Source: Lagopus muta
Taxonomy: Eukaryota; Chordata; Aves; Galliformes; Phasianidae
Reading direction: 5' to 3'
NCBI RefSeq assembly: GCF_023343835.1
Contig: NC_064436.1
Coordinates: 54,597,883 to 54,661,882 of the forward strand
DNA: 64,000 nt
The notes under the pieces were generated by a model. The model was given only the letters and a program-made list of their open reading frames with translations. It was not told the origin of the DNA and made no database searches. The position numbers were made by a program, and so were the translations under genes. Within the stretch, counting starts at the first letter, position 1. Each line of letters starts with the position of its first letter. Positions 1 to 64,000 of this stretch are shown one piece after another.

Positions 1-2142
1 AATATAATATCAGAATACACATTAAAATTTTATATTTACAAGTGCAGTCAGTGGCTGTTGATATACTCTTCTTTTTAGTCAGGCATACTTATTTCTTGGT
101 TAGGCAAAAAAGTAAGTATGGCCAAACCCACTGCAAAATCCACACAAGCCCCTATCATGACCCAGAGATCATTGCATGAATGAGCCTGTACATTTCAAAA
201 GTTAGCTCAAAGATAAGGAATTATTTTTGACACCAATTGCAGAGCAATTGAACTTTTCTGCTTCACATAACACTTAATAAATGGTTAAGAATTAAAGCAT
301 TGAATAAAGTGAACATCTTTGAAAATCCTGTTTTTCAGGGTACCTGAACTGAAAACTTGAAATGGGTTACTCATTCATGGGCCACTTCGTAGGGAATAGA
401 TATAAGAAACTGTTGACTCCAAGCATCAGGGGAGAATTTACATGGGGATGAAGTTACAAGCATTTCTTCACAGAATGCTTTACAGCTGATGGATTTAATA
501 TTTATATTATCTTTGTACACAGAGACCTGTTTCAATCAGTGGCCCACCACGTTTATTGATGCATAAACAAATAGACGTAAATAAAGTATAATGTTAAAGA
601 AAAACTAACTAAGCCTGTGTAGAGTTGCATTGGTTACAGTCAGACCACACATGTCTAAAAACTCTGCTGGACTGAATGAATGGCAAAGTAAGTCTCATTT
701 TACCTGAATGTTGATGTCTCCCATATATGCACCAATCTCAAAGCTAGTCACCCTCATTGTCTTATTGTACACAAATAGATACGCACTAAGTGGTGATTCA
801 TCTGACTGACTTTAAATGTTTACTTCAGGATAAGACAATGTACATTGTAGAACAACTAGACCTGAAATTAAACCCATTTAAATGCTTCTTAAATTCTTGA
901 TATCTTCTTCAGAGTAAATCAAATCCAGACATTCTGTCTGCAAAGTAAGTAAACAAAACAGGGTCAATAGCATGACTCAAACACATTCCCTTGATAATCC
1001 ATGGAAATTAATTTTTACTCCATTATATATCTCCAAATATGGCTTAGGGTCATATATGGCAGAGCATGGGAAGAGCAGTCCAAGGCAGCTAGAATGTGGT
1101 ATACCACCTTTAGATAGAAGCAGACCCTACCAATTGGCTTCAGAGACAGAAAATGGTTTTTGCATCTTCCACTGAGCTGAAGAAACAGTTAATTGGCATG
1201 GCTGATAAGTCTAGGTTGTGACTTGGAATAGAAAGGATTAAGACAGACAGGTAGTTTTTAAATGGCTGTTTAAATTAAGGCAATGAAATAAAAAATAAAA
1301 GCGTAGCAGAAATAAAATAGAAGCAAAATGAAAATGGAAGAATGACTACCAAAAATATTAAACAAATACATGACATTCATGATTGTGATCACTTTGGACA
1401 AATATGACAGGAAAACTGGATGAACCAGTATTTAAAAATACATTCTACTTGATACATAGAGAGATGACCTCCTCCCTGTAAATTACGTCAGAGAATGCTC
1501 TCAGCAGATGGAAGGTAGAAATGGAATTTCCAGAAGATCTCAACATTGGACCAACTATGTTTGTATCAAAGTCAATAGTAAAGAAGCTTCTAAAAAATAA
1601 AAAAAAAAAAGACAACAAAAACATACCAGCATTTAATACTGTTACCTATCATGACATAATGGCAAAAGCTGAGCTATAAAGGCTTAATAGACCAGTGCAG
1701 GAATGAATTATTACAGGGACCTCATTCTGGACAGGAGGTCATATTCTGAAAGGGTATATATATATACCCTTTATATATATATAATGGTCAGATATAATGG
1801 TGCACTTCACTTCACATCCTTCACAATGAGAAGCGTGTGTTGAGCATTTCTGAAGATCAGTGCTGGCTGCTTTGTTCAATTAATGGATAGTCCTACAACA
1901 CTGAGTACATGAAATAGTGTATGGAGAACCTCTTTATCTATTTCCATCCAAAGATGTGGAAACAAGATTAAAACTACTTGCTTTACTTTCTGCTAAACAT
2001 TTTTTTTTCTAATGACATCACTTTACTCTGATTTATGTGAGTTTTAGCTTCAAGAATCACTGGTCATTGCTGAATGCAAATAAGCACAAAGGAAAATTAC
2101 ATAAAGTTAGAACAATTGATCTTTCAGCATATCAAATGGTAC
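1..2142. other. AT-rich non-coding DNA downstream of the GBA3 remnant
   Basis: No coding exon could be supported here. The final GBA3 exon (exon 5, encoding the ...LLDNFEW... part of the barrel and the C-terminus) would be expected on the minus strand in this stretch or further left. I looked for the reverse complement of its FEWN and RFGLFHVD segments and did not find it. It may lie beyond the left edge, or be lost. The only structured element is the TA-rich palindrome near 1.75 kb, listed separately. Confidence 0.6.
1749..1772. repeat. Perfect 24-bp TA-core palindrome
   Basis: AAAGGG, then six TA units, then CCCTTT: a perfect inverted repeat without a spacer, followed by a second short TA run (1773-1782). 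It could extrude as a cruciform, but it is most simply a microsatellite that happens to have complementary flanks. Confidence 0.8.
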
Positions 2143-2266
2143 CTTATAAAATTTCCTGTAAATTCGACCTGAAATACTCCCATTGTTGGCTGTCATCAAG
2201 TAGAGCAGGGTCACTTTGGGAAAACCCATTCTCGGTGATGTAAATTAGAGGGTTATTATATATATC
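2143..2266 (-). pseudogene. GBA3: GBA3 exon 4 remnant, nucleophile motif ITENG retained
   Basis: These 124 bp read [15 protein letters not shown]...SQQWEYFR...LQEIL on the minus strand. This is the segment that carries the GH1 catalytic nucleophile, the Glu of ITENG (codon at 2231-2233). Length and phase (0 in, 1 out) match the human exon, which encodes 41 residues plus one base. By recall, about 29 of 41 residues agree with human GBA3. Two lesions are visible. The bases just before the exon (2268-2267) are GG, so the canonical AG acceptor is gone. The last codon, Lys in human, is TAA (2146-2144). The donor (GT at 2142-2141) is kept. Confidence 0.92.
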
Positions 2267-2927
2267 CCAGAACAAGAGAGCAGAAGTTTTATTCAGAACA
2301 GATGTAAGAAAGCCCATAAAATCAGATGCATTACCCTCTATCTTTTCTAAGCTAAAACTAAAACTAGTTTTCATCAAATTGCAGTGACCCTATTAACTTA
2401 ATTTTCCATGAGCTGACCTTTTATGACTAACAATGGAAAAGCAAAACTGTGCAAATATCCATGAAGACAGTGAAATGACTTATTTTAATGAGAAGTCTAA
2501 AATATCTTTCCTGCATTAGCATCTGCTTATTGTGACTGCTCCTTAACCCCTTGGTACTGGCAGTCACCAGAAGTCCCATTGCCAGGGGTCGATCCATGCC
2601 AAGAATGCCTTACTGCTGGCATGAAAAAGATAATTTTTGGAGCTGAAAAGATGATAAAACACTGGTATTTCTTTTCAAACTGTAAAATAGCTATCAAGTA
2701 TAAAGGCAATAAGAAAACAATAAGGCTTTACTTTTTATAGCTGGCACACAAGCATTAAATTAAGAATCCCAAGGTGACTTGTTTATTTATATCTTATACA
2801 ATGTCTAATGCCATCCAGATGGGCTCCTCAAAAGAAAACAAATCACCAGTATTATTCGGTGGATTCTCAGATCCCCTTACTGGCCAGCTAGTAGTGGTTA
2901 AATTGTCCCGTGAGCCTTACGTCATAC
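2267..2927 (-). other. Former GBA3 intron 3
   Basis: This is the interval between the exon 3 donor (GT at 2927-2926) and the damaged exon 4 acceptor. It is AT-rich, with no second gene or mobile element recognised. Short open frames here have no protein-like composition. Confidence 0.7.
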
Positions 2928-3688
2928 TTTGATATAACACAGAAGTCAGTATAAACCCCATGGTACTTCAGCGAGCCATAGACTCCCAGTTGCAACAGAC
3001 CAAGAGGGATCCGTTATTTGCTCAGCCACACATGCCATTGAGACACTTAGCCTCTTGTCTGTGTTTTCTTGATCATAAGTGAAACGATTCAGAGCAAAGA
3101 AGTCAGCAGTACACAAGGCCATCATTTTTAACTCTTTACTAAGTTCTAGAAGCCTTTACGATTAGTAACATTGAACTAAACATGTAGCAGGACTTTACAA
3201 TGGCTTGATACTCACCACCAATAAATACTGTCCTGACAAAGCTTTTTAAGGTAAAGGACATGTACCCTTCCTTGTGGTTTGCTACCAAATTTACAGAAAT
3301 GCTGCCAATCTGAGTTCAGAGCTATAGGCACAGGTCCACGTTGTTTTCTCTAATTATCTTGACATAACGGTGCCAGGCTTTAGCATGAGCTTTTATCAAA
3401 TTATGAACTGCCTTGTAAGTTCTGGTGCAAGATTCTGTTGTAGCAGGGGCTATACCTTTTCTACGACCATGTATAGCAACAACATAAGGCTCATTAATAA
3501 TGATCCAAAGCTTCACTCAGTCTTCAAATGCTTTGCAGCAATATTTTGCACAAATTATCAAAGCTCTGAAAGATCATTTTAGATCTCCAACCACCTTCAT
3601 CTTCTAAAAAACTGGAGTAAGTCAAAGCAATACTGTGAACAGGATGTAATTTTCCAGGTTACTAATTATTTGCTGTAATAATTGACTC
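2928..3688 (-). pseudogene. GBA3: GBA3 exon 3 remnant, multiply frameshifted
   Basis: This is the large central GH1 exon, 761 bp, starting after a good acceptor (tttccag) in phase 1 and ending at an AAA before GT in phase 0, as in the vertebrate gene. Recognisable blocks in order on the minus strand are GVNYYSK (from 3688), Y.FDL (about 3630), LEDEGGW, the acid/base motif WIIINEP (to 3487), AVHNLIKAHAKAWH, VFIGGEY..IVKS (3191-3240), TADFFAL (3093-3110), ITDPSW and EVPWGLY..LCYIK (to 2928). Lesions: TAA at 3668-3666 with roughly 12 bp missing downstream; an extra T in a six-T run (3611-3606); an extra base near 3547-3541; TGA at 3519-3517 where human has an Arg codon (consistent with CGA to TGA); another frame change near 3326; TGA at 2948-2946. 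No single frame spans the exon. Confidence 0.93.
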
Positions 3689-5936
3689 CTGGAAATACTG
3701 AAAAGAATAAAGGGGTTAATTTATTAAGTGTATTACATTTTAACGCATAAAGAAACCACACTGCACATTTTGCTCTGTTATGAGATGCAAAAATTCTCTC
3801 TCAACTGTATGCTGACTACTGTGACAAGAGCCCAGAGTTGGCAAAAATGCTCAGCACACAACACATTTCATTCAGGCACATAAGACGAAAAGAGGATGCA
3901 AATTTTCAAAATAGATCAGTGGACAGCAACTCCCCAGGAGAAAAATAATTCTGATTGGTGCTGGTCACATGAAAATATAATCCTTTCATTTTAATTCCCA
4001 AATGGCAGCCTAGCTGCATGTACAAGATCAAAATGCATTGGAAAAATCCTGGCACAAGAGTTGGACAGGTAGATTTGTTCTAATGAAAGAATTTCTCTCC
4101 TTGAGAAGTGTATATTTTACAAAGTTTAGTTCCATACTCAGCAAGTTAAGTAAGACGATCTTTCATGATTTGAACTTTGTTTGCTGGTAAGCTGCTTCCT
4201 CCAGGCTGTTCTTTGTCACTCTCCATGCCAATATCAAGACAAAGAAGACACTACCAATGCGTTTAATACCTTGCAACGATGAGAATTCAATCATTTCCTC
4301 ATTAGATAGGGCAACTTACCAAATCTATGTGAGATTTACAACTTTTCATGGGGCTCTGGTATATTTTAGAGTTTGGGGTGTGGTCTATTTAACTACTAGC
4401 TCGAATGTCTTGGCAATAGTTTATCCAAGAAACCAACTCTCTTCCTTTTACACCACCATTACACAGACTGCTCAATCCTTCTGGTGCCAAGAAGGATTTA
4501 GCTCACCTCCTTAAAATCTCATGACTTCCAACCTCACTTGTCCCCCTTGATAAGACAGAGTTCAGCTATAATCTCTTGGATGCACTGTTAAAAGTGGCCA
4601 GCACTGGGGATGCATTTCTAGAGGCTTAAAGGGAATTCACCTTCTGTTCAGATTTAGTAGTGGTTGACATGAATATGTTTCCTAAAGGACTATTTTTATG
4701 CTGCTCCGAGTTCACTGCAAGTTTAAATATCAAAATACCTTAAGCTCTCACATAAGCATTTTTAATTTTACCTAAATCCAAACGCAGCTACATTGCTTTT
4801 TAAGCCTTCTGAAAATATTAGATATTGCAAAACATATCATAAGCTCTGGTTCAAAGAGTATCAATTAGCATGCTCTTTTACTAGAACTATCTGGTTTAGT
4901 GAAATAATTGGAAAAGGCCAACAGTGGCCTAGAATTATTATTTGTTAAGCTACAAGGCTCCAGCCAGGAGTAGTTCTCCATCATGCTGGGGAATGGAGAA
5001 ATCAGACAGCTTTTGCTTCAGAGACTTGGTCTAAATATACCAAAGTGTTAAAGAACCTTAGTGGGTTTTAGACTCCCACATATCCTAAAAAGACATAGCT
5101 GCTTAGGAAATGTCTATCTTGAGGATATGCTGCAAACACAAACAAAAGTCCAAACTAAAAAATGATTTCTAAAGTTGAGAATGCAGTAGAAAGTAGGAGG
5201 AGAAATTAAGAGAGAATAAATTAATTGCACAGATCAACAAAATATAGGCCTATGAGATTGTGGATGGTTTGTATTATTATTACCAATGTGTGAACAAAAG
5301 ATGTTTTAAATCCAAACAAGAAACCGGTTCATTAATAGATATGCCTGTATTACATCGTACTATGTATTTCCAGGGGTTTGTAGGTTCATCTTGGTGTGTA
5401 TTGATATTTAAAAATGTCAGCAGAGAATCCTGCATTAACTTCTTCTTAAAAAGACAATAATAAATTTCAGATTATCCTATCTTCAAGTTAAAACTTAAGG
5501 ACTTGTGTCAAATGGCTTTTTTTTAAACACAGCATATACTGCAGCAATCAATTAAGAACCCAATATCTAGACAGTGACTTCTTGTAAACAAACATGTGCA
5601 TACGCATCCTTTAACACAGAAAGACTCAATAAGTGTGTTTACCATGTAATTCACAATAAATCTCACAGGTAGTTTGCTTTTCCATCCGAATACATCACCA
5701 GAAGAACCGAACTTCTTAGGAGATATGCATATGAGTCTCAGAAGGCACCCTCATAAAAAGAGAAGGAATTTACTGGAACTGGAACTGTAATTTTTGATAA
5801 TTCTTGCCATTTGCAACCCATTTAGTGTAAAACCAGTTTGTTTCTGTTATATTTTAACAGGGAATCATTTGATCTGGTTGTGTGTTAACTGTTGCTGAAA
5901 GAACTGCAAGGTTTACTACATAAATTGATTTGAGGA

Positions 5937-5980
5937 AAAAAAAACAAACACAAACACAACAAAAACAACAACAAAAAAAG
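5937..5980. repeat. A/CA-rich simple repeat
   Basis: A low-complexity run of A tracts separated by single C residues (AAAC, ACAC and AACA units). No gene content. Confidence 0.85.
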
Positions 5981-6035
5981 CCTCTTCACTGGTACACGAT
6001 CCCATTCTACCACATTGGGAATCATGCTTCTATGG

Positions 6036-6080
6036 GGGTTTTCTATTCTAATAATAGGTAATAGGGTTTTCTATTCTAAT
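6036..6080. repeat. 17-bp direct repeat pair
   Basis: GGGTTTTCTATTCTAAT occurs perfectly at 6036-6052 and 6064-6080, separated by 11 bp. This looks like a small local duplication. Confidence 0.85.
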
Positions 6081-8497
6081 TTTCAGAGTAGCCTGATTTA
6101 GTTTTTATGGCTATATTTGTGGGTTATCTAAAAGCAGAAATACAGAAGAAATCTTTCTTCCAGGAAAGTGTACAGATAAGGGATTTTTGGAGACACAACA
6201 AAATTATGGGATTACAGTTTCTAAGGAGCACTTTATCACTGGAAAATGAAGGATTATTCTTCTCTCCTTGCTATTGTTTTTCTCTCCCCATCTTGATTCC
6301 CTGTCTGAATGCTGAAGTGAGGCAAAACATGCAACTCTCCAAGACTTAACAGCCCCATCGCGACTACTTCTGTCCTCCTCCACATCTGCACCCAGTGTAT
6401 AGCAGATAACATTCTGCTCAGAACAGCTTTTAGGGCACAAATAACATTGCTAAAATACTTCTCAAACAAACTGTGCAAGTTTTAACCTAAAATCAGACAC
6501 ACCCTACAGCAGTGCTGCTTTAAGAGCCCCCACACCCACTGAGTTGGAAACAGAATGGTTTTAAAGGTTTTCAAATGCCCTCTGTTTTAGGTGTGAAATT
6601 GGTAGGGAATCTCTTGGTGAGAACAATTTTATTTGAAAGGACATTGCTCTAAGCTTTCTAATTCTTCACATGCTCTTTATAAAAATGTTTATATAGAAGA
6701 TGATGGCCTTTCCATGCTAGGCAGCTACAATTGCTTCAACAGATCACTGCACAAGAGAAGTGAACTCCTGCCTAATGAAAGCTAGCCTACTTGGAGTTTC
6801 TCCAGTGCCCTTTCGCTAAATGTAAAGTTCATAATATTAATCAGGCAACTGCTTATACTACAGATCAAGTGAACATTTTCAGAAATTACAGCTGAGTTTT
6901 GTCAAAATTTTAGCTTCCCTTACCAAGTGTCTACTTGCATTCTCCCAGTCTGACATCCGAGAAACAAAAGCCTGTTCAGTGGGCTGTTCAGTGATGTTGC
7001 ACAGTGCCTGCAGCACTAGCTGAAGGAATATCAGGACAGGGAAGAAACTACAAGGACTCAGCCAAATTTAAATTCGTTGTGCCACAAAAAACATTCCAAG
7101 GGAAGTACAAGCTGTGCTAGTAAAAGTGGGCCACATATTGTAAACTTTGGTAGCAAAGGGAAGGCTTCCATTCAAGCCTCTACGGGATGCTGGCACAGTT
7201 TTTGCAGTCATGCTCTGCAGGGAAAATGGCTGGTTGGTCTGTTTACAGCAGATCCCCCAGCCCCCTCATTTGAATTCCTGAAACAAAAGCTCCTTCACTC
7301 TCTAGTGAGAAATGTAATCTGCAGGATGCAGAGGACAGACTGCTGCCTCTTGAATAGACAAGCTCTCCATGACCAAAATCTGCAGAAGAATATTGCTTCT
7401 ACTTCCTAGTGCAGATCAGGATAACCTGACTGACATTTTCTAAAAAAAACTTGTCCCTTTGTAGCCTTCCATCTTTGCAAGCTTCAAAACAATGAAAGAA
7501 AGGAATTATCAAGGTAAACATTGCCCCTGAAATGCAAAGCTACATATTTTCTTGATAGAATTGAGATTCAGAAGAGTAGGAGACAGAGCTAAGATTCAAA
7601 GGTTCATCCAAACGTACTTTGCTTTTGTTTTTCCTGGAACATCATCCTCCCAGAATAAAGGAGACCTCAGCCAACTGCTTTTTCCCATCCTTCCTAGTTC
7701 AGCTTCAGTTGCTTTTATAACTCATAATTCTCCTTATTTCTTCTTTTTTCCATTCCTTATTTTTTGCAGGGAAAACTACCATTTCCTTTCTTTTCCAATA
7801 AGTCATCTTCATCTTTTCCCCAGCCTATGCCAAAGGAATTAAAATTAAATCAGATGTGCAACAGATTCTATACCTGACATCTAGTAACCCAGCTGGCTTG
7901 TTTATATGTTATATCACTTTATGCTTAGACTTCTGCATCATCTGTTGAGATTGTGAAAATTCTCTTCAGAGTGTGGGCTGGCTTGTTTTGTCATAGACAT
8001 AGCTGTTAGCTGAGCCTAAAGAATCCCCTGTAATGTTCTAAAGAAAATATCTGGAAAAATTATGTCCCTCTTATTGTAAAACTGTCAACAAGAAGTTCAT
8101 TACATCAGAGTATGCTGATAACCTATCTAAATCTATTTGCCAAGTAAGAGACTTCTCCATTGCAAGCCATCCAAAAATATCCTCATGGCTAGGATTCTTG
8201 TAACTAAAAACATTCTGATGTAGCAAAATGATTTAGAGTAACAATTAAACTGATGTAAGCAAAAATACATAGGAAACATAATATTAATCCTATCCCAAAA
8301 GATTGTGCTATCCAAAGGGATCTAGAATATTAATTAGTAAGTTGTTGCAAACCTATAAAAAATCATCCCATAATTACTCTGAAAAAAGTTGCAATTTCAA
8401 AGCTACGCTGCAGAATAGCTTACTGGATTAATTATGCCAGACTGCAGCAATAACCTTGAATTAAAGCTGCAACCTTCTATTTTTAAGAAACAATTGC

Positions 8498-8722
8498 CTT
8501 TCTGGTTGATGAAACCTGTCGTCCCATCAGGTAACAGACGTGACCAGGAAAGAGAAAAGCGATAATGAGTCAATCCAAGCTGTTTGATACATTTCAAATC
8601 TTCCTCCCACAGAGTGTAGCTGCCACAAGCTACATCACCAGTCTGGTTCTTGAAAACTCGATCTCCTCCCTGATGGGTGAATGTGCCCCAGACATTAAGG
8701 CCCCTTCCATCTGTATTCCAGC
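8498..8722 (-). pseudogene. GBA3: GBA3 exon 2, coding frame intact
   Basis: These 225 bp (75 codons, phase 1 in and 1 out) read [20 protein letters not shown], then [20 protein letters not shown], then [20 protein letters not shown], then [16 protein letters not shown]. This is the N-terminal GH1 segment following the YQVEG motif. By recall of the human protein only about seven residues differ, with no stop or frameshift. The acceptor is the AG at 8724-8723 (...gcagaag). The donor position reads AAAG then GC at 8497-8496 rather than GT. Rare GC-AG introns exist, but here +5 is T, so the site would be weak. Exon 2 is far better preserved than exon 3. Confidence 0.93.
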
Positions 8723-9825
8723 CTTCTGCTTGAAAAACAAAACTTGGTTGTTACACTTTTGACATCAGAAAGCATATGTTGAATGTAAATATTTATCACA
8801 AAGTAGGCACAAGAACCTCAGAATCCTAAGAGAAAAGCTAGTGATATTCCCTTCCCCCTCCTCATATCATTTAAAGTAGCTAGGAACTTTCAAGCATTAG
8901 TATATATTTGCACTAGGTTTTGCATTTATTCATATTTTTGCTAGCTGCTAATTATTTGAAAATCCTGTTTCTAAAAGCACTCGGAGTTCTGACACGCTTC
9001 GTATTTCCTTAGCCAAAAATCTGATGTTTGCAACTCTGGAGATATTACAGGTTTTCACAAAAGGCATTTTCTAACACAGCTTCCATCCATAAATGTAAAA
9101 GATCAGTCCATATCAAAGAAAGCCTTTAGGGTATGAGAAATACATCCAACAAATAGGCACTTATGGCTTTCTAGATGTCCTTTGAAAATCCTGACAGTCT
9201 GTTAAAAAGAAAGGAATGCCATTATGAGCTATGGCCCTAGGCATATACAGGCTGAATTAATAACACAGCTCTGCAAAACTTCTGCTTTTTGCCTAGCCAA
9301 ACGTTCACAGAAATGAATTTTAAATGTTCAAAATCCCTGCACCATTTTCTTCACTCTCATAGACTGGAGAAATTTCTTTGCAATTCCAAAACAGAGGCAG
9401 TGAGATTATCTTTAAAATATTCGAAATCTCACTGTTGTCTGAGATCACACATTCTTAACATTACATACTATTGAAGCCAAAGAGATGTACCTTCCTTCCT
9501 GATGAGTTTCTTTGTCTTTCCAGAGCAATGCTGTAGCAGAGGTAAACATTCCATTTTTAATGTGGAGAGCTCTGTAAACTTAAACTCCTGCAAAGTGTGA
9601 TTTTATCATGAAATCCAAATGACCCCATGATGGCCAAGCACATTCACCAGCAAGATTTTTCAGAGCTCCAGTAAATGCTCTGTTACAGTTTTACTCTCTA
9701 AAAACTAAAATGACATTGTGTGTTAAAATCACGTATAAATTAAATATCAGTTGGGTTGTAAGATTAATAACTATATAATAGCTACATATCAATCCTCAAT
9801 AAAAGTGTTTTAATAATCAATTAGT

Positions 9826-9960
9826 ATCACAGAAATTAGAGATGGAGGAGAACTATTAGGAGGTCATTGAGTCCATCCCCTGCCAACGCAAGATTGCTCC
9901 CTTAAGTATATTCAGTACTTAATACACATCTGTCTTATTAAATCTAAGTTTAATGCAAGG
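9826..9960 (-). mobile_element. Old CR1 LINE 3'-end fragment
   Basis: The text from tcacagaaattagagatgg through gaggtcattgagtccatccc and ctgccaacgcaagattg resembles the reverse complement of a sauropsid CR1 3' end, in which a CACAGAA...TAGAA start is followed by the AGGTCAT..AGTCCA..CCCTGCC core. It is strongly diverged and 5' truncated. The call is from pattern memory only. Confidence 0.5.
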
Positions 9961-11340
9961 TTAAGCATATTGAAGACACTTAATTTAAAGCATTACTAAA
10001 ATTTGTAATATCCCTTCTGTAACCTAGCTTTTCAAAGATCATTGTCACATTTCATGTTCTTTACAGAATTTTATTGCAGCACGTGAACACTGATACATCC
10101 ACATTTGGTTGGTCAGTCAATTAAACTCTTATGTGGGACAACCTTCAAAGTAGGTCAAATTTTAGATCCAGGCAGCTTGAGTTTCTCGTTATCTCAGACT
10201 TTATCATAGATCTTGTGCTCTGTGTGCATGCTCCTCAGAAAAATGCCATACTGTAAGTTTTCCTGCCCTGCTTTCGATTTTAAATATGCCTGCAAAAATA
10301 AATTTCAGAGGAGTGCATGTAATAACAATTAATAGTAGTTCTTTTGTGATACTCAGAACTTGGAAGCCCTTAAGAGCAAGCTTCCACATCAGTGCTATAA
10401 GCTATAGCTCCTTTTCACCACGGTGGGGTGAAGGGAAGCCAAAAGCTCCCAGACTGGGCACCTAAGACACTTTTATTTAAGAATAAGCAGCAAGTGCAAA
10501 TGCTGCACCATTGCTTTTTTGCCTGCCTTCCTCCAGCAAAGGAGATGGGTGGGAGGGGGAAAGCACTTGATTTCTAGCAGACTGCCAGTACTTCTCTGGT
10601 GGTCACTAGTGGCTATAAAGCCCTGACTGGGGCTATGTAAACCAACCCACTTTTTCAGTGAGCCTCTCTGTACAGTGCTGAGTACCCAAGCTAGCTAAAT
10701 AAAGTGCAGGAAGTAATCTAGCCCAGGCAACAGAGAACTCAACACACACTAAGATACCCTGCTGAGACACAATTAGCCTGCACAGAGCTCTGCTCTGCTT
10801 CAGCTAGCTTCAATGAACTGAGCCTGCTCCTCTAAGCTTGCTCAGAAACCTTAGCGCTGTGCTCTTACTGTAGACATACCCTGAGTTTTAGTGAACTTCG
10901 GGGCCAGGAAAAACAGTGATGGGGAAACTGATTTTACATTTCAAATACATAGGGGAGGCTTAGCTACCAAATCCTTACATGCCAGTATAATATGTCAATA
11001 AATGATGAATACAATGATGAACATGATGAAATGTGATGCATGTTCCCCATTCTCTGCAATTATCACAATGGAATAAGAGAAAATTATTTTCCTTTTAAGT
11101 GGAGCTAGTGAAGTAGGGCTATTAGTGATCAGATTATTTGAGTTTTCATATACTTTGCAAGTTTGCTTTTCCTCTAAATTAACTATGTTTTCATCCTTTG
11201 GTGTGAAATTTTCTTGGCTTTTTCTCTGCCCAAAAGGTAAAATTTTGTTTGAATTAATGTAGCTCAACTATTTGGCATAAGAAAGAAGTGAAGAAAAACA
11301 CTTTTATCATTACAAGAATTTTTTTAAACTTTTCCCTCTC

Positions 11341-11391
11341 TTCAAAAAAAAAACCAAAAAAAACAAAAAACCAGCAAAAAAAAAAAAAAAC
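11341..11391. repeat. A-rich low-complexity run
   Basis: A tracts broken by CC, C or GC. Simple repeat only. Confidence 0.85.
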
Positions 11392-12639
11392 CAGAACTAA
11401 AGCAGGGAGTTGAAATTTAGCATAGAAATGGCCCTCAGTAAGAAGAAGTGCCTTTGAGTGTTCTGCTGCAAATTGATTTTGATTTGACTGAGTCATGAAC
11501 CTCTGAAATCTGCACTTTGAGCATGCAGAGTACAATTGGTATGATTTTTTAACACTTTGAAATATACAGAGTGAATAAGGTTGTGCTGTGCATAAATACA
11601 TAGCTGACAGTGAAAAGAAAGTAGCCTATCAGCCTTTGCCTCATCCACTGTGGATCTTGTGATACATGCAGCAACTGAGTTTGGACTCTACAAGAACTAT
11701 TGCTTCAATCATGCTGCCTTTAAGTCAAAAGCTGCACAGCTTCCACAGCTTTCAGGAGGAGAAATTCCCTGTAGAGTTTCTTACTTCAGTGGGAAAGGGG
11801 TCATTTGAGTAGTGTCTAGACCACATTATAGATTTTTTTTTTAACATCTCTCCCACTCAGAAGCCTTAGGAAAGCTCATTAAAAATACATTAAGAGAACA
11901 TTATAGTTGCACTTCCAGCCACTCAAAAGGCAGGAAATTATAATGTCCTTCTGTATGCACACACAATTCACATTTTAAGAATTAGTTAGCAAAGCTGTGC
12001 GCGTTGCTGGACTCGAGTTAGGACCTGGCCCAGAATATTGATTCCCAGGGAAGAGCAGGCTGTTCAGGACATTAGGTGAAATGAGCAGAGATTGTTAAAA
12101 GGTTCCAGGCCTGGGTAAGTATTCTCACTTTCAGCAATAAGCAAGAACTACAGGCTACATCCTCAAAGACAATTTTAGATCTACAGCTCCCATTTAGTCA
12201 CTGAAATCAATGGGAGCACAGTGCCAGTATGCTGCAGGGTATAATATGAGAAAATCAGATCTATATGTGTTTTAGTGGTCTCTAAACACACATTTATGAA
12301 GAGGGAATGGTTGGGGGCTTAGAGCTGTCAGTGTCCCTGTACCTTGTGGGTTTGCTTTCCCTACTCTGCCACATAGATTTTTACCATGCTGGGCAAACTG
12401 CTTTATTGGTGCCACCATTCAGTTTGGAACATGACACGTGTCAGGAGCCTCAGTAAGTCCTGCTGTTAACCTCCCAGCTCTCTGTTTTTCACACTCCTTG
12501 AAGATTCCTCACTAAGGACCCCCATGAGTGCTGACATCTACTAGGTAGTTCTCATGCCCTGTTTTGGAATAACCAATAGTAACCTTCCTAAATTAATTCT
12601 AGAAAAGGAAATAAAAGCTAATGGGAATATTACTTATTT

Positions 12640-12690
12640 CTTTTTTTTCCTCTTTTTTTTTTTTCTTCCCTTTTCTTTTTTTCCCTTCAC
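12640..12690. repeat. Polypyrimidine tract
   Basis: An almost uninterrupted C/T run dominated by T tracts, the result of low-complexity drift. Confidence 0.8.
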
Positions 12691-15600
12691 TCTCAGTAGA
12701 TAGTGGAAGCTCCTCCCCATTTCCAATTCCTAACCATACGGTTCTGAGATTTGTAAAATCTTTTACCCTCTTCTTACTGCTCGGGCCAGAAGCGTTTAAA
12801 TGGAAGTGCTACATGTATTTGCATTAGATATAGCATCTATGCAATGAAGGAGAGATCTCTCCTTCCCTAGCTATTTGGCATTTAAAAATTGACACCTTCA
12901 ATTTGAAATGCTGCTGTAGCTGCACCCCAAGCAAATCCAGCTGGAAAAGCAATATCCTCCAGCAGCAGCTGCAGAGGAGAGGCGAATACACAGCATTATG
13001 TGATGCTATGGAGATGCGGGCCTCATTTGCAGACAACAGTTTCTGGCTCGATCACTCTTGCACTTGTTACAAGCAGATTCTATACTGAAGACAAAAATAA
13101 ACCCTGTGCAGCTTCACAGGCTGAAGGGCAAGCTATGCACTTTGCATATCTCAGGATTAGAGCAGAGAAGTTCAGTCACTAACAGTGGAAGTGAAGAAGG
13201 CAGCAGTGGAAAAGCCTACAGTGGTCACAGGGAAAGGGCTTCACTAACATACAGAGCAGGTGCCTCTTCTCCTCCCTCTTTTCCCCCACTGCCAGAGGGG
13301 TTTGTGGACCCTTAACACAACGTATATCCTTCAGAAAACAGGCAAAGGCTCATTTCCATCCCTTCCTAGCTTCAAAAAGCAGCAGCTTCTCTGCCCTTCT
13401 CACATCAAATGTATATCTTTTTTCTCTGTCCACACCAAAAAAATTGGTCTGTCCGTGCTGCAATGGATATGAAAGGCTGTTTTAGCCACTACGTGTTTAG
13501 CAATGGAAATCACTGAGTAGAAGAGAAAGGTTTATGTGGGAGTACAAGCAGAAGAGCTATCTTTCTCTTTCCTTGAAGTCTCATGGATACTCATTTTTTT
13601 TCACAGAGAAGCAGCGACAACTTTATGGCATGTGTGCCAGGACAAACATCTGCAGGGCAGCCCCTGGGTCCTCTCCTCTGCCTCCTGTCAGCACTGTACC
13701 TGCTGCCCTGTCACAGGCTGAGCAGGAAGTAGCCACAGGAGAGCTGGCTAAGCAGTAACAAGTGGGATGGACTGAAAGGAGTTGACTGCCCCTTTCCAGC
13801 AAACTGCAACACCTGGCACACTAGATGGCACTACTGTAATTTTTTTATTATTATTTATCTTCATTATTATTATTTTGAGTTAGAGAAGTTTTCTTCCCAT
13901 TTATTATGTTATTAAAGCCACACTGCTTTTACCAAGGTCAATATTTGCACTAATTGGACCATCAGATGATAACACACACCCTTCCGAGAAATATTCACAA
14001 CTTAAAAGTCAACTCATTAGCAAAATGAAAGCCTTTGCAGAGATACAGAGAAGCTGATTTAAATCCAAAGTGCACGTTACAGAACCAGACAGCGCAGATG
14101 CAGTGCAAAATGAATCAGACTTTCACAGCAGGCATGTGTTTCCTCAAGTGTCTTTCAAAGGAGAGGTAAAAGCATTATGAATACAAAGGAACAAGGAGGG
14201 AAATGAGGCACAGCATACCAACTTGTTCCCAAAACACACAATGACGCATATGGTAGGCAGACATGCCCCTTACACATTTCATAGAGATAACTGAAAACCA
14301 ATGCAATTAATGGGTTAATGTTCTCTGTTGAAATCAGCCTCCTCAGGCTTTCACATGCAAGCTATTGGACAGCTAACAGTAAAACACACTGGGGACATCT
14401 TAAACCATGATTAATAGGTATTAATGAACCAGAGTAATTATACATGTTTTTTGCATCACTAATGTTATTGGTAGGTACTTTTTAAAACCTAAGTGACATT
14501 AATTATTTTCCCAGAAAATCATACAATTCAATTTCACAAGAGATATAACAAATATGGAGCTCAGTAACATGGGGGAGGGGGCAGGCAGGAGATTGTAGCA
14601 ATAAAAACCCAATAAAAAGTTTTATAAAAATGTTTAACTATAAAAACAAGGCTAAAAAGTGTCACTGATGATTCCCAGGCAGGAATCAACATAGGCATAG
14701 ATGGGTTTTAGGAGAGACTGAGTGGGTGAAAGATATTCCATAAGCAGTCTGGTCTGGGGAAGAGTGAACAAAATTTGCCTCAGAGGTTAAGGCAGGTTCA
14801 GAGTAATGAGATAGCAGACTATGTCAGATAAGTAGGCAGATACTGACAGATGCAGAGCTTCAAAATTCAGAGAAGCTGAGTTTATAGCAGCTAATCTCCA
14901 TCTCTTCTGGCAACCCAATTCCTATATTTGTGACCTCATTTTGGGTTGTATTTCTGGATTCGTGAGCCCATTTCCTGTTGCAGATGTGGGACTTGCAGTT
15001 ATATCTCCATTAGATCCACTTCATGTCATGGCCCTTAGGATGCATACCTGGCTCCTCACGAAGCCTTATTTCTCTGGCAATTTTCCCCACATAGAGTAAG
15101 CAGTCTCACTTCACCCTAAAATTCAGTGGTTCACTGCTCCATTGTTTTTTTCTAACACTTACAAACACAAAACTTTAAGAGAAGCCAGTAATACCTAGAC
15201 ATCATTTTTTTCAATACAAGTGTTAGTTTAGTGTAGTGTTTTGGGTTTTTTGTTTGGTTGGCTGGCTGTTTTTTTAAACATCTGCTCTGACAGAGACTAT
15301 ATGTAATTTAAAAAGCTCAATTAAGGTATTCCAAGGAAAAACTGAGTAGTTCTTGGACATTGAAAACACTTGGATAAAGACAGTTTTGGCAAGTCAATAA
15401 AAATCAAGAGTAATTGGGTCTGATGCCAAGAGTTGGCAGCCCATCTTTACAAAATGCTAGGCGTTGTATCAAGGTGAAAGGTGAACAGGTTTTGGTTCTG
15501 GCCCTTTAGAACACATGGGATTAATTATTATCAGACTATATTGTCAAGATGGGTTCTTCCTGACTGAATCTCTGTTTCCTATCTACGTATTATAAATATG

Positions 15601-16200
15601 TTTAGTAATATTTACCATGTAATTTAGAAATTAATCTTTGAAGAGGTTGTGAAAATTAAAGTCTCTCTCCTAAAACAGTACACTGTGCAGAAACAGAAGA
15701 AGGATATAGTTACTTTGGAAGTACAATTCTCCAAAACTGTTGAAGATAGAAGTTCACGTATTTCGCAAGTTGTCTTTGAAACTGCTACTCATAGATTTAG
15801 CTTCCTTCCCTGGCAACATAATGGAACAGCTATTGAGGAAAAACATTAACTAAAACACTTTGAAGTCTACCAGACAAAGTCAATTTTTAAAATAGTAATA
15901 CAAAACTAATGAATGGGCAGCACAAGTTATACTGTCATGTGTCTGAATAGTAGCAGTACACAGTTTTCTTCAGGACATTTTAGCAACAAGCTTGGCTGTT
16001 CTCAATTACATTACAGAGATTCTTTCCACCTTGCACTGTTGCTGCAGCAGAGGACTTCCAACTTTGATAATCTAAATTGAGCCTTAATTAAAACCCTCTA
16101 CTGGACTGTTGATTAGGATTTCTTCTCCTGTCTGCAATGTGTCAAAATACTGTTCCCAAGCTTAAATCAAATTGGAAATGAACTCTTATGGTGACTGAAA

Positions 16201-16240
16201 TGAAGGGTGATGACAAACAATGAAGGGTAATGATAAACAA
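16201..16240. repeat. Two tandem 20-bp units
   Basis: tgaagggtgatgacaaacaa is followed directly by a copy matching at 18 of 20 positions. It lies just upstream of the ancient LINE fragment that begins near 16255. Confidence 0.85.
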
Positions 16241-16254
16241 TAACTTTGAAGGGA

Positions 16255-16580
16255 GGCATTTAGTGCAGTACACAGAGATTAGTATTACTTCTGATCTCAT
16301 TTAATAGCTTCAATAATGAGCTAGAAGAGGGAGTAAATGGTACATTAATGAAATCTGCAGATCTATTAAACTAGGAGGAGCTGAACATACTGCCGAAAAT
16401 GGAGAAATAATACAAGGGGTCATGGCAAGATTAGAAACACAGGCAGAATGTTGTAATGAGATTCAGTTTAGAAAACAGAAGAGTAATATTTGGGTAAAAA
16501 AGATCAGCAGACAATTACAGGTATACACCTGACATTTGGGCAGAACTGATAAGGACTGAGCAGTGATGACTAAACTTTAA
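16255..16580 (+). mobile_element. Ancient CR1/L3-like LINE fragment (sense)
   Basis: The sequence follows the order of old amniote CR1/L3 ORF2 3' coding: ATGAGCTAGAAGAGGGAGTA, then a TCTGCAGAT.. segment corresponding to the KFADD-type region, then CTAGGAGGAG, ATTAGAAAC.CAGGCAGA, GAGATTCAGTTTAGA and TTTGGGTAAAAAA. It is heavily mutated and truncated at both ends, with no surviving frame. Recognised by pattern only. Confidence 0.6.
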
Positions 16581-18075
16581 GTAGCTCTTCAGTGTAAACA
16601 GTTCTACCATTAGCTCCCCTCTGCATTGAATCTGAGCACTGACAAAACAAACTATCAGTCAGATATTCAGAGACTTTGCAACTACAGATTTTTTTTTCCA
16701 TGAAGAAAACTTAGAAGTAAGCCATCCATTTCATAGAGCATTGTCCTTCATGGAGTGAATGACATAACTGCAAACCACTGGCTAAAAAATAGTAAAAGCA
16801 TGAGACTGAATGAAACAAAATATTATCCCACTGCTTCTGGTAATTTTATCATGTGGTTTGTTTTTTCTTAATTTTTTTATATATTGCTTAGGAAACTCCC
16901 AGTGCAATTCTATCTGCTATGAACTTCCCAATACTGTGCAATATATGTGCACAATATGTTGGAGAGCTAAAGCTAGTAGTGAGCAAGTTAATTCCACTTG
17001 AAGAGCTCCCAGAAATTGCAGAAAAGTGCAGCAAGCAAGTTCTTGTTCACTGGCAAAAATACATTGTTAATGGTGATGACTTTTGAAAAGTAGTGTTTTA
17101 TAGCTGAGCATTTATTCTAGCAGATACTGTTATTGTGCACTTCACATCTGATGTATTTTCCATGGAAACAAATAGGAGGCATTACTTTTGGAGTGACCTC
17201 CATTTATAAAACCAACAAAAAGCACAGTATGTACACGTGGACATGAGAAAGATCCCTTGAGAATGAAACATTTTTGTTTCATCTCGTCTTTGTTGCTCCA
17301 GGGAGAGCTGTCTTAAGTTTTCCAGAAATCCAGTGTCAAGACATTTGTAGAAACTGCCTACTGGCAAAGTTTCCTGATGTGATTTTGCTGGGAAAATACC
17401 TGCTATGGCTAATCAGGTTGGTTGCAATTGGTTAGGATGATGTTGGGATGATTTTTAACTAAACTTTTAACACTTTTAAAACAGAAGGCCCAGAAGTCTT
17501 AGATACATGTGAAAGCAGTGCAATTTCCTGTTCAACTCACAGATTCATTGGCTAATTCTTCACAGAGCTAAATATGCAAAATCATGCACATATCACCTTC
17601 ACCGCACACACCAAGTTCTGTTTTAAAACCAGTATGAGCCATTTTTTTCCCACTATGTGCACTTTGAAAGCCCAGCATCTTATTCAAGCTTTGCCTGACT
17701 TTGGAACATTATCCAGGTGTCCATAGGAATGCAAATGTGGAGGCTGAATGTGACTCTCTTGAAAATGTTGGCTTAGAACCTGGCTGTTTTGATGCTTCCC
17801 CTATGATGCTGCGACTGTGCCCTGAGAGGGAGATATGTGAGCTCCAGCCACAGCACACAGCATCAAAAAGCTGAGATATCTGAGGTTCTACATGAATGAT
17901 GCAGCATTGTCCTTAATAGTCTAACAACTGATCTCCATGGAAATCACCTACCAGATTCAACTGAATTTGATGGAAAAAAATAACTTTTTTGAGAATACAC
18001 AGCTAAATAAGTGGTTTATAGTGGTGTTACAACTGATGGATAGCCTGAAAAGTAAGTCCAATTATATTGGATTAA

Positions 18076-18104
18076 ATATATATATATACACACACACATA
18101 TATT
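18076..18104. repeat. (TA)n(CA)n microsatellite
   Basis: A TA run passing into ACACAC and back to ATATAT. Confidence 0.9.
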
Positions 18105-21100
18105 AAAAAAGTCCTATTACATTAGACATCAGAGAATACACTCATAGGAGACATATTATGAGTGCTAATACTTGCAAATGCTTCAAGCAAGATGTATGAA
18201 ACTACACAAAAAAGCAAAAATCAAAATTCTCATCTACACTTGGTTTTAAAAATTGGAATGTCACTTCACTTTTTTTAAGTTCTTAGAAGATTGTTTTGCT
18301 GAAACACTTGTAACCCAGAAAAAATACTATTTTGTATTTTTTTAAACCTTTTAGATATTTATGTATTTATTTACTTTAACACATGCCTAGAATAAGGTAG
18401 AAAGGATTCTGTTCAGATTGATTTTGTACTGGGGATATACTGAGTAAACCCAGTCATTTCATCATTTATGATGTATATAAAGTCCTGTAAAGTCCCACAT
18501 TTTGTTTTCAGAATTAGCCAGAAATAGCGAGACTAGGTTTTATGGCAGTGAAACTGTATCTTTCATTTTCTTTTCTTATAGGAATGCTGTTTCTAATGTC
18601 ACTGACTATGACTAATGACATTGACTATGACTTTAGCAAATATGCTTGAAAAGCTTCTTCCACCAGTCAGGATTAAGAAATCCCATTATACTAGTGCATT
18701 TACATAAAATCCACTTCTCTATATCAGCAATATGGAACTATCTACTATTAAGCAGCAGCACAGTATGAGAGACAGTAGCTGATATTACTTTTCAAAAGAT
18801 TTGTGCTATGCCATTATGCTGTAAATATTTTTTCCTTTTGCAAGATATACCATCCATTGTACTCTTCATTTTTATCCTGAAAAATATTAGTGAATACTAC
18901 TGCTTGCACCTGGAAAATGAGATAAGTAGCAGAGCAGTACTTTAATTTGACAAAGTAATCCAAGTACCTATTTGGACTTCAGTAAATACAGGTTATTTTT
19001 CAAACAACTTATGCTTCACACATATTTTTTGGTCTTCCAAACAGTGTTACAGATGTGCAGTGATGTCTGAAGATGATGTTATTCTGGAAGTATCACAAAA
19101 CATGTACCTGACCCTGAATCTAAACTAACAGAATCAAAAGAAAATCAAAATTCAGTATAACTGTTTAACATAGATGCCTCCTGTTTGATTTAAACATACA
19201 AATAATAATAACAAACAAACAAACAAAAAGATTAAAGGATGTGACAGGTTTAATGGTGCAGCAATGACCTTTTTTATCATCACAGAGGTTGTCTACTTAG
19301 CACAGAAGTCAGACAGATGAATACAGTATCTCATTCAATTTAACTTCTTTAATCTTTCCCCATATTTTAGTTTTGCTCAGAGAAAGCTAAACATTCACAC
19401 AGCATAGACAGAATCATGTACATTTTTCCTCTTCTGATTAAATACTAACTAATTTTATAAACACCACACAAGAAAAAAAAAATGGAGTTTACGAGTAAGC
19501 AAGCCTGTTTTTCTATCCACCTCCTCAGTACCTCTTAATTACCTTTTTCAAATAAAACTGGTGAACAGCTCTAGTAATGGTTGCTGTTTTAAAGCTTTTG
19601 GCTGTGAAGTGATCAGTTTCCAGTAGGAGGCAATAAGTAACGATGCGCAGATGGGAAGGCTGGCTGAATGCACATACCAAGCTCTTTACAGTCTGGCTCT
19701 TTACATTCCCATGAAGGCCTGTGGAAAAGTAGTGGGTGTTTGTGTAATTAAAGGACTATGTCGTGATCAGATTGATACAGACTGGGAGGGGGGAAAGGCA
19801 ATCTACTATTTTCTAGCCTTTGAAAAGCAGATGTTGCAAATTACCATTCTGTTAGAAGAATGCATAGAGCACTTTATTAACTGTATTTAAAATACAGCCA
19901 CTTGTGTTGCTGATACCCACGTCATTTTCCTCTCTTTGTCTAAGCCAAGGCAAAAACCTGTAGCAACAGAAAACTGTTACCCTTTATGTGGACTATTACT
20001 ACAGCTTGTCACTGGTTCCAGTTATTTGTTTTCTTGCCAAAGACTAAGGAACTTTATGTTGGGTTCCAAGTTCTGCAGTAGAGTGTGCTCTACTGATTAT
20101 AAATTATTTTTATACTCTGCTTCTGGCCTGAATCCCTGATCTTAGTGCCTGTTGTTTTTTTTTAAACAACCTTTGGCAGCAGTACGAAAATGGAAGGGAA
20201 TGTTTTCCTTGGCCTCTGAACTCCAGAACGGGGCCTGTTCAGTCTCTGCAGGAACAGCCCAGTACAGGTAATTCAAAGAAGCTGCGAAGGACTGAAAGAT
20301 TCTCAAAGGAGCCTGAATCGTCAGAAAATTGAACAGCCAAACTCTAACAAGTTCTCCACTGGGCTTATGCAAGGGGTTTTTCTTCCAGGGCTTATATTGG
20401 GTCCAAATTTTAATGAATCATGCCAGATATGGCAAGAAACTAATTCAAATGCTAACACACATTTGGCATTTCTGTCCAAATTTCAATTTGTTCCTTCAGT
20501 GTCTGAAGATGCTTGCTTTTCCCTTTTCTCTGATCCAACCGGGGCAAATCTGAGACCAGAAAGAGAAAGAAAAGAGAAAAGAGAAGCAATCGTGCTTCAA
20601 AGCAATGAGGAGTAGATGCAAGCCAGAGGAGTTAGCAGTTAGAAGTATTTGCAAGAAAAGAATCAAGTTCTTACTTTGCACCAGTAAGGTTAGAACATTA
20701 ACTATATGCATGCCCTAAGCAGCACGTGTTGCCTAACCATACACTGAAATTATTCTTGCCTCCCCCATTTTTTTTCCTTTCTGAACATCTTATCAACAAA
20801 AACTGCTAAATTACATTACTAAATTCTCACAAAATACCTCACTTCTAACAGTTCCAACAATGAAAATAAATAAATAAGATGTTATAATCATCACTACTTT
20901 TAAAAATCCTCCTATATTCACAATTTTCTTCCTTTTCAACATACTAATGTGGAATTCCTCAAAGTGCAGTCAAATGTAAATTCAATCTTGTTTCTAACAA
21001 ATACATTACAAAAAAATCCCACTTCAGACTCTTCATGGATAGAAACAGCTTCTATGATCAAAATCAGCTCAAGCTTTCCATTAAAGTCATTGGAAGTTAG

Positions 21101-21118
21101 ATCAGGTCTTAGTTTTCA

Positions 21119-21166
21119 CAAATATATATATGTTTATATATGTATATATATACACATATATACATT
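21119..21166. repeat. TA-rich microsatellite
   Basis: Interrupted TATATG/TATACA units over about 48 bp. Confidence 0.9.
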
Positions 21167-24100
21167 TAGTCAATCTGAATGAAAGGAGAAGAAAACATGA
21201 CACATGAATGGAACCATTTTTTTTTCCTCCAGCAAAACATCTTTTTTGTCATAATTGTATCTGATGTTTCAAAAGCTACTTTCTCAGACTTCTTTTAACA
21301 CAACTGCACTGCCACTATTGCAACAGGACGTTAAATGGTTATTGCACAAGTGGATTGGAATTTTCACTCTCTCTATCCCAATCAAGATTAACCAACTCCT
21401 AGCTTACATAGGCTATAGATAAGATTTCTAAAGGTTTTCTAAAGACTGTAGGTTACGTATGCTCAAAATATCTATATTTCTCTTGCAGTTACAGCATAGA
21501 ATTTTGGACTGATGCCTAGAACAGACCCAAGATGTGTATCTCAGCATGCTCTGTCATGTGCAGTTTGTTATAAAGTTTGCAGTTGTTATACAGCTAGAGT
21601 GGTGCCTTAAGCATACCTTTGCCTTTCAAGGAGAAGGTTCAAACACAACAAAACTTTTGCACTCCCAGAAAAGTGTGGTGAGAATCTCAGCATGGCAAAG
21701 CAAGCTGGGAATATTTTCTTAAGAGAAGTTACTGTGATGACTATAAATTTTATTTATGGTAATATCTAGCTATTTGCATGGGTACCTTACAGCAGCCATT
21801 CGTTTATCTAGGCATTGGTTATTCTCACTCCAAAATTTGTCTTTTGACTTAAAAAAAGAAAAAAAGGATAATATTGATTTCTGAACTTTTTTTTGCAATT
21901 ACTTTTCTTGTATGTACTGAGTATTCTAAGGAGAAGAGTTCCCAGATGGAACAGCAGAAAGAGAGCAAAATAAGTAGGGAATAATAGCGTCAAGTGTTCA
22001 AGACAAAGAATCCTTAAAAAAAATCACCACCAACAACAAAAAACCCACAACTGATATCAAATGTCTACAATACAGATTCCAGCACAAGAAGATTCCAGTG
22101 CTGTTGTGCTTAGATCTTCTTTCTCTGTCCCTGAAAAGATACTATGAAGGAGAAGAGACTCCCTGGAGGAAAGATAAATGATTTCTTAAAAGCCGTAAGA
22201 AAGGTCAATATCAGGATTAGGAAGACATTTAGATCTTTCATCAGGCTAATGTCCTTTTCAGGATAATATCTATCTGTACCTTCTGCAACTGTAAAATTAT
22301 CATCTGTCACTGAGCACATTTCTGAAGAGTTTGAAAAACATGCAGATGGATATTTTGTTCTACAATATGTGATCAGAAAAACAAAAATCTAGTAGAATAT
22401 TTTTGTTAGATTTAATTAAAGTAGGTTACTGTGCTGATTTGTCTGGAAAGCGTATGTGGAAAAAATGCTCAATGGAATAATGGAATCAAATAGTCCTTCA
22501 AAAACTGACATTAACAGAGCTTTATAAACTCAGATATTAAAGTGTCAGAAAAAAGACTTTAAACTCAAAATCATGCATCTCAGCTCTGCCCTTCTGAACA
22601 TTTTGTATGCAGTAACTTCTATGTACTGCTGAGTGGATGCTAAAAACATATCATTGCATTCATAACTTTGCAATGGCAAGTTTCCTGTACTAGATTTCCT
22701 TTGCATTTTAAGTTAAAAAGTTGAATGATTGCCTGTTAAAGTAAATGCTAGAATAACAGTCCCTGTGGAGAAGTAAATCTTAAATGTTTGTGTTCACCAT
22801 ACAACCAATTCAAGCACGAATGGTGTAAATGATGTTATAGATTACCTTTTTATCATTCAAATTTCTCCTGTGAATCTGTCAGAGAAAGAGGTGGTTTTGT
22901 TAAATAAATAATTAGAATTGCTGTTTAAGCAAGTTGTGATCACAATGTCATGAGAGGATGGATAAGTATTTGAAGGAAGAATTGGAACTTTAAAAGATGT
23001 GGCAAATCTATCTGCAAACAATAGCTTTTTCATTGGACAGCATTATAAAACTGCTACGCTTTTCTGTTGTGGTTTATCTTTGCTGTTGTCCATGTATCAC
23101 TTTAAAATTTATCCTCTTAGCAATCATTAAAACTTGAAAACAAACTCTTCCCAAACTGTGTTTGTGTACATATAGAGTAAATATTCATCACTATGATAAA
23201 TGAAGGAAAGTTCCTGTTGAAGGCTGGAAATACCCTGAAATTCTGTTAGCTGCTTCAGCCTTACTCAGGGAAATCTACGGAGTAAAGCTGTTACCCTGTT
23301 CACAGCATCTGACACTTGCAACCTTCCATGAGTTCACTCATGCATCTCACTTTTTTAGACACAATGTCTCTCTATGATACTTTGACTTTGACAACTGTTG
23401 AGTCTCTCCCAGGCGCTAGTTTCCTAAGTGAAGTCTCTACATCATTTAGTGAGATAAATGCTTGCGTGTACTTATTCTGAAACATGAATCTCTGCAAGAG
23501 GAGAAGAAATAATTCAGATTTCCAAATATTGGCAATCTCATAATTTTCATTGGTTTTTTTTTTGTTTTTTTTTTTTGAAGTTCTACTCCTTTCCATAGTC
23601 AACATCATTGAAAAATATAAATAGTTTGAGTAATCTGTATACCTGTAGCAAATAGGAATAGACTCTTAATAGAGCACTGAAAAGGATGTCTATACTAAAT
23701 GCTTTCCAAGCTAAATTTCTAAGTCTTCAACCTCTACAAGAAAAAAAGATCACAATGCATCATGCAAGAAAAAAAAGGCAAACTTATATGACTGTGTTTT
23801 GCTGAAATGTAAAACAGTAAGTGAACTTTGGCCACTGATCACATCTGACAACTTTCAGCTATGAAGGTGAAAACTTGACACTTATAACTGAAAAGGACAG
23901 AAAGAAAACATTAAGAAAATCATAGATGTCACTATACTCTCCTTCTGAAATACCATTCCTAGTTGCAATATAGTACAGACAACAGAGCAAGGTGATCTAT
24001 GAAGCAACAATCTGTTACTAACAAAGAGGAAAAACACTAGAAAGACTGCAGATGAGATCATGGATCATTCAGAACACCCACTGAAAAAATAGAAGAGAAA

Positions 24101-27100
24101 AATAAAATTCTGTTTAGCTAACTTCAGTGCTTTGCTGAATTGACCCTTGAACCACTAAGTCATCAGTTTCCAAATATCCAGATTTACTAGCCAATTACTC
24201 AGCAGAACCTGACATGATCAATGATCTGAAAGTTTTCAGTTGCTTGCATTGATCAAATAGAAACACAAAACACAACTGTCAGCTGCTCTCAGTTCATTAC
24301 TGATGAAGCGATGTTGAAAATAATTAATGAATAATTGGTTGAACATGGAAGAAAGAAGCCTAAGTGATATAAAAGAGTAAAGATGTTTATTGCTCATTTA
24401 ATTAATAATTTGTTTTATAATTGATTTTTAAATCATTTGACTGGCAAAAGAAAGGTATGAACAATAATTACAAGCTTCCTACATTTACTCATTTTTTTAC
24501 TTCTTTTAAGTGTTTCTGAAGTGAAGAAAGCAGATCTTTGTGCCTGCCAAGTTCTCTTCCATTTATTAGCAATATAAATAAATATAAATAAATCTCAGAC
24601 AGTGCCAGTTATTACAAAATGTGATGGTTGATTACTTTTTGTACAAATAGGCACAAGAGAAAATGCCGTGGTATGTGAAGGTAGGGCTTGGACACAAAAA
24701 AGGAATTATTGGAAACTAATGAGCTTCCAGGTGTCAGCTGAGCTTGGGTAACTAACAACATTTGTACTGTTAGCCTGAAGCGAATCTAAAGCAAAACACG
24801 TTAGATTGATCTTCAGGGAGAGCATCCATCTTCTGTTAGCAGGATCAGCCCCAAAAAAGTGTCATGTTTGCAATGGCACATCACAAAGAACAATCTGACT
24901 TCCCTTTGTACTGATTTGAGAATAAGAACAATTCCAACTTTTAATTCAGGAATTTATTTTATCTTCTACATCAATAGAATGCTCCAAGACTGAGTTCTAC
25001 CACAGCTTTTGAGAGGAAGATGCCATAAAACAACGACTACTTTAAAAAAGAAAATTCAAATCAAATTCCATACTGATTACACTAGAAGTGAATGTATGTC
25101 TTGCTTGGTCAGTTAAAATAACAGTCTAGCTGTTAGAAAATAAAGATCTCAGTCCTTATGGAGAGGGAAATTACAATGAAAAGAAAGCTGTTTAAAGGAA
25201 GGGTAAAATATGAGGGATTAGCTTACTGTTATTCTACTTTAATCTCTCATAAGTTCTTTTTAAAATTCTGTAAATCAACTTTCTTCTGCTCTGTGTCTGT
25301 TGCCATTATTTCTCTGGAATTTAAAATGTCTGTTTTGTTCAGCAAGTGGATGTTAGAAATCTTGAGCTATTAAAAGATGTTGTCAATGTTAACTATTATA
25401 TAAAGGATTAAATCTTAAATAAGTAGTATTAAAAAGTGATTCTATAAACCTTTATGTTATTGGTACTTCTAAGTTTTTTTCAAAGAAAAGAAGACCAATA
25501 TGAGGGATTAATAGTTAAGGTTATGCAAAATCCACTTAATCAGCATGGCTAATTTTAGCTTAAAGTAAAGCTTCTGGCAACTACGTGCATTTTGCTTTGG
25601 GGCTTTACTTTTGAAGAGAGTGATGAATGCATTTTTGAGGTAAATGTATCTTAACAGAGACTCTACCTAATGCTCTTTAGTTGCTGAAAAGGTGATTTTA
25701 ATACCATCTGCATGTAGGAAAGGAAGGAGGTCTTCAGCTGTGCATCTGTAATACCCTAAAATAAGCATTTTATTTTCACATTTGTATAATATACTGCTTG
25801 ACTGTACATTAGGCAGGGTTCATAAACAATACAGTCATCAACATGGGCATTGATTATGAAGACAGAATTGTTCTCCTGATATTACATATCCTATTTAGAA
25901 AAGACTAGGAAAATTGGAGCACACTCTGAAGATATGAATACAATGACTTGCCAGACTATCTGGAGCACAAATGCTGAGAAAAAGGGTGTTTCACCGACAA
26001 ATGCTGCCTAAGCAAGGCAGATGTACAGACTGTCAGCTCAAGCACCCCAGGCATTTTAAGCCAGAAATATAAACTTGCTAAGAATTACAGCTCTTCGGCC
26101 CAGCTCCAAAATCACAAAGGATTAGATCATTCCATGTGAAGTGAAAAATACACAGTTATGCTCTAAGTCAAAATATAATGATGACCAGCAAGAGTCAGAT
26201 AAAATCTAGCTGCATCTCAAATTGGTGGGGCAAGATGTGGGCAAAGCAAGGGTCAGGTGTTTGGTGAATTCAGGTTTCTTAAAACTATGAAAATCTTAGG
26301 GGGTAATCTACCTCCACACAAGAAAAATTAAGGACAATGGCTACTATTCCACAGTGGATTATGAACGGTTTTTCCAGTGACAAAAGCAAGACTAAGTTGG
26401 CAACATAAGACTATTGATTTACAACGACATTATTCCAATTGGAGACCTGAGTGAGATTTGGGTGTATACCTTTGTTAGCTCATTGCTATTATTTATACAA
26501 AGGGATGCTATGCTAAAATTCATGTTAAAATCCTAGCATATCAGCATAGGATAATTTATCACAAGTGTAGGTTCTTTTAGGCACCATCAGTACAACTTTT
26601 TTTTCCCTGTGATATGAATAAATTAATTGTATATGCAGCTTTGCTTCCCTATGTCTGATGTCAAGCCCTGAGAAGGTCATCCCAACATTCTGTGTTTCTT
26701 AGGGTTTTCACTATTATTTTTTTCACTGAAATCTTTTTAAAGGCTAGGAGCATAAAAGGTGATATACTAACTAGTCAATGCGGTGTTGTGTGTATGCAAG
26801 TGTTGTGTGCGTGGAAAGTGCTTCAGGAGATGCCTCAGAAGAAGACATGAACTCACAGTGGAACTAATGAACTTTCTCTTGGTCTGTACACATGGTTGAA
26901 GAAAGCTGAGGCCCTGTGGAATCTCTTCACGCTTAGTGAAATTAGGAAAAGTCAATAACTGAACCAGAAGCCACTTGAAGGAAACAGAGAATCTCAAGAG
27001 CAAGTCAGAAGTAATACTTTTCCTTCTTGAACTACATTTATTCTGTAATGAAGGCTGTGTCTATATATTTACAGAGGTTAGGGTTTCAGCTAACTAGTTT

Positions 27101-27770
27101 AACTGCTGTTAGTTGTGATACTGAGCTAGCAATTAAGCTTAGCAATCTATGAGGAATTTGTATAAATACTAAGATGGCAAGCCTGCACTAGACACGGTGT
27201 TGGCTGTTCAGCCATGAGTTTTTGATTTGCTGGGTTATTATTTTATCAGCGCAGTTTTGAGAGCCTTGCATTACTTAGGTAATATTAAATATGTAGGTAT
27301 GCAAGACCCACAAGAGAATTAAAGTATATCTACATTAGAAAGACCTTCTTCAAGATTGCAAGTAGAAATTAGATTGATTATATTCAGTGAAGCTGAGGTA
27401 ATATGTATTGTACTATTTAACTTTGTTAAATACCATCCAGTAATAAAATTCTGCCTGTTTAAAATCTTTTTGTTTCGCTCACCAAGTCTTAGTTATAGTC
27501 TTCGATTTTTGGTTTAGAACACTGTTTAATGGATCATTGTATGGTAGTCTTTGCTACAACAGCCCAGAAGAATCTGTATTTCTCTGATGGATAAGGTTGT
27601 TAGAGGAGATTTGTGAGAGATATGTCTTTGAATATAAATTATGCTAATAATTCACTTAAAAATCTTCAGGTTTTGGAGTTTCTGCTTCTCCCTGTAGATT
27701 GGCTTTTAGAGAATAGTAATTATGAGTAATCAGAATTTGAACTTGAAATTACTTATACTGTTGTAAGTTG

Positions 27771-27793
27771 TTTTTTTTTGGGGGGGGGGGGGG
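27771..27793. repeat. Junction of T9 and G14 homopolymers
   Basis: Nine T residues are followed immediately by fourteen G residues. Long poly-G is rare and prone to length error in sequencing, so the exact count should be treated with caution. Confidence 0.9.
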
Positions 27794-29793
27794 AGTATTC
27801 ATAAAATATATATCTATAATTATCTTAACATTTGTTATCTTGTTTTATATACTTACATATGTACATGTGCCAAATGCATTTCTATGGGGCAGATCTGAAA
27901 AATAATTTAAAATTCTTAGAGAACTCTTTGTGTTTGCATACATGCACCAAAAGTATCTCATTTAAAAAAAAAGAAAAATCTACCTTTCCAAATCTTGGAA
28001 ACATTCCTTAAACCGCATTTCAAGCAATAAGCTCTGGCCAGACCTACCTAAATGAGATGCTGTAAAGTTCTTATAAGTGAAAATACTGTTACTTATGAAA
28101 AAATCTGTCTAGGTATGCTACAACAAATGATTTTTCTTCTAGAGTAGAAAGTCAAGTATTTGCACCCATTGTAACTTACAAGGAAGAATGTTAAAACTTA
28201 GATACTTCATAAAACTTTGCACTCTTTGCTGCATTTGTTACTTCGAAACACCAGTGTTTAAAACAAGCCAGTAATTAGCTGGCATCAAAGAATGGAGACA
28301 TCTGATAGGCTGCAATCTTCCCAGAAGGTTTTGTAAAAGGTTCCTGACACGTCACATTCTCAGAAGTGCATGTGGGATTCTTAAGTGGTTGAGAATTCAA
28401 ATGTCTTCGTAGCCTCTGATTTGGAATCTGAAGCCTTAGAAAGTCTGCTGCTTGGGGCGACATATTTAATGTATCTCACGTCTTCTATTTCCACATTGCA
28501 GCATCAACTCCAGCCATATGTGTTTCCAGTAACAGCAGTTCCACAGTCATTCTTACTTACTGTCTAGTATACTCATTGTAAACAAAATTTCTCCTTTGTA
28601 ATTTCCCATTTGTTCTCAGCAAGCAGTATTTGCAACCTAATTAATATACATATGTATCTGTAGGCTATTAAGCTTTGCTTTCATTCTTTTCTATGAAATG
28701 AATATGCCCATGAGTTACTGAGAAATTGAGTTAACAAGAAAAAAAAAAATCACAACTAAATCAATTCATTTTTATTATAAGTTTTTGACTCTTAAACAGA
28801 TTTTAAGATAACTGTGATTGTACTAGTATGCACATTAACTATGGAGGGGAACATATGACTTTTTTTTTTTTTTTAATATATCTTTCCATGCCATACTTTT
28901 ACTGAAGAAACCCAATGCAGTATTTTTCTATAATTTTAAATATAAGCACCCGATCTTGTAACCCCAATCTATTTAATGATATTTTATCCTTGCCCTTTAA
29001 AAAAAAATTAATTATTCAAGTCATCTGGTACTTTGCCGAAATTAGAAGGCACAGCACTTGAGAGTGCAAAGCCATTCCTGATGAAGTCAGAAGCAATTTT
29101 GCATTTACTTTAATGCAACATGGGCTATATTAAGGGTGCAGAAATTACTGTGACAAAATCTTCACTGACTAGGATTTTATTTGTTGCCTGTATCTTACTG
29201 GTTCTACCCATTATATATTAAAATAACCACTACTGCAGTCTGTAAGGACAGACATAAAATCAAGTCTTCATCACAATGGTATTTGCTTTTTCTTGTGTAA
29301 AAGATTTTGTTCATTGCATCTCCATATTGTCTGTGCTCTGGATTTCTATCTTTTCTACATCTGCTGCCACTCTAATAACTAAAATACATTTGTTGTCCTT
29401 TATTATCAGATTTGATCACTGCACACTGCTCAGGTTTGTGCTACCCCTTTTATTTGGGAAGATTGTCTCATACAAATCTGGAAAACTACCTGATAATCCT
29501 TACTTTAAACTTATAAAAAATATATTTTCCTCTGATAGCTATGAAAAATCTTGACAATGGTAAGGAAGCTAACGTGCTTGCTACAATTGCTATCTATAAT
29601 GCTTACCAAAAAATCTCATTGATATCTCTCTTCTCTATCAGCTGTTGTCCCTTGGTCTCTTATCAGATCTTAGCTTTTGGGCCTACAAGTTTTTGTTCTG
29701 TTTTCCAAAACATTCTCTGAGTTGTCAAAATAAGTAGGTGGCCATGACTGACAATAATATGCTTATCTACTACGGTAAAACAAATGAACAAAC

Positions 29794-29853
29794 ATAAGAA
29801 TCTTTATTTCTTTTATTAGTATAATAAAAGATAAGAATCTTTTATTTCTTTCA
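29794..29853. repeat. Imperfect 22-bp direct repeat
   Basis: ATAAGAATCTTTATTTCTTT and a near-identical copy with one extra T (starting at 29831) are separated by about 15 bp. Confidence 0.75.
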
Positions 29854-31620
29854 TAAAGAAAGCAGAGCAAAAGTTCTTGGAGACATGATGCCACTAGACA
29901 TCCTTTCTCACTCAGTCACAACAAAAAGGCATAAACATTTCATGAATTGAGAAATTTTTAGATGAATGAACAGAAATATCAGTCAACAGAAGCGATGTCA
30001 ATAAATAAATCTGAGATAATACTGCAGCAATCAAACTCTATTTAGACATGCTTTGGCGTATCTAATATGTCTAAATAAAGAAACTCAGCTGTGTAGCAGA
30101 AAAACGATGCTGATGTATACTATTCTGGTGCTGGCATGGAACCAAAATGGATGAAATTTTTGCTGTTCTACTTGGTTTCTTTATTTAGGTTTTCTGCTGC
30201 TTTATTGTAGGATGGTTGTGGGCTGCTTTTTTTTTTTTAATCCTTTTAAAAAATGCAAACAAAACCCCTTTCACATCTAAATTGATCTATGTAGGTTGTC
30301 AGATAATCTAAAATATTTTTGTTCTCTTCCTGGCTACCAGCTCAACAGTTCATAAAGTTTCCCAGTGTTTGATTTATTTACCTGTGTATACATTTTTTGC
30401 TGCTTCAATCTAATCTGATTTTATTTGGCTTCTTTCTGAGAATGCTATGTGGAACCACTATCAGTGTTATTAAGAAGTTCTGCATCTACCACTTTACCTG
30501 TATGCATTCATTATTCTTTCAAAGAATCCAATTAGTTTGGTTTCACTTCATTTGTGCTTTTTACAAATGTGCTACCAATTTATCACTGCATTTTCCTCAA
30601 GCTGTTTATATACTGATTACTCTTGCTTTGCTAATTCTTCTAGTTATTTGTCAGGTATTGAAGTTAAATTTAGTGGCCTATAATTCTTAATCTTTCCTCA
30701 CCCCTCACTTATTCTCTTCTTTAAAATTTTGATATAACTTAAACCCCAATCCTTATTGGTTTCCAGAGGCATATAAATAATTGAAGGCAGATTTTGAACT
30801 AAGCAATAAACACTAATGTTTGACTAATAAAATCTAGTTTGAGTAATAAATGACTTCAGTGAGAAAAGGAGCAAGTTGTACTGAAACTGTACAAGAGAAG
30901 TAGATTCCATTTTTGTCTCACAAGGCCATACCTTCTCTTGTTGCCTGTGCTTTTTGTTTTCTGCAAGCATGTGTGCAGTTCAAAGTAAAATGTTGACACT
31001 GCTGTTTGCTTATTATTTTTGGATCATGAATCAACTGAAATTAAAGATCACTGCTCTAGCCAAACTGGAGCTGGAGCTACAACAGTAAGAAATAGCATGC
31101 CAAGAGCCAGAAGTGATGTAATCTTTGGCTTCATGTGAGAGAAAAATTAAGTCCTATCAAGACAAAGAAAATGGGCACTGTTTTAAAAAGGCAGAGTAAT
31201 ATAAAATATTTGGTTCTTAAGTAGCTGAAGACTGATCCACAAAAACATTTCTTACTTAAATCTCATCAGCTCTTGTGATACTGGCCTTAAACTCAATGCT
31301 CAGCTGCAAACGGCTAAACAATTTACAGGGTGGTAAATCTGTCTATATTACTCCTTTAGCTAACACAACTGAACTCTTTTTAAACACCCCTTGTTTTCAC
31401 AGACTGGACAAAGTTATGAAGCTCATAGTCTTTCAAGTTAGTATCATTAGCTCCCTCAATATCCAGCTTTCATGGGAAGGAGCACACAGGCTGATCACAA
31501 CCCTAGAGGGAATTGTGGAAGATGTCTCACTAACACTGTTTTACTCCTGCAGCAAGTATTAAGATCTATGCATCAAACCTGAAGCTAGCCACACAAGCTC
31601 AATGCCAACCAGCATTTCAG

Positions 31621-31680
31621 GAATGTTTTTGTTTGTTTGGTTGGTTGTTGTTTTTTGTTTTGGTTTGGTTTTTTTTACAG
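31621..31680. repeat. GTTT-rich simple repeat
   Basis: TTTG, TTGG and TGTT units over about 60 bp. Low complexity. Confidence 0.85.
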
Positions 31681-31994
31681 CAATCCTGCCATCTTCCATC
31701 CTGCTTTGTGACTTTCTCTGCCAGCAACAGGTAGTCAGTTGACACATCTGGCATGCAGCGAGAGGAAAATCTACAACACAGTATTGCAAACTTAAATGAA
31801 TACAGCTCAGCTGTAAAATGCCGCAAAACAGCAAGTAATGGACAAACATAACAGGCCAGCACAGGAATGGAGAAAATGCAGTTCAAGGCTACATATCTTG
31901 TATTTGGAAGACTCATGTTTGTGAAAAGAACACAATTGTTTTCAACTCATTACTGTGACCATGAAGAATGCCAAACATCTATAAAACACATCAT

Positions 31995-32027
<33 letters not shown>

Positions 32028-33261
32028 CAATGTTCAATTATCTTGCAGCTGAGATTCCAAGAAGAGACTGCTAAGCATAGTTCTTACTCAGAGAAGTTCA
32101 CTTTAATATGTCTTTCAAAGCTGAATAAATTTCAGAGAACAGATGCAGTGTTACTGTTGTGAAAGTATTCAAAGCATTATGACCTGTGCAAACTTTTAAT
32201 CTGGAAAAGCATAGCAAAAGTCAACATGCGATTTAATTGTTCAACAGGAAAAAAATTCTAAATTAACATCTGCCATTTTCTAAGTACACCTCCTAAGTGC
32301 ATTTGAGCTCATTCTTTCTTGACACAAAGTTTGAATGATTGAGTTAACTTCATAGATATAATTTCTCTCAGAGTGCTGTAACACCTTACCAAACATAATT
32401 CTGGTTTAAAAGAAATCTGAGCTACACATTAACATTAGGATACATGTTATTTGGGTTCAGTCTTCAATAAATAATACACCTAAAGTTTCCTTAAGCTCAG
32501 ATGTTTCTAGTGTCTCTTATGAGAGACTTCATTCTAGAAAATTCTGCACCATTTTCATTCTAAGTTGGGAAATAAATGATGGGGCATGATATGATGGATA
32601 AGAAGTTCAGGGTAGCAATTTGGATCCTTTAGGATTGCAGCACATCCGCTTGCATGGAACTTGGATAAGAACCTGTACAAAACAAGATAATGACCTGAGC
32701 AACCAGAAGGGAATACTTTACCAAGAGAAGCAATGAATTCTCTAGCTCTGGGTATTCTGACAAGCATTTTTTTTTTTTTAAGAGTGTTTCTATTGGATAC
32801 AATTTATCGAGGTCAATACAGGCTTTCAGTAGTTTCTCGTAGTATAAGTTAAATCACACGATGCAACAACTAACATTAATTGCAACGAATCTTGTTCTTT
32901 TCTCCAATGAAACATCTTGGTCCACAGATCAAAACTGACACCAGTTATTGCTCATTGCTAAGCAGTCCTTTAGCAAAAGCAAAATCTACTCAAATTTGTT
33001 ATTCAGAATACTGCAAGGGATAAAGTTACTAGTAGATCAATTCTGTGGTGATCCCTATTCATTTTGAGGGGAAAATGATTCTGTAGATTTTCAGTCTTAC
33101 ACTTCATTCCGAGAGATGGTCATTTATTAAATTCACAATATGCACAATTCACAGTAAAATAATGGATACTCAAGTATTGTGGTAATCTGATGAATGTCAG
33201 TTCCTTCAGTCAAAAGGGACTAACTTTCCTAAACAAATGTGTGATATTTTGTTATCTCCAG

Positions 33262-33348
33262 GTACTGCTAGTGACGATGGAAGGAAATATGAGCGAATCT
33301 TAAATATTGCTGATAGCAGAGGAGACTGGCAGGCCATGATTCACAGCA
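33262..33348 (+). other. Orphan exon candidate, 87 bp, symmetric phase 1
   Basis: A strong acceptor (ttttgttatctccag) and a near-consensus donor (AGCA then gtaagt) bracket 87 bp. In the one frame compatible with the neighbouring AGs it reads TASDDGRKYERILNI, then ADSRGDWQAMIHS, without a stop: 28 full codons with two bases before and one after (phase 1 in, phase 1 out). The composition (charged, D/R/W-containing, no low complexity) is more protein-like than surrounding chance frames, which are AT-biased. I do not recognise the family. It cannot be an in-frame alternative first exon for ADGRA3, whose exon 2 needs the other phase, so it would belong to a separate transcript, or be an exon-like accident or the remnant of a lost gene. 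Confidence 0.45.
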
Positions 33349-35216
33349 GTAAGTAACTATTCCAAATGAAACACATTTACTCAGTCTTCAACGCTAATTT
33401 TAATGAAAAAATATGAAACAAAGATCAGATCCGCTGGGAAAATAGGTAACCTTTTAAACTGATGTTCCCTGAACCACAATTAATTTAGATTTAATAGGAC
33501 AGTTAATGTATGTTATTTGAATACTGATTATTAATTCACAAAGGATTAAAAGTTATATAATAGATTCGTAATTGTGAATTCGTAATTGTGATATGAACCT
33601 ATTGCATAGCCACAGTACTCTGCAAATACGTTTGAGTGTGTAGTTGCTATCTATTTTGTATATTTTAACAGTTTTATGAAGTCTAAATTAAATACTTAAA
33701 TCTCAGCTGAAAATGTCTTAGGGAAATGCAAAGCAGAACATGGGATGCATTTATTTTGCTATGTTTATCAAGATCAAATCCAGCAGTTTCAAAATCAACA
33801 AAAATGTGAAAAGTCTGTGAGGTCTGCTTGAGTAAAAAGTTTTCACTGGATAATTTCACTGCTAAAATGCCTAAGAAAGTAAGCAGGTGTCAGGATGATG
33901 AAGTATCCAAAAAGCAGGATCCAGAAATTTTGCTGTTGACATCAAAATGCATTTTTCCTTATTTCCGTCCTCCTTAGAAAACTTGTGATGATGTATTAAT
34001 TGCTATTTATTATGCTTCCTACTGATTCATGTTTTATGACTTGTGCCTGCTTACCAGAAGTAAAAGTAATACTGCTGATAAAACGTAGTAGGATAAAAGA
34101 CCCCTATGAGCCTTACTGCAGATTTCTCAATGTTTTTATTGTAACTGAGGGTGGCACAAAGATCACTTCTCTAATGACCGGAGCAGTAGCTCTGAGATCA
34201 GACAGGCATGCTATAATCTCTGCTGTAGCTCCACCTGCTGAAAGGTATAGGTTTGAGTTCAGAAGAGCACCATAGTTAAGACACATTACAGCTTCTATTC
34301 CCTTGCTGCTTTTTTTGCATCTGCATGGTACTGGCTGTGCCATGTCTTCATATTACATAGGGTGTACATGCATCTTGGTTACTTGGTAACAAGAAGAATC
34401 AAGCTTCTGTCTGAAGTGCAACATGATACTAGTCGCCATCAACAGGCCTGTAACTCCTGCATCACCTGAGTGTAGGTATACCTCTGAGCCTAGATGTGTT
34501 TCTCATCGTCCTCCCATTTTCCTTCTTTTTTCCCTTGCTCATTTTCTAACAATCTGGCATGGTGTTGTAGGACACTGAGCTACAGTCTCATGTCAGTGTG
34601 CTGCTCAAGGCTGCTTACCTTTGGCCAGTGTCGCTTTTTTATTTTAACAAACATATTAGCCTTTCCCCTTTTTACTTTTTTCCCTTCAGAGTTTTCTGCC
34701 TCAATTTTAGGTATTTGCAAGGGAAATAAATAGAATCTCTTGTTTCAGGCACCATTATGCAGCCAATAAAATTCAGACTTTTCTAGAGTTAACGTGCTGT
34801 AAAATCTAAGGTGATAAGAATTGGGAGTGAAGGAAATTCTTCAAAGTATTAATGTTAAAGAAGTTTAACTCCTGAACCATTCATATGCTTAAGCATCAGA
34901 CAGCTTCTCTTTCATGTGTTGTTCACACAACAGTGCAAATCCCCATCTATCTGGCTAGACATAATCACCTTCATCTTGGAATACCATTTCCTAGTTTTCA
35001 GCCATAAGCACTGATGTGTTAGTAACAAAGGAGTTCAGCTACTGTTTTCCCTGCTAGTTTTTCCCCCAAGATCTGTGTGTTTGGATTCTTTGCCCATTAT
35101 AATATCTATTAGAATACTTATTGAAGTATAACAAGGAATAGAAGGAAAACTCTTATTTCTGTTTTTATTAGTAGCTTACTGCTTGGAAGCCTCTAAGCTT
35201 ATTAATGCAGATTAAT
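33349..35216. other. Intergenic DNA downstream of the orphan exon candidate
   Basis: No further exon with comparable splice sites was found on the plus strand here. There is a 14-bp local duplication (attcgtaattgtga, twice) at about 33564-33591. Otherwise this is unremarkable AT-rich sequence. Confidence 0.6.
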
Positions 35217-35580
35217 GTGCTCTTGCAGTCCAGAAAGCCAACCCTATCCTGTGCTGCATCAAAAGAAGCGTTGCCAGCAGAGCAAGGGAGGTGATCCTGC
35301 TACTCTACTCTGTGCTGGTGAGACCTTACCTGGAGTACTGCATCCAGATGTGGAGTACTCAATACAAGAGAGACATGGATCTGTTGGAGTGCATCCAAAG
35401 TAGGGCCACAAAAATCATCCAAAGGATGGAACACCTTTCCTATGAGGATGGGCTGAGAGAGCTGGGGTTGTTCATCATGGAGAAGAGAAGGTTCTGAAGC
35501 ACAACTTTTCAGTATCTAAAGGGAACCTACAAGAAAGAAGGGGACAAACTCACAGGGGCTGTGGTGATAAAGGGAAGCGG
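35217..35580 (+). mobile_element. CR1 LINE fragment (ORF2 C-terminal part), truncated at both ends
   Basis: This is typical CR1 text. It runs from a CCAGAAAGCCAACC..ATCCTG start through a GCATCAAAAGAAGCGTTGCC segment, ACTCTGTGCTGGTGAGACC, TGGAGTACTGCATCCAGATG, ATCCAAAGGATGGAACACCT and GGGCTGAGAGAGCTGGGG to a TATCTAAAGGGAACCTACAA segment. A 68-codon piece of the reverse transcriptase C-terminus (LLYSVLVRPYLEYCIQMWS) is still open. The copy stops without the usual CR1 3' end, so it is interrupted or deleted on the right as well as 5' truncated. Confidence 0.9.
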
Positions 35581-36869
35581 CACAATATATTTTATATGTT
35601 TCTGTGCAGCATATGCTGCTTTGAAAAATTTAGCATTGAGACTGTGTTTCACCTACAACTGTAGATTGAAACAGCAGAGGAGGAATAAGGTCCCTGTATG
35701 AATTGAGTATAGTTCTTTTTCTTCACTGAAGGCAAAGAAAATATGGAAAAGCTGAGCATGAAACTCTTCAGGGCCTAGCTATCTTTTTTTCCCCCACAGA
35801 ATTGCATATGATATTTCAGGTTTTAGCATATTAAATTTCACTACCTAATTCAGACTTAACTTGAGATTCATTGAAAACCAAAACCAGCAACTTCTAAGTA
35901 AACAACTTCGAGAGCAGTCTCCTTTTATGTATTTCCAAAAAGATTCCATAAGAAATTCGCAAACAAGCCAACTAACATTTGGGGTTCTGCCAAAGCATTC
36001 TTGAAATACTCGTGACTACTTGAAAGAACAACTAGGTAAAGAAAAAGGATAATAGAGTTTTCTTCTGAATTTCTCAAACAAATCTAAAAACTATACTTCA
36101 TCCTATAGAATTACTGATGCTGAAGATCTCTAACCCTTGATCACAGCAGTGTCCAGTTTGTTGTATCCAACACATCAAACAAGACACATGCCTGGTAATG
36201 TCTGTATTTGTCACAAGCAGAGCTTGGTCTAACCAAGTTAGAACCAACAGAGGCAGGAATGTAATAGTACAACCTGCAGGTATGTAAGAAGTACTTGCTG
36301 TATAAAGGTGACTCTATGCCTGCTGGATTTAGTGGTTAACAGCAAGCCAGCATTTGCCAACAGTTATCATCACCTCTGTCTACTTGGAATAATAAATAAC
36401 CACAGTATTGCAGACATAGCTAAGGGCAACCAAATCCTTCCTTTTCCTTGGCGATTGCTGTAGCAAACAAAACATAACTGATGATATCCCAGGCCATTAA
36501 GGGAAGAGATTAAATGTGGTAAGTTGTTTATTTTTTTTCCTCCAGCAATCACTACATAATGAGAGGAAAAATTAATTTTCAAAACAAAATATATTAGGGA
36601 TAATTTAATGAAGGAAAGGAAAACAACAAAAAAGCACAGAGAGTACTTGTTCACAGTCTGGAAGCAAGACACATTCAAAAAAGTTTAAGTGTCACCTCAA
36701 GTAAAGCACCGCCAGTAATAACAGGATTACCAACGCTGACAGGAAATTATGAGATTAATGGAAAGAAACTTGAGGGTTTACTTCAATTCAGTTGTACAGT
36801 CAATAAGTATACAGCTATAAGATCAATAAGCACACAGATGTTAGGCTTAGTAAGATTATCACAGTGGAA
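35581..36869. other. Intergenic AT-rich DNA
   Basis: No coding exon or clear mobile element was recognised. Confidence 0.6.
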
Positions 36870-36884
36870 AGATAATAATAATAA

Positions 36885-37115
36885 AAAAAAGTTCACTAAC
36901 ATTGTACACCCACAGTAAACTCCCCAAGGAGCAACCTCCAGAGAGAGAGCCTTCCTCAGGGGCAGTCAGCCCTTAAATGGGGTCTAGGAGAGGTGCAGCC
37001 AGGCTGAACCCCTTTCAGGTAGCACAGGTGAATTGCCTTCACCTGTGCTCCTACAACTGACTCATTGCTTGCCTCAGGTGGTTAATCAGAGGTTCAGGCT
37101 ATGATCAACAGTTCC
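36885..37115. mobile_element. GC-richer block, possible solo LTR fragment
   Basis: About 230 bp (from ctccccaaggagcaacctcc to gcctcaggtggttaatcaga) differ sharply in base composition from the AT-rich flanks. They have the look of a dispersed LTR-type repeat: a CCTCCAGAGAGAGAGCC start and a CCTTAAATGGGG box that could serve as a degenerate TATA/start region. No flanking target duplication or TG..CA termini could be defined, so the LTR interpretation is tentative. It contains the 12-bp hairpin listed separately. Confidence 0.35.
37021..37049. repeat. Perfect 12-bp inverted repeat with 5-bp loop
   Basis: AGCACAGGTGAA, then TTGCC, then TTCACCTGTGCT. Each arm contains a CAGGTG/CACCTG E-box. It could fold as a stem-loop or serve as paired E-box sites. 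It lies within the possible LTR fragment. Confidence 0.9.
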
Positions 37116-37218
37116 CATACATCAGTTTAAGAAAAATAATCAAAAATTGCAGAAAGATACAGTATTTTCTGAGTAGTTGCTATTTCAGCTATATTCTGTG
37201 AGTTTTGGATAGTTTGCC

Positions 37219-37243
37219 TTTTTTTTTTTTTTTTTTTTTTTTT
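37219..37243. repeat. Poly-T tract (25 nt)
   Basis: An uninterrupted T run. No adjacent retrocopy was recognised. Confidence 0.9.
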
Positions 37244-37249
37244 CAGATA

Positions 37250-39300
37250 TATCAGCTTCTATAATAAAAGATTTTTATTTTATATTGCCTCGCTCTACAA
37301 ATCTTGTCTTTCCTGAAATTCCATATACCAGCTAGTTTTGCTGCTAAAGCAGAACGTTACACTCCCTTTGCTAGTGTTCTCACCTTGCTCCAGTTACTAC
37401 TTTAATCCTGTCCTGAGCTGACTTAACTCTGTAACTTGACAGAAAATCAGGATTTTTTTTTTTTTTTTATTAAAGAAAAAGTTTAGTTGTTGAGTTGAAT
37501 CTGTTTACTGTACAATCAGATTACTACCACAGGTAGACCACGAGACAGAATATGTAACCTAAAGCTAGAGGGGTGTGGGAAATCCAAGTGGAATGGGACT
37601 TCCTGGTTTCTGAAGCATCTGCAGTGCATCATCTCATCCTTACATCCTTAGACTGCAACTACAATATGGAAGTAGTGATCTAATAAACTTGACAAGAGTA
37701 CATTATGGTTCCAAAAAAATAAAAAATAACAGGGAAAAAAAAAAAAAAACCACACTTGAAATATGTTAAGGGACTCCTGTGGGACATTTGTTTTGGATTA
37801 AAAGCTTTTCTAAGTTACTGTGAAAACAATGGTTTCCCAAATCTTTAGCATGGAATGGAACTGCAGTATTTGCACTAAGGAAAAAAGAGGGTAAAAGCAC
37901 AAGCCTGCAAGAACAATCTTTTGCTTAAAATCTTCAAGCCTTTCTAAAACAGGTAAGGAACTTCAGATTCACTGAAGAGGTAATGTAATTAAGAGAAGAA
38001 AACAGAATAAAAATCAACAGAAAACACAGCAAGGTTTTAACAGTACCATTATAAACAGAAATATCATTATAAACAGTAAGAGCTTTGCAACTACAATCCA
38101 CAGTTACAGATCTTAGTAGGGGTGATCTCAGTGGAGTAGTAAGAACAGAGCAGATAGTTGAGAAAATCAAGTGCAAGTAACATGCTAATTTATAAATTAA
38201 AAAGAATGGAAACATTCTTAATTAATATGAAAAGTAGTGGTGAGAACCTGTCTAAATGCTGATCTTCACATGTGATGACCTTGTTTTGATAGAGTATATC
38301 CTGTTTTAAAACTTCTGGTGCCAGACCAAAAGTGATGGGGTTGTAAGATACAAAGTACTGATCCAATAGAATTTCACTGTAGTTTGAATTTGATTAAAAC
38401 AAAGGCATGAGCTGAAGAATTAAGTTTATACTGCTGAGTTAACAGATATCTATTTTCTTATAGTTGGCACAGTAGCAACATAAGAGCATGAATATTGTCA
38501 ATTTTGTATTTTGTGCCCTGACCTAATTTAATTCAAGTGTAATTTTGGCATGGCATTTCAATTCAGATCAGGTCGGTCCTTCTGAATGACTCAGTGACTA
38601 ATGTTAATGCTCAGGAAGCCATAGCCTGTGTATTCTGGTCAACAACTTCATTAAGTGGGACAGACTCCATTTTGATTTGTGAGAGGCCAGACAAATGAGA
38701 AAACACAAAGGTAGATAAAGTGCATGGTAGCTACAGAGTATCTACAACATGCCCAAGTAATTTTGATGCTGTTACTGTAGCCTTGTTCCACCTGCCCCAT
38801 CCACAATTCGAATTCCTTGCCCGTATCTTTTATTAGGCTGCATTTAAAACTAGGCTGCAACCAGAGGTGTTCCACGTTAATCAAGGAAAATGTACATTAA
38901 AGATTTTGTTAGCATCATTTTAGAAGCTGTTACTGACAATACAGAGTATTGTATTTCTATGTCATAGTGGGTATTTTGAAGGATGCTATTTGCCAGCACT
39001 CTGCTGTAAGGCTGTGGCTTTTTGAATTCATGGTTAGTGACCAACAGCTTCTGATGGGCTCTGGAAAGTCTCCATTCAACTTTTTTAATTAGGCACAGGC
39101 AGATTTTATAACTTAATTGCAGGTTAGATAACAGTTATACTGTTAGCCTCAGACATAGCGGCGGCAATGTACTGAGAGTTTTGTCTTCTATTGGCACAAA
39201 GGTGTTTGGGCCAGGCTGTCCAGGCTGCAGAGAAGAGCAAAAACATGATGTAAATACCCCCAGAAAAGCATTCCTGAATGTGCAATTAGAAAACACACAA
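37250..39300. other. Intergenic DNA upstream of the ADGRA3 CpG island
   Basis: AT-rich, with poly-T at about 37452-37469 and poly-A at about 37737-37750. No exon was recognised. Confidence 0.6.
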
Positions 39301-39303
39301 GGT

Positions 39304-39316
39304 TTTTTGGGTGTTT

Positions 39317-39353
<37 letters not shown>

Positions 39354-39356
39354 GTT
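39304..39356. repeat. T-rich low-complexity tract
   Basis: Long T runs separated by C or G, on the upstream shoulder of the ADGRA3 promoter region. Confidence 0.85.
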
Positions 39357-39844
39357 TAACACTTGAGTCTGATGTTACCGAAATGACTTTTCCCATCCTT
39401 TGGCTGTTGGGGAACTGGGAGTAACAGTGCTACCTCATTTTTACAGGGATAATATGAGGATAATGTCTAACTTTGCAAGATGCCTGACTTTATGGCACTG
39501 AAGGCTGTGCAGTATCCAGGCACCAGGTTTCCTTTTTCCAGGAAGCTCAATGGCAAGCAGAACTCCTGGAAAACCGAGGATTCAGAGTGTGTGACGAGGT
39601 GCGCAGCAGGAAGACAAACTGCACTACTCTACAAGGGGAACGTGGACCACGAAGCACCAGCGTCCCCCAGAGAGATGGGGACCCAAAGGCGAACAGAAAT
39701 GGAGCCGTCGCCCGGGCAGCGAAACACACCGCGCCGACAGAGGCACCGCAGGGCAGCCCGAGGTTCACCAGGCCGCAGGCCGCACCCCTCACCCCTCTCC
39801 TCCGGAGAGCGGCACCTCTCCGCCGCGCCCCCTCAGCCGGCGAC

Positions 39845-39854
39845 GCGCAGGCGC
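39845..39854. promoter_or_regulatory. NRF1-like site
   Basis: GCGCAGGCGC fits the NRF1 half-site palindrome and lies in the CpG island about 320 bp upstream of the ADGRA3 start codon. Confidence 0.5.
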
Positions 39855-40040
39855 GGTGAGGACCGCCACGGCGGCGGCGCTTGCGCGGCGGGGCCGAGGC
39901 CCGGCGGGCGCACAAGCGCGGGGTTCTCACACCGGCGGAAGGCGGCGCTGCTGTCGCCGCGCGGGGTCCTCCCGGCCCCGACACAAAGACGAGGGCGGGT
40001 GCGGCGGTGGCGGCTCCGGCCCGCCACCCCCCGGCACCAC

Positions 40041-40088
40041 ATGGCGGCGGAGCTGCGGCCGCGCCTAGCGCCGCCCCCGCGGAGCTAA
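40041..40088 (+). other. Upstream ORF of 15 codons before ADGRA3 (overlaps YY1-like site)
   Basis: ATG at 40041 opens MAAELRPRLAPPPRS and stops at TAA 40086-40088, 83 bp before the main start and in a different frame. It acts as a uORF only if transcription starts upstream of 40041. The same bases form the ATGGCGGC YY1-type element, so the ATG may exist for transcription rather than translation. Start context: C at -3, G at +4. Confidence 0.4.
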
Positions 40089-40171
40089 GTGAGGGCCCGC
40101 GAGCCGCGCTCTCTCCTCGCTCCTCTCCCATCCGGCACCTCCAGGAGGAGCGGGGCCCGGCCCCGAGCGCC

Positions 40172-40437
40172 ATGCTGCCCCCGCTCCGCCGCGCTCCCTG
40201 CCGCCCGCTTCGCCCCCGTGCCCGGCGCCCCGCGCGCCTCCTGGCCGCGCTCCTTCTCGTGGCGGCGCTGAGGGGCGGCGGCACCGCGCTGCCCCCGGGC
40301 TGTAAGTACGACGGGCGCCCCAAAAGCTCCGGCAAAGCGGCGGCTGGCGGCCCGCTGGAGGTGAAGGTGGTGTGCAGCAACCTGGAGCTCGCTCATGTCC
40401 TGCCTCCCGAGGCTCTGCCCAACCGGACGGTCACGCT
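40172..40437 (+). CDS. ADGRA3: ADGRA3 exon 1: signal peptide and LRR N-terminal cap
   Basis: ATG 40172 is the first ATG in this frame; the frame stays open upstream but only with non-ATG codons. It has G at -3. Residues 1-22 hold eight arginines, residues 23-33 (LLAALLLVAAL) form the hydrophobic core, and cleavage probably follows Ala39 (GGGTA, then LPPGC). Cys44 and Cys68 belong to the LRR cap. Asn84 (NRT) is a glycosylation sequon conserved in human. The exon ends with CT before GTGAGTA (40438), 88 codons plus two bases (phase 2). The arginine-rich n-region is unusually long and differs from the human leader, as leaders often do. Confidence 0.96.
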
Positions 40438-43400
40438 GTGAGTACGGTCCCGGGGGTGGTGATTTTGTTGGGAAAGAAGTCCGTGAAGCGCTGTGCGTGT
40501 GGGGGCTGCGCGGGGTGGTCCCGCCCCGCCGTGCATCGTCCCCGTGCTCCCAGCTTCGTCCTAACTTCGGGTTACGTTCAGGCGCGCTGTTTGTACGTGG
40601 ACTCGATCCGAGCTCAGCCATTTGAATAACAAGTTTCCAGCAGGATGTGCAGCTTATTCCAAACTAAGTAATGCGTTACTCTTCACGGGAAGGGTTTGCA
40701 AGTTGTTTTTCTTTTCTTCCTGAGACGCTATCTGAAGCTATGCAGTAACACTGAATTTCATCAGAGATGGCCCAAAAGCCTGTGATTTTTTTTTAGGGAG
40801 CCTGTGTTTCTGTGGGAGGGCTCGAGTGTGATTGAGTAGTGTGCAAGAAAGTTGATGAAAAGTGACAGTAGCATAGGGTCTGGCTTAATATGCTTACTTA
40901 TTTTGCTGCAATGAATGTCTTCAGGAATGGGACATCCACCACATCTCTGGTCAGCCTGTTACACTGCCTCACTACCCTTATTGTAAACAACATTTTCTTT
41001 ATACCCAATCTAAATCCTTCCTCTTTTCGTTTGAAACCATTTCCCTTTGTGCTATCATCACAGACCCTACTAAAGAGTCTGTACCCTTCTTTCTTGAAGG
41101 TTCCCTTTAGATACTGAAAAGCTGCTGTCAGGTCACTTCAGAGTAGTCTCCAGGCTGAACAGCCTCAGTTCTCCCAGCCTTCGTTGTAGGAGAGGTGTTC
41201 CATCCCTTGGATCATTTTTGTGGCCTTCCTCTGGATATGCTCTAACAGATCCATATCTCTAAACTTATGTACTTTTGTCGTGAGAGCAACAGTTTGACTG
41301 TTGCCTTTGTGAACTTTGACAGCACTTAAACCTGGTGGAAGGGCTTCTTTGAGAAGTTAGAGTGAGATGTGTACCCTAGTCGTAAGGGCCAGTCAGTGGG
41401 AAAGGGGAAGACCAAAAAAGAGGGGCCTAAGTAGTTTCCCTCAGCTTGTCAATGTGCAAGGGATTGGAACATTTTTAAATGACCTGTGAGAAGTGACCAG
41501 AATTATTCCTGTGTGAAGTTTCTGAAGTAGAAAGGAAAGCAAAAAGTGAAAGGTGAAAGCTCTTTGATCAGCAAATTGATTTCGGTCTTTGTTAGCTGTA
41601 AGTGTTATGCAGCTGATTAGCTGTTAAAAATACAGTATTATCCACAAAAAAAAAGATAAAAGTATGTATTAGTCTGGATGATATGCTGAAGTTGACAGTG
41701 GGGGTCTTTTGATTCAAAAAGCTTGGAGTCACAGCTGTGATTACTGTGAAAGACAAGCAAATATCAAATATAGCATCCTTGCTGTGAATGGACCTTTGTG
41801 CATAATTGCAATGACAGAATAATTTGGAAGAATTCATTTCGTTTTGATTCTTCATACTCCTTCGTTATCTAGAGCATATCTTCATACATTAATTATTTGC
41901 TTTCATTTCTAACCAGCCTTTGAAGTGCATGACTACTTCTGAAACAGATTTTCCCTTCAGTACTCCTAACTTTTTAAATGTCTTAACTGGAAAACACATT
42001 GTTTCTTGCTGTTTTCTCTAGTAAGTATCATAACAGTGTTGATAGAATCAATGTGAATGCACACTTTGAAATTTTACTTAAATGTTACTTAAAAGATTAT
42101 TAAACTGATGCATCTGGTTTTTCTAAGTAAGTGGACACAGTGGTTGTTGTGTTTCGGAATCTTTCAGGTTTCTTCATTTCAGAGGTGTAACTTTCCATAT
42201 CTCTGAGATCATTGTACTGAGTCAGTGTTAACCTGGTTAGAAAACATTGGTGATTTATGAGTTGGGTTGCCTTGTGCCATTATGTGCAATTTCACTAACA
42301 TGTTGTTTAATAGTGACTGAGTTAATTGTTATCTAATCTTTTTCCAAAATTACTTTTTTTTTTCTTTTTTTCCTCCAAGCTGATACTTGGAACTGCAGTG
42401 GTTGGTGGGTAGTGGAAAGTTTTCTGATTAGAGTCAAACTGCCCTGAATTATCTTGAATCTTGATTCTTGTGGGATTCTTCTATTAAGATAAGTCCTACT
42501 TCTATTATAGCTTTTTGGATTAGTGGATCACTGCTGAGATAAGTAGCTGAAAATAGATCACTGTTGTGTAAATCAGCTATGTTTTAATTCAGTTAATTTT
42601 CTTTTATGTTCTTATTTTGCACAAAGCAATTTTAAATATGAGGACAATTGTGTAGTTTTATATAAACAGTGTCTTGTTTTTCTGAGAGTGAGCTGGGAAG
42701 GACTCAAGTGTTTATTCTTGAGAATCTTGATTCCATCCTCATCACTGTTCAAACTCCTGCGCTTTCAGTAGATGAACTGCTGCGCATTTAGCATTTACAC
42801 CTCCGTATTTTTCCTTCTGACCTATTTTTGAGGATAAAACTGTCTAAAAAGTGAGGAAAAGAAAATCAAAGGAAATGAGGATAAACAAGTTCGCATCCCA
42901 GTTCTTGCACATTGTTGTAGTTGGTGGTTAATAATAGCTTTGGTAGGTTTGGCAAGGTCACAACTTAGGAAATGGCTGGCTTTTGTTTGCCACAAAACCT
43001 TTCATTGCCCTTGTAATTTAGGTCACTACTGGTTACAATTACTTAGAATCTGCAGTTACAATTCAGAAAAAAGTAAAACCCTAACTATTTCAATTAATAA
43101 AGGTTAAAGTAAGGTTGCTTTGTGGTTGAAGAAGAAAATACTGAAATAAGTGCTTTAAAGTATGGAGAGATGTGTACAGGAGAATAAGTAATGTTTAGGA
43201 TTTAGGACTGCAAATTGAGATTCCTTTAGAATGTAATTAGAATTAGCTAGTGCTTTGCTAAGCAGTTACTCACATTCACCTTGAAATTTGACCTTCAGTT
43301 ATGGCCAAGGAAGGGACTTGTAGCCTTATATAATAAAAAGTGATTGGGATGCAAATGAAGGGTGTACCTACATGAACATCCCACATTGCTTTGACCTTTG

Positions 43401-46400
43401 TAGTTTAACCGGCCAGATGAGATGCTTTTGGTGTGAAGATAATATAACTGGGTGAATGTAACTTCATTCTTTGTCTACTGTATTTCAGTAGATACTGAAG
43501 TCATTGCCGTGATTCACGTTTAAGGAGCAGGAGCATGCTATACCTGTGCAGTAGAAGTTTGAGATAAGATAACCATTGCTGTTGTTTCTTTGATGCAAGC
43601 TCGACTGATGATTTCACAACTTTTTCTGTTGAACAGTGCTGTCCCACTGAAGACAAGCCAATGAAGTTAAAATCCTTGTTGAGAATTTTAGTCACTGATT
43701 TACATAAAAATTATCCTATAGGAATGTAAATGAATGGAGGAAATGCATGTATAGTCAGTGAAGAGCAATGTTTTTGAAACAGGAGCTTTACTGACCTGCA
43801 AACAGCTTTGCTTAGCCACACTCTCTGAAAGGAACATATGAATATCAGTGTTTGCACTTGCAAGTTAGCATTTACAAGCCATTACAGTAGCCTGGATTTG
43901 TGTTCAGAACTGTTCAAAGATACATTTAACTGGATTCCTATTGAGAAACATGTAAAAATGTCACATTTTTTTGCCCACTTTCCAAATATAAGAATATCAA
44001 ACTACATCTGTTAAGCAACTCAAGGGTGTATTTATTTGGCCTTCCAAGGATCTTCAAAGCTTTTCCTTTTTTTTTTTTTTTTAACTTGAATTCCTAAACT
44101 CCCAGCTTTTCATAGCAAAAGATCACTCACATCACAAGGAATCACTCCTATCACAGCATGTGATTGCACTGTAATTACAGTAACTGTGTGTAGTTACATG
44201 AGTAGTTTTTTCCTACTTGCAGTAAATGAATCTTCAGGTTTTTAAAAATAAAGCATATTGTTATTATACAGTGACTTATATTTATGGCTATTAATATTCT
44301 TCCTTTTTTAACGCATCATCTGTTGCTTTGCTAAACTATGTTGATTAATTTCTTTTCCTTTGTAGAGCCTTTATTATGTGTTAGAGAAAGTGTCCTTTAC
44401 AAAAAAAAATTGTCAAACAGGAAAAACTGGCATAGTAAATGTATTCAGTGGAAGTTTCCCTCTTCTTTCTTTTAAAGTACATTTCCATTATTAACTTGAA
44501 TGGTACTCTTGACAGCTAATCCCTTTTTTGTTAATGTAGTCTATCTGAGACTGTTGTAAGTGCTCTGTACTAATAACTTCAACAGTGATAACATTTTTTT
44601 GAAGACACAAAAGGCTAATAATTCCCATTAAAATTTATCTTAAAAATTTCTTCAGTCATTGGATACGTGAACTGTGCAGAATATGTGTTTCTCAAGAGTG
44701 CCTGGCAGTATGGAGACAGTGCAGTACTTGAGAACTGTCACAGCCACAGTTTACCAGTGGCATCCAACCTGCAAGAATTGGTGGTGTTTCATTTTCTGTT
44801 AGGCTTTTATTCTTGTAGATCTATACAGTATATGCCTATCATTTGTGTACATTTTTTTTTTTTTACCTTGTTGAGAAGATCACTACCCACATTGAAAATC
44901 ACATAACGTTTTATTTTATATCCTATTTCAGCACTGATTCATCATTGTGGGTGGGGTTGTTATTACACAGTATTGAGTATGTGCAGTGTTCTTTAATAAA
45001 TAGGTATGCTCCCATGTATATTTGAGCGTTGCAAGAAAACTTAGCTCAACTTGAGCAGCACTTTCTTCTAATTTGTAATATTTTGTTCTGCCTAAATAAC
45101 TGTGATCATTTTGTTATTTATTAAGTGTGCACTGGGGCACCCAAATTTGTATAGTGTTCTGCTGTTTCTTTTAGTGTTGTAGTGAAGTCTTTAATGTATA
45201 TAGTGAATATATGGTGATTATTGTATACATGTGTTCATGTATTTGCCATATATATGGTGATTGTCATTGGTAATAATAACCTCCATGTAATAATGGTGAC
45301 ATCAATATATACTGATATTTCTTGAGATTCTTCCATACAAATGTTTGGATTATGCTAAGTCCTTTTCAAGAAGGTTATTATACTTCTAATCAATACATGA
45401 CAAAGTTAAATGTGGCTTTTTTAATGGGTACAACTGTAGTCAATTGTTGCATGTGATAGGCTTTTAGATTTTGAATGGGAGCTTCATGTTGATAACTGCT
45501 AAGTAGAGAGGAGGATAGAGGTAAATTCTGCAGAATTCTCGAGAACAAATTTAAAATTTTGAAATGAGGCAAAATCCAGTTTCTTAATTTTTGCAGCTAA
45601 CATATTTATATAGAATTGTCCAAAGCCTTTTATTCCCCAAGAAGATATATGCAGTGCCCTTTATACATATATTTCAATGTGTCATTCACTATTTTGCCTC
45701 AAGAATTGGTATTTTCAACTTCAGTGCTAACACTTTTTTTCTTCTTTTGATCTTTTGTTCATGGCTAGTATGCCTGGTTTTGTTCTGCAAATGTACAGAG
45801 TTGTAGAACTTTGAAATGTAAAGTTAAATTAAGAGTTGAAGAAATAGGAGTAGACTTTGTGCTGCATTGATGGATGAGGAATGAACAACTACATGTCTCA
45901 TTTCTTTTTTGCTTGAGGTTTGTTCACTTTGTAGATCTTATTTTTGTAATTTAAAATGAGTAAATGAGTTGGGAGATGCAAGATCAGATTTTTTTTTTTT
46001 TTTTTAGAATGTGATGGGTCCGATGTGTACTTCACATGGGCCACATATGTTGCAGGTTCATGGATTTATTATTACTGCTTCAGTAGTTAGTCTTTACCTT
46101 CACTGTTATAATCTCTATAATTTCTAATTCTGTTTAAGTGCTTTCTTAGTACAACTAACTCATGGAGATTAAAACCAGTTGAGCTTTTCTTCTCATTCGC
46201 AACAGTAAGTTGTTTTAATTTTAAGAGCATCAGAGAAGATAATTAAATCATATTTAGCTTTCTGTGAGGACATAATTAATGATTTTTAGATTTTACGTTG
46301 TAAAATACTTAAATTCTTTAATAGTAAACAAGTGAGAATTTTATTTTCACTTTTGGATGTCACTGTATGGCTGTTTGGCAGTGAAAACTACAATGTCTTG

Positions 46401-49400
46401 CTGAACTTAGTGTTTCTGTACATTGCTCCTCCTTCAGCAAAGACATGAGCATGTCCAGCACGCAAAGCAGTGCGGTCCTGCAGATACCCAGGCTGCTCTT
46501 GCATGTCTGGGATGCCAGAGCTCTGTTGGGTGAGCAGAAACTAAGGCTGGCAGCTGGGGAGGGGTGAGGGAATGGGGAGCTTCTTTGCGTGCATTTGTTG
46601 GTTATGGAGGTGAGAGATCAGAAGGGCTCTGGAAGCAGTGAAAGTAGAGTAAATAAGGTGCTGAAGGGGATACAACTGGTTTAATGAGAGGTGAGCAAGA
46701 ATCCTTGGAAATAGAACTGCTACCCAGGAAATCTTTGTAAAATTAGGAACGGGTTGCCATGAGGAAATGGATCATCCAACGGTACCATGGAAAACTTCTG
46801 TTTTGTCCACGTGGTGTTGCCATATGAGGGGATGAACAAGACTTTTCTGTCAGATAAAAAAGCTAATTTATTATGAATTAATCCATGTTGTTACAGAACA
46901 GATTTAACCCTGGTACTTAGCAGTTGGCAGAATTTGCTTATAAGTTGCGCTCAGATTTCTGAAATCATCCTGTCAGAAAGACATTAGCCCTATCTACTGC
47001 CTCAAAGTCATGTTTCAGGGCAACAGCAGCCCTCAAAAAGAATCCTCACAACAGTGATGATTGTCTCGTTAAACCTGCCCCCTTTCTGTGGTTGGCAGTG
47101 AGTAGGTGTGTTACAGCTCTGTGCTGGAGAATGGGAGCCCCTTCCTCTTGCACTTGCTGTTTCTGACACAGTGGTTGTCTGGAGCAAGGAACAGGAAGTA
47201 AAATCTCACCGCTGACAGCAGAAAGTGATATCCATGCTAGCTGACTGAAACGCCGCTGCCCAAGCAGGTGTGCTGGGCACGTGCCTTTACCTCCAGGCTC
47301 TGGCTCTGTGGGTGGCTTGCTCTTCCTTCTCTGTATGGCTCCACATGCAGTCAGTCCGAGGAGCTAAACTATTCCAAACCTGTTAAGTTCTATAGGGCTA
47401 GCATATAAATTCTTCTGCAAATGTGTCTGTGTGTTAGCAGTTGACAGGAAGTACCTGCAAACATGTCTAGACAAATCATGTCTAGACAAAGTACTTTGTT
47501 ATCAGGTAATGTACTCACTGGAAATATAAGTACATGAGACTGTGGTTTTGACAGCGTATGCTATAATTAATGCTTCTGTGATAGGACTTAGAGAATGTAC
47601 TGGCTGTAGCAGCTTAAGTTAAGAGAGTCTGGCTAAACTAGTGTGTGCTGTGTCCCCTGTAAGGTGAGCTATTATGCTTCATGTGTATTTGGGTGTTGGA
47701 GGAGTAGGGTAAGCTTGCACTGAAATGCAAAGGAGCATCCTAAAAAATACGCAACTGTTGGACAAGAGAAAGGAAGGAACAGAAGGAAATGGAGTAAGGC
47801 AGGAGTTTGCAGCAGAACTCAAACTGATGCAGATGCTACAGATACAGAGGGTTTGGAAGAGAACTTGGAGGATGTCTCTGAGGATGTCATGGGCACAGGG
47901 GTTAGATTGCCAGTGCTTTTGGTTAGTTTTAGGACTAGCAACCCAGTGTGGGAAAAGGCTGGATGCTGCTTTGTACTCCTGGTTTTCTATCCTAGGTAGG
48001 CTTTCCAACCTAGGCTAAGTACTAGAAAGAGAGGTTTGGTTGTGAAGCTTGTAGTTTCTTGCTATGGTACTATCTTTTTCAGCAGCATTGCTATTCATTG
48101 TTGCCTTCTACTTTGTCTCTTTATTCCAAGATGCCTTTCATGTAGTATTTTTTTGTTACCTATTCCAGTGATGTGAACTGTATTTCACTAGAAATCAAGA
48201 TTTCTGTCCTTAAATGTAGTGAATAAAGCATGTAGGCACATGTTGAATAGCAGCGTGTGGAATGTGCATTGTTATCTTTATAAATTAAAGACACTGAGTT
48301 TATGCAGGAAAAATAGAAGTTAGTCATTACTTCATATGAAGTTAATACATTTCCAGTTAAAAAATGGAAAGATATAAATAGACACAGATTTAATTTGGTA
48401 ACTTCATTACTTCTTTGTGTTCCAGTTCACAATCTTTAATATTACCTAATGTGCATAATAATAACATAGCACAGGAGATTCTTTATCTGTTGTGAATTTC
48501 TGTTTTGGAAATACTTCATTACTAAGCTTCCCTAACTGTATTGGTTTTGTTCTCCTTTAGTAGGGACTTTGGAAAGATTTTTCTGTGTAATAGCTTGTAG
48601 ATTGTTTTCATTCCAGGGTTTTACTTTTAAGCAAGTACTGTTGGTGATGTGCACAGTCCATTACTTGATGCTGCTTTGCTTTTGGCACCAGGAACTCTCT
48701 AGAAGGCAAACTACTAACTCTTGAAAAGTACTGTTTTTATGTCCTTGCTCAACCACAGCTCCTACAAAATAAACTTTGAACAATATTTGTTTTTGCATGT
48801 TCACTGCTTTCAACAGCAAGGATAGTACAGATGGTTATTTTAGCCTAATTTTTGCTGGTGGCCACTTTCCCAGTCCTTAGAGTATCCAACTATCGCAATG
48901 AAATGATCTATTTTTTGCTTCCTGGCTCTCTGTTTGAGTCTCTTAAATTGTGTTCTGAAAGCTACTTTAACATTCAGCTTAAATTTACGCCATTTCCCAT
49001 TCTTTGTACTTCTTAAGAGCCCATGTTGACTATTTTGTTGTGCTAATGGATTTGTGTGTTTCAGTAGCATACTATGAAAGGATTCATTTGTGAAATTTGG
49101 AGATGTATTCCTGACTAGCTGATTCCTGGCTTAGTAGTAGTAGTTTTATTAGGACAAAACTTTTTGTGCACAGTGTTTATTACCTCATTCTAAAGGTAGA
49201 GACAAAACAAGCCTTGATTTTTATTTATTTATTCCCCCCTCTTTTATTGCACTATCATAAAGAAATGGCTGATGGCAGCAACTTGATCTGCTCATAAGTG
49301 ATCTAAGTGTTTTGCATAGTAGCAGTTGGGCATCTGTTGCCAAAGATCTTGCCAATTAATGAGTCAGAGGTGAGTTTCTTTGCAGTTTTACTAAGCTCTG

Positions 49401-52400
49401 GGGTAAAGTGAAAGCAAGGCTTTCCAAACCAGGCTATAATTGATGAAGGAAAACTTCAGCGCTGTTCATTGGATGAGTGAGAAGTTGGGGAGCCTTTCTG
49501 TTTTATTTCCTATGGGAAGAAGGTTGTTACTGTCTTGTTTCAGGTTATTCTTCTCAACCATTTCATTCCAAGGAAAAGGGATATGTTTGAAGATGGCTTT
49601 GAGACATTGTCCAGAACCTGCTTTTCGGCCGCCTTTTCCTGTTAATGCTGTGGTGTATTTGTATGTGGTAGTTCCACATCCCAGTTTGTATTCTTACACA
49701 GGGGATGGGTAGTGGACAAGCAAAACACGTTTGATTCAAGCAGGTTTTCTTGATATTTAACAAAACAAAACAACAACAACAAAACCACAAACAAAACACA
49801 AGAACAGCCAATATCTGATCTGTAGCTTATGAGACATACAGTGCATTTGTGATGCTTGGCTATTGGAACCTCTTCACAAATCCTCCAGATGATCATTTCT
49901 GTTGGGTCACTAGTTACAGAAGAGTTGAACAAGATAAGAATGAGTGATATTTCTCTCTCTATGATTTTTCACTTTAAACTTCTTAATGATGGAAAAGTTC
50001 AGGTATTTTCTGAATCACTTCCCTCTTAGGAAGAATTATGTTCTTAAACTGGTAACTTAAAGTTATTATTGATCACAAATAATTGTCTGTATCTAAGTGG
50101 TACATAATAGCCCATCATTTTACTGTATATTAATGCACAGGAATTGTAAAAGTGGATCTAAAATGTCTACTTTGAAGTGAGTGCTTTATGGTGTTTTGTC
50201 GTGTTATGCCGCATCCCTAAACACTTCTAATAATGTATAGACTAAGTATATTAATAGCAAGTTTTAAACTGACTTTTTAAAGATTACGGTTACAGCATTA
50301 AGTATGATGAAATGTCTTAGGTTATATGGAGTGTTGTAAAATCTATCATTTATTGTACTAAACCTTTATGGTTGAGCAACTAACAGCTTCCACAGAAAAT
50401 ACTAAATCAGGCTGACTATAATTTGTACATCACACTCCAGAGACAAATATACCTAGTGCTCAGATATTCAAAGGCTTCTACTTTAGGCCTATTGTTTATA
50501 GGCAATGTCAGAAAACTGATTTTTTTAAACAGAATTGTACTTTTTATTTAGTACAAATTTAGTTCACTCAGTTGCTTCTACTTTTGAAGTGGTTTCTGTT
50601 CCATCTTAAATAGCTGCTTGTTTATTTTTCTGGAAAAGCACAAATAAGTTCATTAAATTATGAAACAAAATCAATTACAACTAAAATACCAAGGATTTTT
50701 GTGCCACTGAAGACTGTAGTGTGCTTGCTTGTGTTGACTTGGGTGTTTTCTAACTCTCATGGTTTTTGTTCTTTTTAACCATAGACCTAAATTGGATTTA
50801 TGGCTGTGGTGGCTTTTTTTTTTTTTTTTTTTTTTTTTGCTGCTGCTGTTATGCCTTATATTCTGTTTGCATTAAGTAATAATGAAATTTTTTCATAAGC
50901 GCCTTCATTTATTTCATTTTATTCCTTTCTGTGTATGTTTCTGGAACCAGGAAAGACGCAGAAATAAATGTGTACTTGGTTCAGATTGGTTTAGGCTGCA
51001 AAATGAATCCTGTACCTTCCTGCTATTTCTTCTTTCTGCCTAGATTGAAACCTTTCTCAGAGTAAAAGTAAAAATAGCTTCAAGCCTTCAAGGTGCACTA
51101 ATTTTAACACTTCAGTGAAGTATTTATAGTATTTCAGGCATTCCATGCCAAAGATTTTGCTTATTTATTTACTTTTCTCTTGCTTCTATTAAAATATCAG
51201 CACTCTGCCTTGCCAAACATCAGTCTCAGAAATATATATTTCAATTCTGCTCTGTTTTGGATCTTCTTTGATGCAGATGAGATCACCTATGAGTTTTTAA
51301 TTTGTACGTCTGTCTTTGAAACTTGCGGAGTGTGTGTATATATATATATATATGTTATTTGTTGTGTCATTTAGGTTATCACAGAAGCAGACGAGGGGCA
51401 ATTTTAGCTAATTTTTCTTCTTAACATCTACCAGCATGTCAAGCTACAGGCAATATAAGCAAATTATTTTGTATAATAGCAAATTTTTTGGTATACTTTT
51501 AAAAATAAGCATTTTTCTTACACTTTTACCTTTCCATCCATTGCTGTGATCAGTTTTCATCCAGGACTGACTGGCTGTTTGGAATGCTGTGATGATCATG
51601 CTTATGTAGTAGATGTGTAAATTAGTGTCTGAAAGATGCTTGGGTGTTTCTGCAGCTTTGGTTGCTTATGGAGCATTGGGCACCAGAGATACTTGAGATC
51701 AACTGCAGAAATACGTGGTGTAACTGGCAAAGGAGAAAAGGTAGGATCTCCTTTAAGCATCAGAACTGTTACCTTCGTTGACTGATTCAGTTCTAACTTC
51801 AAGAATTTTCAAACCTCCTCCATCCTGTTAGAACGAAAGATTCTTACAGAATTTCACAAAAATTGTTCAGCTGTCTAGATCCTGTGTACATGTGTGTGAT
51901 TAAGAGATACTGACTCAAAGCCAGAGCTTTGAGACAAAAAAGCTGCCTGCGCTGTTTGTTGAAACTGTAGATGCTTGTGGCAGTCTGTAAGTAGTTTTAT
52001 TCTCCAGATTTCTCAGTGTAATATATGGCTATGTCAAAATGATGCTGTTTTCATAGAAGGTATCCCTGTATTTTAGTTTCATCTTATTCTTGTTGTGTTT
52101 AGAAGTACTAAACCTTGTCATCAGATAATGAATTTTATGCGTTGGAGGGAAGGTGTGTTTGTTTTTATTTATTTATTTATTTTATTGCTACTGTGAAGGA
52201 GATCTGAAAGGTGCAGCAGAGTGGAGAAAATCTCCTAGTGGCAGTTGTTAGTGCTGAAGCAGTGTGATCCAGCCTGGGGATATAATTGGTGCTAGTGAAG
52301 AAGAGAACAGACTTGCTGGATCTGCAGGACGCATTTGATAGAGGATCTGTCAGAAACTGAAGTGACTGTAGCTGAAGTTATGGAAGAGATTGACGGAGTG

Positions 52401-55400
52401 AATAAATTTTACAGGATGAGACGGTGGTGTTCACTGGAGAGCTTTTAGAAGAACTCGAGGATGGAGAGTCAAATGATGGATGACTGAAGTCGCACTTAGA
52501 ATGAACTTACATATCCTGTTGTGGGAAGTTCTTCACAATCAGCAAAATATTGACAAAAATGATCCAGTTGATGGAGTAAGACATAGGACATTTTCTAAAA
52601 GGCATCTTGCAGTCCCTTGCCAAAGGCTTTTGAAGAAAAATGTCAGCACAAAATGAGAAAGCGTTGTATCAATAGCTGAATTGTTAAAAGATAAGAGCAA
52701 ACGTGGAAGTAAATGGTCAGTGTTCTCAATGGAATGGAGTGTTCCATACCTGAAATGTATAATGTATTTGTTAGTGACCTGTGGAAGAGGGTTTCTGGGG
52801 TGACAATTTTGAGTTACCTAATAAGGATGAGGATAAATCAATGGATTTCAGACGTTTATGAAAGCAATAACTGGGCAGCAAAATGGCAGAAGTAGCACAC
52901 TAGGGAAGTAAAAAATGTTATTGGTAACAATAACTGTTCTGTCTAAATATGTGAGATGGCAGGCTGTGGGCTGACCAGCGTACTTCAGTTTACAGTACCA
53001 GTGGTAAAGGCAGACCAGATGTTAAGAATTGCTGGGAAAACAATAGGGAACAAAATAAAACATTGTTACATCACTATGTAGGTTTGTAACTTTTCCAAGC
53101 CTTGACTGCTATTTTGGTTTTTGTAGTCTTGTCTCAAATTTTGAGTTAATAAAACTGGAAGAAGCTCAGAAACTAGTGAGAAAGTACTAAATGACTTCTG
53201 TGTGAGAAGTAATTAAGGAAAATATGCATCTTCCCATCTGGCAAAAGGCAGTCTGGAACTATACACAATTGTGTGTGGTAAAGAGAGGATAGATATGGAT
53301 TGATCGCTGCTTGCTTTAGTGCTTCCCCTGTATAGCATTGAAGGAAGCTGATAGGAGCCACGATGAAAGCAAAGGAAATGAGGTGTTCTTTGTCAAAGTT
53401 TCGTAATGTGAAACCCTTTGCTAAGGAATGTTTTGGATGCCAGAATGGTATTCAAGAATGGTTTCAGAAGGAAAATAGGAAAAAGGTGATAGAAGTAGGA
53501 AGTGCAACCTTCAAAGTAAGGAATCATCCATGAGATTTCATATCTTGAGGATATTTGCATTTGCAGATGACTGCTGTTTGAAACAGGGTACTGTATGGAA
53601 GAAGAAACTTGAGTTACATGTGGTCCTTCAAAGAGAAACAAGTAATGGATAGAAGGACTTATCAGCTTATTTAGCAAATAATATAGCAAATAATTTTGTT
53701 ATTCAATTTGTAATATACTGTTCATTTCTGTTCTATTTACAGGATTCTGAGCAACAATAAAATAACAGAGCTGAAGAATTGTTCCTTCTCTGGATTAAAC
53801 CTTCTTGAAAGACTGTAAGCGCTTCTTTAAAATATTTTTCACTTCAAAATAAGAGTTATATTCTGTTTATTTCATTAATAACTCTGGTATCAAGATGTTT
53901 GTTTTATTTGAATGTAGCCTTCTGTGATTGCAGTGTTAATATAGTTAAGAATACATGAAAATTAGTTTTATATAACAGCAAAAAGGGAACTTAGCTAAAG
54001 TTGCAAACGATGAAATTAGGTGTAAACGAAAAAAAATTGAAACCCAATTGACCAACCAAAGAAACCCGACCCACATAAATCAAACCAAACAAGAAGAACA
54101 AGAACGGCCAGCCAACCCTGTAAATTCGTCAATGACATTGGCAATGGGATTGCACGCTACCTCAACAAGATTGTAGGTGACAGTAAACTGTGTGTTGCAG
54201 TCAGCATGCCTGAGAGATGGGATGCCACACACAGAGGACTAGACAGGCTTGAGCAGTGAACCTCGTGAGGTTTGAAAAATACAAGATCTTGCACCTGGAT
54301 CATGGCAACCCTCACTATTAATACAACTTGGGAAACTAGAGGATAGAGCATAGCCCTGCCTAAACGAATCTGCTGGTGGATGGCAAGCTGGACATGAACC
54401 AGCAGTGTGCCTTCGCAGCCCAGAAACCCAACCAAGACGCCCATCCTGGGCTGCATTGAAAGAAGCGTGGCCATCTTTTTGGTTGAGAAGGGTGATCCTG
54501 CACCTCTACTCTGTGCTGGTGAGACCTCACCAGGAGTACTGTGTCCAGATATGGAGTTCTCAGCCACAAAAATGATTAAAGTGGTAGAATGCCTCCCCTA
54601 CAAGGGCAGGCTAAGAGAGCTTGGGCACTTCTGGAGAAGTGAAGGTTGTGAGGAGGCCTGATAGTGGCCTTTCAATATCTAAAGGGGAGCTATAGGTAGG
54701 AAGGGGATGGAATCTTAATCGGGGTCTGTTGTGGTAGGATGTGGAGAAATAGTTTGAAATTAAAAGAGGGGAGATTTTTATTGGAAATAAGAAAAAAGGT
54801 TTATTTTAAATAACTGTGGTGAGGCACTGGAATGGATTGCCCAGAGGTGTGGATACCCTGTCCTTGGGGACATTCGAGGTCAGGCTGGATGGGACTCTGA
54901 GCAGCCTGATCTAGATGTAGGTGTCCCTGTTCATTGCAGGGGAGTTGAATTAGATGACCTTCCAGTACCTTAACGGGGCCTATGGGGAAGCTGGATAGAG
55001 GCTTTTTGTAAGGGCATGTAGCAACAGGAAAAGGGGAAATGATTTTGACTGGAAGAGGGTAGATTTAGACAAGATATTAGGAAGAAGTTCTTTACTGTGA
55101 GTGTGGTGAGACTCTGGAACAGGTTATCCAGAGAGGTTGTGGATGTCTTCTCCCTGGTGGCATTCAAGGCCAGGGTGGATGGCGCTTTGAGCAACCTGGT
55201 CTAGTGGAAGGGTCTTAAATATCCCTTCCAACTCAAACCATTCTATGACCTTTAAAGCTCTCTCCCAATCCTGGTGATTCTGTGACTTTTCCAGAGGATG
55301 CAAATGTATTATAACCTCTAAAAGAGGGCATCTGCAGTGTCAGTTTGTTATTGACATATATGTTAACAATTTTTCTTGTTATTTTACTATCCTTGCATAT

Positions 55401-58400
55401 ATCATATGTATGGGGAAAAATGGGAGTGAGCCCAATGGGAGTAACCTCTTTAACTTCTCTTGCTTCCTGTTTTCACTTTCCCTTTCAGATGATATATTGC
55501 TTGTGGGATAAGAAGCATTGTAGCTTCTGTTATAGTCAGCTTTTTTTCCGGCTGATAGAAGGTCAGGATTGGCAGGTTGATCTACCTGGGAGCAAGCAGA
55601 AACTTTAGAGATAGGGATTTTTCTAGGCCATTTGACTGGGAAAGTAGCCAGTTTCATAATCATCTTGCAACATCTAGGAAGAGTTCCAAAGTCTTTTGGC
55701 TTCAGGGGATTAAATGTATTTTATTCATTCTCTGAAACTTGAAGGCTGCAATCCCAGTCACCTGGCCTAAATAAATTCAAATGCTTCTATCATCCCACCC
55801 CCCCATGCGCTAGGAGAAAAAGATACGTCTCCTACACCGACAGATGAGCTTTATTGTAGAAATAAGCTTTTGTGCCAAAAAGGCAAGGTTATCAGTAGGG
55901 ACAGTATTCTAGATCTTTATGTGTTATTTTGGCATCACTGCTCAGGGTAATAAAAGCATCTGCTGACAGTTGTTAGTTTTTGCAACTCATTACAATTTTC
56001 AGACAGGAAATACTTGAAACTCTAATTAGTTTGAGGTGATCATTTGCATTTGTTTCATGAATCTAAGTCTTAATTGTGTTTAATAAAATTAGAATCCAGA
56101 GTTCTCTCATTTGATACCGGTCACTTGTAAGGGGTTTTTGGGTTATTTTTAAATCTCCTGTCAAGAAAAGAAAAATAAAGCAGTAAGTAATCCGTCATGC
56201 ATTCCATCTTTAAAGAGATCTGGACTAGGCAGCTTTTCAGATGATATGGTGCTTTAATTTGAATGAGATAACATACTTTGTGTGTGCTGGTGAAAACATT
56301 AACAAATTATTGTTGAGAGTTAGTTGTCTTCTTCATGAAGGAAGGAAGGGATAAGTGGTATGACATTAATCATTAGTGACCATCTTTTCTTTTTTAGTTT
56401 TTTGCCTTAAATGTTCTTAAGACCTGTGCATGTAACTTTAGGACAGAGGATAATCATGTAATAAAAATATTTTATGAAACAGAGTTGAATAATCATTCTC
56501 TTGATTTGTTTTCTGAGGGAACTGAATCTGACAGGGTACCCTTGCCTAGAGAAACCCAGAGTCTTTACTGAGTTTTGTTGTGTTAAATACGCTGCTGTTT
56601 GTTAGGGAAAATATTTCATCATGATTTTCAATAGTCCAGACAAATGTACTGCAGCTAATATTTGAAATTACACCTTATCTCTGAATTTTTCAACTTGAAA
56701 GTTTAGCACTTGCCTCACTGTAAAAGTGTCTTGAGACTTCATTAAGTAACCTTAGTTGTTAATCCTTGAATTCTGCCTTGATTTTTGTCTTTTCTGAAAA
56801 ATAGACAAAATATTTCTTTACTTGAAAGATCCACTTTGAAAGTTATTGCAAACAGCTTGAGGAAAGATGACTGTTTGAATTTATTCTGCAGCCCCATATA
56901 TGCATGCATAGATTTAGAGATGATAGTTTGAGAAAATAACATGCTGTTTCTCTCACAAGTCTCACTATGCCTTTTGAGTATCCAAGATGAAAGATATAAC
57001 AGAAGCTAAAGTAATTTTTTGCTTTTTTTTCCTACCTGATATGTTTGAAATGTTAAACATTTGCCTCTTAATCATATGCTTGGAAAAATGTGTTGGCTGA
57101 ATTTCACTCATATCAGATTTTCTTCTTCATGGGAGGAATCTCTGTTGTGTATGTGATATTTTGTGTTATTTTTGCTATTCTAGAGGTTCTTTACTTACCC
57201 ATGTCACTTTCATACTGATGAAAACAAGCCTTCTCTTCAAAACCTTCAGTTTTTACATTGGCATTGGCCAACTCTCCCTAAAAAGCAGACTGTTTTGTTT
57301 TCCCTTTTAAGAAAATGAAAATATAATATTGTTTAATAATATATATACACAATATGACAATATTCTTGCATTACCTTAATACTGAAAACTTTCTAAAGTG
57401 TGGGAATTCTAACTGAGAATAGCTAGAAAAGAATTGTGGATGCGTCTATGGAAGAGAATATTTAATCCATGGTAGAATTGTGAAATATGTTCTGTTTCCT
57501 TCAAATATCTCCTGTTAAATGATTACCTCAGTAGCAACAGAGCTCTGGTATGTGTATGTATGGCAGGTAAAGTGAAAGAAAGAAGGTGACGAAGTTTGAC
57601 TTTTTCTGCCTGTGTGCTTATTGCCTTAAAAACAGGGAGTACGTGTACAGAATGGTGTTCCTCTCTGGCCTTCAACACTGCTGGCAGAAGGTAGAGTGCC
57701 CAAGTGTCCGCCTCTTTCAGACATAACAGAAACACCCTCCCAATTCTCTAACACTGCGTCTCTATTCAAACTTCAAAGCTGTTCTCAGTGCTGTTGTTCT
57801 GTCCGAAGAAATCATGGATTTGTTTTCCCACTGAATTATTTTTCTCTCAATATGGGAAAATTAGAATTAGATACGAAGGAAACCTCATTCAGTGACCCAG
57901 GGAGAGTAGAAAAAAGAAGAAATATTTACATTTAGTAGTGAAGCCTATATTGTTTTGAAAGGAGAATATAATTACATATATGCCAGTATTTGCTAGGGTA
58001 ATCCAGGATGCAGTAAGTACTGAGAAAATTTCCAGATGTGTTTATTTTAATTTTCCTGTTTGTGTCAGTCTGTGTCTGTGCTCATAGGCATTAGCATGTT
58101 ACCTATTGATGCAACTACTCATTAACCAATTATCTGTCATTTAAAATTTTAAGCATTTTAAATCATTTCTTCTCACCTCCCAATGAGGGAATTACCATTC
58201 TATGAAGACTGCTGTGTGGAAAAGATACAATTTTGTGAATAGCTTGATAGAAGACTCTGAGTAAACTTTTTTTTTTTTCCAAAATGATTTTGAGTAGGGG
58301 AGGTAAGCTATAGAAATAGTTTTAATTTCTTTTTATTTTAATTTTAAATCTTACATAGCTTAAGGAAACATTGCTTATATCAGGTTTGTGGAATTGCATG

Positions 58401-61400
58401 CTCGTCTTTTTAATTCAGAGTGGTGCCTTTAAAAGCAAAGAATGCTTACCTCTTGCTGCTGAAACTTCCTTACCACAAATGGGAATTCTGAACCTGTTTG
58501 TTCATAGTTTTGTGCTTGTCTGTTAATTTATGAAAATGTACAATTCAGTAATCCCTTATTTTGTAAACAGGGGGTAACGACCAAAATAAGAATTTCTGTT
58601 TAACTGGAGGGTGGAATGTTTGTTTAGTACAGTAGAAAATGATTATACTGTGTATACCTCTACTCTGGTGGGAAGAAATTAATGGCTGAGTAATAGTGAA
58701 GAGGTCCAAGATTTTACTAGTAACCAGTGTCTGTTCAAAAAGATATTAAATGCTGTAATCTTCAATGGCTTTACTAATGCTGTGTATTGTTATGATTTCC
58801 TGCCATTTAGTTGTAGAAGTAACTTCTTGCACAAGTCTATAACAGAGTATTTTTCATCATGTAGGTGCTTCACCTCATATAGCATTATCCAAAGTCTGAC
58901 AGCTTAACTGATGCAGTCTGTTGAACCTTTGCATGGATAAGGAAGATTAGTTAATCTTTTTCTGAAGTGCCATTTGTCCTTGCACATGAGGGAGAGAGGA
59001 GGAAGAGACAGATGTGGATTTCAGTTAAATATTTAGGTACCAGAAAAATTTGATATTTATTAAACTCTAAATAATAACAGAGGTTTACCAATTACGTTTT
59101 AGAATTTAATAGTGCACCTTGGAAAATATGCAGTATAAAGGGAGTATTATTTGTGGACAGTCCTTTTTCACCTGTGTTCATCAACCCTGATTTTATATTT
59201 ATATATATTTATTTATTTGTTTGTTTATTTATTTATATGTGGATGCCTGAAATAAATTAAAAAAAAATAATTAAAGAACTGAATAATTTTTCAGGCAGTG
59301 GCAGTTTTTTATTATAGTTTCTGTTATGGTGTTGCAGAGTGTGGACTTTGCATTCTGCTAATGCTGGAACTTTTTTTCCAGTCTTTATGAGTGATTGGAG
59401 AGTGTCAGTATTCCTTGTTTGAATGTTTCTGAACAGAGAAAATGGTTTTATGGATATTCAGGAACTCGTTTTCTGCATCAATGTTCTGGAAGCTCTGTTT
59501 ATGAAAGATGAGTTAGACAGGAAAATTTTTCTTCAGTGTCTGCTGTGAAATTGAGTAGTTCAAACTATTCTGGACTGTTGGAAATACTGTAGAAACTTAC
59601 TGATGGGGAAAAGTAGGGCTTCTTTTAGTGTATACCTCATAGAGCTGCAGGAGGGAGATGTTGGCTTTTATAATGATTCGTGAATTTTTGTAATTTCTTA
59701 TTTTCTTTATGTCCATTCTGAAAAGACATATTTTATATGTTAAGAGTCCCTAGTAGCCATTGTGCCCTTCCTTCATTCAGAACGAAGGGGTTGTTCAGTG
59801 GTACTTGAGAGCTAAATAATTTTTACGTTTCAGTAGTTGTGTCATTCATGCCTCCGAGATGCTTTAGGAATTAAACAATCTTTATTGTCTTGAGACAGAA
59901 AAAGATGAATTGTAAATAATGTGTACTCTTAGGTAAGTAATGTATACATGCACTTTTAATTGCAGACAACTGGACACAGAAACATACAGTTTTATAATAA
60001 AATGATTTTTTTTTACATGACAAACCATATGTAAATGTAAATATTCTTTTTTTTTTTTTTTTTTTAATTTGAACCAAATAACATAAGGATTGGTTGTCAG
60101 GCATTCAGTGTTCTTTTTTCTTGTGAGGAGTTGCAATTTGCCTAATTAATCACATATTTGGGGAGAGAGCTTTTTTAACTGGACATGAGAAAATCCTTCA
60201 TAATGAGAATGGTTAAGTAGTGGAAGAGGTTACATGGTTCCACAGCAAAATCTCCATCCTTTGAGGATGTCAGAACTTGACTGGATGTAACAGCAGAGCA
60301 GCTGATCTGATTTAGTTGTGCTTTGAGATGGAGATGGACCATATGACCTCAACAAATCCTCAACTGAAGCCTTTCTAATGGATTTCTGTCTGTTTAAATA
60401 AACTTCTATTTGGACAGATAAATAATTATATCCTGTGGTGATTCTGTTGGTTAAGTTTTGCCAGAGAAAATGATTAAAATCAGCGAGTAAGAGGACTGAA
60501 TTCCAATTGCTAAAAACCAGTAGTTCTGTTGGCACATTTTTAGAAGCAGTAAAAACAGAACAGAGATCTCCAAGCCAAACATAACTTTTTAATAAGATTG
60601 TCTTCCCCACCCCTTTCATAAGACTCCCACTAATTCAACTACAGCTGCAATTTCTTCTAGAAACACTCCCTGTTCCTGGCGTCCTGGCAGTTGCACCCGC
60701 TCGTGCATCAACATCTCATACTATTTCTGAAGAGCTGCCAGACATGTCAGCACTGCCATAATTTTGTGCTCTTCCGATGTCTTTTACATTTCACAGTTTT
60801 CATATTTTAATGCCTTTTGAGAGATGCAGAAGAGTTGTCTTCCAAATGACTGCAGTGGGGAGGGGGATGAATCCCAACAGACTTTCCTGACTGTTGGTGT
60901 TGCAAGTTGAGAAAAAGCTAACAGTTGTCATATTCAAGGTTCTGGTCTGCTTGTTTGTTTTATTGTTTCTTTATTGCTTTGCTATCTTAATACAAAACAT
61001 TGGAGTATACATCGTACAACTACTGTGAAAAGGTGACAGTTGTGTTGGTGCTTTTTTTTTTAATAGTTCTGGTTTCATGATCCCTTCTGGAACTGGTTTT
61101 AAGACCTATTAAGGGAGGGAAAAGGCAAAATATCGTGTAAATCTGACTAGTCGCTTACTGTGAACTAATCCAAAACAGATTTCTGTCACAGTAAAACTCA
61201 CCTTTAATTTTGAAAGTGTGTTGTTTGTTTTTGTTTTTCCACTGAAGTGTTAAATGTAAGTAAGAGATGCATCAGGGAGTTACGATTTGAATTAATGAAA
61301 TTAAAGATCACTGATAATTTGAACTACTGGGTTTCCAAGGCATGCTGCCAAGATTTTTTTTCTCCTCAAGTGAGAGTTGCATGGCTTTTAAATTAAAGTT

Positions 61401-62858
61401 TTAAATATGAACAGTGTCATTTTTCTTCTTTGCCCCAAAGACTGATGGTAAATAAGTGATGACCAACATTTCATATTCTCAGATTTGTCAGTGTCAGGAC
61501 TGGATTTTTCAGCCTTCTTGAAAGAGCTTTAAAAATGTTCGCTTTTCAGGTCCCTGTGCGGCAGTCCCTGCTCCATATGGGGCAAGAAAATGAAATTGAG
61601 ATGAGAGATTGGCGTATATACCATTGCTTTGTTTAATTTTAATTTGCAATGCTGCAAGGTAAATGTAAAGTATTTCGACTATTGAAAATATGTATTAGGC
61701 TTGGCAGTGAGGCATGAAGCATGTGCCATTGTCTGTTGTACCCTATCTGACTCATCTGGCTGCAGGAAATGCTATTGTGAAATCTTGTGGCAAACTTGGG
61801 TTTCCATTCATGTGTATTTGTGTAATGGTAGATATAATCCTCATGTACTGTTTTTGTTGGTTTTTTTTTGGCAGAATTATTAATGTTAGTAGATTTAAAT
61901 ATTTTTTTTCTATTCCAACTCTCTAAAACACTGCTTTTAATTGGATTTACTAATTTGTTTTCAACTGTGAAGCTTTTTTATATTACCAAAGGAATTTGAA
62001 CTTTTTCTCATCATAGTGCCTGAGAAGCTTTGAATCATAATACAGTACAAATATTGGATGAATAAGGAGGTGAAAATATTTTTAGCAGTGATAAAGTTTG
62101 TTCGAAACAGTAAATGCTGACAGATACTTTCTCTGATCTTTGAAGCTACGCTGTATCTGCAATACATCTGAAGTTAGGGTTTAAAACTCCTATGTCACTT
62201 GTACAGTTAATAAAGCAGATTAATAGCTCCGGTCTTCTGTTCTGAAAATGGAAGATCTAAAAACTTATGCTCTGTGTTTTCACCATCTTTATTTGGGATT
62301 TTCAGCCAAAGCTTTCTTTTTTTTTTCCGGTAATATTGATGGAAACTTTCAGTTGTCTTCAGTATTTTGAGGATCTTGTTTTGCTGCTTTTGGTAGATGT
62401 TGGACAAGTACTAAGATGTGACTGAACATTATGACACCAAGATAAAATGCATTATACTGTATAATAAGCAAATATAGTACATCCTGAGCAGCTGTAATCT
62501 ATTTGGGTACTATGGTAAAAATATCTTCAATTGTACCCTTACTGTACTGAAAACTGATAGGACATTTAAAATAACACATGCTGTTCACGTTCCTCTTTCT
62601 GGTTAAAATATGGATTTGCAAATTTTGAAAGATGTGATTGTGTTAGAAAAATGAGAAATGTATCGTGTAGTGTTTTGAGGCAGCTTGCAAATTAGCTGAA
62701 ACAATTTAGGTGTAATCTTGAATCATGAATGTCTATACTTAATGGGTAGTTTGTGACTGAAGTAATGTCTTAATTTTTCTCTGCAGGGATCTTAAGAACA
62801 ACCTTATAAGTACTATAGATCCAGGAGCTTTTCTGGGGCTTTCATCTCTGAAAAGACT
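40172..62858 (+). CDS. ADGRA3: ADGRA3 (GPR125), 5' part: join of exons 1-3, continues beyond window
   Basis: Adhesion G-protein-coupled receptor A3 is a plasma-membrane protein with an N-terminal leucine-rich repeat region, an Ig domain, a hormone-receptor domain, a GAIN domain and seven transmembrane helices. It binds Dishevelled through its C-terminal tail, and GPR125 in zebrafish influences planar polarity and Dishevelled clustering. The window holds join(40172-40437, 53743-53814, 62787-62858): signal peptide, cysteine-containing N-terminal LRR cap and the first two LRRs, 136 complete residues. All junctions are phase 2, and the LRR exons are exactly 72 bp, the usual one-repeat-per-exon arrangement. 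The spliced product matches the human N-terminus closely by recall (LPxGCKxDGRP, VVCSxLELAxVLPP, LPNRTVTLILSNNKI, LLERLDL.NNLIS.IDPGAF). Remaining exons lie right of 64000. The divergent GBA3 neighbour supports orthology. Confidence 0.97.
40905..41262 (-). mobile_element. CR1 LINE fragment, antisense in ADGRA3 intron 1
   Basis: The reverse complement shows CR1 3' coding and UTR order. On the plus strand it reads gaatgggacatccaccacat, gtcagcctgttacactgcct, catttccctttgtgctatca, ccctttagatactgaaaagc, ggctgaacagcctcagttct, cagccttcgttgtaggagag and tggccttcctctggatatgc. It is moderately diverged, truncated at both ends, and lies 470 bp downstream of exon 1. Confidence 0.88.
44067..44083. repeat. 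Poly-T tract
   Basis: A T homopolymer in intron 1. A similar run occurs at about 45989-46006. Confidence 0.8.
47462..47491. repeat. Tandem 15-bp duplication
   Basis: CATGTCTAGACAAAT is followed directly by CATGTCTAGACAAAG. The unit contains the palindrome TCTAGA. Confidence 0.9.
49760..49800. repeat. AAAC/AAC simple repeat
   Basis: An interrupted ACA/AAAC run. Low complexity. Confidence 0.85.
50814..50838. repeat. Poly-T tract (25 nt)
   Basis: A T run directly followed by GCTGCTGCTG. No retrocopy was recognised on either side. Confidence 0.85.
51331..51353. repeat. (GT)n(TA)n microsatellite
   Basis: TGTGTG leading into about eight TA units. Confidence 0.9.
52380..53665 (+). mobile_element. 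Ancient CR1/L3-like LINE remnant (ORF2 to 3' end)
   Basis: Heavily decayed segments follow the order of an old amniote CR1/L3 element. A GATCCAGTTGATGGAGTA segment is followed by AAAGGCTTTTGAAGA (an SKAFD-type block), AATTGTTAAAAGATAAGA, AAATGGTCAGTGTTCTCAAT, TTTGTTAGTGACCTG, AGATGTTAAGAATTGCTGGG, AACAATAGGGAACAAAATAA, ACTGGAAGAAGCTCAG, TTTGTCAAAGTTTCGTAATG, ATGCCAGAATGGTATTC, GAGGATATTTGCATTTGCAG and GGGTACTG. It carries many indels and no open frame, and ends about 80 bp before ADGRA3 exon 2. Identification is by pattern recall of CR1/L3 consensus order. Confidence 0.6.
53743..53814 (+). CDS. ADGRA3: ADGRA3 exon 2: first leucine-rich repeat
   Basis: 72 bp between ttctatttacag and GTAAGC. 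It completes Leu89 and reads ILSNNKITELKNCSFSGLNL, then LER, ending in CT (phase 2). It fits the LxxLxLxxNxIxxL repeat with the NNKI asparagine ladder. Human has Gly where this copy has Cys (KN-C/G-SFSG, by recall), adding a possible free cysteine. The sequon (NCS here, NGS in human) is kept. Confidence 0.97.
54115..55288 (+). mobile_element. CR1 LINE (outer copy), interrupted by a second CR1
   Basis: The outer copy occupies 54115-54961 and resumes at 55253-55288. Landmarks in order: GCATTGAAAGAAGCGTGGCC, CACCTCTACTCTGTGCTGGT, CAATATCTAAAGGGGAGCTA, GGACATTCGAGGTCAGGCTG, CCCTGTTCATTGCAGGGGAG and TAGATGACCT. It then resumes with TTAAAGCTC..CCCAATC and a degenerate GATTCTGTGA end. This reconstruction explains why the CR1 3' end is reached twice. 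A broken 84-codon piece of the reverse transcriptase region is still open near 54.4-54.66 kb. Confidence 0.88.
54962..55246 (+). mobile_element. CR1 3'-end copy nested in the outer CR1
   Basis: A short 5'-truncated CR1 starting at CCAGTACCTTAACGGGGCCT and running through GTAGATTTAGACAAGATATT, GTGAGACTCTGGAACAGGTT and GCATTCAAGGCCAGGGTGG to the terminal ATTCTATG. The outer element's GACCTT occurs on both sides (54956-54961 and 55247-55252), extending to ATGACCTT if the element's own terminal ATG is counted. This is a likely short target-site duplication. Confidence 0.82.
59190..59238. repeat. (ATTT)n / TA-rich simple repeat
   Basis: TATATTTATT and TTTGTTTG units over about 50 bp. Confidence 0.85.
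60044..60066. repeat. Poly-T tract
   Basis: A T homopolymer of just over 20 nt. Confidence 0.85.
60165..60385 (+). mobile_element. Older CR1 3'-end fragment (sense)
   Basis: Reads GGAAGAGGTTACATGGTTCC, then ATCTCCATCCTTTGAGGATG, TCAGAACTTGACTGGATG, GAGCAGCTGATCTGATTTAG and GACCATATGACCTC. This corresponds to the CR1 3' region in which a GAGGTTGTGGA..TCTCCATCCTTGGAGAT motif leads to GACTGGATA..GAGCAACCTG and ATGACCTC. Diverged and 5' truncated. Confidence 0.7.
62787..62858 (+). CDS. ADGRA3: ADGRA3 exon 3: second leucine-rich repeat
   Basis: 72 bp between ttctctgcag and GTAAGT. It reads (L)DLKNNLISTIDPGAFLGLSS, then LKR, ending in CT (phase 2). By recall it matches the human DLRNNLISSIDPGAFWGLSS repeat closely. 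Its donor is close to consensus. The next LRR exon lies beyond the window. Confidence 0.97.
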
Positions 62859-62933
62859 GTAAGTAGTATATCTAACCCATCAGTTTAAGGGGGAAAAAAA
62901 AAAAGAAAGAAAGATATAAATATCTTTTAATAT

Positions 62934-62976
<43 letters not shown>

Positions 62977-64000
62977 TATCTTTGTATATACACACACACA
63001 CATATATATATATACTTTTATATGTAGGAATGCATATATATTGAGAGTTTTGCTGTCTAAATATATACACATTTACATCTACGTATAAATAGAAGAACAA
63101 AGTTCTTCAGTTGATCTGACTGAAGATCATCTACTGCATGTGGCTTGGAAGTCTCACTTGATGTTACTGGTAGTCTCTCTTGTATTATTCCTCTCTTTTT
63201 CTATTTCTATGACTTCCGACATCACTGGGTGAATGTTCAGTCAGAGCTTTGATGCCATCAAGTGTTGCTTTGATGAATGTTAAACCTGTCATGGTTTTGG
63301 CTTTTTTTCTTCAAAAGGTCATAGTGGAACACAGAGTCCCTTGCTATTAATATTACACTGTAGCAACAGGGCTGCTAATGCTGCATTATTGAAGGTTGTG
63401 CCAATGTTTCCATTAACACGTTTCTGCAGGATTTATACCTTGACTCAAAACTGTTTCAGATGAAGCTTGAAAAAACAGGATGTCAGTATGACAGCTTTTC
63501 TTAAAGACTTTGAATTTTCAAAATATCTGGAACAGATTTTACAGCATGGAAGTCTTAGTTATTTTTATTTTTATTTAATTTTGCCACTTTCCCTCTTATA
63601 TTTTCATCACATATATTTGTCATTGTTTAGGTGATCCGGCTCACTTACTGTGGACCAACTATGGACTTCTTGAAGCTTAAGTTTTATCCCTTCAAGAGTT
63701 ATTAGGAATTTTAGGATCTACATTATAAATAATGTAATATATATTAATATAAATATAGACATATCTGTGTGTCATAAAAGAACTGATAAATATTTTGGCA
63801 AGTCAAAAAATTAACTGAAGTAGCACATGAATATACTGTACAGATGCAAAAATATGCTTTGTGGTGAAACAAGCAAAGATCATTAAATAAGAAGTGACTT
63901 GAAAGCTCCATTTGAGCAAACCATTACTGCTTTAGAAATGGGTTAAGGAGTGTGCATGCATCTGTTTGTACATCTATACACCTGTGCCTTTTGATTTTTT
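62859..64000 (+). other. Start of ADGRA3 intron 3
   Basis: Intronic AT-rich sequence to the right edge, containing the TA/CA microsatellite listed separately. No further exon is visible. Confidence 0.85.
62935..63016. repeat. (TA)n / (CA)n compound microsatellite
   Basis: About 80 bp of TA units with an ACACAC block, 77 bp into intron 3. A likely length-polymorphic locus. Confidence 0.92.

Follow-up and report, generated by a model that had tools for sequence, protein, structure and literature searches.

A dead GBA3 gene whose distal exon 2 may have been retained as a cis-regulatory exonic remnant

Introduction

Loss of GBA3 recurs in mammals. In the text consulted of the mammalian survey, GBA3 pseudogenes are reported in 24 of 99 species, arising from at least nine events, so that loss alone is ordinary (PMC7360587). 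Mammalian lesions for which that text names an exon lie in exon 3, 4 or 5, mostly in exon 3, and for exon 2 only the GC donor of the manatee is named; the text consulted does not compare the preservation of exon 2 with that of exon 3 (PMC7360587).

Two further kinds of system are relevant, namely remnants of coding exons and genomic regulatory blocks. According to passages of PMC3342275, the exonic remnants of Dong et al. 2010 arise from genome duplication. Passages of PMC6906185 describe a human genomic regulatory block in which GBA3 is a bystander and PPARGC1A, DHX15 and SOD3 are the predicted targets. In the passages used of PMC2446394, Gba3-Gpr125 linkage is given for stickleback and medaka, Kcnip4-Gba3-Gpr125 is placed together with Nkx3.2 'in tetrapods', and the Kcnip4-Gba3-Gpr125 linkage dates back to teleosts. 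We found no report of GBA3 loss in a bird in the literature searched, judged largely by titles, and the passages of PMC11585764, PMC12249185 and PMC2446394 describe no bird GBA3 sequence.

Here we analyze the GBA3 locus in a stretch of 64,000 nucleotides (the window). The enzyme has been lost at this locus, as the state of exons 1-4 shows. We consider it an evenly balanced proposition that this is a dead GBA3 with distal exon 2 retained, most likely as a putative cis-regulatory exonic remnant.

Results

The GBA3 locus and its neighbour

The following features were located in the window.

12896..12953, minus strand: GBA3 exon 1, coding part; human residues 1-20; start codon ATT; donor GT intact, phase 1
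8498..8725, minus strand: GBA3 exon 2; human residue 20 (part) to the first base of 96
8498..8660, minus strand: distal exon 2 block; human residues 42-96; putative retained element
2927..3688, minus strand: GBA3 exon 3; human residues 97-361; frameshift-tolerant alignment
2143..2265, minus strand: GBA3 exon 4; human residues 362-402; 29/41 identical; donor GT intact
40274..40438, plus strand: ADGRA3 (GPR125), part of the first coding exon; head-to-head neighbour of GBA3; tblastn E=1e-17

The original prediction had exons 2-4 in order, and they were found so on the minus strand; we added exon 1, which it had overlooked. Used alone as a tblastn query, human exon 1 gave E=1.3e-8 with 15 of 20 residues identical in the aligned row (14/20 when residue 20 is read across the splice junction). 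Exon 2 matched human GBA3 in the PDB (cytosolic beta-glucosidase; phmmer E=2e-45) and Pfam PF00232 (E=6.7e-24), and the match of exon 4 (E=2.4e-15) was beyond chance. Exons 1-4 span 10.8 kb with introns, showing that this is not a processed copy. Within the window tblastn found a single GBA3 copy, and a search by the same means for a second, intact copy of exon 3 in the window found none. Exon 5 was not found by tblastn in positions 1-2140, where the best ungapped local score was 27 against 40 shuffles with a mean of 28.9 and a maximum of 41; it may sit outside the window.

The query for ADGRA3 was a human N-terminus, and the exon stretch that it matched had no Pfam match. Two other stretches, which we take to be CR1-like fragments, were likewise without a Pfam match, and three CR1 3'-end patterns had 2, 0 and 0 matches in the window, none convincing and one of them inside exon 2. 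The two putative CR1-like fragments are what the reading of this genome as that of a bird is based on.

The visible gene is broken in exons 1, 3 and 4

At the start position of exon 1 the ATG is gone. Exon 3 carries 5 frameshifts, 5 stops and 8 in-frame gaps in the frameshift-tolerant alignment. The alignment bore out the three stops that had been predicted, TAA at 3668-3666, TGA at 3519-3517 and TGA at 2948-2946, and two more TAA codons were found at 3164-3162 and 3158-3156. Both predicted one-base insertions, an extra T in a T run and an extra base shortly after it, were recovered as +1 shifts, placed at 3614-3611 and 3553-3550, each within 3-9 bases of the claimed site. The frame change predicted near 3326 held in that the frame is disturbed in this region, but not in its position: there are two shifts, one at 3348-3347 and one at 3301, and both lie over 20 bases from the predicted site. 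The remaining frameshift is at 3174. The acceptor of exon 4 reads GG (2267-2266) instead of AG and its last full codon is TAA (2146-2144), just as had been predicted, and the exon 3 donor is ambiguous (AAAGTATGAC).

Both catalytic glutamates, E165 and E373, are still encoded as Glu at their aligned codons, yet the frame around them is broken, and the locus thus holds no functional GH1 open reading frame. The disabling lesions lie in the GBA3 copy at the orthologous position, beside ADGRA3/GPR125, as in a unitary pseudogene. Because the start codon, the exon 3 frame, the exon 4 acceptor and the last exon 4 codon are all broken, the visible gene is unable to make the enzyme, and enzyme loss at the locus, which the original prediction had put forward, is well supported. 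Alternatively, the gene could be alive and its exon 3 lesions could be artefacts of sequencing or assembly; we give this a negligible probability, given that so many frameshifts, stops and gaps and such low identity in exon 3 stand beside a lesion-free exon 2, and that the start codon and the exon 4 acceptor are changed too.

Exon 2 and exon 3 are unevenly preserved

Exon 2 is open, without stop or indel, and has an intact AG acceptor and a GC donor (8497-8496). This donor is not a lesion because GC is the conserved state of the exon 2 donor in mammals, as given in the text consulted (PMC7360587). Over residues 21-96, 69 of 76 residues are identical to human GBA3, and the longest identical run comprises 55 residues, 42-96 (55/55), at the end of the exon. 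In exon 3, 104 of 265 residues are identical (39%). The word 'decayed', which the original prediction used of the whole gene, therefore suits exon 3 but not the nearly intact exon 2. That prediction did not describe the sharp fall in identity from 55/55 in the last part of exon 2 to roughly 40% across exon 3.

Exon 2 is probably slow in living mammals: the guinea-pig enzyme is near the human one there and has diverged further in exon 3. The raw identity contrast is not usable alone, because exon 2 may already have evolved slowly while the gene was alive. In comparisons with distant GH1 proteins, exon 2 is not markedly slower than exon 3: identities between human GBA3 and 8in1 domain 2 were 39/74 in exon 2 and 124/264 in exon 3, with 8in1 domain 1 they were 32/75 and 95/252, with beta-klotho d1 32/72 and 87/202, and with beta-klotho d3 18/67 and 109/252. 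Beta-klotho, a GH1-fold protein that to our knowledge is not known as an enzyme, entered this comparison only and stands outside the reference set described below.

We defined a GH1-conserved site as one shared with human by at least 60% of 20 GH1 relatives, with stricter cuts at 75% and 90%. The relatives, assumed to be working enzymes, were 18 loci and the two 8in1 domains. In the genome contig collection 87 pattern matches yielded 30 GH1 loci with 32-55% identity and prokaryote titles, and no vertebrate exon 2; 18 of the 30 were kept (ORF of 380-700 aa, two GH1 motifs) and 12 dropped. In the viral contig collection 3 stretches matched the pattern, none of them a relative, and a search for mammalian exon 2 letters by way of qPCR primers found no GBA3 primer in the literature passages searched.

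At the 60% cut exon 2 keeps 25 of 26 conserved sites and exon 3 keeps 26 of 49 (p=7.3e-5; p=0.001 at 75% and 0.0059 at 90%). Even neutral decay across exons, which is usual but not strictly defining for unitary pseudogenes, is not what these sites show. This argues against a plain unitary pseudogene, in which all exons drift and an exon 2 that was very slow before the loss has been spared by chance since. The same sites also provide support for it: there is no significant difference between exon 2 and the pooled exons 1 and 4 (p=0.3, 0.29 and 0.1 at the three cuts). At the loosest cut exons 1 and 4 keep 17 of 20 conserved sites, which is better than exon 3 (p=0.015); the difference is not significant at the stricter cuts (p=0.12 and 0.7). 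Since exons 1 and 4 are better kept too, and exon 2 resembles them, the exception may be exon 3.

One way for this to arise is that exon 3 was lost before the rest, and that coding selection persisted for a time on an isoform lacking it, which would give the other exons their fresher look. The end of exon 2 and the start of exon 4 share phase 1, so the frame survives when exon 3 is skipped, and a human isoform of 162 aa (UniProt) would skip exons 3 and 4. A protein without exon 3, however, lacks the acid/base E165; the start codon, the exon 4 acceptor and the last exon 4 codon are broken as well; the conservation of exon 2 does not track GH1 importance; and our literature search found no report on a GBA3 isoform with exon skipping. 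We regard this history as quite unlikely.

Distal exon 2 under a neutral clock

We calibrated a neutral clock on the 5 stops in exon 3, which gave a median d of 0.14-0.16 per site. The distal block consists of 54 full codons and the first base of codon 96, and the probability of no amino-acid change in its 54 codons is 2-3e-4 for a block picked after seeing the data in one sequence. This again speaks against the plain pseudogene, whereas the tests on the whole exon are kinder to it. In the unpicked Poisson test the probability of 7 or fewer changes is 0.02-0.03, rising to 0.03-0.04 with the split codon 20 counted as an eighth change. The probability of a lesion-free exon 2 is 0.27 with frameshifts only, 0.07 with stops added and 0.01 with in-frame gaps added; for these seven gaps were used, against the 8 that the alignment shows. 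Moreover, 7 of the 76 residues of exon 2 have changed, among them D33, which is found in 20 of 20 relatives and was lost 9 codons upstream of the distal block. Taken together, we judge the plain pseudogene to be an unlikely explanation, and exon 2 has probably been preserved by selection, as the exon-to-exon contrast in one sequence suggests.

The distal block keeps 34 of 34 GH1-variable sites (one sequence compared with human). Because these variable sites are kept while D33 is lost, the putative constraint would act on the DNA rather than on the fold. A constraint on RNA would be another form: exons 1-2 might be spliced to new exons, giving a non-coding or new coding RNA under selection. The GT donor of exon 1 and the AG acceptor and GC donor of exon 2 are all present, as this would need. 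Folding of exon 2, however, gave z scores of -1.48 and -0.41, which is no signal of RNA structure, and the exon matched no family in Rfam; we find such an RNA very unlikely.

Discussion

We propose that GBA3 died as an enzyme gene and that, as exon 3 decayed, purifying selection would have continued to act on distal exon 2 (8660-8498). This part of the exon may double as an exonic enhancer, a cis-regulatory element in the DNA that would act on a nearby gene, for instance PPARGC1A or ADGRA3. The protein role could then be lost while the DNA was not free to change. Preservation of exon 2 as a putative cis-regulatory DNA element is, in our estimate, a little short of an even chance. A broader version is more tentative, and we lean against it: distal exon 2 would be an ancient dual-use exon, encoding enzyme only incidentally and serving the PPARGC1A/ADGRA3 neighbourhood as a conserved regulatory element, and it would have outlived the enzyme here and perhaps also in mammals that independently lost GBA3. 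GBA3 does not occur in the main text of PMC13216554, a survey of exonic enhancers.

If the lineage reading is right, the recurrent loss of GBA3 known from mammals also occurs in a second class of vertebrates. Should exon 2 prove to be a regulatory element that survived, an oft-lost gene would cleanly separate coding from regulatory constraint in one exon, in the neighbourhood of PPARGC1A, a metabolic master regulator. Were the dual-use exon true, recurrent loss of GBA3 would be a natural experiment parting coding from regulatory constraint.

The locus resembles the mammalian GBA3 pseudogenes in that the same gene is affected and that stops and frameshifts are named mostly in exon 3 in the text consulted (PMC7360587). 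As given in that text, exon 4 of the African elephant has likewise lost its AG acceptor and contains a stop, and the GC donor of exon 2, present here, is retained in all mammals except the manatee (PMC7360587). It differs from them in that this is a non-mammal, the loss being independent if the lineage reading is right, and in that the start codon is lost too. The proposed role resembles exonic enhancers and remnants, in which a coding exon or its remnant is kept for the cis-regulation of a neighbour (passages of PMC13216554 and PMC3342275); the remnants of Dong et al. differ, since here there is one copy in the window, known from its sequence alone. It also resembles genomic regulatory blocks with bystander genes, GBA3 itself being a bystander in the human block, although the blocks in the passages of PMC6906185 are human-mouse and do not come from the present genome.

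Coding lesions and loss of the enzyme

The human GBA3 protein sequence (in agreement with PDB 2e9l_A at 469/469 residues) was aligned with the minus strand of the window by a frameshift-tolerant method. The exons of this cytosolic beta-glucosidase lie as follows:

12953-12896, minus strand: GBA3 exon 1 (tblastn 15/20, E=1.3e-8), absent from the original prediction
8725-8498, minus strand: GBA3 exon 2 (E=2e-45)
3688-2927, minus strand: GBA3 exon 3
2265-2143, minus strand: GBA3 exon 4 (E=2.4e-15)

The matches of exons 2 and 4 to the human enzyme are far beyond chance. Exon 3 was found to carry five frameshifts, five stops and eight in-frame gaps, exon 2 was free of lesions, and direct reading of exon 4 showed a GG acceptor and TAA as its last full codon. 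The lesions that the original prediction had read in exons 3 and 4 are thus real, except that the single frame change placed near 3326 resolves in this alignment into a pair of shifts, one at 3348-3347 and one at 3301. The donor of exon 3 (2927-2928, minus strand) is ambiguous: AAAGTATGAC gives GT only with the loss of one expected-phase base. Exon 1 has an intact donor, ATT at the position of the human start ATG, and an in-frame TAA upstream with no ATG in between. A search of 1-2140 turned up no exon 5. We did not count the GC donor of exon 2 as a lesion because it is reported as conserved in the mammals studied, manatee excepted (PMC7360587). Because the start codon, the exon 3 frame, and both the acceptor and last codon of exon 4 are broken, the enzyme cannot be made from the present sequence, and its loss, as predicted, is borne out.

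Uneven decay between exons

Identity to human GBA3 was 14/20 in exon 1, 69/76 in exon 2, 104/265 in exon 3 and 29/41 in exon 4; it is unbroken over residues 42-96 (8660-8498, hereafter the block) and drops to ~40% immediately at exon 3. We then considered sites where the human residue is common to at least 60% of 20 relatives from the same glycoside hydrolase family, GH1 (18 prokaryote ORFs from 30 loci and two domains of 8in1), since this avoids guessing the living GBA3 of this lineage. Exon 2 retained 25/26 such sites and exon 3 26/49 (Fisher p=7.3e-5; p=0.001 and 0.0059 at stricter cuts), with 8/9 in exon 4 and 9/11 in exon 1. In comparisons of distant GH1 proteins, the rate of exon 2 is not markedly below that of exon 3. 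It may be so at closer range, because between guinea pig and human GBA3 there are few differences in exon 2 and more of them in exon 3.

A neutral clock calibrated on the five stops of exon 3 expects ~17-19 amino-acid changes in the block, where none was observed (P=2-3e-4, for a block picked post hoc); for the whole of exon 2, which was not picked, P(<=7 changes)=0.02-0.03 and P(<=8)=0.03-0.04. The absence of lesions in exon 2 has P=0.27, 0.07 or 0.01, depending on what is counted, and taken alone is weak evidence.

An isoform without exon 3 that outlived the full gene would be expected to leave the same uneven picture. Consistent with this, and against selection on exon 2 in particular, pooling exons 1 and 4 also gives better retention than in exon 3 when the loosest cut is used (17/20 vs 26/49, p=0.015), but not significantly so at stricter cuts (p=0.12, 0.7). 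Nor does exon 2 significantly exceed this pool (p=0.3, 0.29, 0.1). The lost start codon and the lesions of exon 4, however, count against such an isoform. Exon 2 is so far an interesting and testable anomaly in a single sequence, and was probably maintained by selection.

Nature of the probable constraint and neighbourhood

If the enzyme fold had been protected, GH1-invariant sites would be expected to be kept before variable ones. Yet the block retains 34/34 GH1-variable sites, whereas D33, present in 20/20 GH1 relatives, is lost nine codons upstream. This points to a constraint on the nucleotide sequence or on some other newer function, rather than on the enzyme. Exon 2 gave no RNA structure signal and matched no Rfam family.

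With a human ADGRA3 (GPR125) query, the head-to-head neighbour of GBA3 was found to be this gene, in three collinear pieces:

40274-40438, plus strand: ADGRA3 piece (E=1e-17)
53732-53794, plus strand: ADGRA3 piece (E=0.001)
62788-62859, plus strand: ADGRA3 piece (E=5e-8)

Gba3 and Gpr125 have been described as linked across lineages from teleosts to tetrapods (PMC2446394). A TA-rich tandem repeat (62915-63014) lies directly past the third piece. Two fragments at 35290-35361 and 54491-54562 (plus strand), 89% identical across 72 nt, we take to be CR1-like retrotransposon; the ORFs surrounding them had no Pfam match.

For a human genomic regulatory block whose predicted targets are PPARGC1A, DHX15 and SOD3, GBA3 appears in the list of bystander genes (PMC6906185). 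Exonic enhancers as a class are well established (PMC13216554, PMC3342275), though the main text of PMC13216554 does not name GBA3. Given these reports and the apparently un-enzyme-like constraint, we tentatively favour, as the likeliest single mechanism though at somewhat less than even confidence, that exon 2 was retained as a putative cis-regulatory exonic remnant after the enzyme was lost.

Comparison with mammalian losses

We found no report of GBA3 loss in birds in the literature searched, largely at title level, and "bird", "avian", "chicken" and "reptil-" do not occur in the main text of PMC7360587. According to that study, 24 of 99 mammals have lost GBA3, through nine or more events, so the loss confirmed here is of a kind already known. 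The elephant gene, with three exon 3 stops, a missing exon 4 acceptor and an exon 4 stop (PMC7360587), has damage of the same kinds as that described here.
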